Shown here: positions 1 through 64,000 of the stretch, piece by piece
Position numbering within the stretch: position 1 is the first letter of the stretch
Layout of the letters: every line of letters begins with the position of its first letter
NCBI RefSeq assembly: GCF_001427025.1
Contig: NZ_LMGA01000001.1
Coordinates: forward strand, 2,903,715 to 2,967,714
DNA length: 64,000 bases
Reading direction: 5' to 3'
DNA from: Mesorhizobium sp. Root554
Lineage (GTDB): Bacteria; Pseudomonadota; Alphaproteobacteria; Rhizobiales; Rhizobiaceae
Notes under the pieces: model-generated
Told to the model about the DNA's origin: nothing
What the model saw: the letters and a program-made list of their open reading frames with translations, nothing else
The model's database searches: none
Made by a program: the position numbers and the translations under genes

Positions 1-273
1 GGCCGGGTCGATCTGCATGGGCTGCGGCAGGATGAGGCATACAGCCTGCTTCATTCCTTCCTGTTGCGCGCGCAAGCAGGCGGCGTGCGTTATGTACTGG
101 TGATCACCGGCAAGGGATCGTCGTCTGGGGGTGACGGCGTGCTGCGGCGCTCGGTGCCGGCCTGGCTGTCGACGCCGGCTTTTCGAACCGTCGTTTCCAG
201 CCATGATCATGCCGCCCGTCACCATGGCGGCGGCGGCGCGCTCTATGTGCGGCTGCGCAAGACGAAGCCATGA
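1..273 (+). CDS. Smr-domain protein (3' part only)
   Basis: The open frame runs in from the left edge, so the N-terminus is missing. What remains is the Smr (small MutS-related) domain: a DLHG motif at about residues 4-7 of the visible part and the VITGKG motif near residue 37, ending with a basic C-terminus. Smr domains are DNA- or RNA-acting nuclease modules; stand-alone rhizobial copies have no firmly assigned role. Its TGA stop overlaps the ATG of the next gene (ATGA), so the two are probably co-transcribed and translationally coupled. The family assignment is good; the function is not known from sequence. Confidence 0.85.
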   Translation, partial: GRVDLHGLRQDEAYSLLHSFLLRAQAGGVRYVLVITGKGSSSGGDGVLRRSVPAWLSTPAFRTVVSSHDHAARHHGGGGALYVRLRKTKP

Positions 274-632
274 CTCCGCTCGGTGAAAAAATCCGTGCGC
301 TTCGGCGTCAGCGCGGCGTCAGCCAGAAAGATATGGCTAGTGCCATCGGCGTCAGCGCCGCCTACCTTTCGGCGCTGGAGCATGGCCGGCGCGGTGCGCC
401 GAACTGGACCATGGTCCAGAAAATCATAGGCTATTTCAACATCATCTGGGATGAGGCGGAGGAATTCGAGCGCTTGGCGGACAGCTCCCACCCCCGCGTC
501 CGCCTCGATACATCCGGCCTTTCGCCCGCCGCGACTGAGCTCGCCAACCTTCTGGCGGGAAACATTGCCAACATGGATGAGATCGACATCGCCCGAATAA
601 CCGCCGCTGTCCGCGAGGCGCTGGGCAAGTAG
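270..632 (+). CDS. XRE-family helix-turn-helix transcriptional regulator
   Basis: A 120-residue protein with an N-terminal XRE/Cro helix-turn-helix (about residues 6-60; the SQKDMASAIGVSAAYLSALE segment is the recognition-helix region) and a short C-terminal part with no recognised ligand domain. It should be a cytoplasmic DNA-binding protein. The start ATG overlaps the stop of the Smr gene by four bases, which argues for coupled expression; Smr followed by a small XRE regulator is an arrangement I recall from other rhizobia. Its target genes cannot be seen here. Confidence 0.85.
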   Translation: MTPLGEKIRALRRQRGVSQKDMASAIGVSAAYLSALEHGRRGAPNWTMVQKIIGYFNIIWDEAEEFERLADSSHPRVRLDTSGLSPAATELANLLAGNIANMDEIDIARITAAVREALGK

Positions 633-638
633 CCGGAA

Positions 639-1253
639 TTATGATCCTGCTTCCAGATGCGCTTTGAGCATCTGCCGGAGCTCGTCCACGACACCGTCCC
701 TCAATCGTTTCTCGCCGGTCAGCGCCAGCGGTATGCGCATGAGCTGCGGCACGATGACGGCGATTCGCTCAGCCTGCTCGGGGCTCAGCGCCGGCTCGGC
801 CCTGGCGAACAAAGCTGAAATCTGGTTGCGGCGGCGGATGCGGATCGCGCGTCGCCAGCTTGCGTCGCCCGGCAGGTCGAGCATGGCGGAATAGGCCGGA
901 TGGGTTTTAAGAAAATCGCCCAGCAAGGCAAACAGTGCATCGGCGATGGCGGCCGGCGCATGACCGACCATGCGTTCGCTCAAACAGTCTAGCTGTGAGG
1001 AGATTTCCTCGGCCTGCTCCCGCAGAATCGCCTCGGCCAGCGCTTCCTTCGTCGGAAAAAACAGATAGAGCGTGCCGATGGCCGCGCAGGCGTTCGCGGC
1101 CACCTCGGTCATGGTCGTCGCTTCAAAGCCCTTTTCGGCGAACAGTTCCGCAGCGCTGGCCATCAGCGCGGCGACACGAAGGCGGCCGCGCTCCTGCTGG
1201 GGCCGGCGCGGCTTCAGGGCTTTAGCACTTGCTTTTTCCGAGGCCATCCTCAT
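639..1253 (-). CDS. TetR/AcrR-family transcriptional regulator
   Basis: A 204-residue protein with a TetR N-terminal HTH at about residues 20-70 (motifs AAELFAEKGFEATTMTEVA and IGTLYLFFPTKEAL) followed by an all-helical ligand domain. The start could be the ATG at 1253 or the one at 1247. It is divergent from an MFS drug-type exporter that begins at 1326, so the likely role is ligand-relieved repression of that exporter and of itself. The 72 bp between the two genes holds a 9-bp direct repeat that could be the operator. Confidence 0.88.
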   Translation of the reverse strand: MRMASEKASAKALKPRRPQQERGRLRVAALMASAAELFAEKGFEATTMTEVAANACAAIGTLYLFFPTKEALAEAILREQAEEISSQLDCLSERMVGHAPAAIADALFALLGDFLKTHPAYSAMLDLPGDASWRRAIRIRRRNQISALFARAEPALSPEQAERIAVIVPQLMRIPLALTGEKRLRDGVVDELRQMLKAHLEAGS

Positions 1254-1281
1254 ATACCAAACCTGAGATAACCCTCATATA
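1248..1281. promoter_or_regulatory. Candidate TetR operator: direct repeats between tetR and MFS gene
   Basis: The nine bases CCTCATATA occur at 1248-1256 and again at 1273-1281, 25 bp apart, in the tetR/MFS intergenic region; the first copy includes the tetR start codon on the minus strand. Location fits an autoregulated divergent operator, but TetR sites are usually palindromic and this is a direct repeat, so chance is possible. Confidence 0.3.
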
Positions 1282-1325
1282 AGACGCCGGCGGCTGCCGC
1301 GCCATAGATTTCGAAAGCGTGTTCC

Positions 1326-3026
1326 ATGAATTCCGCACATGCCGAGCGCCCGCAGAACCACAAATGGATCGTTTTGAGCAACACCACCTTGGGCATGTTG
1401 GCCGCGGCAATCAACAGTTCTATCCTGCTGATCAGCCTGCCGGCGGTGTTTCGCGGCATCGGTCTGAAGGCGCTCGATCCCGGCAACATCAATTACCTGC
1501 TCTGGGCGATCATCGGCTATATGATCGCCACGGCGGTTCTGGTCGTGGCGTTTGGCAGGCTGGGCGACCAGTTCGGCCGCGCCCGCATGTATAATCTCGG
1601 CTTCGCCATCTTCACGGCTGCCTCGATCGCGCTCAGCCTGCTGCCGGGGCAGGGCGATTTCGCCGCCTCTTATCTGGTCACGGTTCGTATCATACAGGGC
1701 ATTGGCGGCGCGCTCATCATGGCGAACGCGACCGCGCTCTTGACGGATGCCTTTCCCCAGAACGAGCGTGGCTTCGCGCTCGGCATCAATGTCGTGGCGG
1801 CGATCGGCGGCCAGTTCATCGGCTTGCTGATCGGTGGCCTGCTGGCCGACGCCAACTGGCGGCTGGTGTTCTGGATCAACGTGCCGTTCGGCCTCGTCGG
1901 GACGATCTGGGCCTATATGAAACTGAACGACGCGCCGAACCGGCGCAGCCACACCATCGACTGGCTCGGCAATATCAGCTTCGGCCTCGGCCTGGTGCTG
2001 ATTTTGACAGCCATCACCTACGGCCTGCAGCCCTATGGCGAGCAGGTGATGGCATGGACCAGCCCGAAGGTGCTGTCGTTCTTCGCCATCGGCATCCTGT
2101 CGCTCATCGCCTTTGTCGTCGTGGAAAGCCGCGTCGCCAAGCCGATGCTCGACCTCAAGCTGTTTCGCATTCCAGGCTTCGCCTGGGGCAATCTTGCCAA
2201 TCTTTCCTCAGGTATTGCCCGTGGCGGCTTGCAGTTCATGCTCATCGTCTGGCTGCAGGGCATCTGGCTGCCGCTGCATGGCTATTCGTTCGAGGAAACC
2301 CCGCTGTGGTCGGCCATCTTCATGCTGCCGCTGACAGTTGGCTTCCTGCTGGCGGGTCCGCTTTCCGGCTACTTTTCGGACCGCGTCGGCGGCGTGCCGT
2401 TCTCGGTCGGCGGCATGGTTGCCGGCGCCATCTCCTTCCTCGCGCTGATGGAACTGCCGGCCAACTTCTCCTATACCGCCTTCGCCGCGCTGCTGTTCCT
2501 CAACGGCCTCGGTTCTGGCCTGTTCGTAGCGCCGAACTCCACGCAGATCATGAACTCGGTGCCAGCGTCCGAGCGAGGCCAGGCTTCCGGCATGCGCGCC
2601 ACCACCACCAATGCCGGGCAGGTTCTGTCGATCGGCCTGTTCTTCTCGCTTATGTTGGTCGGGCTTGCCTCTTCGCTGCCGGCGGCAATGGAAAGCGGGC
2701 TATTGGCGCAGCATGTGCCGCTGGCGGTGGCGCATCAGGTGGCGAACATGCCGCCGGTCGCCAGCCTGTTTGCCGCCTTCCTCGGTTACAACCCGATGGG
2801 CGAGCTCATCCCAGTCGACGTGCTGCACGCGCTGCCGCCGCAGAACGTCGCGGCGCTGACCGGCAACGAGTTCTTCCCCGGCCTGATGGCAGAACCGTTC
2901 AAGCACGGGCTGGTCTTCGCCTTCACCTTCTCGGCGATCCTCTATCTGCTCGCCGCCTTCGCCTCATGGCGCGGCGGGAAAAAGGCGGATGCGCCGGCTA
3001 TGGCCGAAGCGGTCGCCGGGGAGTGA
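1326..3026 (+). CDS. MFS transporter, DHA2-like (14-TM drug/proton antiporter type)
   Basis: A 566-residue integral membrane protein with about 14 hydrophobic segments. The MFS motif A region is seen as GRLGDQFGRARMY (about residue 80) and the antiporter motif C region falls in the fifth helix (IGGQFIGLLIGGLL). Length and topology fit the DHA2/EmrB group of inner-membrane multidrug/H+ antiporters. It stands divergent from a TetR regulator, the usual layout of an inducible efflux gene. No membrane-fusion partner is adjacent, so it probably works alone. The substrate cannot be inferred. Confidence 0.88.
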   Translation: MNSAHAERPQNHKWIVLSNTTLGMLAAAINSSILLISLPAVFRGIGLKALDPGNINYLLWAIIGYMIATAVLVVAFGRLGDQFGRARMYNLGFAIFTAASIALSLLPGQGDFAASYLVTVRIIQGIGGALIMANATALLTDAFPQNERGFALGINVVAAIGGQFIGLLIGGLLADANWRLVFWINVPFGLVGTIWAYMKLNDAPNRRSHTIDWLGNISFGLGLVLILTAITYGLQPYGEQVMAWTSPKVLSFFAIGILSLIAFVVVESRVAKPMLDLKLFRIPGFAWGNLANLSSGIARGGLQFMLIVWLQGIWLPLHGYSFEETPLWSAIFMLPLTVGFLLAGPLSGYFSDRVGGVPFSVGGMVAGAISFLALMELPANFSYTAFAALLFLNGLGSGLFVAPNSTQIMNSVPASERGQASGMRATTTNAGQVLSIGLFFSLMLVGLASSLPAAMESGLLAQHVPLAVAHQVANMPPVASLFAAFLGYNPMGELIPVDVLHALPPQNVAALTGNEFFPGLMAEPFKHGLVFAFTFSAILYLLAAFASWRGGKKADAPAMAEAVAGE

Positions 3027-3049
3027 CTCCGAAACGGCAGGGATAGCCG

Positions 3050-4639
3050 CTACGCCGCTTCGCGCACCTGATAGTCCTTCACGGCCGTGAAACGGATGGC
3101 TTTCCAGCGCTCGGCCTCATAATTCAGCGAGAATTCGTGCTGCGCGAGATAGACCGGATCGTTGTCGAGGTCCCGGGCAATGTCGCCACGATGCGCTTCG
3201 ATGAAGCGGTGCAGCTCGGCCCGGTCGTCGGCATCGATCCAGCGGCAGACCGAAAAGCGCGACATCTCGAAATCGACCGGCAGCGTGTATTCGAAATTGA
3301 GCCGCTCCTTCAGCACGTCAAGCTGCAGCGCGCCGACCACACCGACGATGGCCGGCGAGCCGTCTTCCGGCGAGAAAAGCTGCACCACACCTTCCTCGGC
3401 CATCTGCTGCAGCGCTTCCTTCAATTTCTTCGCCTTCATCGCGTCGCCAAGCCGCACGCGACGCAGGATTTCCGGCGCAAAGTTCGGTACGCCACGGAAC
3501 AGGATCTCCTCGCCCTCGGTCAGCGTGTCGCCGATGCGCAGCGTGCCGTGGTTCGGAATGCCGACCACGTCGCCGGCGAAAGCCTCGTCGGCGGTGATGC
3601 GCGAACGGGCGAAGAAGAACTGCGGGGCCGACAGGCTCATCGGCTTGCCGGTGCGCACCAGCTTGGCTTTCATGCCGCGCTGGAGCGTACCGGAGCAGAC
3701 GCGCACGAAGGCGATACGGTCGCGGTGGTTGGGATCCATGTTGGCCTGGATCTTGAAAACGAACGAAGTCATCTTCGGCTCGGTCGCTTCCACCTTGCGC
3801 ATGTCCGCCTCCTGCGCGCGGGGCGGCGGCGCCCAGTCGCCCAATGCTTCGATCAGGTCGCGGACGCCAAAGTTGCGCAGCGCCGAGCCGAAGAAGACCG
3901 GGGTCAGATGGCCCTCGCGGAACGCCCCCAGGTCGAAGGGCCGGCAGGCTTCGCGGGCAAGTTCAAGTTCCTCAATGAAGGCCTCGCGCTCATTCTCCGG
4001 CAAGAGCCCGGCAACGCGGTTGGAGTCCGGTCCGTTGACCTTGGTGCGCTCGGTTTCGGCGTCACCACGCCGAACCGCGTTCTCGGCCAGGTGATAGGTG
4101 CCGGAGAAACTCTTGCCCCGGCCGATCGGCCAGGTGATAGGCGCGGTGTCGAGCGCCAGCTTCTGCTCGATTTCGTCCAGGATTTCGAAGGTGTCGCGCG
4201 CCTCCCGGTCCATCTTGTTGACGAAGGTGATGATGGGGATGTCGCGCAGCCGGCAGACTTCGAACAGTTTCAGCGTGCGCGGCTCGATGCCCTTGGCGGC
4301 GTCGATCACCATGACCGCGCTATCGACCGCAGACAGCGTTCTGTAAGTGTCGTCGGCGAAATCCTCGTGGCCGGGTGTGTCGAGCAGGTTGAAGACGTTG
4401 TCGCCATATTCGAACGTCATCACCGAGGTGACGACCGAAATGCCGCGCTCGCGCTCGATCTTCATCCAGTCCGAACGGGTCTGGATGCGGTCCTTCTTCG
4501 CCTTGACCTCACCGGCGAGTTGGATGGCGCCGCCGAACAGCAGCAGTTTTTCGGTCAGCGTCGTCTTGCCGGCGTCCGGGTGCGCGATGATCGCGAAGGT
4601 GCGGCGGCGGGCGACCGCCTGTTCGATGCTTTCGGTCAT
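3050..4639 (-). CDS. prfC: Peptide chain release factor 3
   Basis: A 529-residue translational GTPase. The G motifs are clear: AHPDAGKTT at residues 19-27 (P-loop), DTPGHEDF at 87-94 (G3) and NKMD at 141-144 (G4), then the domain 2/3 region typical of RF3. RF3 recycles RF1 and RF2 from the ribosome after peptide release. Full length for the family. It is convergent with the MFS gene and has no operon partner visible; the ATG at 4639 places the P-loop at the normal distance from the N-terminus. Confidence 0.96.
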   Translation of the reverse strand: MTESIEQAVARRRTFAIIAHPDAGKTTLTEKLLLFGGAIQLAGEVKAKKDRIQTRSDWMKIERERGISVVTSVMTFEYGDNVFNLLDTPGHEDFADDTYRTLSAVDSAVMVIDAAKGIEPRTLKLFEVCRLRDIPIITFVNKMDREARDTFEILDEIEQKLALDTAPITWPIGRGKSFSGTYHLAENAVRRGDAETERTKVNGPDSNRVAGLLPENEREAFIEELELAREACRPFDLGAFREGHLTPVFFGSALRNFGVRDLIEALGDWAPPPRAQEADMRKVEATEPKMTSFVFKIQANMDPNHRDRIAFVRVCSGTLQRGMKAKLVRTGKPMSLSAPQFFFARSRITADEAFAGDVVGIPNHGTLRIGDTLTEGEEILFRGVPNFAPEILRRVRLGDAMKAKKLKEALQQMAEEGVVQLFSPEDGSPAIVGVVGALQLDVLKERLNFEYTLPVDFEMSRFSVCRWIDADDRAELHRFIEAHRGDIARDLDNDPVYLAQHEFSLNYEAERWKAIRFTAVKDYQVREAA

Positions 4640-4744
4640 GATTGGAAAATCCGTCTGGTGCGCGGGCTTCTAGCAGTGACACGTCAGGCTGTCGAACGGA
4701 AATGAGGGTCAAACGCGGGCCTGGGCATGCCGATTCGCGATGCA

Positions 4745-4773
4745 TTGACAGTCTTGCCGCCCGTGACCATTGT
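4745..4773 (+). promoter_or_regulatory. Candidate sigma-70 promoter for the PfkB kinase
   Basis: A perfect -35 hexamer TTGACA (4745-4750) is followed after 17 bp by a weak -10, CATTGT (4768-4773), about 100 bp before the GTG start at 4877. It lies inside the alternative long reading frame that begins at 4727, which supports the shorter gene model. Confidence 0.35.
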
Positions 4774-4876
4774 GCGGCGCGATGGCTTCCAGGGACTTTT
4801 CCAGAGCAGCATACAGCCGACCGGATGGTGGCCTCCTTTCCATAGCGCGGATTCCGCATTGGCTGGGAATTCGGCC

Positions 4877-5872
4877 GTGACGGCGGCGGTGGACCGTATT
4901 AGGGGCGGCCGTTTTCTGGTCCTTGGGCGGGCCGGAATGGATCTCTATGCCGATCCTCCCGGCACTCTTGTCGAGGACGCAACGAATTTCACCCCATGCC
5001 TCGGCGGATCGTCCGCGAACATTGCCGTTGCGCTGACCCGCCATGGGTTGAAAAGCACGCTTCTCACATCTGTTTCGGACGACGCCGTGGGCCGCTTCTG
5101 TATCAATCAACTCCAGCGCAACAATGTGTCGACGGATCACATCCGCCGCGTTGGCGGTCCGGCGCGCAATTCGCTGGCGCTGGCGGAAAGCCGTTTGAAA
5201 GATGCCCGCTGGGTGGTCTACCGCAAGGACGCCGCCGATCTCGACATGACGGCGGCCGATGTCGAGCGGCTGGATTTCTCAAGCTTCGATGCGCTTGTCG
5301 TCGCCGGTCTGGTTCTGGCGACCGAACCATCGCGAAGCGCCTCCTTGAGGGCGGTCGAGCTTTCCCGGCAAGCGGGCGTCTGCGTCGTGTTCGACATCGA
5401 CTACCGTGCTTTCGCGTGGGCATCGCCGCAGGAAGCCAGCGCCGTCTGTGCCCAGGTAGCCGCGCTTTCCGATATCGTGGTCGGCAATGAGGAGGAATTC
5501 GAAGTCCTGTCGGGCTTCGATTCCAACGGCTTCGCAGCCGCGTCTCGCCTTGCTGCGACAACTGCGGAGATCGTCGTCTACAAGATGGGCGACGCGGGTG
5601 CCATAACCCTGCATGGCAGCCAGCAGGAACGGACCGGAATATTTCCCGTCGAAGCCGTCAAGCCAATGGGTGCGGGCGACGCTTTTCTGGGCAGCTTCCT
5701 GGCGGCATTGGCGGATGGACGGTCGGTTCGCGAATGCGTCATACGCGGGTCAGCCGCCGCTGCCATCGTGGTGACGAAGGTCGGCTGCGCGCCCGCCATG
5801 CCGACCACCGGGCAGCTCGACGATTTTCTTGCCGCGAACGGCGCGCCAACAGAGTTTGTAGCTGTCGCCTGA
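4877..5872 (+). CDS. PfkB-family carbohydrate kinase, IolC-like
   Basis: A ribokinase-fold sugar kinase of 331 residues. It carries the PfkB substrate motif LGGSSANIAVAL near the N-terminus, the DIDYRAFAW segment seen in IolC (5-dehydro-2-deoxygluconokinase), and the catalytic/anion-hole motif MGAGDAFLGSF near the C-terminus. I chose the GTG at 4877, preceded by GGGA, because family members start shortly before the GRAGMDLY motif. An in-frame ATG at 4727 would add 50 unconserved residues. No other inositol catabolism gene (iolB, D, E, G) is nearby, so the IolC reaction is an analogy only and another 2-keto-sugar kinase is possible. Confidence 0.82.
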   Translation: MTAAVDRIRGGRFLVLGRAGMDLYADPPGTLVEDATNFTPCLGGSSANIAVALTRHGLKSTLLTSVSDDAVGRFCINQLQRNNVSTDHIRRVGGPARNSLALAESRLKDARWVVYRKDAADLDMTAADVERLDFSSFDALVVAGLVLATEPSRSASLRAVELSRQAGVCVVFDIDYRAFAWASPQEASAVCAQVAALSDIVVGNEEEFEVLSGFDSNGFAAASRLAATTAEIVVYKMGDAGAITLHGSQQERTGIFPVEAVKPMGAGDAFLGSFLAALADGRSVRECVIRGSAAAAIVVTKVGCAPAMPTTGQLDDFLAANGAPTEFVAVA

Positions 5873-5951
5873 GCCAGCCCGTTTTTGAGCCTGCCACGTC
5901 TTTTGCAAACTGGCCGGAACGGCAACGTTCCTGTGCAAAAGGAACGCGTCG

Positions 5952-6488
5952 ATGACCATGGCCGTTGACCGTTTTGATGGCGAGGCGAATAGGATGATGC
6001 CCATGCCAAATCTCGCCTATAGCCACTCCGTACTCGGCCAGGCCGTCGGAATCGTGCGCCTGCCGCACAGCGAAGGTTTGCCACTTCCGGCCTATGAGAG
6101 TTCCGGCGCCGCCGGCATGGATTTGCGCGCCGCCGTACCGGAAGACCGGCCGATGCTTATCCTGCCGGGCAAGCGTGCGCTGGTCCCGACCGGCCTGGTC
6201 ATGGAAATCCCCGAGGGGATGGAAGGTCAGGTCCGCCCCCGTTCCGGGCTGGCGCTGAAGCACGGCATCACCTGCCTCAACACGCCGGGCACCATCGACA
6301 GCGACTATCGCGGCGAGGTGAAGGTCCTCCTCATCAATCTCGGCGATGAGGACTTCGCGATAACGCGCGGCATGCGCATCGCCCAGATCGTCTTTGCCCA
6401 GGTCACCCAGGCCAGCATCGAAGAACGCAGCTTGGCCGGCGGCACCGCACGCGGCGCGGCTGGCTTCGGCTCCACCGGGACGGCCTGA
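5952..6488 (+). CDS. dut: Deoxyuridine 5'-triphosphate nucleotidohydrolase (dUTPase)
   Basis: Trimeric-type dUTPase that hydrolyses dUTP to dUMP and pyrophosphate, keeping uracil out of DNA and feeding dTMP synthesis. All five family motifs are present in order: AGMDLRA (1), RPRSGLA (2), [11 protein letters not shown] with the catalytic Asp (3), MRIAQIVF (4) and the flexible C-terminal [10 protein letters not shown] (5). The ATG at 5952 has AAGGA eight bases upstream; it gives 178 residues, about 20 more than usual at the N-terminus, so the in-frame ATG at 6003 is an alternative. The HAD gene follows after three bases, so these two are likely co-transcribed. Confidence 0.95.
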
Positions 6489-6491
6489 CGA

Positions 6492-7154
6492 TTGTCCAGC
6501 CAACCACCCAAGCTTGTGATCTTCGACTGCGATGGCGTGCTCGTCGATACCGAGAACCTGGCCAACCGCCGATTGTCGGACTGGCTGAACGAGGCCGGAT
6601 TTTCCACGACCTTCGAATATTGCCGCAAGGTCTTCACCGGCCGCAGCATGGTCTCTGTCCAGAAGGAAATCGAGGAAGGCGGCATCATGCTTGGCGCCGA
6701 TTTCGTCGAACGCTGGAATGCCGGCCTGCCGGATTTGTTCGCCGGCGGCGTGACGGCCATACCCCATGTCCGCGAATTCATCGACACGGTGCGCGCGGCC
6801 GGCATCCCTTACTGCGTCGCCTCATCGGCTCGCGTCTCCAAGATGCACATCACGCTCGGCGCAACCGGCCTGCTGCCGCTGTTCGAGCACGCCATGTTCT
6901 CGGCCACCATGGTCAGCCGGGGGAAACCCTTCCCCGATCTGTTCCTCCATGCCGCCAAGACCATGGGCGTTGCGCCGGAAAGCTGCATTGTCGTGGAAGA
7001 CAGCGTTGCCGGGACGCAAGCCGGCATCGCCGCCGGCATGCGGGTCTTTTCCTATCATGGCGACCCGCATTCCGATCCGGATGGGCTTGAGGCGGCGGGC
7101 GGCGTCCTGTTTGACGACATGCGCGATCTGGCTGGGCTTGCTGGCCTCCGTTAG
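6492..7154 (+). CDS. HAD-superfamily phosphatase (subfamily IA)
   Basis: A 220-residue haloacid dehalogenase-like hydrolase. Motif I is FDCDGVLVDTE (nucleophile Asp at about residue 12), motif II the Ser of VASSARVSK, motif III the Lys of RGKPFPDLF and motif IV VVEDSVAG. The alpha-helical cap after motif I places it with the beta-phosphoglucomutase/phosphoglycolate-phosphatase group. Translation probably starts at the TTG at 6492, three bases after dut, because no ATG precedes motif I. The substrate cannot be read from the sequence; sugar phosphates or 2-phosphoglycolate are the common ones. Confidence 0.85.
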   Translation: MSSQPPKLVIFDCDGVLVDTENLANRRLSDWLNEAGFSTTFEYCRKVFTGRSMVSVQKEIEEGGIMLGADFVERWNAGLPDLFAGGVTAIPHVREFIDTVRAAGIPYCVASSARVSKMHITLGATGLLPLFEHAMFSATMVSRGKPFPDLFLHAAKTMGVAPESCIVVEDSVAGTQAGIAAGMRVFSYHGDPHSDPDGLEAAGGVLFDDMRDLAGLAGLR

Positions 7155-7269
7155 CGGACGATTCCGCTCCGGTTATGGAAAAATCCCTGCTACAGCGGCA
7201 TCCGTTGCTCGCCGCGCAACGCCCGGCTATGAAATAGGCGGGGTTTTCGTTCATCGCGGGGTGACACGG

Positions 7270-8070
7270 ATGGGGACGGGCAGCTTTTTTCGCCAACTTC
7301 ACGACAACATTTTCGTCATGCCCAATCCGTGGGACATCGGTACGGCCAAGCTGCTCGCCTCGTTCGGCTTCAAGGCCCTGGCCACTACCAGCGCCGGTTT
7401 CGCCTTTTCGCGCGGCCTGCCCGACGGCGGTGTCGGCTTCGACATGATGATCCAGCATTGCCGCGAGCTGGCGAATGCGACCGACCTGCCGGTCTCCGCC
7501 GATCTCGAAAAGGGCAAGGGCGACAGCGCCGGAAGCGCCGCTGAAACGATCTTCGCCGCGGAGGCCGCGGGTCTGGCGGGCTGCTCGATCGAGGACCACA
7601 CGGGCGACACTTCCCAGCCGATCTACGATTTCTCCCAGGCCGTCGAACGTGTCGCCGCCGCGGCGGAAGCGGCGCGGGCGCTGAAGCGCGACTTCGTCTT
7701 CACCGCGCGCTGCGAAAACTTCCTCTGGAACAGGCCCGATCTGGACGAGACCATCAAGCGTCTGCAGGCTTTCGAGAAGGCGGGCGCCGATGTGCTCTAC
7801 GCCCCCGGCCTACCGGATATGGAGGCGGTGCGCCTCGTCTGCTCGGCGGTACAGAAGCCGGTCAATGTCATGGCCCGCCCCGGACTGACCGTCGCGGCGC
7901 TCTCGGAAGTCGGCGTCAAGCGGGTGTCGCTTGGCCCATGGCTGACCGAGTTTGCTTTCGGCATGCTCGAAACGGCTTCCCGCGAGATATTGCAGGACGG
8001 CACATTCGGCTTTGCCCGCGCCGCCATGCCATTCTCCAAGCTTCAGGGCCTCTTCACGCCGAAGCCATGA
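7270..8070 (+). CDS. Isocitrate lyase/PEP mutase-family protein
   Basis: A 266-residue (beta/alpha)8 protein of the isocitrate lyase/phosphoenolpyruvate mutase superfamily: MPNPWDIGTAKLLASFGF at the N-terminus, SADLEKGKGD for the metal-binding Asp region, CSIEDH in the middle and MARPG near the C-terminus. It lacks the KKCGH signature of true isocitrate lyase, so it belongs to the uncharacterised oxaloacetate-decarboxylase/carboxyvinyl-phosphonate-mutase-like group. The frame is open far upstream (from 6766) but overlaps the HAD gene there; the ATG at 7270 gives the usual N-terminus. A GTG at 7261 is an alternative. Function unknown beyond probable C-C or P-C bond chemistry on a 2-oxo acid. 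Confidence 0.78.
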   Translation: MGTGSFFRQLHDNIFVMPNPWDIGTAKLLASFGFKALATTSAGFAFSRGLPDGGVGFDMMIQHCRELANATDLPVSADLEKGKGDSAGSAAETIFAAEAAGLAGCSIEDHTGDTSQPIYDFSQAVERVAAAAEAARALKRDFVFTARCENFLWNRPDLDETIKRLQAFEKAGADVLYAPGLPDMEAVRLVCSAVQKPVNVMARPGLTVAALSEVGVKRVSLGPWLTEFAFGMLETASREILQDGTFGFARAAMPFSKLQGLFTPKP

Positions 8071-8171
8071 CGCCGCCGCCGGGATTGCCGCCGCGGGCTT
8101 GCAAATGTGCCACAACCGGCTAGAACGCGCCCGGCCCGCGTTTCATGCCGGGCAACGGCATGGAGACGCTT

Positions 8172-9164
8172 ATGAGCCAGTATGACGTGCTTTGCATTGG
8201 CAATGCCATTGTCGACATCATCGCCCAGTGCGAGGAAACGTTCCTGGCCGAAAACGGCATCATCAAGGGCGCCATGAACCTGATCGATACGGACCGCGCG
8301 GAGCTGCTCTACAGCCGCATGGGGCCGGCGATCGAAGCGTCCGGCGGCTCGGCCGGCAATACCGCCGCAGGCGTCGCCTCGTTCGGCGGCAGGGCGGCAT
8401 TCTTTGGCAAGGTCTCCAGCGACGCGCTGGGCGAAATCTATGCGCACGACATCCGCGCCCAGGGCGTCGCCTTCGATACCAGGCCGCTGGGCGGCACGCC
8501 GCCGACGGCACGCTCGATGATCTTCGTCACGCCCGACGGCGAACGCTCGATGAACACCTATCTCGGCGCCTGTGTCGAACTCGGGCCGGAGGACGTTGAG
8601 CCGGAAAAGGCGAGCGGCGCCAAGGTCACCTATTTCGAAGGCTATCTGTGGGATCCGCCGCGCGCCAAGGAAGCGATCCGCCAGACCGCCGCGCTGGCGC
8701 ATGGCGCCGGCCGGGAAGTTTCGATGACCCTGTCAGACTCTTTCTGCGTCGATCGCTACCGCGATGAATTCCTCGATTTGATGCGTTCGGGCACCGTCGA
8801 CATCGTCTTCGCCAACTCGCATGAGATCAAATCGCTTTACCAGACGGCGTCCTTTGACGAGGCGCTGGCCGCCATTCGCAGGGATTGCCGCATCGCCGCC
8901 GTCACCCGCTCCGAAAAGGGCTCTGTCATCGTGCGGGGCGATGAAACCCAGGTCATAGAGGCGACCAAAATCCGCGAACTGGTCGATACCACAGGCGCCG
9001 GCGATCTTTACGCCGCAGGTTTTCTCTACGGCTACACGACAGGCCGCAGCCTCAAGGATTGCGGCGATCTGGGCTCGCTGGCCGCCGGGCTGGTGATCCA
9101 GCAGATAGGCCCGCGCCCGCGCCAGAACCTGCGCCAGGAAGCCGAGCAGGCTGGACTTATCTGA
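8172..9164 (+). CDS. PfkB-family kinase, adenosine-kinase-like
   Basis: A 330-residue ribokinase-fold kinase. It has IGNAIVDIIAQ at the N-terminus, the GGSAGNTAAGVASFGG substrate motif at about residue 55 and DTTGAGDLYAAGF with the catalytic Asp near residue 280. Rhizobial proteins of this type are annotated as adenosine kinase (adenosine to AMP). The ATG at 8172 has GGAG at a six-base spacing; an upstream in-frame ATG at 8145 is less likely. It stands alone before the histidine phosphatase gene. The exact nucleoside or sugar substrate is inferred from family resemblance. Confidence 0.82.
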   Translation: MSQYDVLCIGNAIVDIIAQCEETFLAENGIIKGAMNLIDTDRAELLYSRMGPAIEASGGSAGNTAAGVASFGGRAAFFGKVSSDALGEIYAHDIRAQGVAFDTRPLGGTPPTARSMIFVTPDGERSMNTYLGACVELGPEDVEPEKASGAKVTYFEGYLWDPPRAKEAIRQTAALAHGAGREVSMTLSDSFCVDRYRDEFLDLMRSGTVDIVFANSHEIKSLYQTASFDEALAAIRRDCRIAAVTRSEKGSVIVRGDETQVIEATKIRELVDTTGAGDLYAAGFLYGYTTGRSLKDCGDLGSLAAGLVIQQIGPRPRQNLRQEAEQAGLI

Positions 9165-9248
9165 CAGGCGTATTGGCCACTGTCTGCAGCCTTTTCCAGC
9201 GGCTTGGCGCCGGGCTAGGATGCTGTGGGAACAGCTAGAGGAGTCCGC

Positions 9249-9833
9249 ATGGCAGGCAAATTCCCTGAAATCTACCTGGTTCGCCACGGCGAGACCGAAT
9301 GGAGCGCGACCGGCAAGCACACCGGCCGCAGCGACATTCCGCTGACCGCCGCCGGCGAGGATGCAGCCCGGGCGCTGGCCGAAAGGCTTCGGGCCCACGC
9401 ATTCTCGACGGTCTGGTCCAGCCCGTCCAGCCGCGCCTGGCAGACCTGCGTTCTATCCGGCTACGGCGGGAACGCGGTGAAGAAGGACGACCTGCAGGAA
9501 TGGGACTATGGCGATTATGAAGGCCTGACGACCAAGCAGATAACCGCCGAGCGGCCGGGCTGGAGCCTCTACAGCGATGGCTGCCCCGGCGGTGAAAGCG
9601 TGGCGGAGGCAGGCAAGCGCGCCAACCGCGTCGTTGCCGCGCTGAGGCGCCTGGAAGGCACGACGCTGATCTTTTCCTCTTCGCATTTCCTGCGCACGCT
9701 GGCGTCCTGCTGGCTTGGCCTTGGCCCCGAAGGCGGCCGGCACTTCGTGCTCGACACGGCCAGCGTCAGCATCCTTGGTTACGAGCATGACATGACCGAG
9801 CCGGTCATTCGCCGCTGGAACCAGCGCGGCTAG
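9249..9833 (+). CDS. Histidine phosphatase family protein (phosphoglycerate-mutase-like)
   Basis: A 194-residue protein starting at an ATG with AGAGGAG upstream. The catalytic RHGE is in YLVRHGETEW (about residues 9-18) and the second catalytic His is in SSSHFLRTL (about residue 145). The fold is that of histidine acid/cofactor-dependent mutase phosphatases. It is distinct from the true GpmA encoded at 40562, which has the longer mutase-specific sequence, so a phosphatase acting on a small phospho-metabolite is more likely than a glycolytic mutase. Substrate unknown. Confidence 0.82.
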   Translation: MAGKFPEIYLVRHGETEWSATGKHTGRSDIPLTAAGEDAARALAERLRAHAFSTVWSSPSSRAWQTCVLSGYGGNAVKKDDLQEWDYGDYEGLTTKQITAERPGWSLYSDGCPGGESVAEAGKRANRVVAALRRLEGTTLIFSSSHFLRTLASCWLGLGPEGGRHFVLDTASVSILGYEHDMTEPVIRRWNQRG

Positions 9834-9924
9834 TTCGGCAATGCGCCCGGCAGCACTTCTTGCGCGATAATCGTCAAATCAGACTTATAGACCAAGTTCG
9901 CGCCGCCTTTGGCCCTAGCAATAC

Positions 9925-9953
9925 TTGACCGAAAACGCTTTGGTGTGTCCTAA
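9925..9953 (+). promoter_or_regulatory. Candidate promoter of the SsuABC-like operon
   Basis: TTGACC (9925-9930), a 17-bp spacer and TCCTAA (9948-9953) precede the ATP-binding gene by about 50 bp. The -35 is good and the -10 weak. No TPP or other riboswitch was recognised in the leader. Confidence 0.35.
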
Positions 9954-9999
9954 CGACAGACGCGCCCGACGAGGCGCCGTCAGGGAGGAATGACGAAGG

Positions 10000-10815
10000 A
10001 TGACGGATCGGGTTCAGGCCGTTCGCCTGAAGCAAGTAAGCATCGCGTTCGATCTCAAGGATCGTGGCCGTTTCGAAGCCGTCGCGGCAACGGATCTGGC
10101 GGTGGGCGACGGCGAGTTCCTGTCGATCGTCGGTCCTACCGGTTGTGGCAAGTCGACCTTGCTCAATGCGGCCGCCGGGCTCTTGCAGCCGTCTACGGGT
10201 ACGGTCGAAATATTCGGCCAGGAATTGAAGGGCATCAACCGCCAGGCCGGCTACCTGTTCCAGCAGGATTCGCTCATGCCGTGGAAGACCGTGATCGAGA
10301 ACGTCGCCATCGGCCTGGAAATCGCCGGCACGAAGAGATCCGAAGCGAGACGGATGGGCATGGAGTGGCTGGAGCGCGTTGGCCTTGCCGCCTTTGCTGA
10401 TCGGTACCCGCAGATGCTCTCTGGCGGCCAGCGCAAGCGCGTCGGCCTTGCCCAGGTGCTGATCCGCAACCCCAGGCTTCTTCTGATGGACGAGCCGTTC
10501 GGCCCCCTCGATGCCCAGACGCGGCTGATCATGGGTGATCTGCTGTTGAAACTATGGTCGGAGAACCGCAAGGCGGTGATGTTCGTCACCCACGATCTTG
10601 ACGAAGCCATCGCGCTCTCCGACCGCGTCGTCATCATGTCCGCCGGTCCGCGCTCATCGATCATCGGCGACTTCCCCATTCCGCTGGAACGACCGCGCGC
10701 CGTCGCCGACATCAGGCACGATCCGCGGTTCAACCGGCTGCACAAGGAAATCTGGGACGCGCTGCGCCAGGAGGTCCTGAGGGCTTATGGGCAGACCGGG
10801 GAGGACAGCCGATGA
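10000..10815 (+). CDS. ABC importer ATP-binding protein (SsuB/TauB/ThiZ type)
   Basis: A 271-residue ATPase subunit of an importer for small organic solutes. Motifs in order: Walker A GPTGCGKST (about residues 46-54), Q-loop YLFQQD, signature LSGGQRKR, Walker B LLLMDEPFGPLD and the H-loop VTHDLDEA. GGGAGG lies 11 bases before the chosen ATG at 10000; an ATG at 9990 is in another frame. The stop overlaps the permease start by four bases. With the next two genes it forms a complete nitrate/sulfonate/taurine-type transporter. Confidence 0.93.
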   Translation: MTDRVQAVRLKQVSIAFDLKDRGRFEAVAATDLAVGDGEFLSIVGPTGCGKSTLLNAAAGLLQPSTGTVEIFGQELKGINRQAGYLFQQDSLMPWKTVIENVAIGLEIAGTKRSEARRMGMEWLERVGLAAFADRYPQMLSGGQRKRVGLAQVLIRNPRLLLMDEPFGPLDAQTRLIMGDLLLKLWSENRKAVMFVTHDLDEAIALSDRVVIMSAGPRSSIIGDFPIPLERPRAVADIRHDPRFNRLHKEIWDALRQEVLRAYGQTGEDSR

Positions 10816-11582
10816 AAAAGGCGGTGCTTCTTTGCCTGCAGGTTCTTGTCGCGGTGGTTATCATCGCGGTCTGGCAGCTTGCCTCGACCACCACACTGTT
10901 CGGCAACCCCAAGACCATCGAGTTCTTCTTCGCCGATCCGTTCAGCGTCATGAAGCGCATCGTCCAGTGGTTCGTCGATGGCTCGATCTGGTACCATCTC
11001 GGCATCACCCTGTCGGAATCGCTGCTCGCCTTCGTGCTCGGCTCGCTGGGCGGTGTCTTTTTCGGCTTCTGGTTCGCACGGCGGCCGCTGCTGGCGGCGG
11101 TGTTCGATCCCTACGTCAAGGCGGCCAACGCGCTGCCGCGCGTCGTGCTGGCGCCGATCTTCGCGCTCTGGTTCGGCCTCGGCATCTGGTCGAAAGTCGC
11201 GCTCGGCATCACGCTGGTGTTCTTCATCGTCTTCTTCAACGTCTATCAGGGCGTCAAGGAAGTCAGCCGGCCGGTGCTCGACAATGCCCGCATGCTCGGC
11301 ATGAGCGAGCGCCAGCTGCTGCGCCATGTCTATGTCCCCTCGGCGCTCTCCTGGATGTTCTCCAGCCTGCACACTTCGGTCGGTTTCGCCGTGGTCGGCG
11401 CGGTTGTCGGGGAATATCTCGGCTCGGCAGCGGGCCTCGGCTATCTCATCCAGCAGGCTGAAGGCGTCTTCGATGTCGTCGGCGTCTTTGCCGGCATGTT
11501 CGTGCTGATGGCCTTCGTGCTGATCGTCGACTGGCTGGTGACGCTGGTCGAACAACGCCTGCTGGCTTGGCGGGCGCAATAA
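10812..11582 (+). CDS. ABC importer permease (SsuC/TauC type)
   Basis: A 256-residue inner-membrane protein with about six hydrophobic helices and the EAA-type coupling loop at RMLGMSERQLLRHVYVPSAL (about residues 160-180), which docks onto the ATPase encoded just upstream. It overlaps that gene by ATGA and is followed after 26 bp by the binding-protein gene. It is a BPD_transp_1 protein of the taurine/sulfonate/nitrate/HMP branch. Confidence 0.92.
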   Translation: MKKAVLLCLQVLVAVVIIAVWQLASTTTLFGNPKTIEFFFADPFSVMKRIVQWFVDGSIWYHLGITLSESLLAFVLGSLGGVFFGFWFARRPLLAAVFDPYVKAANALPRVVLAPIFALWFGLGIWSKVALGITLVFFIVFFNVYQGVKEVSRPVLDNARMLGMSERQLLRHVYVPSALSWMFSSLHTSVGFAVVGAVVGEYLGSAAGLGYLIQQAEGVFDVVGVFAGMFVLMAFVLIVDWLVTLVEQRLLAWRAQ

Positions 11583-11608
11583 TTCAAACTGGAAAGTGGA
11601 GGAAACAC

Positions 11609-12637
11609 ATGAAACGCAGAACATTCCTGATCGGCAGCGCCGGTCTGGCCGTCGGGGCCTCGGCCGGACTGATGCCGAGCTTCGCGCAGGACGCCAAGCC
11701 GGAGAAAACCACGCTGACGCTCGGCGTCGGCGGCAAGCCGCTGCTCTACTACCTGCCGCTGACGATCGCCGAGCGCAAGGGCTTCTTCAAGGAGGAAGGG
11801 CTGGACGTGACGATCAACGATTTCGCCGGCGGCTCCAAGTCGCTGCAGGCGCTGGTCGGCGGTTCCGTGGACGTCGTCACCGGAGCCTACGAGCATACGA
11901 TCCGCATGCAGGACAAGGGCCAGGACATCACCGCGGTCTGCGATCTCGGCCGGTTCCCCGGCATCGTCATCGCGGTGCGCAAGAACCTCGAAGGCGAGGT
12001 AAAATCCGTCGCTGACCTGAAGGGCCGCAAGATCGGGGTCACCGCTCCCGGCTCGTCGACAGCCCTGATGCTGCAATATGCGCTGCTGAAAAACGGCCTC
12101 AAGGCTGAGGACGCCTCGATCATCGGCATTGGCGGCGGCGCCGGTGCCGTAGCCGCGATGAAGAGCGGTGAAATCGACGGCATCTCCAACCTTGATCCGG
12201 TGATCGCGCAGCTCGAATTCGAGGGCGACATCAAGGTGCTGCTCGACACCCGCACCGAGGCCGGCACGCGCGAACTGTTCGGCGGCCCGAACCCTGCCGC
12301 GACGGTCTATCTCAAGCGCGAGTTCGCCGAGGCCAATCCTGTGACGACGCAGCGCCTGGTCAATGCGTTCATGAAATCGCTGAAATGGATCGGCCAGGCC
12401 AGCCCTGCCGATATCGCCGATACGGTGCCGCAGGAATATCTGCTCGGCAACCGTGACCTCTATATGCAAGCGGTCAAGAACTCGAAGGAGATGTATTCTC
12501 CGGACGGGATGGTGACCAAGGAAGGCTATGATTCGATGATGGGCGTTTTGAAAACGCTCGATCCCGATCTGGCCAATGCCGACGTCGCCTACGAAAAGAC
12601 TTTCGATCCGAAATTCGTTCAGGCCGCCAAGACCTGA
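11609..12637 (+). CDS. ABC importer substrate-binding protein, NMT1/SsuA-like
   Basis: A 342-residue periplasmic binding protein. The first 28 residues form a signal peptide ending near FAQDA, with a KRRTFL element that suggests possible Tat export. The mature part shows the NMT1/THI5-like fold: YYLPLTIAERKGFFKEEGLDV, GSKSLQALVGGSVDVV and DLKGRKIGVTAPGSST. GTGGAGG precedes the ATG. The ligand may be a sulfonate, taurine, nitrate or pyrimidine precursor; nothing nearby (no ssuD, tauD, thi or nitrate gene) decides it. The operon ends in a strong terminator at 12648. Confidence 0.9.
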   Translation: MKRRTFLIGSAGLAVGASAGLMPSFAQDAKPEKTTLTLGVGGKPLLYYLPLTIAERKGFFKEEGLDVTINDFAGGSKSLQALVGGSVDVVTGAYEHTIRMQDKGQDITAVCDLGRFPGIVIAVRKNLEGEVKSVADLKGRKIGVTAPGSSTALMLQYALLKNGLKAEDASIIGIGGGAGAVAAMKSGEIDGISNLDPVIAQLEFEGDIKVLLDTRTEAGTRELFGGPNPAATVYLKREFAEANPVTTQRLVNAFMKSLKWIGQASPADIADTVPQEYLLGNRDLYMQAVKNSKEMYSPDGMVTKEGYDSMMGVLKTLDPDLANADVAYEKTFDPKFVQAAKT

Positions 12638-12647
12638 TCGGCAAAAA

Positions 12648-12675
12648 AGAAGGGCCGTTTGGCGGCCCTTCTTTT
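12648..12675. terminator. Bidirectional rho-independent terminator
   Basis: A nine-base-pair stem GAAGGGCCG/CGGCCCTTC (12649-12657 with 12663-12671) is followed by TTTT on the plus strand and preceded by a run of A (T on the minus strand). It sits between the convergent ABC operon and maeB and can serve both. Confidence 0.88.
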
Positions 12676-12696
12676 CCTTGCCGGGTTACAGGGAGA

Positions 12697-14982
12697 TCAC
12701 GTCCCTGCGGAAAATGCCGCCATTGCCGCCATGTTGACGATGTCAGAGTCCTTGGCGTTCAGGCTGACGATCTGCACTGGCTTGTTCAGGCCGACCAGCA
12801 GCGGGCCGATGACGGTCGAGCCGCCGAGTTCCTGCAGCATCTTCGTCGAGATCGAGGCCGAGTGAAACGCCGGCATGACCAGCACGTTCGCCGGGCCTGA
12901 GAGACGGATGAACGGGTACTGGCCCATGGCGCGCGCATTGAGCGCAACGTCGGCTGCCATTTCGCCGTCATACTCGAAATCGACGCGCCGCTTGTCGAGA
13001 ATGCGGACGGCCTCCTGGATCCGCTCGGAACGTTCGCCATGCGGATGGCCGAAGGTGGAATAGGCGAGCATGGCCAGACGCGGCTCGTAACCCATGCGGC
13101 GGGCAAAGCCGGCCGCTTCCTCGGCGATATCGGCGATCTGCTCTGCATTCGGCATATCGTGTACAGCCGTGTCAGCGACGATGACGGTGCGGCCGCGCGC
13201 CAGCACGATCGAGACGCCGATGACGCGGTGCCCCGGCTTGGCGTCGATGACGCGGCGGATGTCGTCAAGCGCCGTCGAATAATTGCGCGTCACACCGGTG
13301 ACGATGCCGTCGGCGTCGCCCAAGGCCACCATGCAAGCGGCGAAGTGGTTGCGGTCGTTGTTGATGAGGCGCTGGCAATCGCGGAACAGGAATCCTTTTC
13401 GCTGCATCCGCTCATAGAGATAGTCGGCATAGATGGCGTTCTTGCGCGACAGCCGGGCGTTGATGATCTCGAGCCCGGGCTTGTTCAGATCGACGCCGGC
13501 ATTGCGGGCGTTTTCCTTGATGACGTCGTCGCGGCCCAAAAGAATGGCGGTGCCCAGCCGCTGGTTGACGTAGGCGACCGCCGCGCGCATCACTTGGTCC
13601 TCCTCGCCCTCGGCAAAAACGATACGCTTCGGCTGCCGCCGCACGCGGTCGTAGATGCGCTGCAGGGTAGAGGCGATAGGGTCGCGCCGGGCCGACAGTT
13701 CGTTGGCGTATTTGTCGAGATCGAGGATCGGCTTCCCCGCGACACCGGACTCCATGGCCGCCTTCGCCACGGCCACCGGAATGGCCGAGATCAATCTCGG
13801 GTCGAAAGGGACGGGGATGATATAGTTGGGGCCGTATTTCGGCCGGTTGCCCTGATAGGCTGCCGCGACATCGTCTGGCACATCCTGCCGCGCCAGATCA
13901 GCAAGCGCGCGGGCGGCCGCGATCTTCATATCGTCATTGATGGTGGTCGCGCGCACATCCAGCGCCCCTCTGAAAATATAGGGGAAGCCCAGCACGTTGT
14001 TGACCTGGTTCGGATAATCCGAGCGGCCCGTCGCCATGATCGCGTCGGTGCGGATTTCGGCGGCTTCCTCCGGTGTGATTTCCGGGTCCGGATTGGCCAT
14101 GGCGAAGATGATCGGGTTCTTGGCCATCGACTGCACCATCGCCGGCGTCAGCGCGCCCTTGGCGGACAGGCCGAGGAACACATCGGCGCCATCCAGCGCG
14201 TCAGCCAGCGAGCGTGCTTCTGTCTTCACCGCATGGGCCGATTTCCACTGGTTCATGCCTTCGGTGCGGCCCTGGTAGACGACGCCCTTGGTGTCGCACA
14301 GGATGACGTTTTCCGGCGCGAATCCCATCGCCTTGATCAGCTCGATGCAAGCGATGCCCGCCGCTCCCGCGCCGTTGCAGACGAGCTTCGTCGTCTTCAT
14401 GTCACGGCCGGTCAGGTCGAGCGCGTTGATCAGGCCGGCGGCCGAGATGATGGCGGTGCCGTGCTGATCGTCGTGGAAAACCGGTATATCCATCAATTCG
14501 CGCAGGCGCTGCTCGATGATGAAGCATTCCGGCGCCTTGATGTCTTCCAGATTGATGCCGCCGAAGGACGGTCCGAGGTAGCGCACGCAATTGATGAACT
14601 CGTCAGCATCCTCGGTGTCGACTTCGAGGTCGATGGAATCGACATCAGCGAAACGCTTGAACAGGACCGCCTTGCCCTCCATCACCGGCTTGGAAGCGAG
14701 CGCACCGAGATTGCCGAGGCCAAGAATGGCGGTACCATTGGAGATGACGGCCACCATGTTGCCGCGCGTTGTGTAGTCGAAGGCACGCGATGGATCGTCC
14801 GCGATCGCCTTGACCGGAACGGCGACGCCGGGAGAGTAGGCAAGGCTGAGGTCGCGCTGCGTCGCCATCGGCTTGGTCGGGCTAATCTCAAGCTTGCCTG
14901 GCCGGCCCATGGCGTGGAATTCCAGCGCCTCCTGTTCACTCACAGACGGCGTCTGACCGTTGGACTTGTCGTTTCTTGCCAT
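12697..14982 (-). CDS. maeB: NADP-dependent malic enzyme with C-terminal phosphotransacetylase-like domain
   Basis: A 761-residue hybrid malic enzyme that decarboxylates malate to pyruvate with NADP+ reduction. Residues about 1-430 form the malic enzyme: [11 protein letters not shown] near the N-terminus, [11 protein letters not shown] for the active site and [13 protein letters not shown] for the dinucleotide fold. The remainder resembles phosphate acetyltransferase ([13 protein letters not shown], then [16 protein letters not shown]), a fusion known for proteobacterial MaeB proteins, where this part is regulatory rather than catalytic. Monocistronic; divergent from mutS; shares the terminator at 12648. 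In rhizobia the NADP form (Tme) and NAD form (Dme) are hard to separate by sequence alone. Confidence 0.93.
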
Positions 14983-15153
14983 TTTAAGAGATTTCCTTCC
15001 CGGGGGTGCCGCGCCATTTGATCCGGCTGCGTGCTTTCTTCTGTGGAGTGTGATCGATTAAGGCTACACATCGAAACTGTAAACCGCCAAGCAGCAGAAG
15101 ATTGTTTTTGTGCAGAGCTCGATTGGGATGTCAGGCAGAAAAAACAGAGGGAC

Positions 15154-15200
15154 TTGCGCACCCTCCTCCTCGCCGGGGAGGGCGCCCGAGCCTGGCGCAA
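15154..15200. repeat. Nested palindromic element upstream of mutS
   Basis: An outer inverted repeat TTGCGC (15154-15159) / GCGCAA (15195-15200) encloses an inner one, CCCTCC (15161-15166) / GGAGGG (15177-15182). The inner part resembles the repeat seen inside hrpB at 35573, suggesting the same family of short mobile palindromes. It lies just before the GTG start of mutS and could fold in the mRNA leader. Confidence 0.5.
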
Positions 15201-15216
15201 TGAAGCGGGAATCCCT

Positions 15217-17946
15217 GTGAACGACGAGACGCCGATCCGGACAGGAATCGCGGTGCCGGCTTCGGCTGCCGCCGGCACCGTCACGCCGATGATGGAGCAG
15301 TTCATCGAGATCAAGGCGGCGAACCCGGATTCGCTGCTGTTCTACCGCATGGGTGATTTCTACGAACTTTTCTTCGACGATGCCGAGAAGGCGAGCGCGG
15401 CGCTGGGCATCGTATTGACCAAGCGTGGCAAGCATCAGGGCGCCGATATCCCGATGTGCGGCGTGCCGGTCCATGCCGCCGACGACTATCTCCAGAAGCT
15501 GATTGCACGGGGCTTCCGTGTCGCCGTCTGCGAGCAGATCGAGGATCCGTCCGAAGCGCGCAAGCGCGGTTCCAAATCGGTCGTGCGCCGCGATGTCATC
15601 CGGCTGGTGACGCCGGGCACGATCACCGAGGAAAAGCTGCTCGCGCCTTCGGAATCCAGCTTCCTTATGGCGCTTGGCCGGGTCAAAGGCGCCAGTGGTG
15701 GCATTGGCGGCCTGGCCCTTGCCTGGATCGACATCTCGACCGGTGCGTTCCGGGTTGCCGAAACCACCGATGAACGGCTCCTGGCGGACATCTGCCGGGT
15801 CGATCCGCGCGAACTGATCGTGGCCGATGCCGTCTTCTACGATCCCGGGTTGAAGCCGGTCTTCGATCTGCTCGGCCGCGTCGCCAATCCGCAGCCGGCC
15901 AGCCTGTTCGATTCTGCTTCGGCAGCGGGCCGCATCGCGCGTTTCTTCGACGTGGCGACGCCGGATAGTTTCGGCGCCTTCTCCCGCGCCGAGCTCTCGG
16001 CGATATCGGGTATCATCGCCTATGTCGAAAAGACGCAGAAGGCGGAGCGGCCGCCTCTGTCGAGGCCGGAACGCGAAGAAAGCGGCTCGACCCTGTTTAT
16101 CGACCCGGCGACCCGCGCCAATCTGGAACTGCTGCGTACATTGTCGGGCAGCCGCGACGGCTCGCTGTTCAAGGCCATAGACCGCACCGTCACCGGCGGC
16201 GGCGCGCGCCTGCTGGCCGACCGGCTGATGGCGCCGCTGACCGATCCGGACAGGATCGCCGCGCGACTGGATTCAGTTTCCTTCTTCCGCGCCGAACCGC
16301 GCTTGTGCGAAGCGGTGCGGCAGGCTCTGAAAGGCGTCGCCGACATGCCGCGCGCTCTGTCCAGGCTGGCGCTCCACCGCGGCGGCCCACGCGACCTCGG
16401 GGCCTTGCGAGCCGGATGCGAGGCCGCCGCGCAGCTTTCCGCCATCTTCGCCAAAGCCGAACCGCCCGTCGAGTTGCAGCGGGCGCTGGAAGCGATCGCG
16501 GCATTGCCGCGGCCGCTGGTCGAGCATCTCGCTCGCGCGCTGTCGGACGAACTGCCGCTGCTGAAGCGAGACGGCGGTTTCGTGCGCGCCGGCTACGACT
16601 ACGAGCTCGATGAGATGCGGGCGCTGCGCGACGAGTCGCGAAAAGTCATTGCCGCCATGGAGCGCGAGCTGATCGAGGAGACCGGCATAAGGTCGCTCAA
16701 GATCCGCCACAACAATGTGCTCGGCTATTATATCGAGGTGACCGCCAACCACCATTCGGTGCTGGCGGGATCGGATGGCGCCAAGGCCCGGTTCATCCAT
16801 CGCCAGACCATGGCCAACGCCATGCGCTTCACCACGACGGAACTGGCCGGGCTGGAAACCAGGATCGCCAACGCGGCGGATCGGGCGCTGACCATCGAAC
16901 TGACCGCCTTCGAGCGGCTGTGCGCCGAAGCGGTAGCGGATGCTGCCAAAATCCGCTCCTCCGCCGAGGCGCTGGCAGTCCTCGATGTTTCGGCGGCGCT
17001 TGCGCTGTTGTCGGAAAGCGAGAACTGGTGCCGGCCCGCGGTGGATTCAAGCCTGGCCTTCGAAGTGGCTGGCGGCCGGCATCCGGTGGTCGAACAGGCG
17101 CTCCGGCGATCGGGCGAGGGGCCGTTCGTCGCCAATGATTGCGATCTGTCGCCGGAAGGCGACGGGCCGCATGGAGCGATCTGGTTGCTCACCGGCCCGA
17201 ACATGGGCGGCAAGTCCACCTTCCTGCGCCAGAACGCGCTGATCGCGGTCCTGGCGCAGATGGGCTCCTTCGTTCCGGCGCGGAGCGCCCATATCGGCGT
17301 CGTCGACCGGCTGTTCTCGCGCGTCGGCGCATCGGACGATCTGGCGCGCGGTCGCTCGACCTTCATGGTAGAAATGGTCGAGACCGCCGCCATCCTCAAC
17401 CAGGCCGGCGAGCGGGCGCTGGTTATTCTCGATGAGATCGGCCGCGGCACCGCGACGTTCGACGGTCTCTCTATCGCTTGGGCGGCGGTGGAGTATCTGC
17501 ATGAGCAGAACCGCTGCCGCGCCATCTTCGCTACCCATTTCCACGAGATGACGGCGCTTTCCGGCAAGTTGCCCCGCCTGCACAACGTCACCATGCGGGT
17601 GAAGGAGTGGGAAGGCGACGTCGTCTTCCTGCACGAGGTTGGCAAGGGCGCCGCCGACCGCTCCTATGGCGTGCAGGTGGCGCGGCTCGCGGGCCTGCCC
17701 GAGGCCGTGGTGGCGCGCGCCCGAGAAGTGCTGCAGCAATTGGAAGCCGGCGAAGTGTCCGGCAAGACAGACCGGCTCATCGACGATCTGCCACTGTTCT
17801 CGGCTGTGCTGAAGCGTGAAGCGCCCGCGCCGAAGACAGCCGAAATCGTTGGCGAAGCGCTGGGCAACATGAATCCAGACGAGATGACGCCAAGAGAAGC
17901 GCTGGAAGCGCTCTACCGGCTGAAGGGGCTGACCCAAAAACCGTAG
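15217..17946 (+). CDS. mutS: DNA mismatch repair protein MutS
   Basis: A 909-residue mismatch-recognition ATPase. The mismatch-binding Phe-x-Glu is in GDFYELF (F48, E50); the C-terminal ATPase has Walker [10 protein letters not shown] (about residue 660), Walker [11 protein letters not shown] and THFHEM. The frame is open from 15031, but the extra 62 residues have no MutS character and run through a palindromic repeat; I place the start at the GTG 15217, preceded by GCGGGA, so that the conserved [12 protein letters not shown] begins near residue 23. Monocistronic and divergent from maeB. Confidence 0.96.
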
Positions 17947-18333
17947 CTATTCCGGCACGTACTGGGCTTCGCCATTGCCGAACGACCAATCGATAAGCTC
18001 GTTCTCGGTCAGCACGATCATGATGTCCTCTTTACGAAGGCCTGCGCGCGTAACGAGGTTGTCGGCGAGAGCCCGGTAGAGCGCCCGCTTCTTTGCAACT
18101 GTGCGGCCCGAACGCATGGTGATCTGGATGATCACCGCATCTTCGCTGCGCTCGATATCCATGTAGGTCGGGTCGATCACCAGCCTGCCTGCGGCATGTT
18201 CGGTGATGACCTGAAACCGGTCCGCCTGCGGGATGTCGATGGTGGCGACCATCGCATCATGCACGCCTTCGGATACGCTTTTGGCGAAGGCCTCACCTTT
18301 GCCCGCGGGAACGGAAATCCGAACGAGAGGCAT
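17947..18333 (-). CDS. Tautomerase-family protein
   Basis: A 128-residue protein beginning MPLVRISVPAGK, so that after Met removal Pro2 is the N-terminal catalytic base of the 4-oxalocrotonate tautomerase superfamily. The length (two beta-alpha-beta units) and the IDWSFGNGEAQY tail fit the YusQ-like single-chain group. The frame is open upstream to 18474, but only the start at 18333 gives the N-terminal proline, and AAGGAA lies just upstream. It abuts mutS (convergent) and lies 113 bp downstream of the DUF305 gene on the same strand, so co-transcription with the copper genes is possible. Substrate unknown. Confidence 0.78.
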   Translation of the reverse strand: MPLVRISVPAGKGEAFAKSVSEGVHDAMVATIDIPQADRFQVITEHAAGRLVIDPTYMDIERSEDAVIIQITMRSGRTVAKKRALYRALADNLVTRAGLRKEDIMIVLTENELIDWSFGNGEAQYVPE

Positions 18334-18446
18334 CTGCGCGTTCCTTCCAAAAGGGGAAATCCTACGCTTGGATAGATCGGTGCAGCAACGTCGATTGCTG
18401 AGAGGCCAGAAGGGCCGGACAGTCGGTCCAGCCCGAGTTCTTGCGC

Positions 18447-18836
18447 CTATTTTGGTGCGTGCGCGGCAAGCCAATCCTGCATCTGCTTGATCTCGGCCTC
18501 CTGCGCCTTGATCACTGTCTCGGCCAGCTTGCGGATTTCGGGGTCCTTGCCGTGTTCGAGCTCGACCTTGGCCATGTCGATGGCCCCCTGATGGTGCGGA
18601 ATCATGCCACGCACGAAGTCGATATCGGCGTTGCCAGTGTAAGGGATGGCCATGTCGCCATGCATCTTGTCCATCGCCTTCCTGTAGCCCTCGGTCGAGG
18701 GACCATCGGCGGTGGTCGTGGTCATGCCGCTCATATCGTGGCCTTTGTGGTCCTGGGCCGGCGCGGTTTCGAGGAAAAAGGCAAGCAGCATTCCAGCTGC
18801 CATCAGCGCCAGCACGATCTTCTTGAATGGGGTCAT
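18447..18836 (-). CDS. DUF305 family exported protein
   Basis: A 129-residue protein with a signal peptide or N-terminal anchor (residues about 5-27, ending near APAQD), a His/Met-rich stretch (HKGHDMSGM, about residues 30-38) and the DUF305 core with FVRGMIPHHQGAIDMAKVELEHG. DUF305 proteins are four-helix ferritin-like exported proteins often found with copper-resistance genes, and some bind copper. It is 39 bp downstream of copA on the same strand, so it is probably in the same CueR-controlled transcript and may act as a periplasmic copper-binding partner. Confidence 0.85.
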   Translation of the reverse strand: MTPFKKIVLALMAAGMLLAFFLETAPAQDHKGHDMSGMTTTTADGPSTEGYRKAMDKMHGDMAIPYTGNADIDFVRGMIPHHQGAIDMAKVELEHGKDPEIRKLAETVIKAQEAEIKQMQDWLAAHAPK

Positions 18837-18875
18837 GGAGGTTCCTTTCGAGGTTACGTAGCCCCGCCCTGAGGT

Positions 18876-21248
18876 CTATAATTTCAGCGTCCGCAGCCGC
18901 AGCGCATTGCCGATGACCGAGACGGAAGAAAGGCTCATCGCCGCGGCGGCCAGCATTGGCGACAGCAATGCGCCGGTGATCGGATAAAGCACGCCGGCCG
19001 CCACCGGCACGCCCAGCACATTGTAGAGGAAGGCGAAGACCAGGTTCTGGCGGATGTTGCGCAGCGTGCCTTCCGCCAGCCTTCTCGCCCTCACGATGCC
19101 GGCGAGGTCGCCCTTGAGCAGGGTGATGCCGGCGCTTTCCACGGCAACGTCCGCACCCGATCCCATGGCGATGCCGACATCGGCCGTCGCCAGCGCCGGC
19201 GCGTCGTTGACTCCGTCCCCGGCCATGGCGACGATGCCGCCGCGTTGGCGCAGCTCTTCGACAAGGTCGCTTTTCTGCTCGGGCAGCAGGCCGGCGCGCA
19301 TCTGATCGATGCCGAGTTTCGCCGCGACGGCTTTCGCCGTGCGCCAGTTGTCGCCGGTGGCCATCACCACCGTGATACCCCTTTCCTGCAGGGCGCGGAT
19401 CGCCTCGCCGGCGTTCGCCTTGAGCGGATCGGCAACCGCCACGAGACCGGCGAGCCGACCGTCGACAGTGACGAACATGACGGTTTTTCCCTCGGCTTGC
19501 AGCGCCTCCGCCGGGGGGATCATCGGCTGTGCATCGATGCCGAAATCGGCCAGCATCGCCGCGTTGCCGAGCGTCACCTGCCGGTCCGAGACGGTTCCCG
19601 AAACGCCTTTGCCGGTGATCGCTTCGAAATTCCCGGCTTCGCCCGGGCGGACGCCACGTTCCCGCGCGCCATCGACGATGGCTCCCGCCAGCGGATGCTC
19701 GGAGCCGACTTCGAGCCCCGCTGCCAGCGCCAGCAGCTCGTCTTCAGCAATGTCTTGAGCAACCACATCGGTCAGCCGGGGCCGGCCTTCGGTCAGCGTC
19801 CCGGTCTTGTCGACCACCAGCATGTTGACGGAGGCTAGACGTTCGAGCGCCGCGGCATCCTTGACCAGGACGCCGGCATGGGCGCCACGCCCGGTGGCCG
19901 TCATGATCGACATCGGCGTGGCGAGCCCGAGCGCGCAGGGACAGGCGATGATCAGCACCGAAACGGCCGAAGCGATGGCGAAGGCGAGACCCGGACCGAA
20001 CAGCAGCCAAATCAGGAAGGACGCCAACGCCACCAGCGCCACGGCGGGGACGAAATAGAAAGAGACGCGATCGGCCAGCCCCTGGATCGGCGCACGGCTG
20101 CGCTGCGCCTTGGCGACCAACTCGACGATGCGTGCCAGCGTGGTGTCGGCGCCCACCTTTTCGGCCTGCATGATCAGCGAGCCATTCTTGTTCAGCGTTC
20201 CGCCGGTCAGGGCGTCGCCCTCGGTCTTCTCGACCGGAACCGGCTCGCCGGTGATCATCGATTCGTCTACCGAGGAACGCCCCTCGACCACTCTGCCGTC
20301 GACGGGAACGGCTTCACCCGGCCGGATGCGCAGCCGGTCACCGGCTTTCACCTCATCGCGCGGCACATCGGTCTCGGAACCGTCACGGTTAAGCCGCCGC
20401 GCGGTTTTCGGAGCGAGGTCGAGCAAGGCGCGGATCGCCGAGCCGGTTTGCTCGCGCGCCCGCAGTTCCAGCACCTGGCCGAGGAAGACCAGCGCCACGA
20501 TGACCGCAGAGGCCTCGAAATAGACCGGCACCGCGCCGCCATGGCCTCGGATTTCGTGCGGGAAAAGCCCCGGAAACAAGACGGCGACCAGGCTATAGAG
20601 ATAGGCGGCGCCGACGCCGAGCGAAATCAGCGTCCACATGTTCGGACTGCGGTTGACGATGGAAGCCCAGCCGCGCTCGAAAAAGGGCAGCGCCGCCCAC
20701 AGGACCACCGGCGTGGCGAGCACAAGCTCGATCCATACGGCCAGGCCCTCCCCGATCCAACTGCGCGCCGGCAGGCCGAGCATCGGGCCCATGGTCAGGA
20801 GCAGGAGCGGCACTGACAGCGCCGCGCTCACCCAGAAGCGCCGGGTGAAATCGACCAGCTCGGGATTCGGTCCCGCGTCGTCCGCCGGAACCCCCATCGG
20901 TTCCAGGGCCATGCCGCAGATCGGGCATGAACCGGGTTTGTCTCGGATAATCTCCGGATGCATCGGGCAGGTGTATTGCGTTCCTTTCGGCATTGGGGCC
21001 GGGTCCGGTCGCTCGCCCAGATATCTTGTCGGGTCGGCTTCGAATTTCTTCAGGCAGCCTTCGGAGCAGAAGTAGTGTTTTTCTCCGTCGTGATGCAGGA
21101 AATGAGCCGCGGTGGCGGGATCGACAACCATACCGCACACCGGATCGCGTAGGACACTGCTCTCCTTTGCCACGGCTGGATGCGCCGCGCAGCAGGCGCT
21201 GCTTGCGGCATGATGATGATGGGAGTGATCGGACTGGGCCATTGGCAT
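18876..21248 (-). CDS. copA: Copper-translocating P1B-type ATPase with YHS and HMBD N-terminus
   Basis: A 790-residue Cu(I) exporter of the inner membrane. The N-terminus has a His cluster (residues 8-13), a YHS domain (about 34-78, DPVCGM...CSEGC) and a heavy-metal-binding CPMHPEI...CPICGM domain (about 92-116) in place of the usual HMA CxxC domains. The core has TGEP (333-336), the membrane CPC at 436-438, phosphorylation motif DKTGT (480-484), SEHPLAG and [12 protein letters not shown] and MSLSS in the last two helices are the Cu(I) P1B-1 signature. The promoter carries a CueR operator (21268-21298). The ATG at 21248 or 21242 may be used. Confidence 0.94.
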
Positions 21249-21267
21249 CTCGCTGTCGTTTCATCAG

Positions 21268-21298
21268 GAGATAGGGCTTCCAGTTACTGGAAGGTCAA
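21268..21298 (-). promoter_or_regulatory. CueR-type operator/promoter of copA
   Basis: Read on the minus strand: -35 TTGACC (21298-21293), a 19-bp spacer and -10 TATCTC (21273-21268). The spacer holds a perfect palindrome CTTCCAGT-t-ACTGGAAG (21277-21293). A stretched 19-bp spacer with a CCTTCC...GGAAG dyad is the hallmark of MerR-family copper promoters such as enterobacterial copA. The copA ATG lies about 20 bp downstream of the -10. The matching regulator is encoded at 30353. Confidence 0.88.
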
Positions 21299-21393
21299 GG
21301 GCTTAGAATCCTGATGCTTGAATATGAGCTATCGCTAAAATCTTAGCCGTTCCAATAAACGGAATTTAGCCGCCGTAGACTAGGCTCGGCGAA

Positions 21394-22173
21394 ATGAATG
21401 AAATAAAAAAACGTATATTGGCCAAAACCTTGCTGGTCATTGGGCCGGCGGTCATCGCAACGTTTGCACTCTCGTTTTCATTGCGTCTGGCTTTCGGCAT
21501 GCCGATCGACTGGCTGAGTTGGGTCGAATGCGCCGCCATCCCTGTCCTGGTGGGAACGCCGATCGCCGCTTTCATTTTCTCGCAGGCAGAGAGACTTCAG
21601 TCCGCACTTGCAGAACTGGGCGAATCACATCGCAGCCTCGTTGAAACGCATGACACGCTGGCATTCGTTACCGGCCATGACCGGATGACCGGGCTCCCCA
21701 ATCGCGAGGTTTTCCTGCGGCGCGTGGAGGAAGTGCGCCGGCGCGACGAAGCCTACGCGCTTCTTGCTATCGATCCCGACGGCTTCAAGAGCATCAATGA
21801 CCGCTTTGGCTACGCACGGGGTGACGAAGCCCTGATCAGGGTGGCAAAGGCCATCCAGTATGCCGTCCGTCCGGTCGACATCGTTGGCCGCATCGCCGGC
21901 GACGAGTTTGGCGTGTTCCTTGTCTCCGTGGGCCCGGATGAGGCGCAACGGCTGGCCGAACTGATCCGCCGCCAGGTCGAGATCATTCCATGGCATGTCG
22001 ATGGCGCCCGCATGCCCGATGTGAAAGTAAGCGTCGGCGGTGTCCTCATCCCGCGGTGCAGCCCCTTCCGCATCGTCGACGTGCTGCGTCAGGCAGACCG
22101 CCAGATGGAGGATGCCAAACGGCAGGGCGGCAACCGCGTCGCTCTGAACCATGCGCTGCCGGCGGTCGCCTGA
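21394..22173 (+). CDS. Membrane-anchored diguanylate cyclase (GGDEF domain)
   Basis: A 259-residue protein with two N-terminal membrane segments (about residues 10-34 and 44-64), a short coiled linker (65-90) and a GGDEF domain (about 92-255). The active loop reads AGDEF (168-172) instead of GGDEF, a substitution tolerated in many active cyclases, and an inhibitory RxxD I-site (RPVD, 159-162) sits five residues upstream. It should make cyclic di-GMP from GTP at the inner membrane with product inhibition. No periplasmic sensor domain is present beyond a short loop. Divergent from copA. The first 30 bp of the gene are unusually AT-rich. Confidence 0.88.
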   Translation: MNEIKKRILAKTLLVIGPAVIATFALSFSLRLAFGMPIDWLSWVECAAIPVLVGTPIAAFIFSQAERLQSALAELGESHRSLVETHDTLAFVTGHDRMTGLPNREVFLRRVEEVRRRDEAYALLAIDPDGFKSINDRFGYARGDEALIRVAKAIQYAVRPVDIVGRIAGDEFGVFLVSVGPDEAQRLAELIRRQVEIIPWHVDGARMPDVKVSVGGVLIPRCSPFRIVDVLRQADRQMEDAKRQGGNRVALNHALPAVA

Positions 22174-22251
22174 GTTCGTCTTTTTCTGCCCATACCCACG
22201 GACCGGAAAACAGGCTATAGACCGCGCCGGAAAAAGGGTCCGTCCGGCTTT

Positions 22252-25053
22252 ATGGCGAAGATATCTCTCAAGCTAGATCATCTCATCGACGGCGACGCCC
22301 TGCGCCGCGACCTAACGGCGCTGACATCGGCCACCGGCGGCGACGGTGCGGCCGCTTCGGTCCGAGCACAGGTCCTGCAGGCGCTGAAGGAGAGAATGAT
22401 TGCCGGTCGCAAGACCGTCGAGGACATGTTGAAGGAAGATGGCGGCGGCACCGCCTGCGCTGCCCGTCTTTCACATCTGATGGATGAGTTGATCAGGGCG
22501 CTTTACGACTTCGCCGTCACCCACGTCTACCGGGCCCGTAATCCTTCGCTGGGCGAGCGCATCGCCATCGTCGCCGTGGGCGGCTACGGGCGTGGCACAC
22601 TGGCGCCAGGTTCGGATATCGACCTGCTTTTTTTGCTTCCCTCCAAGCAAACGCCCTGGGGTGAGCAGGTCGTCGGATATATCCTGCATATGCTGTGGGA
22701 TCTTGGCCTCAAGGTCGGTCATGCCACCCGCGACATCGAGGACTGCATCCGACTTTCGCTCTCCGACATCACCATCCGCACCTCCATCCTCGAAGCCCGC
22801 TTCTTGTGGGGCGAGGAAAAACTCTACCAGGAGCTTGTCGGGCGTTTCGACCGGGATGTAGTGCGGCCCACCGGGCCGGAATTCGTCCAGGCCAAGCTTG
22901 CCGAACGCGACGACCGCCACGCCAAGGCCGGCGAAAGCCGCTATCTGGTCGAGCCCAACGTCAAGGATGGCAAGGGCGGACTGCGCGATCTGCAGACGCT
23001 GTTCTGGATCGGCAAGTATTTCTACCGCGTCCGCACCGGCGAGGAATTGGTCGACAAGGCCGTCTTCACGGACGCCGAATACCGCTCATTCCTGAAGGCC
23101 GAGGATTTCCTCTGGGCGGTGCGCTGCCACATGCACTTCCTGACAGGAAAAGCGGAGGAGCGGCTGCATTTCGACATCCAGCGCGAAATCGCCGAACGCC
23201 TTGGCTATACCAGCCATCCCGGACTGTCGGCGGTCGAACGCTTCATGAAGCATTATTTCCTCGTCGCCAAGGAAGTGGGTGATCTGACCCGAATCTTCTG
23301 CGCAGCACTTGAGGAGGAACAGGCCAAGCATGTGCCCGGCTTCAACCGCATTTTCCAGACCTTCCAGCGGCGCAAGCGCAAGCTGGCCGGTACCGCCGAC
23401 TTCATCGTCGACAATCACCGCATCAACGTCGCTGACGACAAGGTTTTCGAGCGCGACCCGGTCAATCTGCTGCGGCTGTTCTGGCTGGCGGACAAGCACG
23501 GGCTGGAGTTCCATCCCGACGCGCTAAAGCTGCTCACCCGCTCGTTGAAACTGGTGGACCGGGCGTTGCGACGCGCCCCGGAGGCAAACCGCCTGTTTCT
23601 CGATATCCTGACTTCGGACCGCAATCCGGAACTCAATTTGCGGCGCATGAACGAAGCCGGGCTGCTCGGCAAGCTGATCCCGGATTTTGGCAAGATCGTC
23701 GCGATGATGCAGTTCAACATGTATCATCACTACACGGTGGACGAGCACCTCATACGCTGCATCGGCGTGCTGTCCGAGATCGAGCACGGCGACAGCAAGA
23801 AAATACATCCGCTTTCGCACGCATTGATGCCTGGATTGAAGGGCAGCCGCGAAATGCTCTATGTCGCGGTTCTGCTGCACGATATCGCCAAGGGCCGCCC
23901 TGAGGATCATTCGGAGGCTGGCGCCAGGATCGCACGGCGCATCTGCCCGCATATGGGCCTGTCTGCCGCCGACACCGAGACCGTCGTCTGGCTGGTCGAA
24001 AATCATCTCTTGATGTCGATGACCGCCCAGACGCGCGACCTCAACGACCGCAAGACCATCGACGATTTCGCCTCCGTCGTTCAGACGGTGGACAGGCTCA
24101 AGTTCCTGCTCATCCTCACTGTCTGCGACATACGCGGCGTCGGTCCCGGTGTCTGGAACGGCTGGAAGGGCCAGCTGCTCAGGACGCTTTACTATGAGAC
24201 GGAACTCGCCCTCACCGGCGGCTTCTCGGAAGTGTCCCGCGCCGAACGGGCATCGGTCGCGCGCGAAAAGCTGGCTGAGGGCCTGTCCGGCTGGCCGGAT
24301 GCGGAACGCCATCGGGTCGTCGGGCTCCACTACGAGAATTATCTTCTGGCGGTCGATCTGGCCGACCAGCTGCGCCATGCCGAGTTCATCCGCGAGGCCG
24401 ACGGTGCCGGCAGGAAGCTCGCCACCATGGTGAAGACGCATCAGTTCGAGGCAGTCACCGAGATCACCGTGCTGGCGCCGGACCATCCGCGCCTTTTATC
24501 CGTCATCGCCGGGGCTTGCGTCGCGGCGGGCGGCAATATCGTCGATGCCCAGATCTTCACGACGTCCGACGGCCGGGCGCTCGACTCCATCCTCATCAGT
24601 CGTGAATTCGATCGCGATGAAGACGAACGCCGCCGCGCCGAGCGGGTCGGCAAGCTGATCGAGGACGTGCTTTCCGGCCGGGCCTGGCTGCCGGAGATGA
24701 TCGAGAAACGCACCAAGCCGAAGCGCGGCGCCAAGGTGTTCCGCATTCCGCCCCGCGCCGAGGTCCGCAACGCCCTGTCGAACCGCTTCTCCGTCATCGA
24801 GGTCGAGGGTCTCGACAGGCCGGGGCTTCTCTCGGAAATCACCGGAACGCTGTCCGATCTCTCGCTCGACATTGCCTCGGCCCATATCACGACGTTCGGC
24901 GAAAAGGTCATCGACACCTTCTACGTCACCGACCTGACTGGCCAGAAGCTTGAAAACTCGGCCCGCGTAAAAACCGTTCGCGACCGGCTGACAGCGGTGC
25001 TGGAGGATGCGGTCCCCCAGCGCGCCGGCAAGGCCAGGGCGGCGGCGGAATGA
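22252..25053 (+). CDS. glnD: [Protein-PII] uridylyltransferase/uridylyl-removing enzyme
   Basis: A 933-residue nitrogen sensor that uridylylates PII under nitrogen limitation and removes UMP when glutamine is high. Domains in order: nucleotidyltransferase ([19 protein letters not shown], about residues 107-125), GlnD helical domain, HD hydrolase domain ([14 protein letters not shown], about 542-555) and two C-terminal ACT domains (about 740-820 and 850-925) that sense glutamine. Full length for rhizobial GlnD. The ATG at 22252 follows the diguanylate cyclase by 78 bp. murJ follows after a 229-bp gap occupied by repeats. Confidence 0.96.
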
Positions 25054-25055
25054 GG

Positions 25056-25130
25056 GTGCGTCTTTCGAGGCTCGTCCGCCCGTCGATGCGGCCGCCCGAC
25101 GCGTGCCGTGCGCGCACGCACCTCAGGATC
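25056..25130 (-). repeat. Intergenic palindromic repeat, inverted copy 1 (glnD side)
   Basis: Starts two bases after the glnD stop. GTGCGTCTTTCGAGGCTCG (25056-25074) matches, with one mismatch, the reverse complement of 25263-25281; CACCTCAGGAT near 25119-25129 matches the other end of copy 2 in inverted sense. The interior is longer and different, as in a diverged copy of the CCTCATCCTGAGG...GCCTCGAAGGA element common in alphaproteobacterial intergenic regions. Confidence 0.7.
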
Positions 25131-25238
25131 GGGGCTGTTTGTTCTCTACGCCGGCAAATCTTCGTAGGCTTTTCAGGGCTTGAATCGAAGGGCGGAGGCA
25201 ACGCCCGCTGCAAGCTCTACGCGAAGCGCATCAACAGT

Positions 25239-25281
25239 CCTCATCCTGAGGCGCGAACGGAGCGAGCCTCGAAGGACGCAC
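25239..25281 (+). repeat. Intergenic palindromic repeat, copy 2, at the murJ start
   Basis: A 43-bp element beginning CCTCATCCTGAGG and ending GCCTCGAAGGACGCAC. It is itself an imperfect palindrome (TCCTGAGGC with GCCTCgaAGGA). It ends one base before the murJ ATG (25283), and its terminal GAAGGA (25271-25276) lies six bases from that ATG, so the repeat appears to supply the ribosome-binding site. Confidence 0.8.
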
Positions 25282-25282
25282 T

Positions 25283-26869
25283 ATGAGCCTCGTCAGAAAA
25301 TTTGCCACGGTCGCATCCGGCACGCTGATGAGCCGGATTCTCGGGTTCACCCGCGAAATGCTGATGGCGGCGGCGCTTGGCACCGGTCCGATCGCCGACG
25401 CCTTCAATGCCGCTTTCCAGTTCCCCAACACCTTTCGCCGGCTGTTCGCGGAAGGCGCGTTCAACGCTGCCTTCGTGCCGCTCTTCTCCAAGGAAATCGA
25501 AGCCCACGGCCTCGAAGGGGCGAAGCGTTTTTCCGAGGAGGTCTTCGGCGTTTTGTTCAGCGCGCTCCTGGCGCTGACCATCGTCATGGAACTGGCGATG
25601 CCGCTGATCGTCCGCTACGCCGTTGCGCCGGGCTTTGCCGACACGCCCGACAAGTTCGCCATGACGGTGACGCTGGCGACCATCATGTTCCCCTATCTGA
25701 TCTGCATGTCGCTGGGGGCGATGATGGCCGGCATGCTGAATTCGCTGCGCCGCTATTTCGCCGCCGCGGTCGCGCCGGTGTTTCTCAACGTCATTCTCAT
25801 CGCTGTTCTGGCCTATGCCTGGTATGACGGCCAGGACGCCATCCGCGTCGGCTATGCCTTGTCATGGGGCGTGCTGGCGGCCGGCCTGGTCCAACTCGCC
25901 ATCGTCTGGGTCGCTGTGCGCCATGCCGGCATTTCCATCGGCTTTCGCATGCCTCGCATGACGCCCAACGTCAAACGGCTGCTGGTGCTGGCGTTTCCGG
26001 CGGCGATCACCGGCGGCATCACCCAGATCAACCAGCTCATCGGTACTGCCATCGCCTCGGGGCAGGACAGCGCGGTGTCGTCGCTCGCCTATGCCGATCG
26101 CATTTACCAGTTGCCGCTTGGCGTCGTCGGCATCGCGGTGGCCATCGTGCTCCTGCCGGAACTGTCGCGGGCGCTGAAGGCGGGCAATGTGGTCGAGGCC
26201 GCAAATCTGCAGAACCGGTCGGTCGAATTCACCCTCTTCATGACACTCCCGGCAGCGGCAGCGCTTCTGGTCATGTCGGAACCCATCGTGCGGCTGCTTT
26301 ATGAACGCGGCGCCTTCGCCGCCAACAATTCGACGCCGACCGTGGCCGCCATCCTGGCCATCTTCGGGCTGGGACTTCCGGCCTTCGTGCTCATCAAGGC
26401 GTTCACGCCGGGCTATTTCGCCCGCGAGGATACGCGCACGCCAATGGTCTTTGCCGCCATATCGGTCGCCGTCAACGTCGCTACCGCGCTCACCCTGTTT
26501 CCGTCCATGGGCGCGCCGGGCATTGCCGTCGCCTCGGCGGCGGCCGGCTGGGTCAACGCGGCGCTTCTGCTCGGTGTGCTGGTCCGGCGCGGTCACTGGG
26601 GCAGGGACGTGCCGCTGCTCAAGCGCATACCGCGCCTTCTGCTATCGGCCGCTCTGATGGGCGTGGCATTGTGGTTCGGCCAAGACTGGCTGGCGCCGCA
26701 ACTGGCTTCATCCGCCCCGCTTCTGACCAAGGCGGTGGCGCTCGCACTGCTTTCCGGAGCCGGCGCCATTCTCTATTTCGCGCTTGCCTTCCTCACAGGG
26801 GGCGCCGATTTCGGCATGATCAGAAGAAATGTGAAGCGGGGGGCCAAGGCCGCCGAACCACCGCCGTAA
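25283..26869 (+). CDS. murJ: Lipid II flippase MurJ (MviN)
   Basis: A 528-residue inner-membrane protein of the MOP exporter superfamily with about 14 hydrophobic helices. The N-terminal [20 protein letters not shown] and [19 protein letters not shown] segments are the MurJ signature. It flips undecaprenyl-linked peptidoglycan precursor to the periplasm. The start ATG is spaced six bases from a GAAGGA that belongs to an intergenic repeat. It sits in the conserved glnD-murJ-trpS-usp-nfu order. Confidence 0.95.
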
Positions 26870-27015
26870 ACCACGGATATCTTGCCTATGGCTGCGTCAT
26901 CGGTCATAAGCGCGTCCGAATTTGCCCACCGGGTTCCAGCAGCGTGGCCGTCGAAAAGTGTCAAACTTCTCGGGGTCATGCTCGACCGGCCCTCCATAAG
27001 CCAGGGAAAACAATC

Positions 27016-28089
27016 ATGCCCTCCAGTCCTTTCCGGGAACTCGTGTTTTCCGGCGTGCAGCCGACCGGAAATCTGCATCTCGGCAACTATCTCGGCGCCA
27101 TCAAGCAGTTCGTCGCGCTGCAGGAAAAGTCCGATTGCATCTACTGCGTCGTCGATCTGCATTCGCTCACAGCACAGCTGGTGCACAAGGATCTGCAGGA
27201 CCAGACACGCTCGATCACCGCCGCCTTTCTGGCATCGGGCATCGACCCCAAAAAGCACATCGTCTTCAACCAGTCGCGGGTGATGCAGCACGCCGAACTC
27301 GCCTGGATATTCAATTGCGTGGCCCGCATCGGCTGGATGAACCGCATGACGCAGTTCAAGGACAAGGCCGGCAAGGACCGCGAGAACGCCTCGCTCGGCC
27401 TGCTCGCCTATCCGAGCCTGATGGCCGCAGACATTTTGGTCTACCGCGCTACCCACGTGCCGGTGGGCGACGACCAGAAGCAGCATCTGGAGCTGACCCG
27501 CGACATCGCCCAGAAGTTCAACAACGACTTTTCCGGCCGCATCGCCGACCTCGGCCTTGGGGTCGAGATGCAGGTCGGCGACGAGACGGTCAACGGCTTT
27601 TTCCCGATCACCGAGCCTGTCATCGGCGGTCCGGCGACGCGCATCATGTCGCTGCGCGACGGAGCGAAGAAGATGTCAAAGTCCGATCCCTCCGACCTGT
27701 CGCGCATCAACCTGACCGACGATGCCGACACCATTTCCAAGAAGATCCGCAAGGCCAAGACCGACCCGGATGCGCTGCCGAGCGAGCCGGACGGTCTTGC
27801 CGGCCGGCCCGAGGCGGAGAATCTGGTGGGCATCTATGCCGGTCTCGCCGACATCTCGAAGGAAGCGGTGCTGAAGGAATTCGGCGGCCGTCAATTCTCG
27901 GAGTTCAAGCCGGCCCTGGCCGACCTGGCGGTGGAGAGAATGGCGCCGGTGGCAGCCGAGATGCGGCGCATTTCAGCCGATCCGGCCTTTGTCGATGCCG
28001 TTCTGAAGGATGGCGGCGAACGGGCCGGCGCCCTTGCCGAAGCCACCATGAAGCACGTGCGCGACATCGTCGGGCTGCTGCAGGGTTAG
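27016..28089 (+). CDS. trpS: Tryptophanyl-tRNA synthetase
   Basis: A 357-residue class I aminoacyl-tRNA synthetase that charges tRNA-Trp. The HIGH-type motif is HLGN (residues 21-24, after SGVQPTGNL) and the KMSKS motif is intact (about residue 217, in GAKKMSKSD). The frame is open from 26671, but the ATG at 27016 gives the standard N-terminus; CAGGGAAAA upstream is a moderate ribosome-binding site. It follows murJ by 146 bp in the same orientation. Confidence 0.96.
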
Positions 28090-28161
28090 AAGACACCGCG
28101 GCAACGCTGCTTGCCGCTGAGGGGCGGCAATGGCAGATTGCCCGAAACGGGAAGACAGCCA

Positions 28162-28653
28162 ATGGTTTCAAAACGTCTCAGCCGGGAAGCCGGCCACCGG
28201 CGGAAGTTCCTGGCCATCATCGACGATACGCCCGAATGCGAACGGGCCGTGGTCTATGCATCGAAACGAGCGCAGACCACCAATGGCGTTCTCGTGCTTC
28301 TCTATGTCATCGAGCCGGACGATTTCCAGCACTGGCTCGGCGTCGAGAAGATCATGCGCGAGGAAGCCAATGCCAATGCCCGCGCCGCGCTCGACGGCTA
28401 CGCCACCAAGGTCCGGCAGAAATTGGGCATCGAACCCGAACTCGTGGTGAAGGAGGGCAAGCCGGCCGACGAAATCCACAGACTGATCGAGGAAGATCAG
28501 GACATCGCCATTCTTGTCCTTGCCGCCGGCGCCGGCAAGGAAGGTCCGGGCCCCCTTGTCGCCTCCATCGCCGGCAAGGGCGCGGCTTTTCCGATTCCTG
28601 TCACCGTCGTGCCGCAGAATCTGTCAGACGAGGATCTGGAAAACCTGGCGTAG
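28162..28653 (+). CDS. Universal stress protein (UspA family)
   Basis: A 163-residue single-domain Usp protein: FLAIIDDTPECERAV at the N-terminus and the nucleotide-loop region ILVLAAGAGKEGPGPLV in the second half. The usual ATP-binding G-2x-G-9x-G(S/T) motif is only partly matched, so ATP binding is uncertain. Start chosen at ATG 28162, with GGGAAG upstream; the frame is open to 28111. It lies 72 bp after trpS and before nfu, an order kept in rhizobia. Confidence 0.85.
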   Translation: MVSKRLSREAGHRRKFLAIIDDTPECERAVVYASKRAQTTNGVLVLLYVIEPDDFQHWLGVEKIMREEANANARAALDGYATKVRQKLGIEPELVVKEGKPADEIHRLIEEDQDIAILVLAAGAGKEGPGPLVASIAGKGAAFPIPVTVVPQNLSDEDLENLA

Positions 28654-28695
28654 GGTTCCGACATGATGCGGGACGGTTGCTGAGGCCGTTTCTGC

Positions 28696-28737
28696 TTGAA
28701 GGCCGGACCGATTGGGCTTATTTAGAACTATTCCAAA
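28696..28737 (+). promoter_or_regulatory. nfu promoter overlapped by an Irr-type iron control element
   Basis: -35 TTGAAG (28696-28701), a 17-bp spacer and -10 TATTTA (28719-28724). The sequence TTTAGAACTATTCCAAA (28721-28737) overlaps the -10 and predicted start point. It differs at one position from the rhizobial Irr box (ICE) TTTAGAA-N3-TTCTAAA. A site there should repress, which fits Irr repression of an iron-consuming Fe-S gene when iron is low. The nfu ATG is 37 bp downstream. Confidence 0.7.
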
Positions 28738-28774
28738 CTATTTGGCCCGCCATACGGCAGGCGTGGAGATCAAG

Positions 28775-29344
28775 ATGTTCATCCAGACCGAGTCGACCCC
28801 CAATCCGGCGACGCTGAAATTCCTGCCTGGCAAGGAAGTGCTGCTCGAGGGCACCGCCGATTTCCGTGACGCCGGCAGCGCGGCCGCCGCCTCGCCGCTG
28901 GCGGGACGGCTGTTCGAGGTTCCAGGTGTCACCGGCGTCTTCTTCGGCTATGATTTCATCACCGTCACCAAGGACGGCCCCGACTGGCAGCATCTCAAGC
29001 CGGCGATCCTCGGCGCCATCATGGAGCATTTCATGTCCGGCGCGCCGGTGATGGTCAACGCCGGCCCCGCCGCCGAGACCAGCCAGACCGGCGAATTCTA
29101 CGACAAGGCCGACGAGGAGATCGTCGTCACCATCAAGGAACTGCTCGACACCCGCGTACGGCCGGCGGTCGCCCAGGACGGCGGCGACATCACCTTCCGC
29201 GGCTTCGAGAACGGCACCGTGTTCCTGCACATGAAGGGCTCCTGTGCCGGCTGTCCCTCGTCCACCGCGACGCTGAAGCATGGCATCCAGAACCTGCTGC
29301 GCCATTTCGTGCCGGAAGTTCAGCAGGTCGAGCAGGTCTCCTGA
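28775..29344 (+). CDS. NifU-like Fe-S cluster scaffold/carrier (Nfu)
   Basis: A 189-residue protein with an Nfu N-terminal domain (about residues 1-88, FIQTESTPNPATLKFLPG) and a C-terminal NifU domain (about 112-185) that carries the cluster-binding CxxC (C157, C160 in GSCAGC). It carries and delivers 4Fe-4S clusters to target proteins. The frame is open upstream to 28712, but the ATG at 28775 gives the conserved start. It has its own promoter with an Irr-like box and its own terminator at 29380. Confidence 0.93.
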   Translation: MFIQTESTPNPATLKFLPGKEVLLEGTADFRDAGSAAAASPLAGRLFEVPGVTGVFFGYDFITVTKDGPDWQHLKPAILGAIMEHFMSGAPVMVNAGPAAETSQTGEFYDKADEEIVVTIKELLDTRVRPAVAQDGGDITFRGFENGTVFLHMKGSCAGCPSSTATLKHGIQNLLRHFVPEVQQVEQVS

Positions 29345-29379
29345 ACCTCCAAACCGCTTTTCTTTCGGGATAGCACAAC

Positions 29380-29408
29380 AAAAAACCGGGCTTTGAGGCC
29401 CGGTTTTC
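29380..29408 (+). terminator. Rho-independent terminator after nfu
   Basis: AACCGGGC (29384-29391) pairs with GCCCGGTT (29398-29405) around a six-base loop, followed by a short T-rich tail; a run of A precedes it, so it may also stop transcripts arriving from the minus strand. Confidence 0.85.
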
Positions 29409-29496
29409 CGTTTGGGACGTCCGTGTTGCCTGGACGGTCCGCGTAAGAAACTTTTGCACCGCTTGGCCGGAAGGCAGGTCGCCTCCGCGTCCGTTG

Positions 29497-30117
29497 CTAC
29501 TTCACGATAACCTTGGCGCCGACTTCGGCGCGGTTGTAGAGGTCGATGATGTCCTGGTTCATCAGGCGGATGCAGCCCGACGACATCGCCTTGCCGATAG
29601 AGTTCCATTCCGGGCTGCCATGCAGCCGGTAGCCGGAATCGCCGCCCTTGTTGAACAGGTACATGGCGCGCGCGCCGAGCGGATTGCTGAGCCCGGGAGG
29701 CATGCCGCCGGCCCATTTCGCCAGCTCCGGCTGGCGGCGGATCATCTCGCGCGGCGGCGTCCAGGTCGGCCATTCGCGCTTCAGCGCGATGCGGGCCGTG
29801 CCGTGCCATTCGAAACCCTCGCGGCCGACGCCGATGCCGTAGCGCATCGCCTTGCCGTCAGCCATCACCAGGTAAAGAAACTTCTCATTGGTATCGACGA
29901 TGATGGTGCCGGGCTTCTCCTGGCTGTCGAAGCGGACGATCTGCCGGTGATATTTGCGCGGAACCTTGCTGATCGGAATGCTAGGCAGCCGGTAGCCTGC
30001 ATCCGTGACCGAACCATAATTGTTGGTGAACATCGGCAGCGAGCCGATGGTGCTGCATCCGGAAAGCGCGGTCGCCAGCACAAGTCCGGCAACGATGGCC
30101 AGTGATTTCATCCGCAT
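29497..30117 (-). CDS. L,D-transpeptidase lipoprotein (YkuD/ErfK family)
   Basis: A 206-residue periplasmic enzyme with a lipoprotein signal (lipobox LSGC, Cys21) and a YkuD domain over about residues 60-205. The catalytic motif is HGSPEWNSIGKAMSSGCIRL, with His near 163 and Cys near 182. Such enzymes form 3-3 cross-links in peptidoglycan or attach proteins to it; rhizobia have many copies. Convergent with nfu and divergent from the cueR leader region. Which reaction it performs cannot be decided from sequence. Confidence 0.9.
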   Translation of the reverse strand: MRMKSLAIVAGLVLATALSGCSTIGSLPMFTNNYGSVTDAGYRLPSIPISKVPRKYHRQIVRFDSQEKPGTIIVDTNEKFLYLVMADGKAMRYGIGVGREGFEWHGTARIALKREWPTWTPPREMIRRQPELAKWAGGMPPGLSNPLGARAMYLFNKGGDSGYRLHGSPEWNSIGKAMSSGCIRLMNQDIIDLYNRAEVGAKVIVK

Positions 30118-30195
30118 GAACTGTCCGCACCCCCCAAAATCCGTCGCAGCCCGATTCGAGCCGTCTTTTCGACATCATTCATGCTGGCATTTGCT

Positions 30196-30271
30196 TTGCT
30201 TGCCAAGCAGGCGATGCCTATATGCTTTCCCTTACGCATCGGTAAGCCGATACCTATGGTATTTCGGCAAC
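30196..30271 (+). promoter_or_regulatory. cueR leader: promoter-like sequence and two alternative hairpins
   Basis: TTGCTT (30196-30201), a 17-bp spacer and TATATG (30219-30224) form a plausible promoter. Downstream, ATCGG-taag-CCGAT (30238-30251) can pair, or the same CCGAT region can join a longer stem, GCCG/CGGC (30246-30249 with 30265-30268) continuing as ATACC-tat-GGTAT (30250-30262) with a two-base bulge. The two folds exclude each other. No 19-bp-spaced MerR dyad is seen here, unlike the copA promoter. Confidence 0.4.
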
Positions 30272-30300
30272 AGGCTTCACGGGAATGTGAAGGAAAAACA

Positions 30301-30321
30301 ATGAAGCTGCACTTCTTCTAA
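30301..30321 (+). CDS. Possible leader peptide MKLHFF upstream of cueR
   Basis: A six-codon ORF (ATG AAG CTG CAC TTC TTC, then TAA) with an ideal GAAGGA Shine-Dalgarno (30289-30294) six bases before its ATG, a better site than that of cueR itself. It ends 31 bp before the cueR ATG. If translated it would be a regulatory leader or a very small peptide rather than an enzyme. Conservation in related genomes is needed to know whether it is real. Confidence 0.4.
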   Translation: MKLHFF

Positions 30322-30352
30322 CGGAAAGACGGCTTTGAAAAGGGCAAGGACC

Positions 30353-30745
30353 ATGAATGTCGGAACTGCCGCCCGCCGGTCAGGACTGCCGGCCAAGACC
30401 ATTCGCTATTATGAGGAAATCGGCCTGATCAGTCCGATTCGCGCCGGCAATGGCTATCGCGACTATACGGGCGACGATATCCACCGCCTCGCCTTCCTGC
30501 GCCGCGCGCGCAATCTCGGCTTTTCCATCGACGATTGCCGTCAGCTCATGGCGCTCTATCGTGACCGCAGCAGGGCCAGCCATGATGTCCGCGCCATCGC
30601 CTCGGCGCATGTCGCGGCGATCGAGGAAAAGGTGCGCGAGCTGCAATCGATGCGCGCCACGCTGCAGAAGCTCATCCACGCCTGCCACGGCGACGACCGC
30701 CCCGACTGCCCGATCCTGGAGGAAATGGCGGGGGAGATTTCCTGA
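30353..30745 (+). CDS. cueR: MerR-family Cu(I)-responsive regulator
   Basis: A 130-residue regulator with an N-terminal MerR winged helix (TIRYYEEIGLISPIR, residues 16-30), a dimerisation helix (about 78-108) and the CueR metal loop C111-x7-C119 in CHGDDRPDC, almost identical in spacing and context to enterobacterial CueR. It should bind Cu(I) and activate the copA promoter at 21268 by twisting its 19-bp spacer. Start chosen at ATG 30353 (AGGG eight bases upstream); the in-frame TTG at 30335 is the alternative. It is 9 kb from its likely target. Confidence 0.92.
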   Translation: MNVGTAARRSGLPAKTIRYYEEIGLISPIRAGNGYRDYTGDDIHRLAFLRRARNLGFSIDDCRQLMALYRDRSRASHDVRAIASAHVAAIEEKVRELQSMRATLQKLIHACHGDDRPDCPILEEMAGEIS

Positions 30746-30788
30746 CGGAGCGGGTTCAAACCGTGAACAGAATCGGCCATACTGGGCC

Positions 30789-31289
30789 ATGCCCATCGTT
30801 TCGCCGATTCTCGTGAACCCCCTTGTCGACGGCCGTCAGTCCGAGCGCGCCATGCTGGTCAGGCGCGGCGTGCAGCGCCTGCTCATGCAGATGGGGGCGC
30901 ATGTCCTGCCCGAACTGTCGCTGGCCACCGGCCGCCGGGCCGATCTGGTGGCGCTGACCCGGCAGGGCGATATCTGGATCATCGAGGTGAAGTCCTCGAT
31001 CGAGGATTTCAGGGTCGACCGCAAATGGCCGGACTACCGGCTGCATTCCGACCGCTTCTTCTTCGCCACCCATCCCGGCGTGCCGTCGGAGATCTTCCCG
31101 GCCGAGTGCGGCTTCATTCTTTCGGATGGCTATGGCGCCGAGATCATGCGTGACGCGCCGGAGCACCGCATGGCGGCGGCCACCCGCAAGGCGCTGATGC
31201 TGCGCATTGCGCGGGCAGGCGCGGCACGCCTGCTGGCGGCGGAACTCGCCGGCGTCTCGGTGCCGGCGCTGGAAGGCGAAAGCGAGTAG
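30789..31289 (+). CDS. MmcB family DNA repair protein
   Basis: A 166-residue protein with the MmcB/PD-(D/E)xK-like pattern: ELSLATGRRADLVAL, then IWIIEVKSSIEDFRVDRKW (candidate E-x-K catalytic pair) and YRLHSDRFFFAT. In Caulobacter, MmcB is a damage-induced nuclease-like repair factor linked to the alternative polymerase pathway. The frame is open much further upstream inside cueR, but the ATG at 30789 gives the family N-terminus. It follows cueR by 43 bp. Its stop directly abuts the stop of nhaA on the other strand. Confidence 0.85.
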   Translation: MPIVSPILVNPLVDGRQSERAMLVRRGVQRLLMQMGAHVLPELSLATGRRADLVALTRQGDIWIIEVKSSIEDFRVDRKWPDYRLHSDRFFFATHPGVPSEIFPAECGFILSDGYGAEIMRDAPEHRMAAATRKALMLRIARAGAARLLAAELAGVSVPALEGESE

Positions 31290-32480
31290 CTATTCGCCCG
31301 TATCGCCCACGGGTTTCGACGCCAGCAACAACACTGCCGCGCCGAGCGCCGCCGCGATCAGCGAGCCGGCCAGGATGCCGACCTTCACCGCATCCTGCAG
31401 CGCCGCATTGTCGCCGAAGGCGAGCAGGCCGATGAACAGGCTCATGGTGAAGCCGATGCCGCACAGCAGCGAAATGCCGACCATATGGATCCAGCCGGCA
31501 TGGGCGGGCAGGTCGGCGAGACCGAGGCGCACCGTCAGCGCCGAGGCGCCGAAGACGCCGACCAGCTTTCCAAGCACCAACCCGGCGGCGACGCCCAGCG
31601 TCAGCGGTTCGATCAGATTCGAAGCGGAAAGGCCTGCCAGCGAAACGCCGGCATTGGCGAAGCCGAAGATCGGGATGACGAGGAATGGCACGGCTTTGTG
31701 CAGCGCATGTTCCAGCCGGTGCAGCGGTGAACGCTCCAGGTCGTGCGCCAGGCCGGGTGAAACGCGCAGCGGCACCGTCAGCGCCAGCGCCACGCCGGCC
31801 AGCGTCGCATGCACGCCCGATTTCAGCACCAGCACCCACAGGACTACGCCGAGGACCAGATACGGGATCAGCGAGAGAACGCCCATGCGGTTCATCGCGA
31901 TCAGAATGGCGATGACGGCGAAGGCGCCGCCAAGATACGCGAGCGACAGACCGCTTGTGTAAAAAATGGCAATGATGATCACTGCGCCGAGATCGTCGAT
32001 GATCGCCAGCGCCGTGAGGAACACCTTCAGCGAGGCCGGCACGCGGCTGCCGAGCAGCGACAGCACGCCGAGCGCGAAGGCAATGTCGGTGGCGGTGGGG
32101 ATGGCCCAGCCCGGAAGCGCCGGCGCACTGTTGCGGTTGACCACGACATAGACGAGCGCCGGCACGATCATGCCGCCGACAGCTGCGATACCCGGAAGCG
32201 CCCGGCGCGGCCAGGTTGAAAGCTGCCCGTCCAGCACCTCGCGCTTGATCTCCAGCCCGACCAGCAGGAAGAACACCGCCATCAGCCCGTCATTGATCCA
32301 GTGCTGGATGCTGAGCGGGCCGAGATAGGCGTGCAGGGCGGCGAAATAGGGTTCCGCCAGCGGCGAATTGGCGACGATCAGGGCAAGCGCCGCGGCGACG
32401 ATCAGGATGATGCCGCCAGAGGCTTCGCCGCCGAGGAATTCGCGGAAAACGGAAACCGGACGGCGATTTTCATTCGTCAT
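31290..32480 (-). CDS. nhaA: Na+/H+ antiporter NhaA
   Basis: A 396-residue inner-membrane antiporter that exports Na+ in exchange for H+ and supports pH and salt homeostasis. About 12 helices; family motifs [14 protein letters not shown] with the paired ion-binding Asp region ([22 protein letters not shown]) are intact. Start at ATG 32480 with GGGAG six bases upstream; a GTG at 32495 is possible. Convergent with mmcB without any spacer and no terminator hairpin was seen between them. Confidence 0.95.
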
Positions 32481-32591
32481 GTCGGGCTCCCTCACGCCGG
32501 TTGCGGATGCAGTGAATCGGCGACGATGATGCGCAGGCCGGCTTTGGGAAGCAAGCGATGTAACCTACTCTCGGGTCATGCGGTAAAGAAC

Positions 32592-33155
32592 TCAGCGTGG
32601 GGCGCGCTTGGCGAGGATCCGCTGCAACGTGCGCCGGTGCATGTTGAGCCGCCGGGCCGTTTCGGAAACGTTGCGCTCGCACATTTCGTAAACGCGCTGG
32701 ATGTGCTCCCAGCGCACGCGGTCGGCCGACATCGGGTTTTCGGGCGGCGCGGCGCGTTCGCCGGAGGTACGGGTCAGCGCGGCGAAAACATCGTCGGCAT
32801 CGGCCGGCTTGGACAGATAGTCGACGGCGCCGAGCTTCACTGCCGTGACCGCCGTGGCGATGTTGCCATAACCAGTGAGGATGACCGTCCGGGCATCTTC
32901 GCGCTTTTCGCGGATCGCCACCACGACGTCGAGGCCGTTGCCGTCGCCGAGCCGCATGTCCACGACCGCGTAGGCCGGTGGATTGGCGCGCGCCTTGCCG
33001 ATCGCCTCCTCGACGCTTTCGGCCGTATCGACGATGAAGCCGCGCGTTTCCATCGCCCGCGCCAGCCGTGTCAGGAACGGCTTGTCGTCTTCCACGATCA
33101 GCAGCGACGTGTCGTCGCCGGTCACCATGCTGCCGCTGTTTTCTTCACCCGCCAT
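32592..33155 (-). CDS. actR: Response regulator ActR/RegA/PrrA
   Basis: A 187-residue redox response regulator. The receiver domain has acidic pocket EDD (22-24), phospho-acceptor D66 in VVDMRLG and Lys in YLSKP; a proline-rich linker (APPENP) precedes a Fis-type HTH (SETARRLNMHRRTLQRILAKRAP), the strongly conserved DNA-binding end of the RegA family. It controls redox, acid-tolerance, nitrogen- and carbon-fixation genes in alphaproteobacteria. Downstream of its sensor actS by 74 bp on the same strand, so probably one operon. Confidence 0.95.
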   Translation of the reverse strand: MAGEENSGSMVTGDDTSLLIVEDDKPFLTRLARAMETRGFIVDTAESVEEAIGKARANPPAYAVVDMRLGDGNGLDVVVAIREKREDARTVILTGYGNIATAVTAVKLGAVDYLSKPADADDVFAALTRTSGERAAPPENPMSADRVRWEHIQRVYEMCERNVSETARRLNMHRRTLQRILAKRAPR

Positions 33156-33229
33156 GATCGGTCGTTTCCTGATGCCTTTTTATGACGCAGATATAACTCC
33201 GGAGGCCGAATGTCCAATTTCGCCGCATT

Positions 33230-34555
33230 TCAGGCGGTGTCGAACATCGGGCCTGTGGCCGTTTCGGGATGCAGGAAGACCTCGCGCGGCCAGCTGATGT
33301 TGACGATGGCGCCCTCGCCCAATCCGCTCGAATTGCGGAAATCGATCGTCGCGCCGGAGCGCTCCAGCAAAGTCTTGGCGATGAAAAGCCCGAGCCCGAG
33401 CCCTCCGCCCCGTTCCGCGCCCTGCCGGGTCGACATGTAAGGCTCGCCGATACGGTCGATGATCTCGGGCGGAAAGCCCGGCCCGTCGTCGATGATGGAG
33501 AACGTCACCTGCTCCTCGTTCCAGCTCCAGCGCACCGTGACGTTGGAGCGGGCGAAGTCGACGGCGTTTTCAACCAGATTGCCGAGACCGTAGATGACGC
33601 CGGCATTGCGCCGCCCGACCGGTTCCGGCCCGATGCGCTCGCCGGGCCGCAGCTTGATGGCGATGCCGAAGTCGCGATGCGGCGCGATGACCTCCTCGAC
33701 CAGCGAGGTCAGCGGCAGGCGGGCGAGATGCTCCTCGCCCTCCGAGGAGAGACTGGTGAGGCGCTTCAGGATTTCGCGGCAGCGTTCGCTCTGCGAGCGC
33801 AGCAGCGTGACGTCTTCCCGGTATTTCGGATCGTCGCCCAGCGCCTTTTCCATTTCCCGCGCCACCAGCGTGATGGTGGCGAGCGGCGTGCCCAATTCAT
33901 GCGCCGCCGCCGCCGCCAATCCATCCAGCGCCGACAAATGCTGTTCGCGCTGCAGCACCAGTTCGGTGGCGGCGAGAGCGTTGGCAAGCAGCCGCGCCTC
34001 CTCGGCGACGCGGAAGGCGTAGATGCCGGTGAAAGCGATGGAAGACAGCACCGCCATCCACATGCCGGCGACATAGATGAACGGCATCGGCAGCGGCGAG
34101 CCGTCATACCAGGGCAGCGGCAGGTGGAAGAACACCAGCAGCGAGGCGAGCGCCGTGACGATCGTGCCAAGAACCGCCGTCAGCTTCAGCGGCAGCGATG
34201 TCGCCGAAATGACCACCGGCACCGTCATCAGCAGCGAGAACGGATTGGTCAACCCGCCGGTCATGTAGAGCAGGCCGGCGAGTTGCAGGCTGTCGAACAC
34301 CAGGATGCCCATCGCCGCCAAGGGCTTCAGCCGATGCGCGGCGGGGAAGCGGAACGCGAGCATCAGGTTCAGCCAGGCCGAGCAGGCGATCAGCCCGAAG
34401 CACAGGCCGACTGGCAGCGGGAAGCTCAAGCCGTAGGCGACGACAAGCACGGCCACGCTCTGGCCGACAATGGCCAGCCAGCGCAGGCGGATAAGGGTAT
34501 TGAGCCGAAGCCGGTTGCTCTGCTGGAAATCCGGCGTGCGTTGGACGTTGATCAT
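33230..34555 (-). CDS. actS: Redox sensor histidine kinase ActS/RegB/PrrB
   Basis: A 441-residue sensor kinase with about six membrane helices (residues 25-180). The quinone-binding heptapeptide GGLTNPF is at 100-106, the phospho-acceptor His at 219 (AAAHELGTPLA) and the redox-active Cys at 259 (QSERCREIL); the HATPase domain has N-box NLVENAVDFA and DDGPGFP. This matches RegB point for point, so it should sense the redox state of the quinone pool and phosphorylate ActR. It lies between hrpB and actR, an order shared with other rhizobia. Confidence 0.95.
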   Translation of the reverse strand: MINVQRTPDFQQSNRLRLNTLIRLRWLAIVGQSVAVLVVAYGLSFPLPVGLCFGLIACSAWLNLMLAFRFPAAHRLKPLAAMGILVFDSLQLAGLLYMTGGLTNPFSLLMTVPVVISATSLPLKLTAVLGTIVTALASLLVFFHLPLPWYDGSPLPMPFIYVAGMWMAVLSSIAFTGIYAFRVAEEARLLANALAATELVLQREQHLSALDGLAAAAAHELGTPLATITLVAREMEKALGDDPKYREDVTLLRSQSERCREILKRLTSLSSEGEEHLARLPLTSLVEEVIAPHRDFGIAIKLRPGERIGPEPVGRRNAGVIYGLGNLVENAVDFARSNVTVRWSWNEEQVTFSIIDDGPGFPPEIIDRIGEPYMSTRQGAERGGGLGLGLFIAKTLLERSGATIDFRNSSGLGEGAIVNISWPREVFLHPETATGPMFDTA

Positions 34556-34606
34556 CCGCCTGCATTACAGCCTGGCGTGCGGGAACGCCAGAATGTGCGG
34601 TCCGGA

Positions 34607-37102
34607 TCAGGTGCCGCGCGGCTTGGCGCGGCTGGTCGCCGCCGCCTCGAGCGGGTTTTCCGGCCAGACATGCTTGGGGTAGCGGCCGCGCATGTCGGCG
34701 CGCACGTCCGCCCACGAACCGCGCCAGAAACCGGGCAGGTCGCGTGTCGTCTGGATCGGCCGGTGCGCCGGCGACAGAAACTCCAGCGTCAGCGGCACCG
34801 TGCCGTCGGCGATGGCAGGGTGGCGGTCGAGACCGAACAACTCCTGCACACGGATCGAAAGCACCGGCCATTCGCCTTCATAGTCGATCGGGACGCGGCT
34901 GCCCGACGGCGCGTCGTAATGGATCGGCGCCAGCGCATCGACGCGCCGATGCAGATCGTAAGGCACGATCGACATCAGCCCCGCCGTCAGGGCTTCGCCC
35001 GGAATGGCTGCGAAGGAAGCCTTGCCGGTCAGGAACGGCAGCAACCATCTCTCCAGCGTGTCCAGCAGCGCTTCCTCCGACATGTCTGGCCATGGCGCGC
35101 CAATGCCACGCTGCAGCCAGGCAAGCCGGCGGCGCAGCGTCTGCGCTTCCTTGCCCCATGTAAGCAGCGACAGGCCGTGCTGGCGCAGGGCGTCGAGGAT
35201 GGCGCGGTCGGCGGCTTCGCCTTGCGGCGGCGGCAGCATCCGTTCCGAAAGCAGAATGGCGCCGAGCCGCACCGTTTCGCGCACCCGTACGGCCCGCTTT
35301 TCCGGGTCGAAGGCGGTTTGCCCGTGCGTCTCGATGCGGCCGGCGAGTGCGGTGCGGATGTCGGCCTCGGCGATCGCCGCCGCCGCCGTGATGCGCGCAT
35401 TCTGCGCCTTGCCCTGCATGTCGGCGACGACGAGATAAGGCTCGGCCGCCAGCGGATCGGATGCGTCGAGCGCGGCGCCTGAACCATTCGCCAGCACGAA
35501 ACGCCCACGTTCCCCGCGTGCTTTCGCCACCCGGTCCGGCCAGGCATGCAGAAGGAGGGAGCCGGCCTCTATACCCTCCTCCTTGTGGGGAGGGTCCGAC
35601 CGTAGGTCCCGGGCCGGGGCGCGGGGCGGTAAAGCCCGCGCCAGCCTTTCCGCCAGTTGCCGGGCGGCATTGGCGCGAGGCGACCGGTCCGCGCGAAACC
35701 GCATCAGCCGCCGTTCCAGATCGGCGCTGTCCCCGCCTAGGCCGCGCTCGGTCAAAAGCACCGCAAGTTGAGCCGCCTCGCCGGCATGACCGGTCTTCGC
35801 TGCTTCCGCCACCATATGCGCCAGCCGTACCGGCAGCGCCAGCCGGCGCATGGCAGCGCCGGCCTCGGTGAGCCGGCCTGTGTCATCGATAGCGCCGAGC
35901 GTCCCCAGCAGCACCCGCGCCTCGTTCAGTGCCGGCGCTGGCGGCGGATCGAGAAAGGCGAGGCTTGCCGGGTCGGCGACGCCGAACGCGGCGCAATCAA
36001 GCACCAGGCCGGACAGATCCGCTTCGAGGATTTCCGGCGGCGTGAAGGCGGCGAGCGCCGAGGTCTGCTCCGCCCGCCACAGGCGGATGGCGACACCCGG
36101 CTGCGTGCGTCCGGCGCGGCCGGCGCGCTGCTCGGCCGAAGCGCGGGAGACGCGGACCGTCTCGAGCCGCGTCAGGCCGCTCGCCGGTTCATATTTCGGC
36201 AGCCGCGACAGGCCGGAATCGATCACCACGCGCACGCCTTCTATGGTGATGGAGGTCTCGGCGATCGCCGTCGCCAGCACCACCTTGCGACGTCCCGCCG
36301 GCGCCGGCTGAATGGCGGCGTCCTGCGCTTTGCCGTCGAGCATGCCGTAGAGGGGGACGACATCGACGTCGCCGCCGACACGTCCTTCCAGCCTCTCGGC
36401 TGTCCGTTCTATCTCGCGCTGGCCGGGCAGGAAGGCGAGTACGCTGCCGTTCTCGTCGGCCAGCGCCATGCGCACCGCCTTGGCCATCGCGTCCTCGATG
36501 GCTTCACCCGCGGGTCGCTCGCTGTAGCGGACCTCGACGGGGAAGCTGCGCCCTTGGCTCTCGATCACCGGCGCCCCCGCCAAAAGCCGCGCCACCCGCG
36601 CGCCATCGAGTGTCGCCGACATGACCAGGAGGCGAAGGTCCGGCCGCAACGCGCCTTGCACATCCAGCGCCAGAGCCAAGCCGAAATCGCCATCGAGCGA
36701 CCGCTCGTGGAACTCATCGAAGATGACTGCCGAAACGCCGGGCAGTTCCGGATCATCAAGGATCATGCGCGCCAGCACGCCTTCGGTGACGACGAGGATT
36801 TTCGTGCGGGCCGATGTGCGGTTTTCCATCCGCATCGCATAACCGACCGTGCCGCCAGGCTCTTCACCGAGCAGCATCGCCATGCGCCGCGCGGCGGCGC
36901 GGGCCGCCAGGCGGCGCGGTTCGAGAAGCACGATCCGGCCTTCACCAATCCACGGTGCATCGAGCAGCGCGAGCGGCACCAGCGTCGTCTTCCCGGCGCC
37001 GGGCGGCGCCACCAGCACGGCACTGTTGCGGCCTTCCAGCGCGGTCCGCAGCGCCGGCAGCACCGCGGTGACGGGAAGGTCGGGAAGGTCAGGCAAGCTC
37101 AT
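34607..37102 (-). CDS. hrpB: ATP-dependent helicase HrpB
   Basis: An 831-residue DEAH/RHA-type helicase. Motif I is APPGAGKTT (about residues 37-45), motif II DEFHER (about 127), motif III SAT, motif VI QRAGRAGRTQPG, then the HrpB C-terminal region ending in EFLSPAHRPIQTT and the final PKHVWPENP. Its biological role in bacteria is poorly defined. About residues 488-511 are encoded by a palindromic intergenic-type repeat read in frame, placed at the junction before the conserved SLLLHAWPDRVAKARG segment. Upstream of actSR on the same strand. Confidence 0.93.
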   Translation of the reverse strand: MSLPDLPDLPVTAVLPALRTALEGRNSAVLVAPPGAGKTTLVPLALLDAPWIGEGRIVLLEPRRLAARAAARRMAMLLGEEPGGTVGYAMRMENRTSARTKILVVTEGVLARMILDDPELPGVSAVIFDEFHERSLDGDFGLALALDVQGALRPDLRLLVMSATLDGARVARLLAGAPVIESQGRSFPVEVRYSERPAGEAIEDAMAKAVRMALADENGSVLAFLPGQREIERTAERLEGRVGGDVDVVPLYGMLDGKAQDAAIQPAPAGRRKVVLATAIAETSITIEGVRVVIDSGLSRLPKYEPASGLTRLETVRVSRASAEQRAGRAGRTQPGVAIRLWRAEQTSALAAFTPPEILEADLSGLVLDCAAFGVADPASLAFLDPPPAPALNEARVLLGTLGAIDDTGRLTEAGAAMRRLALPVRLAHMVAEAAKTGHAGEAAQLAVLLTERGLGGDSADLERRLMRFRADRSPRANAARQLAERLARALPPRAPARDLRSDPPHKEEGIEAGSLLLHAWPDRVAKARGERGRFVLANGSGAALDASDPLAAEPYLVVADMQGKAQNARITAAAAIAEADIRTALAGRIETHGQTAFDPEKRAVRVRETVRLGAILLSERMLPPPQGEAADRAILDALRQHGLSLLTWGKEAQTLRRRLAWLQRGIGAPWPDMSEEALLDTLERWLLPFLTGKASFAAIPGEALTAGLMSIVPYDLHRRVDALAPIHYDAPSGSRVPIDYEGEWPVLSIRVQELFGLDRHPAIADGTVPLTLEFLSPAHRPIQTTRDLPGFWRGSWADVRADMRGRYPKHVWPENPLEAAATSRAKPRGT
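35573..35640. repeat. Palindromic repeat read in frame inside hrpB
   Basis: ACCCTCC (35573-35579) and GGAGGGT (35589-35595) form a stem; the element continues with GTCCGACCGTAGGTCCCGG-like sequence to about 35640. On the hrpB strand it translates as the DLRSDPPHKEEG type of peptide often seen when this Mesorhizobium-type repeat falls in a coding region. It resembles the element at 15161 upstream of mutS. Confidence 0.6.
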
Positions 37103-37214
37103 CGCTCGATCGTTCGCATGGCGCGCGAGCCCATAGCAGCGCTGGCGCCGTCCGGCAAATGCCCCGCCGACAAGGAGCGCTCAACCGGGATGCGCCGGCT
37201 CGCCTCGATGGCGC

Positions 37215-38591
37215 CTATTTCCCCGGATCGATCCAGCCATTGGGCGGCGCGAAGCCGGCCATCGCGTCCTCAGGCCCCCAGCTTCCCTGCTTGTAGACAG
37301 GCGGTGGCGTCTGGTCGTCAAGCACCGGCCCGACGATCCGCCAGGCGATTTCGCTGGCGTCCTGCCGGGTGAACAGCTCGCTATTGCCGTTCATGGCGTC
37401 GCCGATCAGCCGCTCATACGGCTCCATGTCGCCCTTGGCATCGTCCACGGCGGTCAGTTCGACCTGCTCGCCGACCATCTCGTCGCCGGCCGCCTTGCGC
37501 CGCGCGCCGATACCGATCGACATGACCGGGGCGATACGAAAACGGACGTAGTTGCCCTCGTTGCGCTTGAACTCGTCGAAGACAGGCAATGGCGGACGCT
37601 TCAGTTGAACCACCACCTCTGTCGCATGCACCGGCAGGCCCTTTCCGGCGCGGATGAAGAACGGCACATCCTTCCAGCGCCAGGTATCGACGAAGAAGCG
37701 CACGGCGGCGAAGGTCTCGACCGGCGAGTTCGGCCGCACGCCGGGCTCCTTCAGGTAGCCTTCGAACTGGCCGCGCACCACGTCGTCCCTGGTCAGCGGC
37801 CTTATCGCCTTCAGCACCTGCACCTTTTCGTCGACGAGGTCGTCAACCGTTCTCCCCGGAGGCGGCTCCATCGCCAGTAGCAGCATGACATTGAGCAGAT
37901 GGTTCTGGATGACGTCGCGGATCGCGCCGACCTCGTCATAGAATTTGCCGCGGCCCTGCACGCCGAAATTCTCGGCCATGGTGATCTGCACGCTCTCGAC
38001 ATAGTTGCGGTTCCAGATCGGCTCGAGGAAGGAATTGGCGAAGCGGAAATAGAGCAGGTTCTGGATCGCTTCCTTGCCGAGGTAGTGGTCGATGCGGAAG
38101 ATCGCCTTTTCCTCGAAGACGATGTGCAGCACGCGGTTCAGCCAGCGGGCCGATTGCAGGTCGCGGCCGAAGGGCTTCTCTACCATCAGCCGGGCGCCTG
38201 TGGCGCCGCCGGATTGTTCGAGGCCCTGCACCACCGGCTCGAACATGGAAGGAGGCACGGCGAGATAGTACAGGGGGTGCCGAAAACCGGACAATGCCTC
38301 CTTCAACGCGTCGAACGTCGCCTGATCGCGGTAGTCACCGCTGACGTAGCGCAGCAGGCCTTTGAGTTTCTTGAATATCTTGTCATCGACCTTGCCGAAG
38401 GCGGCCTTGATGCCATCATGGGCGCGCTCGGCAAGCTGCTCCACACTCCACTTGTCGTAGGCAATGCCGACCACCGGCTCCTTTAAAGTCCCGCGGGAAA
38501 CCATCGCGTAAAGCGCCGGAAAGATTTTCTTGTGCGCCAAATCGCCGGTTGCGCCAAACAACACCAGCACGTCGGATCGTGGTTCGCTCAT
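37215..38591 (-). CDS. zwf: Glucose-6-phosphate 1-dehydrogenase
   Basis: A 458-residue enzyme oxidising glucose-6-phosphate to 6-phosphogluconolactone with NAD(P)+, the entry of the Entner-Doudoroff and pentose phosphate routes. The dinucleotide motif [10 protein letters not shown] is at about residues 12-21 and the active-site RIDHYLGKE at about 180. The frame is open to 38654, but the ATG at 38591 gives the usual N-terminus. It lies 16 bp downstream of gnd on the same strand, so they form a gnd-zwf operon. No pgl gene is adjacent. Confidence 0.95.
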
Positions 38592-38607
38592 GTCCTGCCG
38601 CCCTGGA

Positions 38608-39639
38608 TTACTTGCCGGATTTCGGCTTGAGGCCTGTCTTCGGCTTTTCGACATGGCCGCCGAAGGCGTAGCGCATGGCCGAAAGCAGCTTGTCGGCGAA
38701 CATGGATTCGCCCTGTGAGGAGAAGCGGTCGAACAGCGCCGACGACAGGACCGGTGCGGGAACGCCGGTATCGATTGCGGCCTTCAGCGTCCAACGTCCC
38801 TCGCCGGAATCGGAAACCCTGCCGCCGAATTGCTCCAGCGCCGGGTCGGCCTTGAGCGCGCCCGCGGTCAGGTCGAGCAGCCAGGAGCCGATGACGCTGC
38901 CGTGCCGCCAGACTTCGGTAACCGCCGGGAGATCGATGTCGAACTGGTAATATTGCGGCTGCGCCAGCGGGCTGGTCTCGGCGTCGGCCTCGCGCTTCTT
39001 CTTGCCGGCATTGGCCGCCTTGAGGATGTTGATGCCCTCGGCGTAGGCGGCCATGACGCCATATTCGATGCCGTTATGCACCATCTTGACGAAATGGCCG
39101 GCGCCGCTTGGCCCGCAATGCAGATAGCCGAGTTGTGCGGTGCCTGCCTTGGGATCGGGCGTTGCACTCCCGTCGGCTCCTGGCGCCAGCGTGGCAAAGA
39201 CGGGGTCGAGATGCTTGACCGCGTCGTCCGGCCCGCCGATCATCAGGCAGTAGCCGCGCTCCAACCCCCAGACGCCGCCACTGGTCCCGACATCGACATA
39301 GCGTATGCCCTTGCCGGCGAAGGCTGCCGCCTGGTCAACCGCGTCGTGATAGTGGGAATTGCCGCCGTCGATGACGATGTCGCCTTCCTCCATCAGCGCC
39401 GCCACCTGCCCGGCGATCTTGGCCGTGATGGCGGCGGGCAGCATCAGCCAGGCGCTGCGCGGCTTGGACAGTTTGGAAACGAATTCCTCCATGGAGGAAG
39501 CGCCGATCGCGCCGTCCTCGACCAGGGCCGCAACGCTTTCCGGATTGATGTCGTAGACGACGCACTGATGTCCGTCGCGCAGCAGGCGGCGCACCATGTT
39601 GGCGCCCATCCTGCCCAATCCCATCATCCCGAGCTGCAT
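38608..39639 (-). CDS. gnd: 6-phosphogluconate dehydrogenase (decarboxylating), short form
   Basis: A 343-residue enzyme converting 6-phosphogluconate to ribulose-5-phosphate and CO2. N-terminal Rossmann motif [12 protein letters not shown] (residues 4-15), [10 protein letters not shown] at about 100 and the catalytic [16 protein letters not shown]. It is the short GntZ/YqeC-like type rather than the 470-residue form. ATG 39639 has GGAG six bases upstream; an upstream in-frame start at 39708 is unlikely. Co-transcribed with zwf. Confidence 0.93.
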
Positions 39640-39825
39640 TGGGTTCTCCGTGTTTGGTGGGTCCGGTGGCGGACGAATGAGACTTCGAGAATCGGCATCA
39701 AGCCACACGAATATGAAGTTTCGATGCCGCCTGCCGGTCTGGCGGACCGGTCAGTCAACACCGATAGGACATAGACCACAGGACGGGATTTTCCAATGGA
39801 GTGATGGAGACGAGCCGGAACCCGC

Positions 39826-40224
39826 CTACATCAGCCAAAGATAGAGAATTCTTCCTAGTGCGCCCAGGAGCAGCACGAAGGCGGCGATCGACTGAATGAA
39901 AAATCCCGGATAGCGCTTCAGGGGCGCCGACAGGTAGCCGGTGAAATACAAGATCCGGCCGATCAGCCATAAGAATCCCAGCCCGGCCGCCCAGGTCGGA
40001 CTGCAGTAGATGGCGAACAGCCACAGCGAGGGAAGGAAAACGGGGAGCCATTCGATCGTATTCGAATGGGCCCGGATCGCCCGTTCAAGCAAAGGGTCGC
40101 CGGTCATGGCCGGTGCCAGTATGCCGGTCTTGGAATGCATTCTCGCCACGGTGAGCGCCATGCCGAATATGAGCAGGCTGCAAAGCAGGGTGACGACGGC
40201 CACAGGATAATATTGTTCCATCAT
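39826..40224 (-). CDS. MAPEG-family membrane protein
   Basis: A 132-residue protein with four hydrophobic helices and the MAPEG pattern (RAHSNTIEWLPVFLPSLWL, then LWLIGRILYFTGY). MAPEG proteins include microsomal glutathione transferases and uncharacterised bacterial members; the bacterial ones have no settled role. The ATG at 40224 has a strong GGAGGAG upstream, better than the in-frame start at 40254. No operon partner. Confidence 0.85.
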   Translation of the reverse strand: MMEQYYPVAVVTLLCSLLIFGMALTVARMHSKTGILAPAMTGDPLLERAIRAHSNTIEWLPVFLPSLWLFAIYCSPTWAAGLGFLWLIGRILYFTGYLSAPLKRYPGFFIQSIAAFVLLLGALGRILYLWLM

Positions 40225-40352
40225 GGCTCTCCTCCATGCCATGCCGGAAGACAATCAGAGGTGAAGTCCATCCGCAAGCGTCTGCGCCACCGCTCCTGAC
40301 GGAAGATGTCACCACCCATGCCGCCGCGGGGCCAATCAGGTGGGCGCCAAAG

Positions 40353-40383
40353 AAAAAGCCCCGCACGATGTACGGGGCTTTTT
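40353..40383 (-). terminator. Rho-independent terminator downstream of tRNA-Leu
   Basis: A perfect 11-bp stem AAAAAGCCCCG/CGGGGCTTTTT (40353-40363 with 40373-40383) with a nine-base loop. It ends nine bases after the tRNA-Leu 3' end on the minus strand and closes the gpmA/tRNA transcript; the flanking A and T runs make it able to work in both directions. Confidence 0.9.
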
Positions 40384-40391
40384 GCTGAAAC

Positions 40392-40476
40392 TGGTGCCCA
40401 GAAGAGGACTCGAACCTCCACGCCTTGCGGCACACGGACCTGAACCGTGCGCGTCTACCAATTCCGCCATCTGGGC
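40392..40476 (-). tRNA. tRNA-Leu (anticodon CAG)
   Basis: Read on the minus strand the 85-nt sequence begins GCCCAGATGGCGGAATTGG and ends with an encoded CCA. The acceptor stem GCCCAGA/TCTGGGC, a D-arm with TGGTAGACGC, the anticodon stem CACGG/CCGTG around loop TTCAGGT (anticodon CAG), a long variable arm and the GGTTCGAGTCC T-arm all fit a class II leucine tRNA. It lies 85 bp downstream of gpmA. Confidence 0.97.
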
Positions 40477-40561
40477 TGGTGCGCGCTGATGTAAGCGGGC
40501 CGGACTGGCCTGTCAACGCGCTTTTTTGCCGGCGCTTGCCGCTCCGCAGGTGCCCCGGCGC

Positions 40562-41182
40562 TCAGCCTTCCAGCACTTCCTTGGAGGCGACGGTGGAATC
40601 GGCGTTGAGCTTGTAGACGATCGGCACGCCGGTGCCGAGTTCCAGCTTGACGATCTCCTCGCCCGAAATCCCCTCCAGCGCCATGATGAGCGCGCGCAGG
40701 GAATTGCCGTGCGCCGCCACCAGCACCGTGCCGCCGCAGAGCACATGCGGCTGCATGACATGCATGTAGTAGGGCCACACGCGCGCGCCCGTGTCCTTCA
40801 GGCTCTCGCCGCCGGGCGGCGGCACGTCATAGGAGCGGCGCCAGACATGCACCTGCTCCTCACCCCATTTCTGGCGAGCGTCGTCCTTGTTCAGGCCGGA
40901 GAGGTCGCCATAGTCGCGCTCGTTCAGCGCCTGGTCGCGAATGGTCTTGAGATTGCTCTGGCCGACCGCGTCGAGAATATGCTGCGAGGTCTTCTGCGCC
41001 CTTATCAGGGCCGAGGTGAAGGCGATGTCGAATTTCATCCCGCGCGCCTTCAGCTTCTGGCCGGCCGACTTCGCCTCCTCATGCCCCCGCTCGGTCAGAT
41101 CGACGTCGCGCCAGCCGGTGAACAGGTTCTTCAAATTCCATTCGCTCTGGCCGTGGCGGACGAGCACGAGGGTTCCCGACAT
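40562..41182 (-). CDS. gpmA: 2,3-bisphosphoglycerate-dependent phosphoglycerate mutase
   Basis: A 206-residue glycolytic mutase interconverting 3- and 2-phosphoglycerate. The catalytic His is in [10 protein letters not shown] (residues 7-16), followed by the GpmA-specific [32 protein letters not shown] and [11 protein letters not shown] (second His) are intact. Slightly shorter than the 250-residue enterobacterial form, as usual for rhizobia. It follows dapB by 33 bp, giving a glk/exporter/dapB/gpmA run on the minus strand. Confidence 0.95.
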
Positions 41183-41215
41183 GTTTTGCTCCCTTGACGA
41201 GTTAAGGCGGGCTGC

Positions 41216-42043
41216 TCAGCTGAGGCCGAGCACGTCCCGCATGGAATAGAGCCCCGGCTTGCGGCCCTGCGCCCAGAGCGCCGCCTTGACCGCTCCGCGG
41301 GCAAAGATAGCCCGGTCTTCGGCATGATGCGAAAGCGTCACCCGCTCGCCGAGCCCGGCCAGCAGCACTGAATGCTCGCCGATCACCGAACCGCCGCGCA
41401 GCGTCGCGAAACCGATGGTTCCGGCCTCACGCGCGCCGGTATGGCCGTCGCGCACGCGCACCGATTTCTCCGCAAGCTGGATTTCGCGGCCCGCCGCCGC
41501 CGCCTCGCCGAGCAGCAGCGCCGTGCCTGACGGTGCATCGACCTTGTGCTTGTGGTGCATTTCGAGGATTTCGATGTCGAAATCCGCCGCATCCAGCGCC
41601 CGTGCCGCCTGCTCGACCAGCACCGAGAGCAGGTTGACGCCAAGGCTCATATTGCCCGATTTGACGATGGTGGCATGGCGCCCCGCCGCCGCGATCCTTG
41701 CATTGTCATCGTCGGAGCATCCCGTCGTGCCGATGACATGGACGATGCGCGCCTGCGCGGCGTAGCCCGCGAATTCGACCGAAGCCGCCGGGGTGCTGAA
41801 GTCGAGCACGCCGTCGGCCTTGGCGAAGGCCGGCAGCGGATCGTCGCTGATGACGACGCCGAGCGGGCCGACGCCGGCCGGTTCCCCGGCATCCTTGCCG
41901 ATATGCGGCGAACCGGCGTGCTCGATGGCGCCGACCAGGGTGGCGCCCGGCGTGGCTTGGATGATCTGGATCAGCGTCCGGCCCATCCGGCCCGCCGCGC
42001 CGACAACCACGAGACCCATATCCTTTGTGCGCTGGTCGCTCAT
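41216..42043 (-). CDS. dapB: 4-hydroxy-tetrahydrodipicolinate reductase
   Basis: A 275-residue enzyme of lysine and meso-diaminopimelate synthesis. Nucleotide motif [13 protein letters not shown] (about residues 13-25), [10 protein letters not shown] at about 107 and the catalytic-site [15 protein letters not shown] at about 160. Its start overlaps the stop of the MsbA-like exporter by four bases, so the two are translationally coupled. Confidence 0.96.
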
Positions 42044-43902
42044 GTGCTTTCCCCTGCGGTCTTCTTCACGCGAACGCGCTTTGCCTTCGGCTTCGCGGCC
42101 ACGGCTGGAAGGCTGTCATCGACGAGACCCAGGCCTTTGCTGCCCTGCAGGCGATGGAACCGGGCATACACGCTGTGCGGGTCGGCGAGCAAGGAGGCGT
42201 GCGTGCCTTCCTCGACCAGCCGGCCCTGTTCCATCACGATGATCTTGTCGGCGTTCACGACAGTGGAAAGCCGGTGCGCGATGACGATCGTCGTGCGGTC
42301 ATGCATGACCTCGGACAGCGCTTGCTGCACTTTTGCTTCCGACTCATTGTCGAGCGCCGAGGTCGCCTCATCGAGCAGCAGGACCGGAGCCTGCCGCACG
42401 ATCGCCCGCGCGATCGACAGACGTTGCCGCTGGCCGCCGGACAGCGTCACGCCGTTTTCGCCAACGGGGGTGTCGTATCCCATCGGCTGCTGCAGGATGA
42501 AATCGTCGGCGGCGGCGAGGCCGGCGGCGGTTTCGATCTCGCTGTCGGTGGCATCCGGACGGCCGTAGCGGATGTTGTCGCAGATCGATCCCTCGAACAG
42601 ATAGGGCTGCTGCGAGACATAGGCGATGGATTGCCGCAGCGAACGCTTCGTCACCTTTGAAATATCCTGGCTGTCGATTTCGATCACACCGCTGTCGACG
42701 TCGTAGAAGCGCTGCAGCAGCGACACCAGCGTGGTCTTGCCGGCGCCTGACGTACCCACGATGGCCGTGGTCTTGCCGGCCGCCGCGACGAAGCTCAGAT
42801 CCTCGATGACAAGATTGTCGCCATAGGCGAACGACACATTGCGAAAACGGATTTCGCCGCGATCGACATGGATTTCCTTTGCATCTGGCGCATCGAGCTG
42901 GTGCGGCTCGATGTCGAGCAATTCATAGATCATGCGGGCGTTGACCAGCGCCTTTTCGAGGCTGACCTGTGTGCGCGCCAGACGCCGCGCCGGGTCGTAG
43001 GCCAGGAGCAGGGCAGAAATGAACGAGAACACCGCGCCTGGCGGCTCGCCATTGACGGTGGCGCGATAGCCGGCATAGCCGACCACGCCGGCCACGGCGA
43101 TGCCGGCGAGGATTTCGGAGATCGGCGTCAGCCGCTCGGATACGCGAGCGATCCGGTTGGCGCGCTGCTCCGAACTGTCGATCAGCTTTTCGATACGCTC
43201 GGAAAGCTGGTCCTCCATGGTGAAGGCCTTGACGATGCCGATGCCCTGCGTCGCTTCCTGCATGGCGCCGATCAGGCGCGAATTGATTTCCACCGCCTCG
43301 CGGGTGACGCGCCGCAGCCGCCGCATCAGATAGACGACTGAATAGATCAGCGGCGGCCCGATCAAAAGCGACAGTACCGACAGGAACGGGTCCTGCACGA
43401 TCATCACCCCGATCAGGCCGATGAGCGAGACGAAATCGCGCGCCACCGAGGTCAGCGTTATGCCGAGCAGGTCGCGGATGCCGTTGACGTTGACGTTGAT
43501 CTGCGCGGCCAGCCGCCCGGAGCGGGTGTCGGTGAAGAAGCCCATGTCGAGCTTCATCAGGTGCTCGAAGATTCGGCTCTGGTAGCGGGCGACGAGATTG
43601 TTGCCGATCTTGGCCAGCGTCACCGCCTGTCCGTAGCTCGCCAGGCCTCGGATCAGGAAGGCAGCGAAAATCGAGGCGCAAATCAACAGGATCAGGTCCC
43701 CGCGCCGGCGGTAGAAGATCTCGTTGATGACGTCGCGCATGATCCACGCGGTGAAAGCGGTGGTCGCCGCCACGGCCAGGAGGCACAGCACCGCGAACAC
43801 GTAGTACCCGATATAGTCTCGGCTGTTTTCGGCGAAGACGCGACGGACTACGGCCACAATCTCGCGCGGTTCGGCCCGCTGCGTTTTTTGGGCAGATTTC
43901 AA
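42040..43902 (-). CDS. ABC exporter, fused membrane and ATP-binding domains (MsbA-like)
   Basis: A 620-residue half-transporter: six membrane helices over about residues 30-320, then a nucleotide-binding domain with Walker [10 protein letters not shown] (about 387), signature [11 protein letters not shown] and Walker [13 protein letters not shown]. The last 25 residues are Lys/Arg-rich ([11 protein letters not shown]), unusual for MsbA. It should work as a homodimer exporting lipids, lipopolysaccharide precursor or another hydrophobic molecule. It overlaps dapB by four bases and follows glk by 81 bp. Confidence 0.88.
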
Positions 43903-43983
43903 ATCGGACGTCCCATGTTGCGGCGCTTCTCTTAGCGCCCCACGGTGTCGTTGCCTATTCCCCGCACGCGAATAATTGGCTGA

Positions 43984-45012
43984 CTATGACCGCCAGCGCC
44001 GTCCGTTCGTCTGCACGCCGAAAAGCGACGGCATGCGCGCATAGGCGGCAAGCCCGGCCAATGCGGCTAGCGGATGGGTGATGACGTAGACAGGCATGGA
44101 CCGCAGCAATTCGCTGTGCGGGGCCTTGTCCTCGAAGGCGGCGCGGAAAGCGCCGTCCTTCAGCGCCGGAACGATCTTCTGCGCGATGCCGCCGGTGAGA
44201 AAGACGCCGCCGCGGCTCATGAACACCAGCGCCAAGTCGCCGGCGGTGCGCCCCAGGCACGTCACGAAAAGCGACAGTGCTTCCTCGGCCACCGGGTCGG
44301 ATTTCGCCAGCGCCGCGGCGGTTATCTCCGCCGGCAGGGTGAACGGCGCCGGCTTGCCGTCGGCCTTGGCGACGGCGCGATAGACGTTGACGAGGCCACG
44401 GCCGCACAGGATCTGCTCGCCGGAGATACGGCCGTCGATCTTCTCGATATGCGGGAAAACCTCGAAATCACGCGGCGTGCGCGGGCCGATATCCATGTGC
44501 CCGCCCTCGCCTGGGACAGGAATCCAGTGACGCAGCGCATAGACGAGCCCGGCGACGCCAAGGCCGGTGCCGGGTCCCAGCACCACGCGTCCGGCATCGG
44601 GCTCCGGCGCCCCGCCGCCGATCTTCTCCATATGCTCTTCGCCCAGCGCCACCACGGCCAGCGCCTGCGCCTCGAAATCATTGAGCACGACGATGTCGGC
44701 GAGTCTCAGATTGGTCAGCATCTGCCGTGGCTTGACGACCCACGGGCAGTTAGTGAGCTGGATTTCGTCGCTCTCGACCGGCCCGGCGACGGCGAGCACC
44801 GCAGATTTCGGCTGAACGGAAATACTGTCGAGAACAGTCTGGATCGCTTCGTCAATGGTCGCGAAATTGGCGGTCTGCACGATCTGCGGCTCACCGACGC
44901 CGGAATTCGCGTCGAGCACCACCGAAAAGCGTGCATTCGTACCGCCGATGTCCCCGATCAGGATCGGGAACTCGAGCACGGTCTCGTCTTCCGCTACGCT
45001 TGCCATTTTCAT
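43984..45012 (-). CDS. glk: Glucokinase
   Basis: A 342-residue ATP-dependent hexokinase of the bacterial Glk type: phosphate-1 motif [11 protein letters not shown] (about residues 18-28), [22 protein letters not shown] (about 147) and [11 protein letters not shown] with the ROK-independent active-site region. It feeds glucose-6-phosphate to zwf/gnd encoded 4 kb away. GGGGACG precedes the ATG at 45012; ATG 45006 is possible. First gene of the minus-strand run glk/exporter/dapB/gpmA. Confidence 0.94.
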
Positions 45013-45213
45013 GTCGTCCCCAGTCCAGACGGCTTTAGCCGTTCTTTCGTTGCTTCGGCAAGATGGTGGCCACGGTAGACGGCGGTTCCGTTCGGTAATT
45101 GTATGAAAGAAGCAACGTCACTCGACCCCGGCTCCTCCGGGCCAAGGTTGGCAGAGCCATTTTCAACAATTCCAGCGCGGACAGGGATCGCGCCACATCG
45201 CAGCCCGATGCCA

Positions 45214-46314
45214 CTAGTTTGTCGGGCGTGGACGTGGCAGCGGAACGCCCATATCGGGCGTTTCGGCAAAGGCGTTGACGCCAAGGGGAAGAGCCGCCTT
45301 GGGACGAAGCACGTTGGGCGCCATCGCTCCTTGAACCGTTGCTGGCCCCGGCGACGCGGCGACGGCGACCGCGGCGCTGCCGCCCGGGTACGTCACAGCT
45401 TCGGCTGAAACGGGTCCGGGCGCGTCGAGCACCGCCTGGCAGGCTTTCGGCAGGCTGGCCATGGTCATCAGGTCGCGGGCCTTCGGCGCGTCGGGATTCT
45501 TGTTTGGCCGCCACGGCTCCTCGGTGAACCACCAAGCCAGGCTCTTGTCGCAGCCGTCGCCGGTGCCGGTGCCTTGCTGTGGCTTGCAGCCCGGCGAACC
45601 CGGCTGGCAGCCGATGCGGACATGGAAATGGTAGTCATGACCCCAGAACGGCCGCACCTTGTTCAGCCATGACCGGTCGTCTGTGACGGTATCGCACAAT
45701 TTCTTCTTGATGCCCGGATTGACCAGGATGCGCTCGACTTCCGGATAGCTTGCCGCCCGCCGCAACAGCCGTGTATGCGCCGACGTCCACAGTTTGTCTT
45801 TAACCAGATGCGTGCGCTCGTTGACCATGGATACGGCGCTCATGTTCTCGCGTTCGCGGGCCGAAAGCCGGTGATCCGGCATTGGCGTGAACCAGATGTC
45901 GGCATCGAGGCCGATCTGGTGCGATGCGTGCCCGGTCAGCATCGGGCCGCCGCGCGGCTGCGATATGTCGCCCAGAAGCAGTCCCGGCCATCCGTCGGCG
46001 AGGGCGTCGCGCGAGAATTTCTCGATCAGCGCGATCATCGCCGGATGACCCCAGCGGCGGTTGCGCGACAGCCGCATCGCCTGCCATGTCGGCCCGTCGG
46101 TGGCGATCGCCACGCCGCCGGAAAAGCATCCCTTGGAATAGAAGCCGTAGGATTGCGGATTGCCGAGGGAAGGCAATTCCTCAGAGCCGAACAGGGTCTT
46201 GGCCAAATCGGAGGCCGCCGCCGGCCGCGTATCCTGCGCGGTGAAGGACAGAAGCGTCGTCAGCGCCAGGGCGGCGAAACTTGTCCTGCGCAGGAAACCC
46301 ATCATGGCCTTCAT
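45214..46314 (-). CDS. mepA: Penicillin-insensitive murein endopeptidase
   Basis: A 366-residue periplasmic zinc peptidase (M74) that cuts D-Ala-meso-DAP cross-links. A signal peptide covers about residues 1-33. The metal ligands are in HASHQIGLDADIWF (His and Asp) and GHDYHFHVRIGC, and several paired Cys fit the disulfide-rich family. The C-terminal 90 residues are Pro/Ala-rich and unconserved. The ATG at 46314 with GGAGAGGAT upstream is preferred over the open frame to 46371. It has no clear operon partner. Confidence 0.92.
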   Translation of the reverse strand: MKAMMGFLRRTSFAALALTTLLSFTAQDTRPAAASDLAKTLFGSEELPSLGNPQSYGFYSKGCFSGGVAIATDGPTWQAMRLSRNRRWGHPAMIALIEKFSRDALADGWPGLLLGDISQPRGGPMLTGHASHQIGLDADIWFTPMPDHRLSARERENMSAVSMVNERTHLVKDKLWTSAHTRLLRRAASYPEVERILVNPGIKKKLCDTVTDDRSWLNKVRPFWGHDYHFHVRIGCQPGSPGCKPQQGTGTGDGCDKSLAWWFTEEPWRPNKNPDAPKARDLMTMASLPKACQAVLDAPGPVSAEAVTYPGGSAAVAVAASPGPATVQGAMAPNVLRPKAALPLGVNAFAETPDMGVPLPRPRPTN

Positions 46315-46406
46315 CCGGAAATCCTCTCCCTGACGCCCATGGCCTCTGTTTCCAAAACCGCACTCCGGCACGACGAATCACACCATAGCCGGTCCGCGCG
46401 CGGCGA

Positions 46407-47303
46407 TCACGGCTTCTTCATCGGGCTGCGCGGCTCTCCTTGCCCCCAGTTGCCGCTCTGCCACATATGGTCGAGAGCACTGCGATAGTCCGGGAAGCGA
46501 AAGCGATAACCGTCAGCCTCGATGGCCGTGTTGGAAACGCGCTTGTTCTCGCCATAGAAAGACCGCGCCATGGGCGAAAGTTGGGCGGTCTCGAAGGAAA
46601 TTGCCGGCGGCGGCGTCACATTCATGACCGACGCGGCGTATTCCACGACGTCCTGCGGCGGCGCCGGCAGATCGTCGGTGACGTTGAAGATGCCACCCTG
46701 ATTGCGGCCTGCCAGATGCCACAACGCGCCGGCGATGTCCTCGACATGGATGCGGTTGAACACTTGGCCGGGCTTTATCAACCGCTTCGCCGTGCCGTTG
46801 GCGAGATTGACGAAGGCGTTGCGGCCAGGGCCGTAAATGCCTGAAAGCCGCAGGATGGCGACCGGAATGCCGGTCTTCTCGCCGAGTTCCCGCCATTGCT
46901 GTTCGGCGGCGACCCGCAAGCGCGACCGCTTCGAGACCGGGCGGCATTCGGCTGTCTCATCCACCCACGCGCCGCCATGGTCGCCATACACGCCGACGGT
47001 GGAAAGATAGCCGATCCATTGCAAGGCGGGCATTGCGGCAATCGCGTCGTGCGCGGCAGCCAGCACCGGGTCGCCGCCTTCGTCAGGCGCGATGGAGATG
47101 ATCAGGTGCGTCGTTTGCGGCAGGGCCGCGTCGATCTCCGGCGTCAGCAAGCCATCGAACGTCAAAGGTGTGATGCCTGCCTCGCGCAGAGCGTCGAAAT
47201 TGTCTGCCGAGCGGGTGGTCCCGGTAACGGGGAGCCTGTTGCGATTGTCCCGCGCGAACGCCTTGCCCGAATAACCGGCGCCGAAGATGAAAAACTTGCT
47301 CAA
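46407..47303 (-). CDS. NAD(P)-dependent epimerase/dehydratase family protein (YeeZ-like)
   Basis: A 298-residue extended-SDR protein with [14 protein letters not shown] at the N-terminus (nucleotide binding) and [12 protein letters not shown], where Tyr is the catalytic-type residue, at about 98. The [14 protein letters not shown] segment is typical of the YeeZ group of uncharacterised Rossmann proteins. Its start overlaps the queG stop by four bases, so it is the third gene of an fzlA-queG operon. Substrate unknown. Confidence 0.83.
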
Positions 47304-48466
47304 GCAACGATCTCCAGTGCGGCCTTTTCAGCCAATACCGTCCGCCATTCGTTGCGAACACTTTCATCTGGCTCGAACCGCAATGCCTCCGCTGCGCGGC
47401 CTGCGAAACCGCCGGCCTCGTCCAGTCGCGCCAGCGCCCACACCGCGGCTCCGCGCACCAGCGGCGATGGATCGGCCAGCAGCGTCGACACCTGCCCAAG
47501 CAGCGTGCCGTCGCCGGAATTGCCGGCGGCGATCAGTACGTTGCGGATGAACCGGTCGCGGCCGATCCGCTTGATCGGCGAACCGGAAAAGAAGCTTCGG
47601 AATGCCGCGTCGTCGAGCGTAAGCAGAGCTGTCAGCGGCGGTTCGCGCAGATCGTCGCGGGCGACGAGTTTTGCCTCCGACGCCGCATGAGCGAATTTGT
47701 TCCACGGACAGGCAGCCAGGCAGTCGTCGCAGCCATAGATGCGGTTGCCGATCGCGGCGCGGAATTCGTGCGGGATCGGCCCTTTGTTCTCGATGGTGAG
47801 GTAGGAGATGCAGCGCCGCGCATCCAGTCGGTACGGCGCCGGGAAAGCGTCGGTCGGGCAGGCGTCGAGGCAGGCGCGGCAGGAGCCGCAATGGTCCTCT
47901 TCCGGGACATCAGGCGCTATATCGGCGGTGGTGAAGATCGAACCGAGAAAGAGCCATGAACCATGCTCGCGGCTGATCAGGTTGGTGTGCTTGCCCTGCC
48001 AGCCAAGCCCCGCGGCTTCCGCCAGCGGTTTTTCCATCACCGGCGCGGTGTCGACGAACACCTTCACGTCGCCGCCGGCGCGCGCGACGATCTTGCCGGC
48101 AATCTCCTTCAGCCGGCCCTTCATCAAATCGTGGTAGTCACGATTGCGGGCATAGACGGAAATGGCGCCGCGTCTTGGTTTTGATTGTAGCGCGCGAGGG
48201 TCCTCATCCGGTCCGTAATTCATGGCGACGATGACGATCGAGCGCACGTCGGGCCACAGGATGGAGGGGCTGCCGCGGCGGTCGAGCGTCTCGACGATCC
48301 AGTCCATAGAGCCGTGGAAGCCGTCGGCGACGAACTGCGCCAGCCGTTGCGGCGCCAGCGGCGCGGCATCGGGCGAGGTGAAGGCGACCGCGTCGAAGCC
48401 GGCGCGATGAACCTCGCGCTCGATCAGATCACGCAGTTTCCGGGCGTCAGAAGTCGAGGTCCGCAT
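47300..48466 (-). CDS. queG: Epoxyqueuosine reductase
   Basis: A 388-residue cobalamin-dependent enzyme for the last step of queuosine synthesis in tRNA. It has two 4Fe-4S motifs: [16 protein letters not shown] (about residues 195-210) and [11 protein letters not shown] (about 250-260), and a HEAT-like C-terminal part. The ATG at 48466 lies inside the 3' end of the upstream fzlA-like gene (20-bp overlap), and its own stop overlaps the next gene by four bases. Confidence 0.95.
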
Positions 48467-49139
48467 AGTGCGATACCGGGGACAGGCCGCGCACGCGATC
48501 GGTAAGCAGCGGCCGGAAGGAAGGCCGCGATTTCACCCGCGTGTACCATTCGCGCGCCGCGCCATGCTCGCGCCAGTCAATCTCGCCAAGATAGTCGAGG
48601 ACCGAAAGGGCCGCCGCCGCCGCAAGATCGGCATAGGTGATGCGGCTGCCGGCCAGCCAATGACGGGTGCCGGCGAGCCAGTTGGTGTACTTCATGTGCT
48701 GGCGGATATTGGCGCGCGCCGCCCTGATCGCGGTGGAGTCGGGCGAGCCGCCGCCGGCCTCGGCCGGCATATGCGGTTTCAGCACGCGCTCGCGCACCAG
48801 ATGGCGGGTGACCTCGCTCTCGGTCTTGGTCAGGTACCAGTCGGTGACGCGACGGATCTCGGCGCGCTCCATCGGCCCTTCCACGAAAAGGCGCTTGTCG
48901 CGCTTCAGCACGCCGCGCGTCTCGTCGAGATATTCGGCGATGACAGACGCACCCACCACCGGCACGTCTCCTTCCGCCAGAAGGATGGGCAAAGTGCCCG
49001 CCGGGTTCAGCGCCAGGAACTCCTTGCGCCGCGTCCACGGCTTTTCTTCGATCAGCGCCAGCTCCTCTCCGTACTCGCCGAAAGCGAGACGTACGAACCG
49101 GCAGGAAGTGAACATGGGGTGATGGAAAAGGGTCAGCAT
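48447..49139 (-). CDS. fzlA: Glutathione S-transferase-fold protein, FzlA-like
   Basis: A 230-residue GST-fold protein: thioredoxin-like N-domain ([21 protein letters not shown]), [10 protein letters not shown], and helical C-domain ending [23 protein letters not shown]. The length and the acidic C-terminal end match Caulobacter FzlA, an FtsZ-binding division protein whose C-terminus is needed to activate septal wall synthesis. I assign FzlA by these features from memory, not by a search; a generic GST is the alternative. ATG 49139 is used. First gene of the fzlA-queG-epimerase operon. Confidence 0.75.
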
Positions 49140-49296
49140 GGTCCGTGCTATCAAAAGCGCTCTGGCGAATCGCCGCCCGCGCCGATAAGTCTTGGTCGCC
49201 CGATTCTATGGGCGATAAGGGTGCTGGGACCTATAGGGGGAGTCCCGCGCCGTGACAAGTAAAGCCACAACGGGCAAGGCCTGAGCAAGGGTGCCG

Positions 49297-50235
49297 ATGG
49301 AAATCCAGACGCTGATCGAAGCGCTTTTGCTCGGACTGCTCGAGGGCCTGACCGAGTTCTTACCGGTCTCCTCCACGGGACACATTCTGCTTGCCGGGCA
49401 TTTTCTCGGTTTCGAATCGACCGGCAAGGTCTTCGAGGTGCTGATCCAGCTCGGCGCCATACTTGCCATTCTCAGCGTCTATGCCGGGCGATTTTTTACT
49501 TTCCTGCGCCGGCCCGGCGCCTTTCGGCTGATCGGCGAAGCGATCGTCGGCGTCATCGCAGCCCTTGTCTGGCTTTGCGGCTGTGCCTTCGAAATCGTTG
49601 CCGCGACTGTCCGCCGCCGCAAGGTCAACCTGTTCCTGCCGCCAGAACTGCCGAACGATCCGGCCGTGCGGCTGATGGTCGGTGTCGGCCTCGGCTTCCT
49701 GCCCGCTGCCGTAATCGGCGCGCTGGCGCATGATTTCATCAAGACCGTTCTGTTCGAAACGCCGATCCTGATCTGCGTCATGCTCATTCTGGGCGGCATC
49801 GTGCTGTTGTGGATCGATCGGCAGGACCTGAAGCCGAAGTATCATGATGCGGCCAGTCTGCCGCTTTCGACCTATCTCAAGATCGGCCTGTTCCAGTGCC
49901 TGGCGATGATCCCCGGAACCTCGCGTTCAGGCGCCACCATCGTCGGTTCGCTGCTGCTCGGCGTCGACAAGCGCGCCGCGGCTGAATTCTCGTTCTTTCT
50001 CGCCATCCCGACCATGATGGGCGCCTTCGCGCTCGACCTGTTCAAGAACCGCGACCTGCTGTCGGCCTCGGATTTCCCGGTGATCGCGGTTGGCTTCATC
50101 GCCGCTTTCGTCACGGCGATATTGGTCGTTCGCAGCCTGCTCGCTTATGTGTCGCGGCACGGCTATTCGCTGTTCGGCTGGTGGCGTCTGGCCGTCGGCG
50201 GCGTTGGACTGATCGCCCTGCTCATCTGGGGTTAA
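49297..50235 (+). CDS. uppP: Undecaprenyl-diphosphatase
   Basis: A 312-residue inner-membrane enzyme that dephosphorylates undecaprenyl diphosphate to recycle the cell-wall lipid carrier; overproduction gives bacitracin resistance. The conserved catalytic regions [15 protein letters not shown] (about residues 15-30) and [15 protein letters not shown] (about 205-219) are intact, with about eight helices. ATG 49297 has AAGG at six bases; a GTG at 49291 is the alternative. Divergent from the fzlA operon. Confidence 0.95.
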
Positions 50236-50243
50236 GACAGCAC

Positions 50244-51218
50244 TCAGGCCGCAGGCTTGCGCTGGAACTGTCCGGCGGCGCGGAACCGCCACAGGTAGCT
50301 CGGCAGGATGGTTCCCACCGACTGGCCCTGGATGCCAAGGCCTGCAAGCGTCCGTCCATCCTTTTCGGCGACTTCCGAAACCACATTGTGCTGTCGAAGC
50401 TGGATCACCTGATCGCGGGTCAGCAGCGGGTTCGGCAGCAATTCCAGGATGGAGGCCTGGATGTTGGCCAGCCACCACGGCACCGGCACAAGCAGGCGCT
50501 TGCGGTCGATGACGTCAAGCAGCTCCTGCATGCACTCCTTGAAGGTCAGGACCTTCGGACCGCCCAGTTCATAGACTTGGCCGCGCTTCACCTTGCCATC
50601 GACGGACCGCGCGATTGCCTCGGCCACGTCGCCGACATAGACCGGCTGGAACCGGGTCTCGCCGCCGCCGATCAGGGGCAGCACCGGCGAAAGACGCGCC
50701 ATGCCGGCAAAGCGGTTGAAGAAGCGGTCTTCCGGGCCGAACATGATCGATGGGCGGAAAACAATCGCTTCCCGCACGGTCTCCAGAACGGCCTGCTCGC
50801 CCAGCGCTTTCGTGCGTGCGTAGGCGGATTCCGAGTTGGCGTCTGCGCCGAGCGCTGAAACATGTGTCATGCCGGCGCCGACCGCTCGCGCGGCTTCCGC
50901 TATGGCGCGCGCGCCGAATTCCTGCACGGCGGAAAACTTCTGCCGGCCGCCTTCATGCAGGATGCCGACGAGATTTATGACGTGATCGGCGCCGCGCACC
51001 GCGTTGTCGACCGACCAGCGCACCCGCACATTGGCCTGCACCGCCTGGATCTGACCGACATTGCCCAGCGGCTGCAGATGCCCGGCGAGATCGGGCCTGC
51101 GGCAGGCCACCCGTATGCGATAGCCGCGCTTGGCCAGCGCCCGCACCACATGCCGGCCGACGAAGCCTGAACCGCCGAAGATCACCACGAGCTTGGGGGT
51201 CTGCAGAATCTCGGTCAT
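50244..51218 (-). CDS. NDUFA9-like NAD(P)-binding protein
   Basis: A 324-residue atypical SDR: Rossmann motif VVIFGGSGFVGRHVVRALAKRG (written here as positions about 10-31), THVSALGADANSESAYARTKALGE with a degenerate YxxxK active site, and PSIMFGPEDRFFNR. The family includes the NDUFA9 accessory subunit of complex I, but bacterial members act alone and have not been assigned a reaction. The ATG at 51218 has GGAG upstream; an extension to 51302 is unlikely. Convergent with uppP, with eight bases between stops. Confidence 0.83.
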   Translation of the reverse strand: MTEILQTPKLVVIFGGSGFVGRHVVRALAKRGYRIRVACRRPDLAGHLQPLGNVGQIQAVQANVRVRWSVDNAVRGADHVINLVGILHEGGRQKFSAVQEFGARAIAEAARAVGAGMTHVSALGADANSESAYARTKALGEQAVLETVREAIVFRPSIMFGPEDRFFNRFAGMARLSPVLPLIGGGETRFQPVYVGDVAEAIARSVDGKVKRGQVYELGGPKVLTFKECMQELLDVIDRKRLLVPVPWWLANIQASILELLPNPLLTRDQVIQLRQHNVVSEVAEKDGRTLAGLGIQGQSVGTILPSYLWRFRAAGQFQRKPAA

Positions 51219-51332
51219 GGTCGGCTCCGGCTGTACGCCCTTTTCTGCGGGCTTTGGCTGAAGCCGTTTCATAGTGCGTTTCAGCCCAAACGCAAAGGGC
51301 AAAGCGGCCGTTAGCCGCTCTGGAGCCCTGCG

Positions 51333-51785
51333 TTAAAGCGCCCTGCCCAGATGTGCGTCGACCGACTGCCGGTTGCCGCCGCGGATGACGAAGAAGAACA
51401 GGGCCGCCGCCCACAGCAGCGACTTTTCCGCACCGGAAAAACCCTGCCCCTGGACGATCCAGTGAAACCACACCGTGACCAGCAAGATGATCATGCCCGC
51501 GAAAGAGGCCGGACGCGTCAGAAAGCCGATGGCGATCAGGATGCCGCCGAAGAACTCGGTGACCGACAGTAGCGGCGACCAGAACGTTCCGGGATAGAAG
51601 CCCAGGCCCTCGACCATACCCACTGCGCCGAACGGATCGACGATCTTCTGCGAGCCGTGAATGGCCAGGAAACCGCCGGCCACCACACGCAGAAGTGTTT
51701 CGGCCAGATCGTGCAGGGCGCTGTAGATGTTTCCCATTGCCGGTATTAAAAGACGGGTGCGGCCGGGTTCGGTCATGTGTGACAA
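51333..51785 (-). CDS. DoxX family membrane protein
   Basis: A 150-residue protein with about four hydrophobic helices and the DoxX pattern LLRVVAGGFLAIHGSQKI, SVTEFFGGILIAIGFLTRPAS. DoxX-like proteins are linked to quinone and thiol redox but most have no known reaction. The start is probably the TTG at 51785, because a full AAGGAG (51793-51798) lies seven bases upstream; the ATG at 51776 is 16 bases from it. It lies 114 bp upstream of the NDUFA9-like gene on the same strand and may share its transcript. Confidence 0.82.
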   Translation of the reverse strand: MSHMTEPGRTRLLIPAMGNIYSALHDLAETLLRVVAGGFLAIHGSQKIVDPFGAVGMVEGLGFYPGTFWSPLLSVTEFFGGILIAIGFLTRPASFAGMIILLVTVWFHWIVQGQGFSGAEKSLLWAAALFFFVIRGGNRQSVDAHLGRAL

Positions 51786-51899
51786 GAATGGTCTCCTTCG
51801 TGGTCGAGGACCTGAAACGCCCGATGGTCAACCTCACGGTCAAATGAAAACAAGTTGATTAGTCGGGTCATATTTAAGGCGAATGCGGTTACGCGTTGC

Positions 51900-51947
51900 G
51901 GCCTTCGGCCAAGCGAATTTCGGTTGAGGGAATGCGCCGAAGGCGCA
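51900..51947 (+). promoter_or_regulatory. Two small hairpins in the leader of the SDR gene
   Basis: GGCC-ttc-GGCC (51900-51910) and TGCGCC-gaa-GGCGCA (51933-51947) lie in the 140 bp between divergent doxX and the SDR gene. They could shape the mRNA leader or belong to a diverged palindromic repeat. No T run follows, so neither is a terminator. Confidence 0.3.
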
Positions 51948-51981
51948 AGAATCGGCAGGGATCGAATAAGGAATTGTAGGA

Positions 51982-52689
51982 ATGACGAGTAAGCTCGAAG
52001 GCAGGCATATCGTGGTGACGGGCGGCACCGGGCAGCTCGGCAGCACGGTGGTGGCCAAGCTTTTGGAAGAAGGTGCGGTCTGCCACGTCCCCAACAGCCA
52101 CGCGGCGGCGCCGGAGCATTTTCCTTTTGTCGGGCACGAGCGCGTCAGGCTGGTGAACAATGTCTATCTCGCCGATTCCGCCGCGGTCGAAGCATTCTAT
52201 GCGGATGTGCCTGAGCTTTGGGCGTCGGTTCACCTTGCCGGCGGGTTCGCCATGGCGCCGCTTGAAAAAACCGAATCGGCTTCATTCGCAGAGATCATGG
52301 ACACCAATGTCCGCACCGCCTTTTTGTGCAGTCGCGCCGCGGTGCGGGCGTTGCTCGCGGCAGGCAATGAAGGCCGTATCGTCAATGTTTCGGCCCGTCC
52401 CGGGCTCGATCCGCGTCGCGGCGCCGGCATGGTCGCCTATGCTGCCAGCAAGGCGGCCGTTGCGGCGATGACCGTCGCCTTGGCCGAAGAGGTGAAGAGC
52501 AAGGGCATCCTCGTCAATGCCATAGCCCCGTCGACGCTGGACACCGCTTCAAACCGCGCCGACATGCCCGATGCCGATTTTTCGCGCTGGGTCAGCCTCG
52601 AGGCGGCGGCGGAAGCGATTTTCTATCTTGTGTCGCCGGCCAACCAGGCGATGAGCGGAGCTCTCGTTCCGCTCTATGGCCGCGCATAG
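51982..52689 (+). CDS. Short-chain dehydrogenase/reductase (SDR)
   Basis: A 235-residue classical SDR oxidoreductase: cofactor motif TGGTGQLGS (about residues 12-20), NVSARPG for the active-site Ser region and YAASK (Tyr/Lys pair, about 153-157). It should reduce or oxidise a hydroxyl/keto group with NAD(P)(H). TAGGA precedes the ATG. It ends 51 bp before a strong terminator shared with rpsA. Substrate unknown. Confidence 0.87.
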   Translation: MTSKLEGRHIVVTGGTGQLGSTVVAKLLEEGAVCHVPNSHAAAPEHFPFVGHERVRLVNNVYLADSAAVEAFYADVPELWASVHLAGGFAMAPLEKTESASFAEIMDTNVRTAFLCSRAAVRALLAAGNEGRIVNVSARPGLDPRRGAGMVAYAASKAAVAAMTVALAEEVKSKGILVNAIAPSTLDTASNRADMPDADFSRWVSLEAAAEAIFYLVSPANQAMSGALVPLYGRA

Positions 52690-52740
52690 GGCGTTCAGCG
52701 CCAATACGCAGAGCCCTCTCGGCGAAAGGCAAGCCGCATA

Positions 52741-52777
52741 AAAAAACCCCGCGAACCATGAGGCTCGCGGGGTTTTT
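52741..52777. terminator. Bidirectional rho-independent terminator between SDR and rpsA
   Basis: AAAAACCCCGCGA-a-CC, loop ATGA, GG-c-TCGCGGGGTTTTT: a long GC stem with a single mismatch, flanked by A and T runs. It lies 17 bp beyond the rpsA stop and 52 bp beyond the SDR stop and can terminate both convergent transcripts. Confidence 0.92.
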
Positions 52778-52793
52778 GTTTTTCGTGGCAGGC

Positions 52794-54491
52794 TTAGTTG
52801 CCGGACTTCTTCAGCGCCGCGCCCAGGATGTCGCCGAGCGAAGCACCGGAGTCGGTGGAACCGTACTGGGCCACCGCTTCCTTTTCCTCGGCGATTTCCA
52901 GCGCCTTGATCGAGACCTGCAGCTTGCGGGTCTTCTTGTCGTAGGCGATGACGCGGGCATCGACCTTCTGGCCAACGGTGAAGCGTTCCGGACGCTGCTC
53001 GTCGCGATCACGTGACAGGTCGGAGCGCTTGACGAACGAGTCGAGACCGCTCTCCACCAGCCGCACCTCGATGCCGCCATCCTTGATGCCGGTTACTTCG
53101 CAGGTGACGACGGCGTTCTTGCGCAGTTCGCCCGAAGTGGCGGCTTCGCCGGCCGCGTCGCGCTGCAGCTGCTTGACGCCGAGCGAGATACGCTCCTTCT
53201 CGATGTCAACGTCGAGCACCTGCGCCTTGACCATGTCGCCGCGATTGTACTCTTCGATGACCTGTTCGCCCGGACGGTTCCAGTCCAGGTCGGACAGGTG
53301 AACCATGCCGTCCACGTCGCCTTCGAGGCCGATGAACAGGCCGAACTCGGTCTTGTTCTTGACCTCGCCCTCGACTTCCGAGCCGACCGGATGGTTTGCG
53401 GCGAAAGCATGCCACGGGTTTTCCAGCGTCTGCTTCAAGCCCAGCGAAATACGGCGCTTGGCCGGATCGACCTCGAGCACGACAACGTCGACTTCCTGCG
53501 TGGTGGAGAGGATCTTGCCGGGATGCACGTTCTTCTTCGTCCACGACATTTCCGAAACGTGGATGAGACCCTCGATGCCCGGCTCCAGCTCGACGAACGC
53601 GCCGTAGTCGGTGATGTTGGTGACGGTGCCGGTGATCTTCTTGCCGATCGGGAACTTGGTGCCGATATCGGACCACGGATCGCTTTCGAGCTGCTTCATG
53701 CCCAGCGAGATGCGGTGCGTCTCCTGGTTGATGCGGATGATCTGCACCTTCACCGTCTGGCCGATGTTGAGGATCTCGGTCGGATGGTTGACGCGGCGCC
53801 ATGCCATGTCGGTGACGTGCAGCAGGCCGTCAATGCCGCCGAGATCGACGAACGCACCGTAATCGGTGATGTTCTTGACCACACCCTCGACCACCTGACC
53901 CTCTTCGAGGTTCTGAACGATCTCGGAGCGCTGTTCGGCGCGGCTCTCTTCCAGCACGGTGCGGCGCGAAACCACGATGTTGCCGCGGCGGCGATCCATC
54001 TTGAGGATCTCGAAGGGCTGCGGGTTGTGCATGAGCGGCGTGACATCGCGGATCGGGCGGATATCGACCTGCGAACGCGGCAGGAAGGCCACGGCGCCGT
54101 CGAGGTCGACGGTGAAGCCGCCCTTGACCTGGTTGAAGATCACGCCTTCGACGCGCTCGCCCTTGGTGAATTTCTCTTCGAGCTTGACCCAGCTCTCTTC
54201 GCGGCGGGCCTTCTCGCGCGACAGCATCGCCTCGCCCAGGGCGTTTTCGATGCGCTCGACATAGACTTCAACCGTATCGCCGACCTTGAGGCCGCCTTCC
54301 TTGCCCTTGACGCCGAATTCCTTCAGCGGCACGCGGCCTTCGACCTTGAGGCCGACATCGATGATGGCCATGTCCTTTTCGATCGCGGTCACGAGACCGC
54401 GCACGACCTGGCCTTCGCCGGAATGGCCGGCGCCGAAAGATTCGTCGAGCATGCTCGCGAAATCATCGCGAGTGGGTGTTGCAGTAGCCAT
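52794..54491 (-). CDS. rpsA: 30S ribosomal protein S1
   Basis: A 565-residue RNA-binding ribosomal protein that helps mRNAs load onto the 30S subunit. Six S1 OB-fold repeats are seen in sequence (for example GVVKNITDYGAFVDLGGIDG and GTVTNITDYGAFVELEPGIEG). ATG 54491, with GGAGAAA three to eight bases upstream, gives the standard MATATPTRDDF start; the open frame extends to 54599. The aroA, paiB, cmk and rpsA genes lie in that transcriptional order on this strand. Confidence 0.97.
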   Translation of the reverse strand: MATATPTRDDFASMLDESFGAGHSGEGQVVRGLVTAIEKDMAIIDVGLKVEGRVPLKEFGVKGKEGGLKVGDTVEVYVERIENALGEAMLSREKARREESWVKLEEKFTKGERVEGVIFNQVKGGFTVDLDGAVAFLPRSQVDIRPIRDVTPLMHNPQPFEILKMDRRRGNIVVSRRTVLEESRAEQRSEIVQNLEEGQVVEGVVKNITDYGAFVDLGGIDGLLHVTDMAWRRVNHPTEILNIGQTVKVQIIRINQETHRISLGMKQLESDPWSDIGTKFPIGKKITGTVTNITDYGAFVELEPGIEGLIHVSEMSWTKKNVHPGKILSTTQEVDVVVLEVDPAKRRISLGLKQTLENPWHAFAANHPVGSEVEGEVKNKTEFGLFIGLEGDVDGMVHLSDLDWNRPGEQVIEEYNRGDMVKAQVLDVDIEKERISLGVKQLQRDAAGEAATSGELRKNAVVTCEVTGIKDGGIEVRLVESGLDSFVKRSDLSRDRDEQRPERFTVGQKVDARVIAYDKKTRKLQVSIKALEIAEEKEAVAQYGSTDSGASLGDILGAALKKSGN

Positions 54492-54690
54492 ATTTTCTCC
54501 TGGGAACCCCGCGTTTGTCAGCGAGGTCGGCGCCGTGGTTAGCGTTGCGTTGGCCTGCCGGCGTTCCGGGTCGAAACCCTGGCCGCCCTGGAGCGGCAAA
54601 TCCGGCGCATGCTAGAATGCTGGCAGGCTGGTTCTTGGTCTCGCCTGGGCTTCGCCGCATCTCCCGGCGGGAGAACAGGGCAAAAGCCGG

Positions 54691-55329
54691 TCAGGCCTTG
54701 TTCCGGATGGCAATGGCCTCGTCAACGATCGCCCGCGCCGCCTGGAACGCGGCTTCTATAGACATTTCCGAGGTGTCGAGCAAGTGCGCGTCAGCGGCGG
54801 GCCGAAGCGGCGAGTCGGCACGGCCCATGTCACGCTCGTCGCGCCGGACGATGTCGGCGAGGATATCGGCTCCTTCGGCCTTTCCGCCGCGCGCCTCGAT
54901 GTCGCGCAGCCGGCGCTGCGCCCGTACCTCGGCGCTGGCGGTGACATAGAGCTTTACGTCCGCTTCGGGGCATACAACCGTACCGATATCACGCCCGTCC
55001 AGCACGGCGCCGGACGCTTGCGCGGCGAAGGCGCGCTGCTTGTCGACGAGGATTTTGCGCACGTCCGAAATCACCGCCACGCGGGAGGCTGCATCGGCGA
55101 CCTCGTGGGCGGATAAGGCCTCCCGGTCGAGGTTGCCGAGATCGACCAGTTTAGCAGCCTCGACAGCGTGCGTTTCATCTCCGAGCGGCCAGCCCCTGGT
55201 CAGGAGCATGTGCGCCACGGCGCGGTAGGTCAGCCCGGTGTCCAGATGCGGCAGATGATAATAATCGGCCAGCCGCCGCGCCAGGGTGCCCTTGCCGGAA
55301 GCCGCCGGTCCGTCGATGGCGATGATCAT
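54691..55329 (-). CDS. cmk: Cytidylate kinase
   Basis: A 212-residue (d)CMP kinase. P-loop GPAASGKGT (residues 6-14), [12 protein letters not shown] for the CMP site, DGRDIGTVV and the LID region with RRDERDMGR are intact. It makes CDP/dCDP for nucleic acid and lipid synthesis. Its start codon overlaps the stop of the paiB-like gene by four bases; rpsA follows after 199 bp. Confidence 0.96.
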
Positions 55330-55970
55330 CGCTTCACCCTGTAATGCCGCATGATCGCTGCCATATCGGCATTGGCGTGGACTTCACCGGGGTCGCCGAG
55401 ACCGTCCGCCACCCGCTCCATGTCGGTCACCGGGCGGTTCTGGCTGGCCTTCCACTTGCCGTCGATGGCGGTGATTTCGATTTCGACGCCGATAATGCCC
55501 TTGATCTGCGCCTGGATGAAGTCTTCCGGCGCGTCCTCGACCGCCCACGGGGCCGGTCGGGCGGCTTCATGGTCGCGCGTCAGTGCGCCGATCTGGGTCC
55601 GCAGCCAACCTCCATCATCGATGACGCGCGCCACGCCACGCACCTGCACGACGGCATAGTTCCAGGTCGGCACGACCTTGCCGGTTTCCTGCTTCGCCGC
55701 ATACCAGGACGGCGTGATGTATGTTTCCGGCCCCTGGAAGACGATGAGCACCGTCGCTCCGTCGGCGATTTCGCGCCATTGGCCATTGGCCTTCGACATG
55801 TGCACCTGCAAGGTACCCTTCTCGGACCGCTCTGCTTCCAAATGGAAGGGAAGCAGATTGGCGTTCGGTCCGTCGGCGGCCGCGGTAATGAGCAGGCCGA
55901 GAGGATGCGACCGGATCAGCGCATGCTGGACCGAGAGATCATCCTCGCGGAAATGCGGCGGCTGATACAT
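55326..55970 (-). CDS. paiB: FMN-binding negative transcriptional regulator (PaiB family)
   Basis: A 214-residue PaiB-like protein: [25 protein letters not shown] at the N-terminus (split-barrel FMN-binding fold), [26 protein letters not shown] in the middle and [22 protein letters not shown] near the end. In Bacillus PaiB represses sporulation and protease genes, but bacterial relatives may be flavin enzymes, so the regulator label is uncertain. It sits tightly between aroA (one base) and cmk (four-base overlap). Confidence 0.85.
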
Positions 55971-55971
55971 G

Positions 55972-57414
<1,443 letters not shown>

Positions 57415-57522
57415 TCATCCTGAAAAAGCCTCGTGAAAATGCCGCCGGGCAACGTGGCTTTTGGCTTTGACAGCACGGTCAACTGTGAGTAAGGGGACCA
57501 GTCTTTCTGTACGAGGCTTGCC

Positions 57523-57909
57523 GTGGCAAAATCTGAACTTGGCACAAAACGCATAGACCCTGAGACGGGTCAGAAATTCTACGACCTGAACAAGGACCCG
57601 ATAGTTTCGCCCTATACGGGCAAAACCTATCCGCGCTCCTACTTCGAGGAAGGCAAGGTTGCCGCCATCGAGGAAGAGGAGGAGGTCGAGGAAAAGGAAG
57701 CAGACGCCGAGGAAGAAGGCGCCGAGATCGTTTCGCTCGAGGATGCCGATGAGGAAGCCAAGGCCGACGATCTTCCTGACCTTGGGGACGACGAAGACGA
57801 TGTCGACATCGGCGACGATGACGAAGACACCTTCCTCGAGGATGAAGAGGAAGAGGACGACGACGTTTCCGACATGATCGGCGTCGGCGATGACGAGGAC
57901 GAAATCTGA
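57523..57909 (+). CDS. TIGR02300-family acidic protein
   Basis: A 128-residue protein of unknown function found in alphaproteobacteria. The first 45 residues are conserved (KRIDPETGQKFYDLNKDP, SPYTGKTYPRSYF) and resemble a zinc-ribbon scaffold without its cysteines. The rest, about residues 48-128, is almost entirely Asp and Glu. Translation starts at a GTG (57523) with GAGG seven bases upstream; a perfect TTGACA lies at 57467-57472. Divergent from aroA. A highly acidic tail suggests binding to a basic partner such as RNA-binding protein or ribosomal protein, but this is a guess. Confidence 0.85.
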   Translation: MAKSELGTKRIDPETGQKFYDLNKDPIVSPYTGKTYPRSYFEEGKVAAIEEEEEVEEKEADAEEEGAEIVSLEDADEEAKADDLPDLGDDEDDVDIGDDDEDTFLEDEEEEDDDVSDMIGVGDDEDEI

Positions 57910-58085
57910 TCGGGCCGGTGGGCGCCAGGGCGCTCGCCGGCTTTCGCTGCCGGCATGATAAAAAGCCGCCGCGGAAGACTTGCTATTGCTGCAAGGCGGC
58001 GCTAGAAGCCGCCAGCATTAGGCGGCCGGGACCCAACCCGGCCTGATCTTTTCGCCGGAAACGGCGCCGGCGGCTTGCCGGGTGT

Positions 58086-58161
58086 GGGGCCATAGCTCAG
58101 CTGGGAGAGCGCCTGCATGGCATGCAGGAGGTCAGCGGTTCGATCCCGCTTGGCTCCACCA
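58086..58161 (+). tRNA. tRNA-Ala (anticodon GGC)
   Basis: A 76-nt cloverleaf: acceptor GGGGCCA/TGGCTCC with one G-T pair, D-arm AGCTCAGCTGGGAGAGC, anticodon stem CCTGC/GCAGG with loop ATGGCAT (anticodon GGC), T-arm with GGTTCGATCC and an encoded CCA at 58159-58161. Located 176 bp downstream of the TIGR02300 gene. I found no repeat of its 3' end further right in the window that would mark an integrated element. Confidence 0.97.
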
Positions 58162-58439
58162 AATCGTTCTTCCTGAATTGCAATTCTTGGATTCCTGGAG
58201 TGTCCTCGGCATATCCGGAGCTGGTCCTTCGATCTGTTGGCCGGTTCAGGCAATCCAACGTGGCGATGCCGCCGGCTCAACCCAGTCTCTTTAAAGCATC
58301 CAGAGATGCAGCCCACGAGATATTCCTCGGTCGATGGGATCGATTTCTATCCCGTTCATCCGCCTGCCCGGCAAGGAAATCGCTCGGCGTCGCCGATCTG
58401 TAGCCGCAAGTCTGGTGGGTACCAACACAAAAAATGAAT

Positions 58440-58459
58440 TGCACGCCTGTGCAAAAATG
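58440..58459 (+). repeat. Operator-like palindrome copy 1
   Basis: TGCACGCCTGTGCAAAAATG; the core is TTGCAC-gcct-GTGCAA, a perfect palindrome with a four-base centre. Identical at 18 of 20 positions to 58617-58636, 177 bp downstream. Probably a regulator binding site. Confidence 0.55.
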
Positions 58460-58616
58460 CCCTGCCCAGCACTTGTCAGGCGAAGAAATTGCCATCTCCG
58501 CCGCAAGCGGCCCAGAAAGACAAGGGGTTGATTTTTCACAAGAAAGACAAGTTAATGCCAAGAGTGAACGCCCCTCATCCGGGTATGAGTCATGTTCAGA
58601 AAGCTATGCGCCTATA

Positions 58617-58636
58617 TGCACACCAGTGCAAAAATG
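58617..58636 (+). repeat. Operator-like palindrome copy 2
   Basis: TGCACACCAGTGCAAAAATG; core TGCAC-acca-GTGCA. It lies just upstream of TTGACT at 58650, a possible -35 element, and about 155 bp before the leader ORF. The centre of four bases is shorter than that of NtrC sites, which need a longer gap between half-sites. Confidence 0.55.
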
Positions 58637-58772
58637 TCGCAAAGTTGGGTTGACTTTTGTCGACGGCACGGCGACAAAAATAAAAACCGTACTTCACGTG
58701 CGGTGCGGGCCGCGGGAGGTTGGCTCGGCAGGCGGGTGGCAGTAGCCGGCCTGCAAGCGTCAGGGAGGAACA

Positions 58773-58841
58773 ATGACGCCCGGATTTTGTCTTCGTTTGT
58801 CCGCGGTCCGGCAATCCGGACCGATCATGGCTTCGGCATGA
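58773..58841 (+). CDS. Possible 22-residue leader peptide coupled to the permease
   Basis: ATG at 58773 follows GGGAGG (58763-58768) and reads 22 codons (MTPGFCLRLSAVRQSGPIMASA) to a TGA at 58839-58841, which overlaps the ATG of the permease (58838) as ATGA. The permease ATG has no ribosome-binding site of its own, so this small ORF probably carries the initiating ribosomes to it by coupling. A hairpin (58804-58823) lies inside the ORF. No similarity to known leader peptides was recognised. Alternatively the permease could start further down, at 58868. Confidence 0.5.
   Translation: MTPGFCLRLSAVRQSGPIMASA
58804..58823 (+). promoter_or_regulatory. Hairpin inside the leader ORF
   Basis: CGGTCCGG (58804-58811) pairs perfectly with CCGGACCG (58816-58823) around the loop CAAT. 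It ends 14 bases before the permease ATG, where it could hide the initiation region unless a ribosome translating the leader opens it. No T run follows, so it is not a terminator. Confidence 0.5.
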
Positions 58842-60718
58842 CTCTTTCGAAGGCCGAACCGTCGCCAATGCGCCGCCGCGAAGCGCATCATCATGCGGTG
58901 TCGCGCCCGGACGCACGGGTCGCGCCGAGCCGCTGGCAGCGTTTGCGCTACAAGCTGCGGATCGCCATGCGCGAGCCCACGACCCTGATCGGCGTGCTGG
59001 CGGCGCTGCTGTTTGCCTATCTGATCGTCGTGCCGATCATCTCCATGCTGCTCGACGCCATCCGGGTGCAGCTGGGCGATGGCCGGCGCATCAAGGCGGA
59101 AACGGGTGAACTCACCTGGTACTATCTGGAGCGGACCTTCACCTCGCGCGTGGCGCGAAGCCTGTTCTGGGAGCCGCTCGCCAACACGCTCTCGGTCGCC
59201 TTTGGCGCCATCGTGCTGTCGGTCATTGTCGGCGGCATCCTGGCATGGCTTTTGGCGCGCACCGACATGTTCGGGCGCAAATGGTTCGCCACGGCGCTCA
59301 TCGTTCCTTACATGCTGCCCGCCTGGACCTTCGCGCTCGCCTGGACGACCCTGTTCAAGAACCGCACCGTCGGCGGCCAGGTCGGCTGGTTCGAGGCTCT
59401 CGGCTTTTCGCCGCCCGACTGGCTTTCCTACGGCCGCCTGCCGGTGACGCTGATCCTGGCGCTCCACTATGCGCCCTTCATCATCCTCCTGTTCGGCAAT
59501 GCGCTGCGCCGCTTCGATTCCCAGCTCGAGGACTCGGCGCGGATCCTCGGCGCCGGCCGCGTCACCGTCACTCGCAAGATCATCCTGCCGCTGATGCTGC
59601 CCTCGCTGCTGTCGGCCATCGTGTTGATCTTCGCCAAATGCCTCGGCGAGTTCGGCGTGCCCTATGTGCTCGGCCTGCCGGTCAATTTCGACGTGCTGGC
59701 GACGTCGCTTTACCGCAACATCTCCTCGCGCCAGACCGGCGTCGCCGCCGTGCTCGCCGGCTGCATCATGCTGATCGGCATCATCACGATCGTCATCGAC
59801 GCCAAGCTCATCAAGGAAGCGCGCCGCTTCGTCACCATCGGCTCGAAGGGTTCCATGGACCGTCTGCAGCCGCTCGGCGCCATGCGCATTCCAGCAATGG
59901 CCTTCGCGGCGGGCATCTTCCTGGTCAGCGTCGGCCTGCCGCTGCTCACACTGTTCCTGTCGACCGTCATGAAGGTGCCTGCGCGGTTCACCCTGGACAA
60001 TTTCACCCTCGACTACTGGATCGGCACGGATCTGAACACGGTCGCCCTGCAGACCGGCATCCTGCTCAGCCCCGACCTTTGGAACGCCGCCTGGAACAGC
60101 CTGCGTATCGTCGGCCTGGCATCGGTCACGTCCGGCCTGCTCGGCCTGCTGGTCGGCTACGTCGTCGCCCGCACGCCGGTGCGCCCGCTGGCAACCTTCC
60201 TCCGCCAGGTGACGTTCCTTCCTTATCTGGTGCCCGGCATCGCCTTCGCCGCCGCCTATCTGTCGCTCTTCGCCGTGCCGCGCGGACCGATACCGGCGCT
60301 CTACGGCACCACCCTCATCCTCATGCTGGCGCTGATTGCGGATCAGATGCCTTACGCTTCCCGCGCCGGCATCTCGGCCATGATGCAGCTTGGCAAGGAA
60401 CCCGAGGAGGCGGCGCAGGTCGCCGGCGCCGGCTGGTTCCGCCGCATGCGCTCGATCGTCGTGCCGATCCAGAAAGGCTCGCTGGTCACCGGCATCCTGC
60501 TGCCCTTCATTTCCGGCATCAAGGGGCTGAGCCTGTTCGTCGTGCTGGCCGTTCCCTCGACCGACGTGCTGACCACCTACTCGCTGCGGCTTGTGGATTA
60601 CCACTACACGCAGGCGGCCAATGCGGTCGTGCTGATCATCGCCGCGATCGCCTATTTCGGCACGCTGCTCGGCCAGAAACTCACCAGAACGAATCTCGCC
60701 CAGGGATTAGGGGGCTGA
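58838..60718 (+). CDS. ABC importer permease, two fused halves (FbpB/iron-type)
   Basis: A 626-residue inner-membrane protein with about 12 helices made of two BPD_transp_1 halves. Each half has its EAA-type coupling loop: EDSARILGAGRVTVTRKIILPLMLPS in the first and EEAAQVAGAGWFRRMRSIVVPIQKGS in the second (positions about 240-265 and 520-545; quoted as loop landmarks). This is the layout of ferric-iron (FbpB), thiamine (ThiP) and related importers. The N-terminal 40 residues are basic and His-containing. Start at 58838 by coupling to the leader ORF. One base separates it from the ATPase gene. Confidence 0.9.
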   Translation: MTLSKAEPSPMRRREAHHHAVSRPDARVAPSRWQRLRYKLRIAMREPTTLIGVLAALLFAYLIVVPIISMLLDAIRVQLGDGRRIKAETGELTWYYLERTFTSRVARSLFWEPLANTLSVAFGAIVLSVIVGGILAWLLARTDMFGRKWFATALIVPYMLPAWTFALAWTTLFKNRTVGGQVGWFEALGFSPPDWLSYGRLPVTLILALHYAPFIILLFGNALRRFDSQLEDSARILGAGRVTVTRKIILPLMLPSLLSAIVLIFAKCLGEFGVPYVLGLPVNFDVLATSLYRNISSRQTGVAAVLAGCIMLIGIITIVIDAKLIKEARRFVTIGSKGSMDRLQPLGAMRIPAMAFAAGIFLVSVGLPLLTLFLSTVMKVPARFTLDNFTLDYWIGTDLNTVALQTGILLSPDLWNAAWNSLRIVGLASVTSGLLGLLVGYVVARTPVRPLATFLRQVTFLPYLVPGIAFAAAYLSLFAVPRGPIPALYGTTLILMLALIADQMPYASRAGISAMMQLGKEPEEAAQVAGAGWFRRMRSIVVPIQKGSLVTGILLPFISGIKGLSLFVVLAVPSTDVLTTYSLRLVDYHYTQAANAVVLIIAAIAYFGTLLGQKLTRTNLAQGLGG

Positions 60719-60719
60719 C

Positions 60720-61847
60720 ATGCCAAGAATAAACCTTCGCGGCGTCGACAAGAGCTATGGCTCCAATTCAGCCAATGCCGTCGCCAACCTCAATCTCGAA
60801 ATCGGCGACGGCGAGTTCATGTGCCTGCTCGGCCCGTCCGGTTGCGGCAAGACAACGACGCTGCGCATGATCGCCGGGCTGGAGCATCTCAGCGACGGCG
60901 AAATCCAGGTCGGATCGCGGATCGTGGATTCGGTCGGGCAGGGCATTTTCATTCCGCCTGAGAAAAGGCAGATGGGCCTCGTCTTCCAGAGCTATGCGCT
61001 GTGGCCGCATCTGACCATCGAGCGCAACACCGATTTCGGCCTGCGCCTGCGCAACATGCCGAAGGCCGAGCGCGAACAGCGCGTCAGCGACGTCATGAAG
61101 ACGCTGGGGATCGAGCAGTATCGCGACCGCTATCCGTCGCAATTGTCGGGCGGCCAGCAGCAGCGCGTCGCGCTGGCGCGCATGCTGGCGGTCAATCCGG
61201 AGGTCCTGCTGCTGGACGAGCCGCTCTCCAACCTCGACGCGGCCCTGCGGCTGGAAATGCGCGCCGAGCTGAAGCGGCTCCACAACGAGTTCAAGACCAC
61301 CATCGTATTCGTCACCCACGACCAGTGGGAGGCGATGACGCTTGCCACGACCATCGCGGTGATGAGTGAAGGCCACCTCCAGCAGGTCGGAACGCCGAAC
61401 GACATCTACGACCGGCCGGCCAACCGTTTCGTCGCGCAGTTCGTCGGCAATCCGCCGATCAACATCGTCGAACTGGCTGGCAAATCGACCTTGAGCCGGA
61501 TGGCCAGCGACTACTTCACCGCCCGCTATCCCAACCTCTCCAACGTCGGTTCGATGGGAATTCGTCCGGAATCGCTGCGCATTGCAGGACCCGACGCGCC
61601 GGTTCCGCAAGGCGCTTTCACCGGGAACGCGGAGGTGACGGGCATCCTGCCCACCGGCGGCAGCTGGATCGTCGAGCTGACCCTGCCGGGCGAAAAGCTG
61701 TTCATGGCGACGCACCAGTCACCGGAGATGAGCTTGGGCGACCGTATCGAATTCTTCGTCAAGGCGAAGGCGCTTCACGTCTTCGACCGGCAGGGCAACC
61801 GGCTGGCGGAAGCGGACAGGGCGCTGTCGGCTTCGGAAGTTCATTGA
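60720..61847 (+). CDS. ABC importer ATP-binding protein (PotA/FbpC-like)
   Basis: A 375-residue ATPase with Walker A GPSGCGKTT (about residues 38-46), Q-loop LVFQSYALWPHL, signature LSGGQQQRVALARML, Walker B VLLLDEPLSNLD and H-loop VTHDQWEA, then a C-terminal TOBE/OB-type regulatory domain (about 250-375) as in the polyamine, iron and maltose group. It energises the fused permease encoded one base upstream. The first of two binding-protein genes follows after 22 bp. Confidence 0.94.
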   Translation: MPRINLRGVDKSYGSNSANAVANLNLEIGDGEFMCLLGPSGCGKTTTLRMIAGLEHLSDGEIQVGSRIVDSVGQGIFIPPEKRQMGLVFQSYALWPHLTIERNTDFGLRLRNMPKAEREQRVSDVMKTLGIEQYRDRYPSQLSGGQQQRVALARMLAVNPEVLLLDEPLSNLDAALRLEMRAELKRLHNEFKTTIVFVTHDQWEAMTLATTIAVMSEGHLQQVGTPNDIYDRPANRFVAQFVGNPPINIVELAGKSTLSRMASDYFTARYPNLSNVGSMGIRPESLRIAGPDAPVPQGAFTGNAEVTGILPTGGSWIVELTLPGEKLFMATHQSPEMSLGDRIEFFVKAKALHVFDRQGNRLAEADRALSASEVH

Positions 61848-61869
61848 GACATTGGGGGGAAACGACATC

Positions 61870-62991
61870 ATGAAGCCATTGAAGAAGCAGCTCGCAGGAT
61901 TTGCCGCGGTCGGCGCAATCACATTCGCCTTTGTGGCGGGCGCATCGGCGCAGGAAAAATTCGATCTCGACGCGCTGGTTGCCGCCGCCAAGGGCGAGGC
62001 TCCGATCACCGTCTATGCGGTGACCGGCAAGATCGTCGATACGGCGAAGGCGTTCACGGAAAAGTACGGCGTGCAGGCGACCGGCAAGAAGGTCAACGAG
62101 GCGACGCAGGCCGATCTCATGATCCGCGAAAGCCAGTCGGGCAAGGTCATCGGCGATGTCAGCCTCGCCATGGATGTCGGCTCGGCCATGGCGCAGCTGC
62201 TCCCCGAGGGGATCGTCGAAAGCTGGGTGCCCGGCGATATCGAGCCCGATATCGCCGACGCATCCCGCAATCCGCTGGTGGTCGTCTCGGACCCGCAGGT
62301 GTGGACCTACAACACCGAAAAATACAAATCCTGCCCGGTGAAGAACATCTGGGAGCTGACCGAGCCCAGATGGAAGGGCAAGGTCGCCATGCTCGACCTG
62401 TTCGAGAAGCCGCTCTACGCCGATTGGTTCAACCAGCTCGAGACGCATCACGACGCCGAGATCGCCAAAGCCTATGAGGACCTCTACGGCAAGAAGCTGG
62501 AGACCGACCAGCCGAGCGCGACCGCCGCATGGGTCAAGGCCTATGCAGGGAACGCGCCGCTTCTGGCCGACTCGACCGCCGTGGCCGATGCCGCCGGCGC
62601 ACCCGGCCAGGCCGAGCCCTTCATGGCGATAACGGCGACGGCGAAATACCGCGAGAACGTCACCGGCGGGCTGAAGCTTGGCATCTGCGAGGGCATCGAA
62701 CCTTTCGTCGGGTTTTCGTATCCCGGCTTCGGTCTCATCGCCAAGGGCACCAAGAGCCCCAATGCCGCGAAGCTGTTCATCCACTATTTGCTGACCGAAG
62801 AGGGCATCGCCAACCAGACCGTCGACGGCAAGCTGCCCAGCAACGGCAAGATCGCGCTGCCCGCCGACGAGCCGTCCGGTATCGCCAAGCACCGCGACAG
62901 CCTGATGCTTTTCGACTCGTCCACTGCGGCCGACGATTTCGACAAGCGTCAGGATTGGCAGGACTTCTGGCGCGTCAACTACAAGAAATGA
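61870..62991 (+). CDS. ABC importer substrate-binding protein, first paralogue
   Basis: A 373-residue periplasmic protein of the extracellular solute-binding family found with FbpB-type permeases. A signal peptide covers about residues 1-27 (cut near ASAQE). Landmarks: VYAVTGKIVDTAKAFTEKYG, SCPVKNIWELTEPRWKGK and NAAKLFIHYLLTEEGIA. Only four cysteine-region features and no classical FbpA tyrosine pair were recognised, so the ligand (metal, phosphonate, polyamine or other) is open. A closely related copy follows after 55 bp. Confidence 0.9.
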   Translation: MKPLKKQLAGFAAVGAITFAFVAGASAQEKFDLDALVAAAKGEAPITVYAVTGKIVDTAKAFTEKYGVQATGKKVNEATQADLMIRESQSGKVIGDVSLAMDVGSAMAQLLPEGIVESWVPGDIEPDIADASRNPLVVVSDPQVWTYNTEKYKSCPVKNIWELTEPRWKGKVAMLDLFEKPLYADWFNQLETHHDAEIAKAYEDLYGKKLETDQPSATAAWVKAYAGNAPLLADSTAVADAAGAPGQAEPFMAITATAKYRENVTGGLKLGICEGIEPFVGFSYPGFGLIAKGTKSPNAAKLFIHYLLTEEGIANQTVDGKLPSNGKIALPADEPSGIAKHRDSLMLFDSSTAADDFDKRQDWQDFWRVNYKK

Positions 62992-63046
62992 GGCTGGAAC
63001 CGCCGGATGGCAAAGCGGCCGGCCAACGATAGACGGGAGGAACATC

Positions 63047-64000
63047 ATGGTATTGGAAGGCATGGCAAGGACCTGGAAATCGATTCTGCTCGCCGGTTCG
63101 GCGGCGGCGCTTGCCGCCCTGTCGCTTCCGGCGCATGCGGACACGTTCGATATCGACGCGCTGATCGAGGCGGCCAGGAAGGAACCGCCGGTTTCGGTCT
63201 ACTCGACCACCGGCAAGATCGTCGAGCAGGCCAAGGCGTTCACGGCGAAGTATGGCGTTCAGGCAACCGGCACCAAGGCCAATGCCGCCGCGCAGCTGGA
63301 AATGGTCGTGCGCGAAGCGCAGGCCAAGAACGTCCAGGCGGACGTACTGCAGATCAGCGACGTCGCCGCCGGCGTCGCGCAGCTGGTGCCGGAAGGCTAT
63401 GTCGAGAGCTGGGTGCCACCGGATCTGGCCGACAAGATCGACCCGATCTACCAGAACCCGCTGGTCATCTCCAACGAGGCGAACGTCTGGGCCTACAACA
63501 CCCAGACCTATGACAGCTGCCCCATCAAGAACATCTGGGAACTGACCGAGCCGAAGTGGAAGGGCAAGGTCGCCCTGCAGGATCCGCTCGGCAAGGCGTC
63601 CTATGTCGACTGGTTCAACCAGATGTCCATGCATGCCGACGACAAGGTGGCCGCCGCCTACAAGGAGCAGTACGGCAAGGATTTGGAAACCGATGAGGAG
63701 AATGCGACCTCCGCCTGGGTCAAGGCGCTCGCCGCCAACGGCCCGCTGCTGACGGATGCGGACGAAGCCGCCGCCCAGGCAGCCGGCGCCCCGGACCAGA
63801 AGGAGCCCTTCATGGGCATGATGAGTTCGGCCAAGTTCCGCGACAATCAGGAAGCCGGCACCAAGCTTGGCCTGTGCACCGGACTGAAGCCTTTTGCCGG
63901 CTGGATGTATCCGAGCCTCGGCTTCATCGCCAAGGGAACCGACAGCCCGAACGCGGCGAAGCTCTTCATCCACTATCTGCTGACCGAAGAGGGCATCGCG
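63047..64000 (+). CDS. ABC importer substrate-binding protein, second paralogue (truncated by window end)
   Basis: 318 codons are visible from ATG 63047 (GGGAGG six bases upstream); the stop is beyond the window. A signal peptide ends near AHADT. It is a tandem paralogue of the preceding protein, with matching landmarks VYSTTGKIVEQAKAFTAKYG, SCPIKNIWELTEPKWKGK and NAAKLFIHYLLTEEGIA, but many differences elsewhere, so the duplication is old. It may bind a related but different ligand for the same permease. Confidence 0.9.
   Translation, partial: MVLEGMARTWKSILLAGSAAALAALSLPAHADTFDIDALIEAARKEPPVSVYSTTGKIVEQAKAFTAKYGVQATGTKANAAAQLEMVVREAQAKNVQADVLQISDVAAGVAQLVPEGYVESWVPPDLADKIDPIYQNPLVISNEANVWAYNTQTYDSCPIKNIWELTEPKWKGKVALQDPLGKASYVDWFNQMSMHADDKVAAAYKEQYGKDLETDEENATSAWVKALAANGPLLTDADEAAAQAAGAPDQKEPFMGMMSSAKFRDNQEAGTKLGLCTGLKPFAGWMYPSLGFIAKGTDSPNAAKLFIHYLLTEEGIA

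Follow-up and report, generated by a model that had tools for sequence, protein, structure and literature searches.

Positions 58,773–58,841 of the window (the whole stretch of 64,000 nucleotides analysed) most probably form a short upstream ORF (uORF) that acts through translational coupling by delivering ribosomes to the gene that follows, a fused ABC permease, and it is the start with its Shine-Dalgarno (SD) sequence and the stop position that appear to be kept, not the peptide or the hairpin. According to this model, ribosomes would load at the strong SD of the leader, translate 22 codons of no fixed sequence and terminate at the TGA overlapping the permease ATG, upon which the same ribosome, or a subunit of it, would restart at the permease ATG, for which no good independent site is seen. 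Translation of the leader, and the dependence of the permease on it, are inferred.

The preliminary description had read here a 22-codon ORF with a strong SD, joined by an ATGA overlap to a permease start (58838) without a proper ribosome-binding site, and this description is confirmed. Translated from the ATG at 58773, the leader gives MTPGFCLRLSAVRQSGPIMASA and stops at the TGA occupying 58839–58841, and its GGGAGGA element ends 3 nt 5' of the ATG. The leader ATG has an anti-SD duplex energy of −10.9 kcal/mol versus −1.5 kcal/mol for the permease ATG, and none of the 11 listed in-frame starts of the permease (to approximately residue 46) is better than −5.1 kcal/mol.

Orthologous loci were collected by searches at E 1e-200, in which 9 of 397 genomes matched at the level of the order, 21 of 136 in the family to which genome G382 belongs and 28 of 394 in the window's own family; in the class search only the window's genome matched among 385, and within the genus (146 genomes) a close ortholog is found only in the window's genome and in one other (G011). 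The scan of genome contigs covered the best 80 of 131 loci. The 135 loci combined were reduced to 96 non-redundant ones by dropping 39 whose first 300 core residues shared >98.5% identity with those of a locus already kept. Every ATG or GTG located 330 to 20 nt 5' of a conserved permease codon was then called and its SD scored, a strict leader being defined as an out-of-frame ORF of 8–60 codons, with an SD of −8 or better, whose stop overlaps an in-frame ATG or GTG by 4 or 1 nt. The paralogous fused permeases (L004–L031) were left out as a control because many of them have the C-terminal end of another gene in the scanned region.

The features of the locus are collected in Table 1. The permease (626 aa) does not attain the curated cut-off for any of the 25 NCBIfam families listed (of 26), and its assignment as the 2-aminoethylphosphonate permease PhnU2 (TIGR03262) was rejected, the score being 137.4 bits for a cut-off of 593.25 bits; in some plasmid records the orthologs are labelled 'iron ABC transporter permease'. 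An ATPase follows the permease in 96 of 96 loci and a solute-binding protein is recognisable downstream in 95, the exception (L101) being a short contig. We have also considered that the leader could be what is left of a solute-binding gene once present upstream, and rejected it, as in 95 of 96 loci neither solute-binding protein has an upstream match (the sole match, in L095, lies on the other strand), a test which is weak because a remnant of about 20 residues could not attain the cut-off. A plasmid DNA search with the region returned no match.

Table 1. Features of the leader, its upstream DNA and the transporter operon in the window.
Feature	Positions	Strand	Basis
Palindrome TGCACGCCTGTGCA, operator-like, outer copy	58440..58453		
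Palindrome TGCACACCAGTGCA, operator-like, inner copy; same letters in L032	58617..58630		
Promoter-like block (GGGTTGACTTT ... CGACAAA), mostly retained in L032	58647..58678	+	inference
Extra upstream GGAGG	58715..58719	+	shuffle comparison
Shine-Dalgarno GGGAGGA of the leader ORF	58763..58769	+	−10.9 kcal/mol
Putative leader (delivery) mini-ORF, 22 codons plus TGA	58773..58841	+	direct reading, SD energy, comparison
Perfect hairpin, 8 bp, loop CAAT; absent from the relatives examined	58804..58823	+	direct computation, ortholog comparison
ATGA start/stop overlap, leader TGA with permease ATG (58838–58840)	58838..58841	+	direct reading
Fused ABC permease with two BPD_transp_1 stretches; putative coupled partner 3' of the leader and first of the operon's long genes	58838..60718	+	
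ABC ATPase	60720..61847	+	
Solute-binding protein (SBP_bac_11), open frame, exact start approximate	61852..62991	+	
Second solute-binding protein, continues past the window end	63047..64000	+	

The anatomy of the window recurs among the orthologs, and does so in a clustered manner. A strict leader is present in 31 of the 96 loci, with 13 to 59 codons (59 resulting from a 5'-extended choice in L162), whereas shuffled upstream DNA gave a mean of 1.4 of 96 and a maximum of 4 in 40 rounds. Crude gene calls were also made on the window and on 20 pieces, each of 20 kb, of its genome; with the locus itself removed, a strict leader precedes the operon-first gene in 6 of 141 cases, one of which (L112) resembles by eye the end of a real gene; three of the six, in L125 near 635 (−, position counted from the other end), L126 near 4055 (+) and L124 near 11197 (+), may be background. 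Within the ortholog regions themselves, coupling is seen for 30 of the 59 off-frame ORFs whose SD is −9 or better, but for only 22 of the 182 whose SD is above −5 (odds ratio 7.5, Fisher p 3.5e-9); these counts and P values, like all those on recurrence, ignore the relatedness of the loci. The SD classes between −9 and −5, outside the Fisher test, couple in 1/17 and 5/45, and weak-SD ORFs between −5 and −3 do so fairly often (11/52). If the junction is loosened to −20 to +12 nt and TTG is accepted as a start, the proportions become 52/69 versus 53/228, and 49 of the 96 loci have a leader. When mapped on the permease tree by a quick method, the leader label requires 8 changes versus a shuffled mean of 26.3, evidencing a clustered trait, and the starred branches force at least 4 changes; a clade of seven loci (L066, L134, L135, L086, L147, L091 and L093; support 94, not starred) has the leader in all of them. 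The chance rate is itself raised by permeases beginning with ATGA (Met-Ser/Thr), as these supply an overlapping TGA in one frame. On the whole, we take the leader architecture to be commoner than chance.

An alternative is that the permease is started independently, either at 58838 or at another in-frame codon, the leader being fortuitous. The coupling of weak-SD off-frame ORFs noted above and the direct start used by many orthologs would be in agreement with this, but the enrichment against three controls and the weakness of all listed in-frame starts in the window make it unlikely. Of the 31 leader loci, 26 have a permease start whose energy is weaker than −7 kcal/mol, and 8 also have an in-frame ATG or GTG with an SD of −8 or better, this being the coupled start itself in 5 and another start in L035, L163 and L066.

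The strict leader is absent in 65 of the 96 loci. In the Rhizobium/Agrobacterium/Ensifer clade none of the 23 loci has it and most have a direct SD-start, which indicates that the family can do without the uORF. Five of six Ensifer-type loci examined have an SD-led ORF of 59–61 codons with an overlap of 13 or 17 nt at the permease start; its frame varies among them, and the permeases have a fair SD of their own. In the sixth (L059) the upstream ORF, lying some 273 nt before the anchor codon, is fused to the permease through a net 1-nt length difference from L061, which gives a 673-codon open frame.

The 8-bp hairpin which the preliminary description had placed inside the leader is present, with arms at 58804–58811 and 58816–58823, and taken alone it is mildly unusual: dinucleotide shuffling of the leader (4000 versions) yields a perfect stem of at least 8 bp in 1.0%, and 8 of the window's 927 tiles of 69 nt contain one. 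The stability of the 141-nt region surrounding it is not unusual (z −0.17). As a conserved element the hairpin was rejected, since among the 31 leader loci the 8-bp stem occurs in the window only; the longest perfect stem is 4 bp in the nearest ortholog (L032), and the maximum among the 30 other leader loci is 7 bp, in L162 only. A regulated leader, in which the hairpin blocks the permease start and leader ribosomes open it, is thus an improbable reading despite a rival 7-bp pairing (58780–58786 with 58813–58819) that would compete with the hairpin: besides being private to the window, the hairpin ends 14 nt 5' of the permease ATG, where there is no SD to hide. Also, junction folding (−45 to +25) has a z of −1.7 in the window and a mean of about −0.2 across the 31 leader loci; two of these are strongly folded, L132 (z −4.2) and L068 (z −2.9), so that structure may matter in single cases. 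Of the translational control previously proposed, the comparison supports the coupled leader, whose SD, start codon, overlapping stop and range of lengths are found again in relatives, and does not support a role of the hairpin, which is not shared; the opening of the hairpin by ribosomes to free the permease start is left unsupported because the hairpin is private to the window and does not cover that start. The comparison of ATG, stop position and hairpin among relatives, which had been proposed as a check, gave recurrence of the first two and not of the third. The window's private hairpin may tune its own leader; judging from the orthologs, it is not part of a general device.

Returning to ribosome delivery by the leader, the comparison of peptides, frames and stop codons is informative. 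The nearest ortholog (L032, Mesorhizobium composti), whose permease is 92% identical, retains a 22-codon leader and the ATGA; it carries GGGAGGAACAATGACGCCC and GGCATGAC, and the body of its leader differs from that of the window, identical bases amounting to 13, 11 and 15 of 23 at codon positions 1, 2 and 3. In the Aminobacter group, SD, ATG and GTGA are found in 15 of 15 loci (10 different leaders) with 31–35 codons, the leaders being alike in the first few codons only. Their pooled pN/pS is 0.87; only pairs below 0.6 in pS and below 0.5 in pN entered it, and 5 of the 15 loci duplicate the leader of another. The synonymous/non-synonymous pattern, whose randomness the preliminary description would have held against the leader, is therefore near random in this group, which speaks against a functional peptide and does not count against coupling. 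Across clades, 2 of 437 pairs of leader peptides are alike at p 0.01 versus shuffled peptides, 4.4 being expected, and the codon-position G+C of the leaders is flat (0.665/0.614/0.645 over 705 codons; permeases 0.599/0.467/0.837). No constraint on the peptide is thus observed. Attenuator leaders of the trpL type have a cluster of sensing codons, a conserved peptide and competing hairpins with a terminator; we found neither such a codon cluster nor a conserved peptide, the hairpin is absent in relatives and, by reading, no T run lies 3' of 58823. That the peptide has a function or acts as a sensor (as an attenuator or arrest peptide), to which the M-x-x-P beginning of most Aminobacter-group leaders and the 6 Cys among 31 residues of the L033 leader could point, is very hard to reconcile with chance-level likeness across clades, flat codon-position G+C, the pN/pS obtained and the lack of any single-residue run in the window's leader.

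The frame is not fixed either. L132 (TAATG) and L141 (ATGA) reach the same endpoint in different frames, as do L065 (ATGA), L169 (TAATG) and L173 (ATGAGTAA), the last one missing the strict definition. With the peptide free and frames differing among close relatives, it is the stop position, not the peptide, that seems to be kept. In L039 and L074 the permease stands directly on an SD-ATG closely resembling the leader start of the window (GGGAGGAA-AATGACGC), as if direct and leader arrangements were interchangeable. Together, the variation in peptide, frame and stop codon and the resemblance of direct starts to leader starts favour selection on ribosome delivery.

Further upstream, both palindromes of the window have the form TGCAC-N4-GTGCA. 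The more general TGCAC-N2-5-GTGCA is found in 47 of 96 upstream regions versus 0 of 288 control tiles within permease genes, and in 29 of 31 leader loci versus 18 of 65 others; the palindrome pair is probably the operator of some regulator. In an Agrobacterium locus with a direct start (L041) a divergent gene of 328 aa, recognised by eye as LacI-type-like, lies upstream at 1468–2454 (−), and 329-aa minus-strand ORFs occupy a similar place in several related loci. The operon may be under two regulatory regimes. An extra GGAGG 5' of the leader SD occurs in 18 of 31 leader loci, 6.2 being expected from shuffles, and in some of them it lies, by eye, beside or within a G+C-rich inverted repeat. A tRNA-Ala (GGC) is located at 58086–58161, upstream of the transporter operon. 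Among RNA families, Rfam gave for 58300–59300 two sub-threshold matches only, SMAD5-AS1_1 (10.6 of 45 bits) and gntR-DTE (RF02989), the latter being rejected at 24 bits for a gathering cut-off of 63.6; eight relatives had no Rfam match, and likewise none to gntR-DTE at E 1.

Bicistronic design cassettes are synthetic and usually have a second SD inside the first cistron. The leader shares with them a short first cistron that is led by an SD and stops where the target gene begins, but the second SD is missing in the window, in line with the energy of the permease start. Natural counterparts are described in the literature. Shell et al. (2015; PMC4633059) report that RTGA-coupled small ORFs are enriched in mycobacteria and that sometimes only placement and coupling are conserved, with one example lacking conservation of primary sequence. 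The window's leader (22 aa, ATGA) falls within the 5–50 aa ending in RTGA of that set and, as there, the overlap with the downstream gene is retained while the peptide diverges. However, the mycobacterial ORFs are on leaderless transcripts, and the mini-ORF here is alphaproteobacterial, has a strong SD and is preceded at about 100 nt by the promoter-like block, two features that would argue against leaderless initiation; moreover, we have traced 31 orthologous loci of one operon, with overlaps of 4 or 1 nt and longer ones in further loci. RTGA-coupled small ORFs are therefore already known from mycobacteria, and what is new is an SD-led, widely retained case. The idea of a 'delivery' uORF, a short upstream ORF merely bringing the ribosome to a coupled gene, was proposed by Brown and Wade (2025; PMC12548453) from profiling data, to which comparative evidence at one locus is added here. 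Termination-reinitiation at overlaps of the ATGA/TGATG type was studied by Huber et al. (2019; PMC6728339), who found strict coupling in 13 of the 14 gene pairs tested; the upstream partners in those pairs are ordinary genes, unlike the present mini-ORF. A study of the small proteome of Sinorhizobium meliloti (PMC10117765) lists eleven novel sORFs in 5'-UTRs, and the term 'translational coupl' does not occur in it; in Bordetella, the cruR uORF (PMC9426467) is too distant from the next gene for coupling. No paper on the transporter operon itself was among the matches listed, in a search covering few subscription journals.

These results bear on gene annotation, as annotated permease starts can rest on coupling to a leader omitted from gene tables; the Devosia neptuniae record, for instance, puts the permease at an ATGA, and a 21-codon SD-led leader 5' of it is absent from the gene table, itself incomplete. 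An architecture kept while peptide, frame and stop codon vary offers a natural series on whether the position of termination alone is selected. We give even chances to the broader proposition that, in several alphaproteobacterial genera, the main translation signal of this transporter operon would reside on a sequence-free delivery mini-ORF, of which only the SD-start and the place of the stop would be selected, so strongly that the permease start stays the endpoint when relatives switch frame and stop codon.
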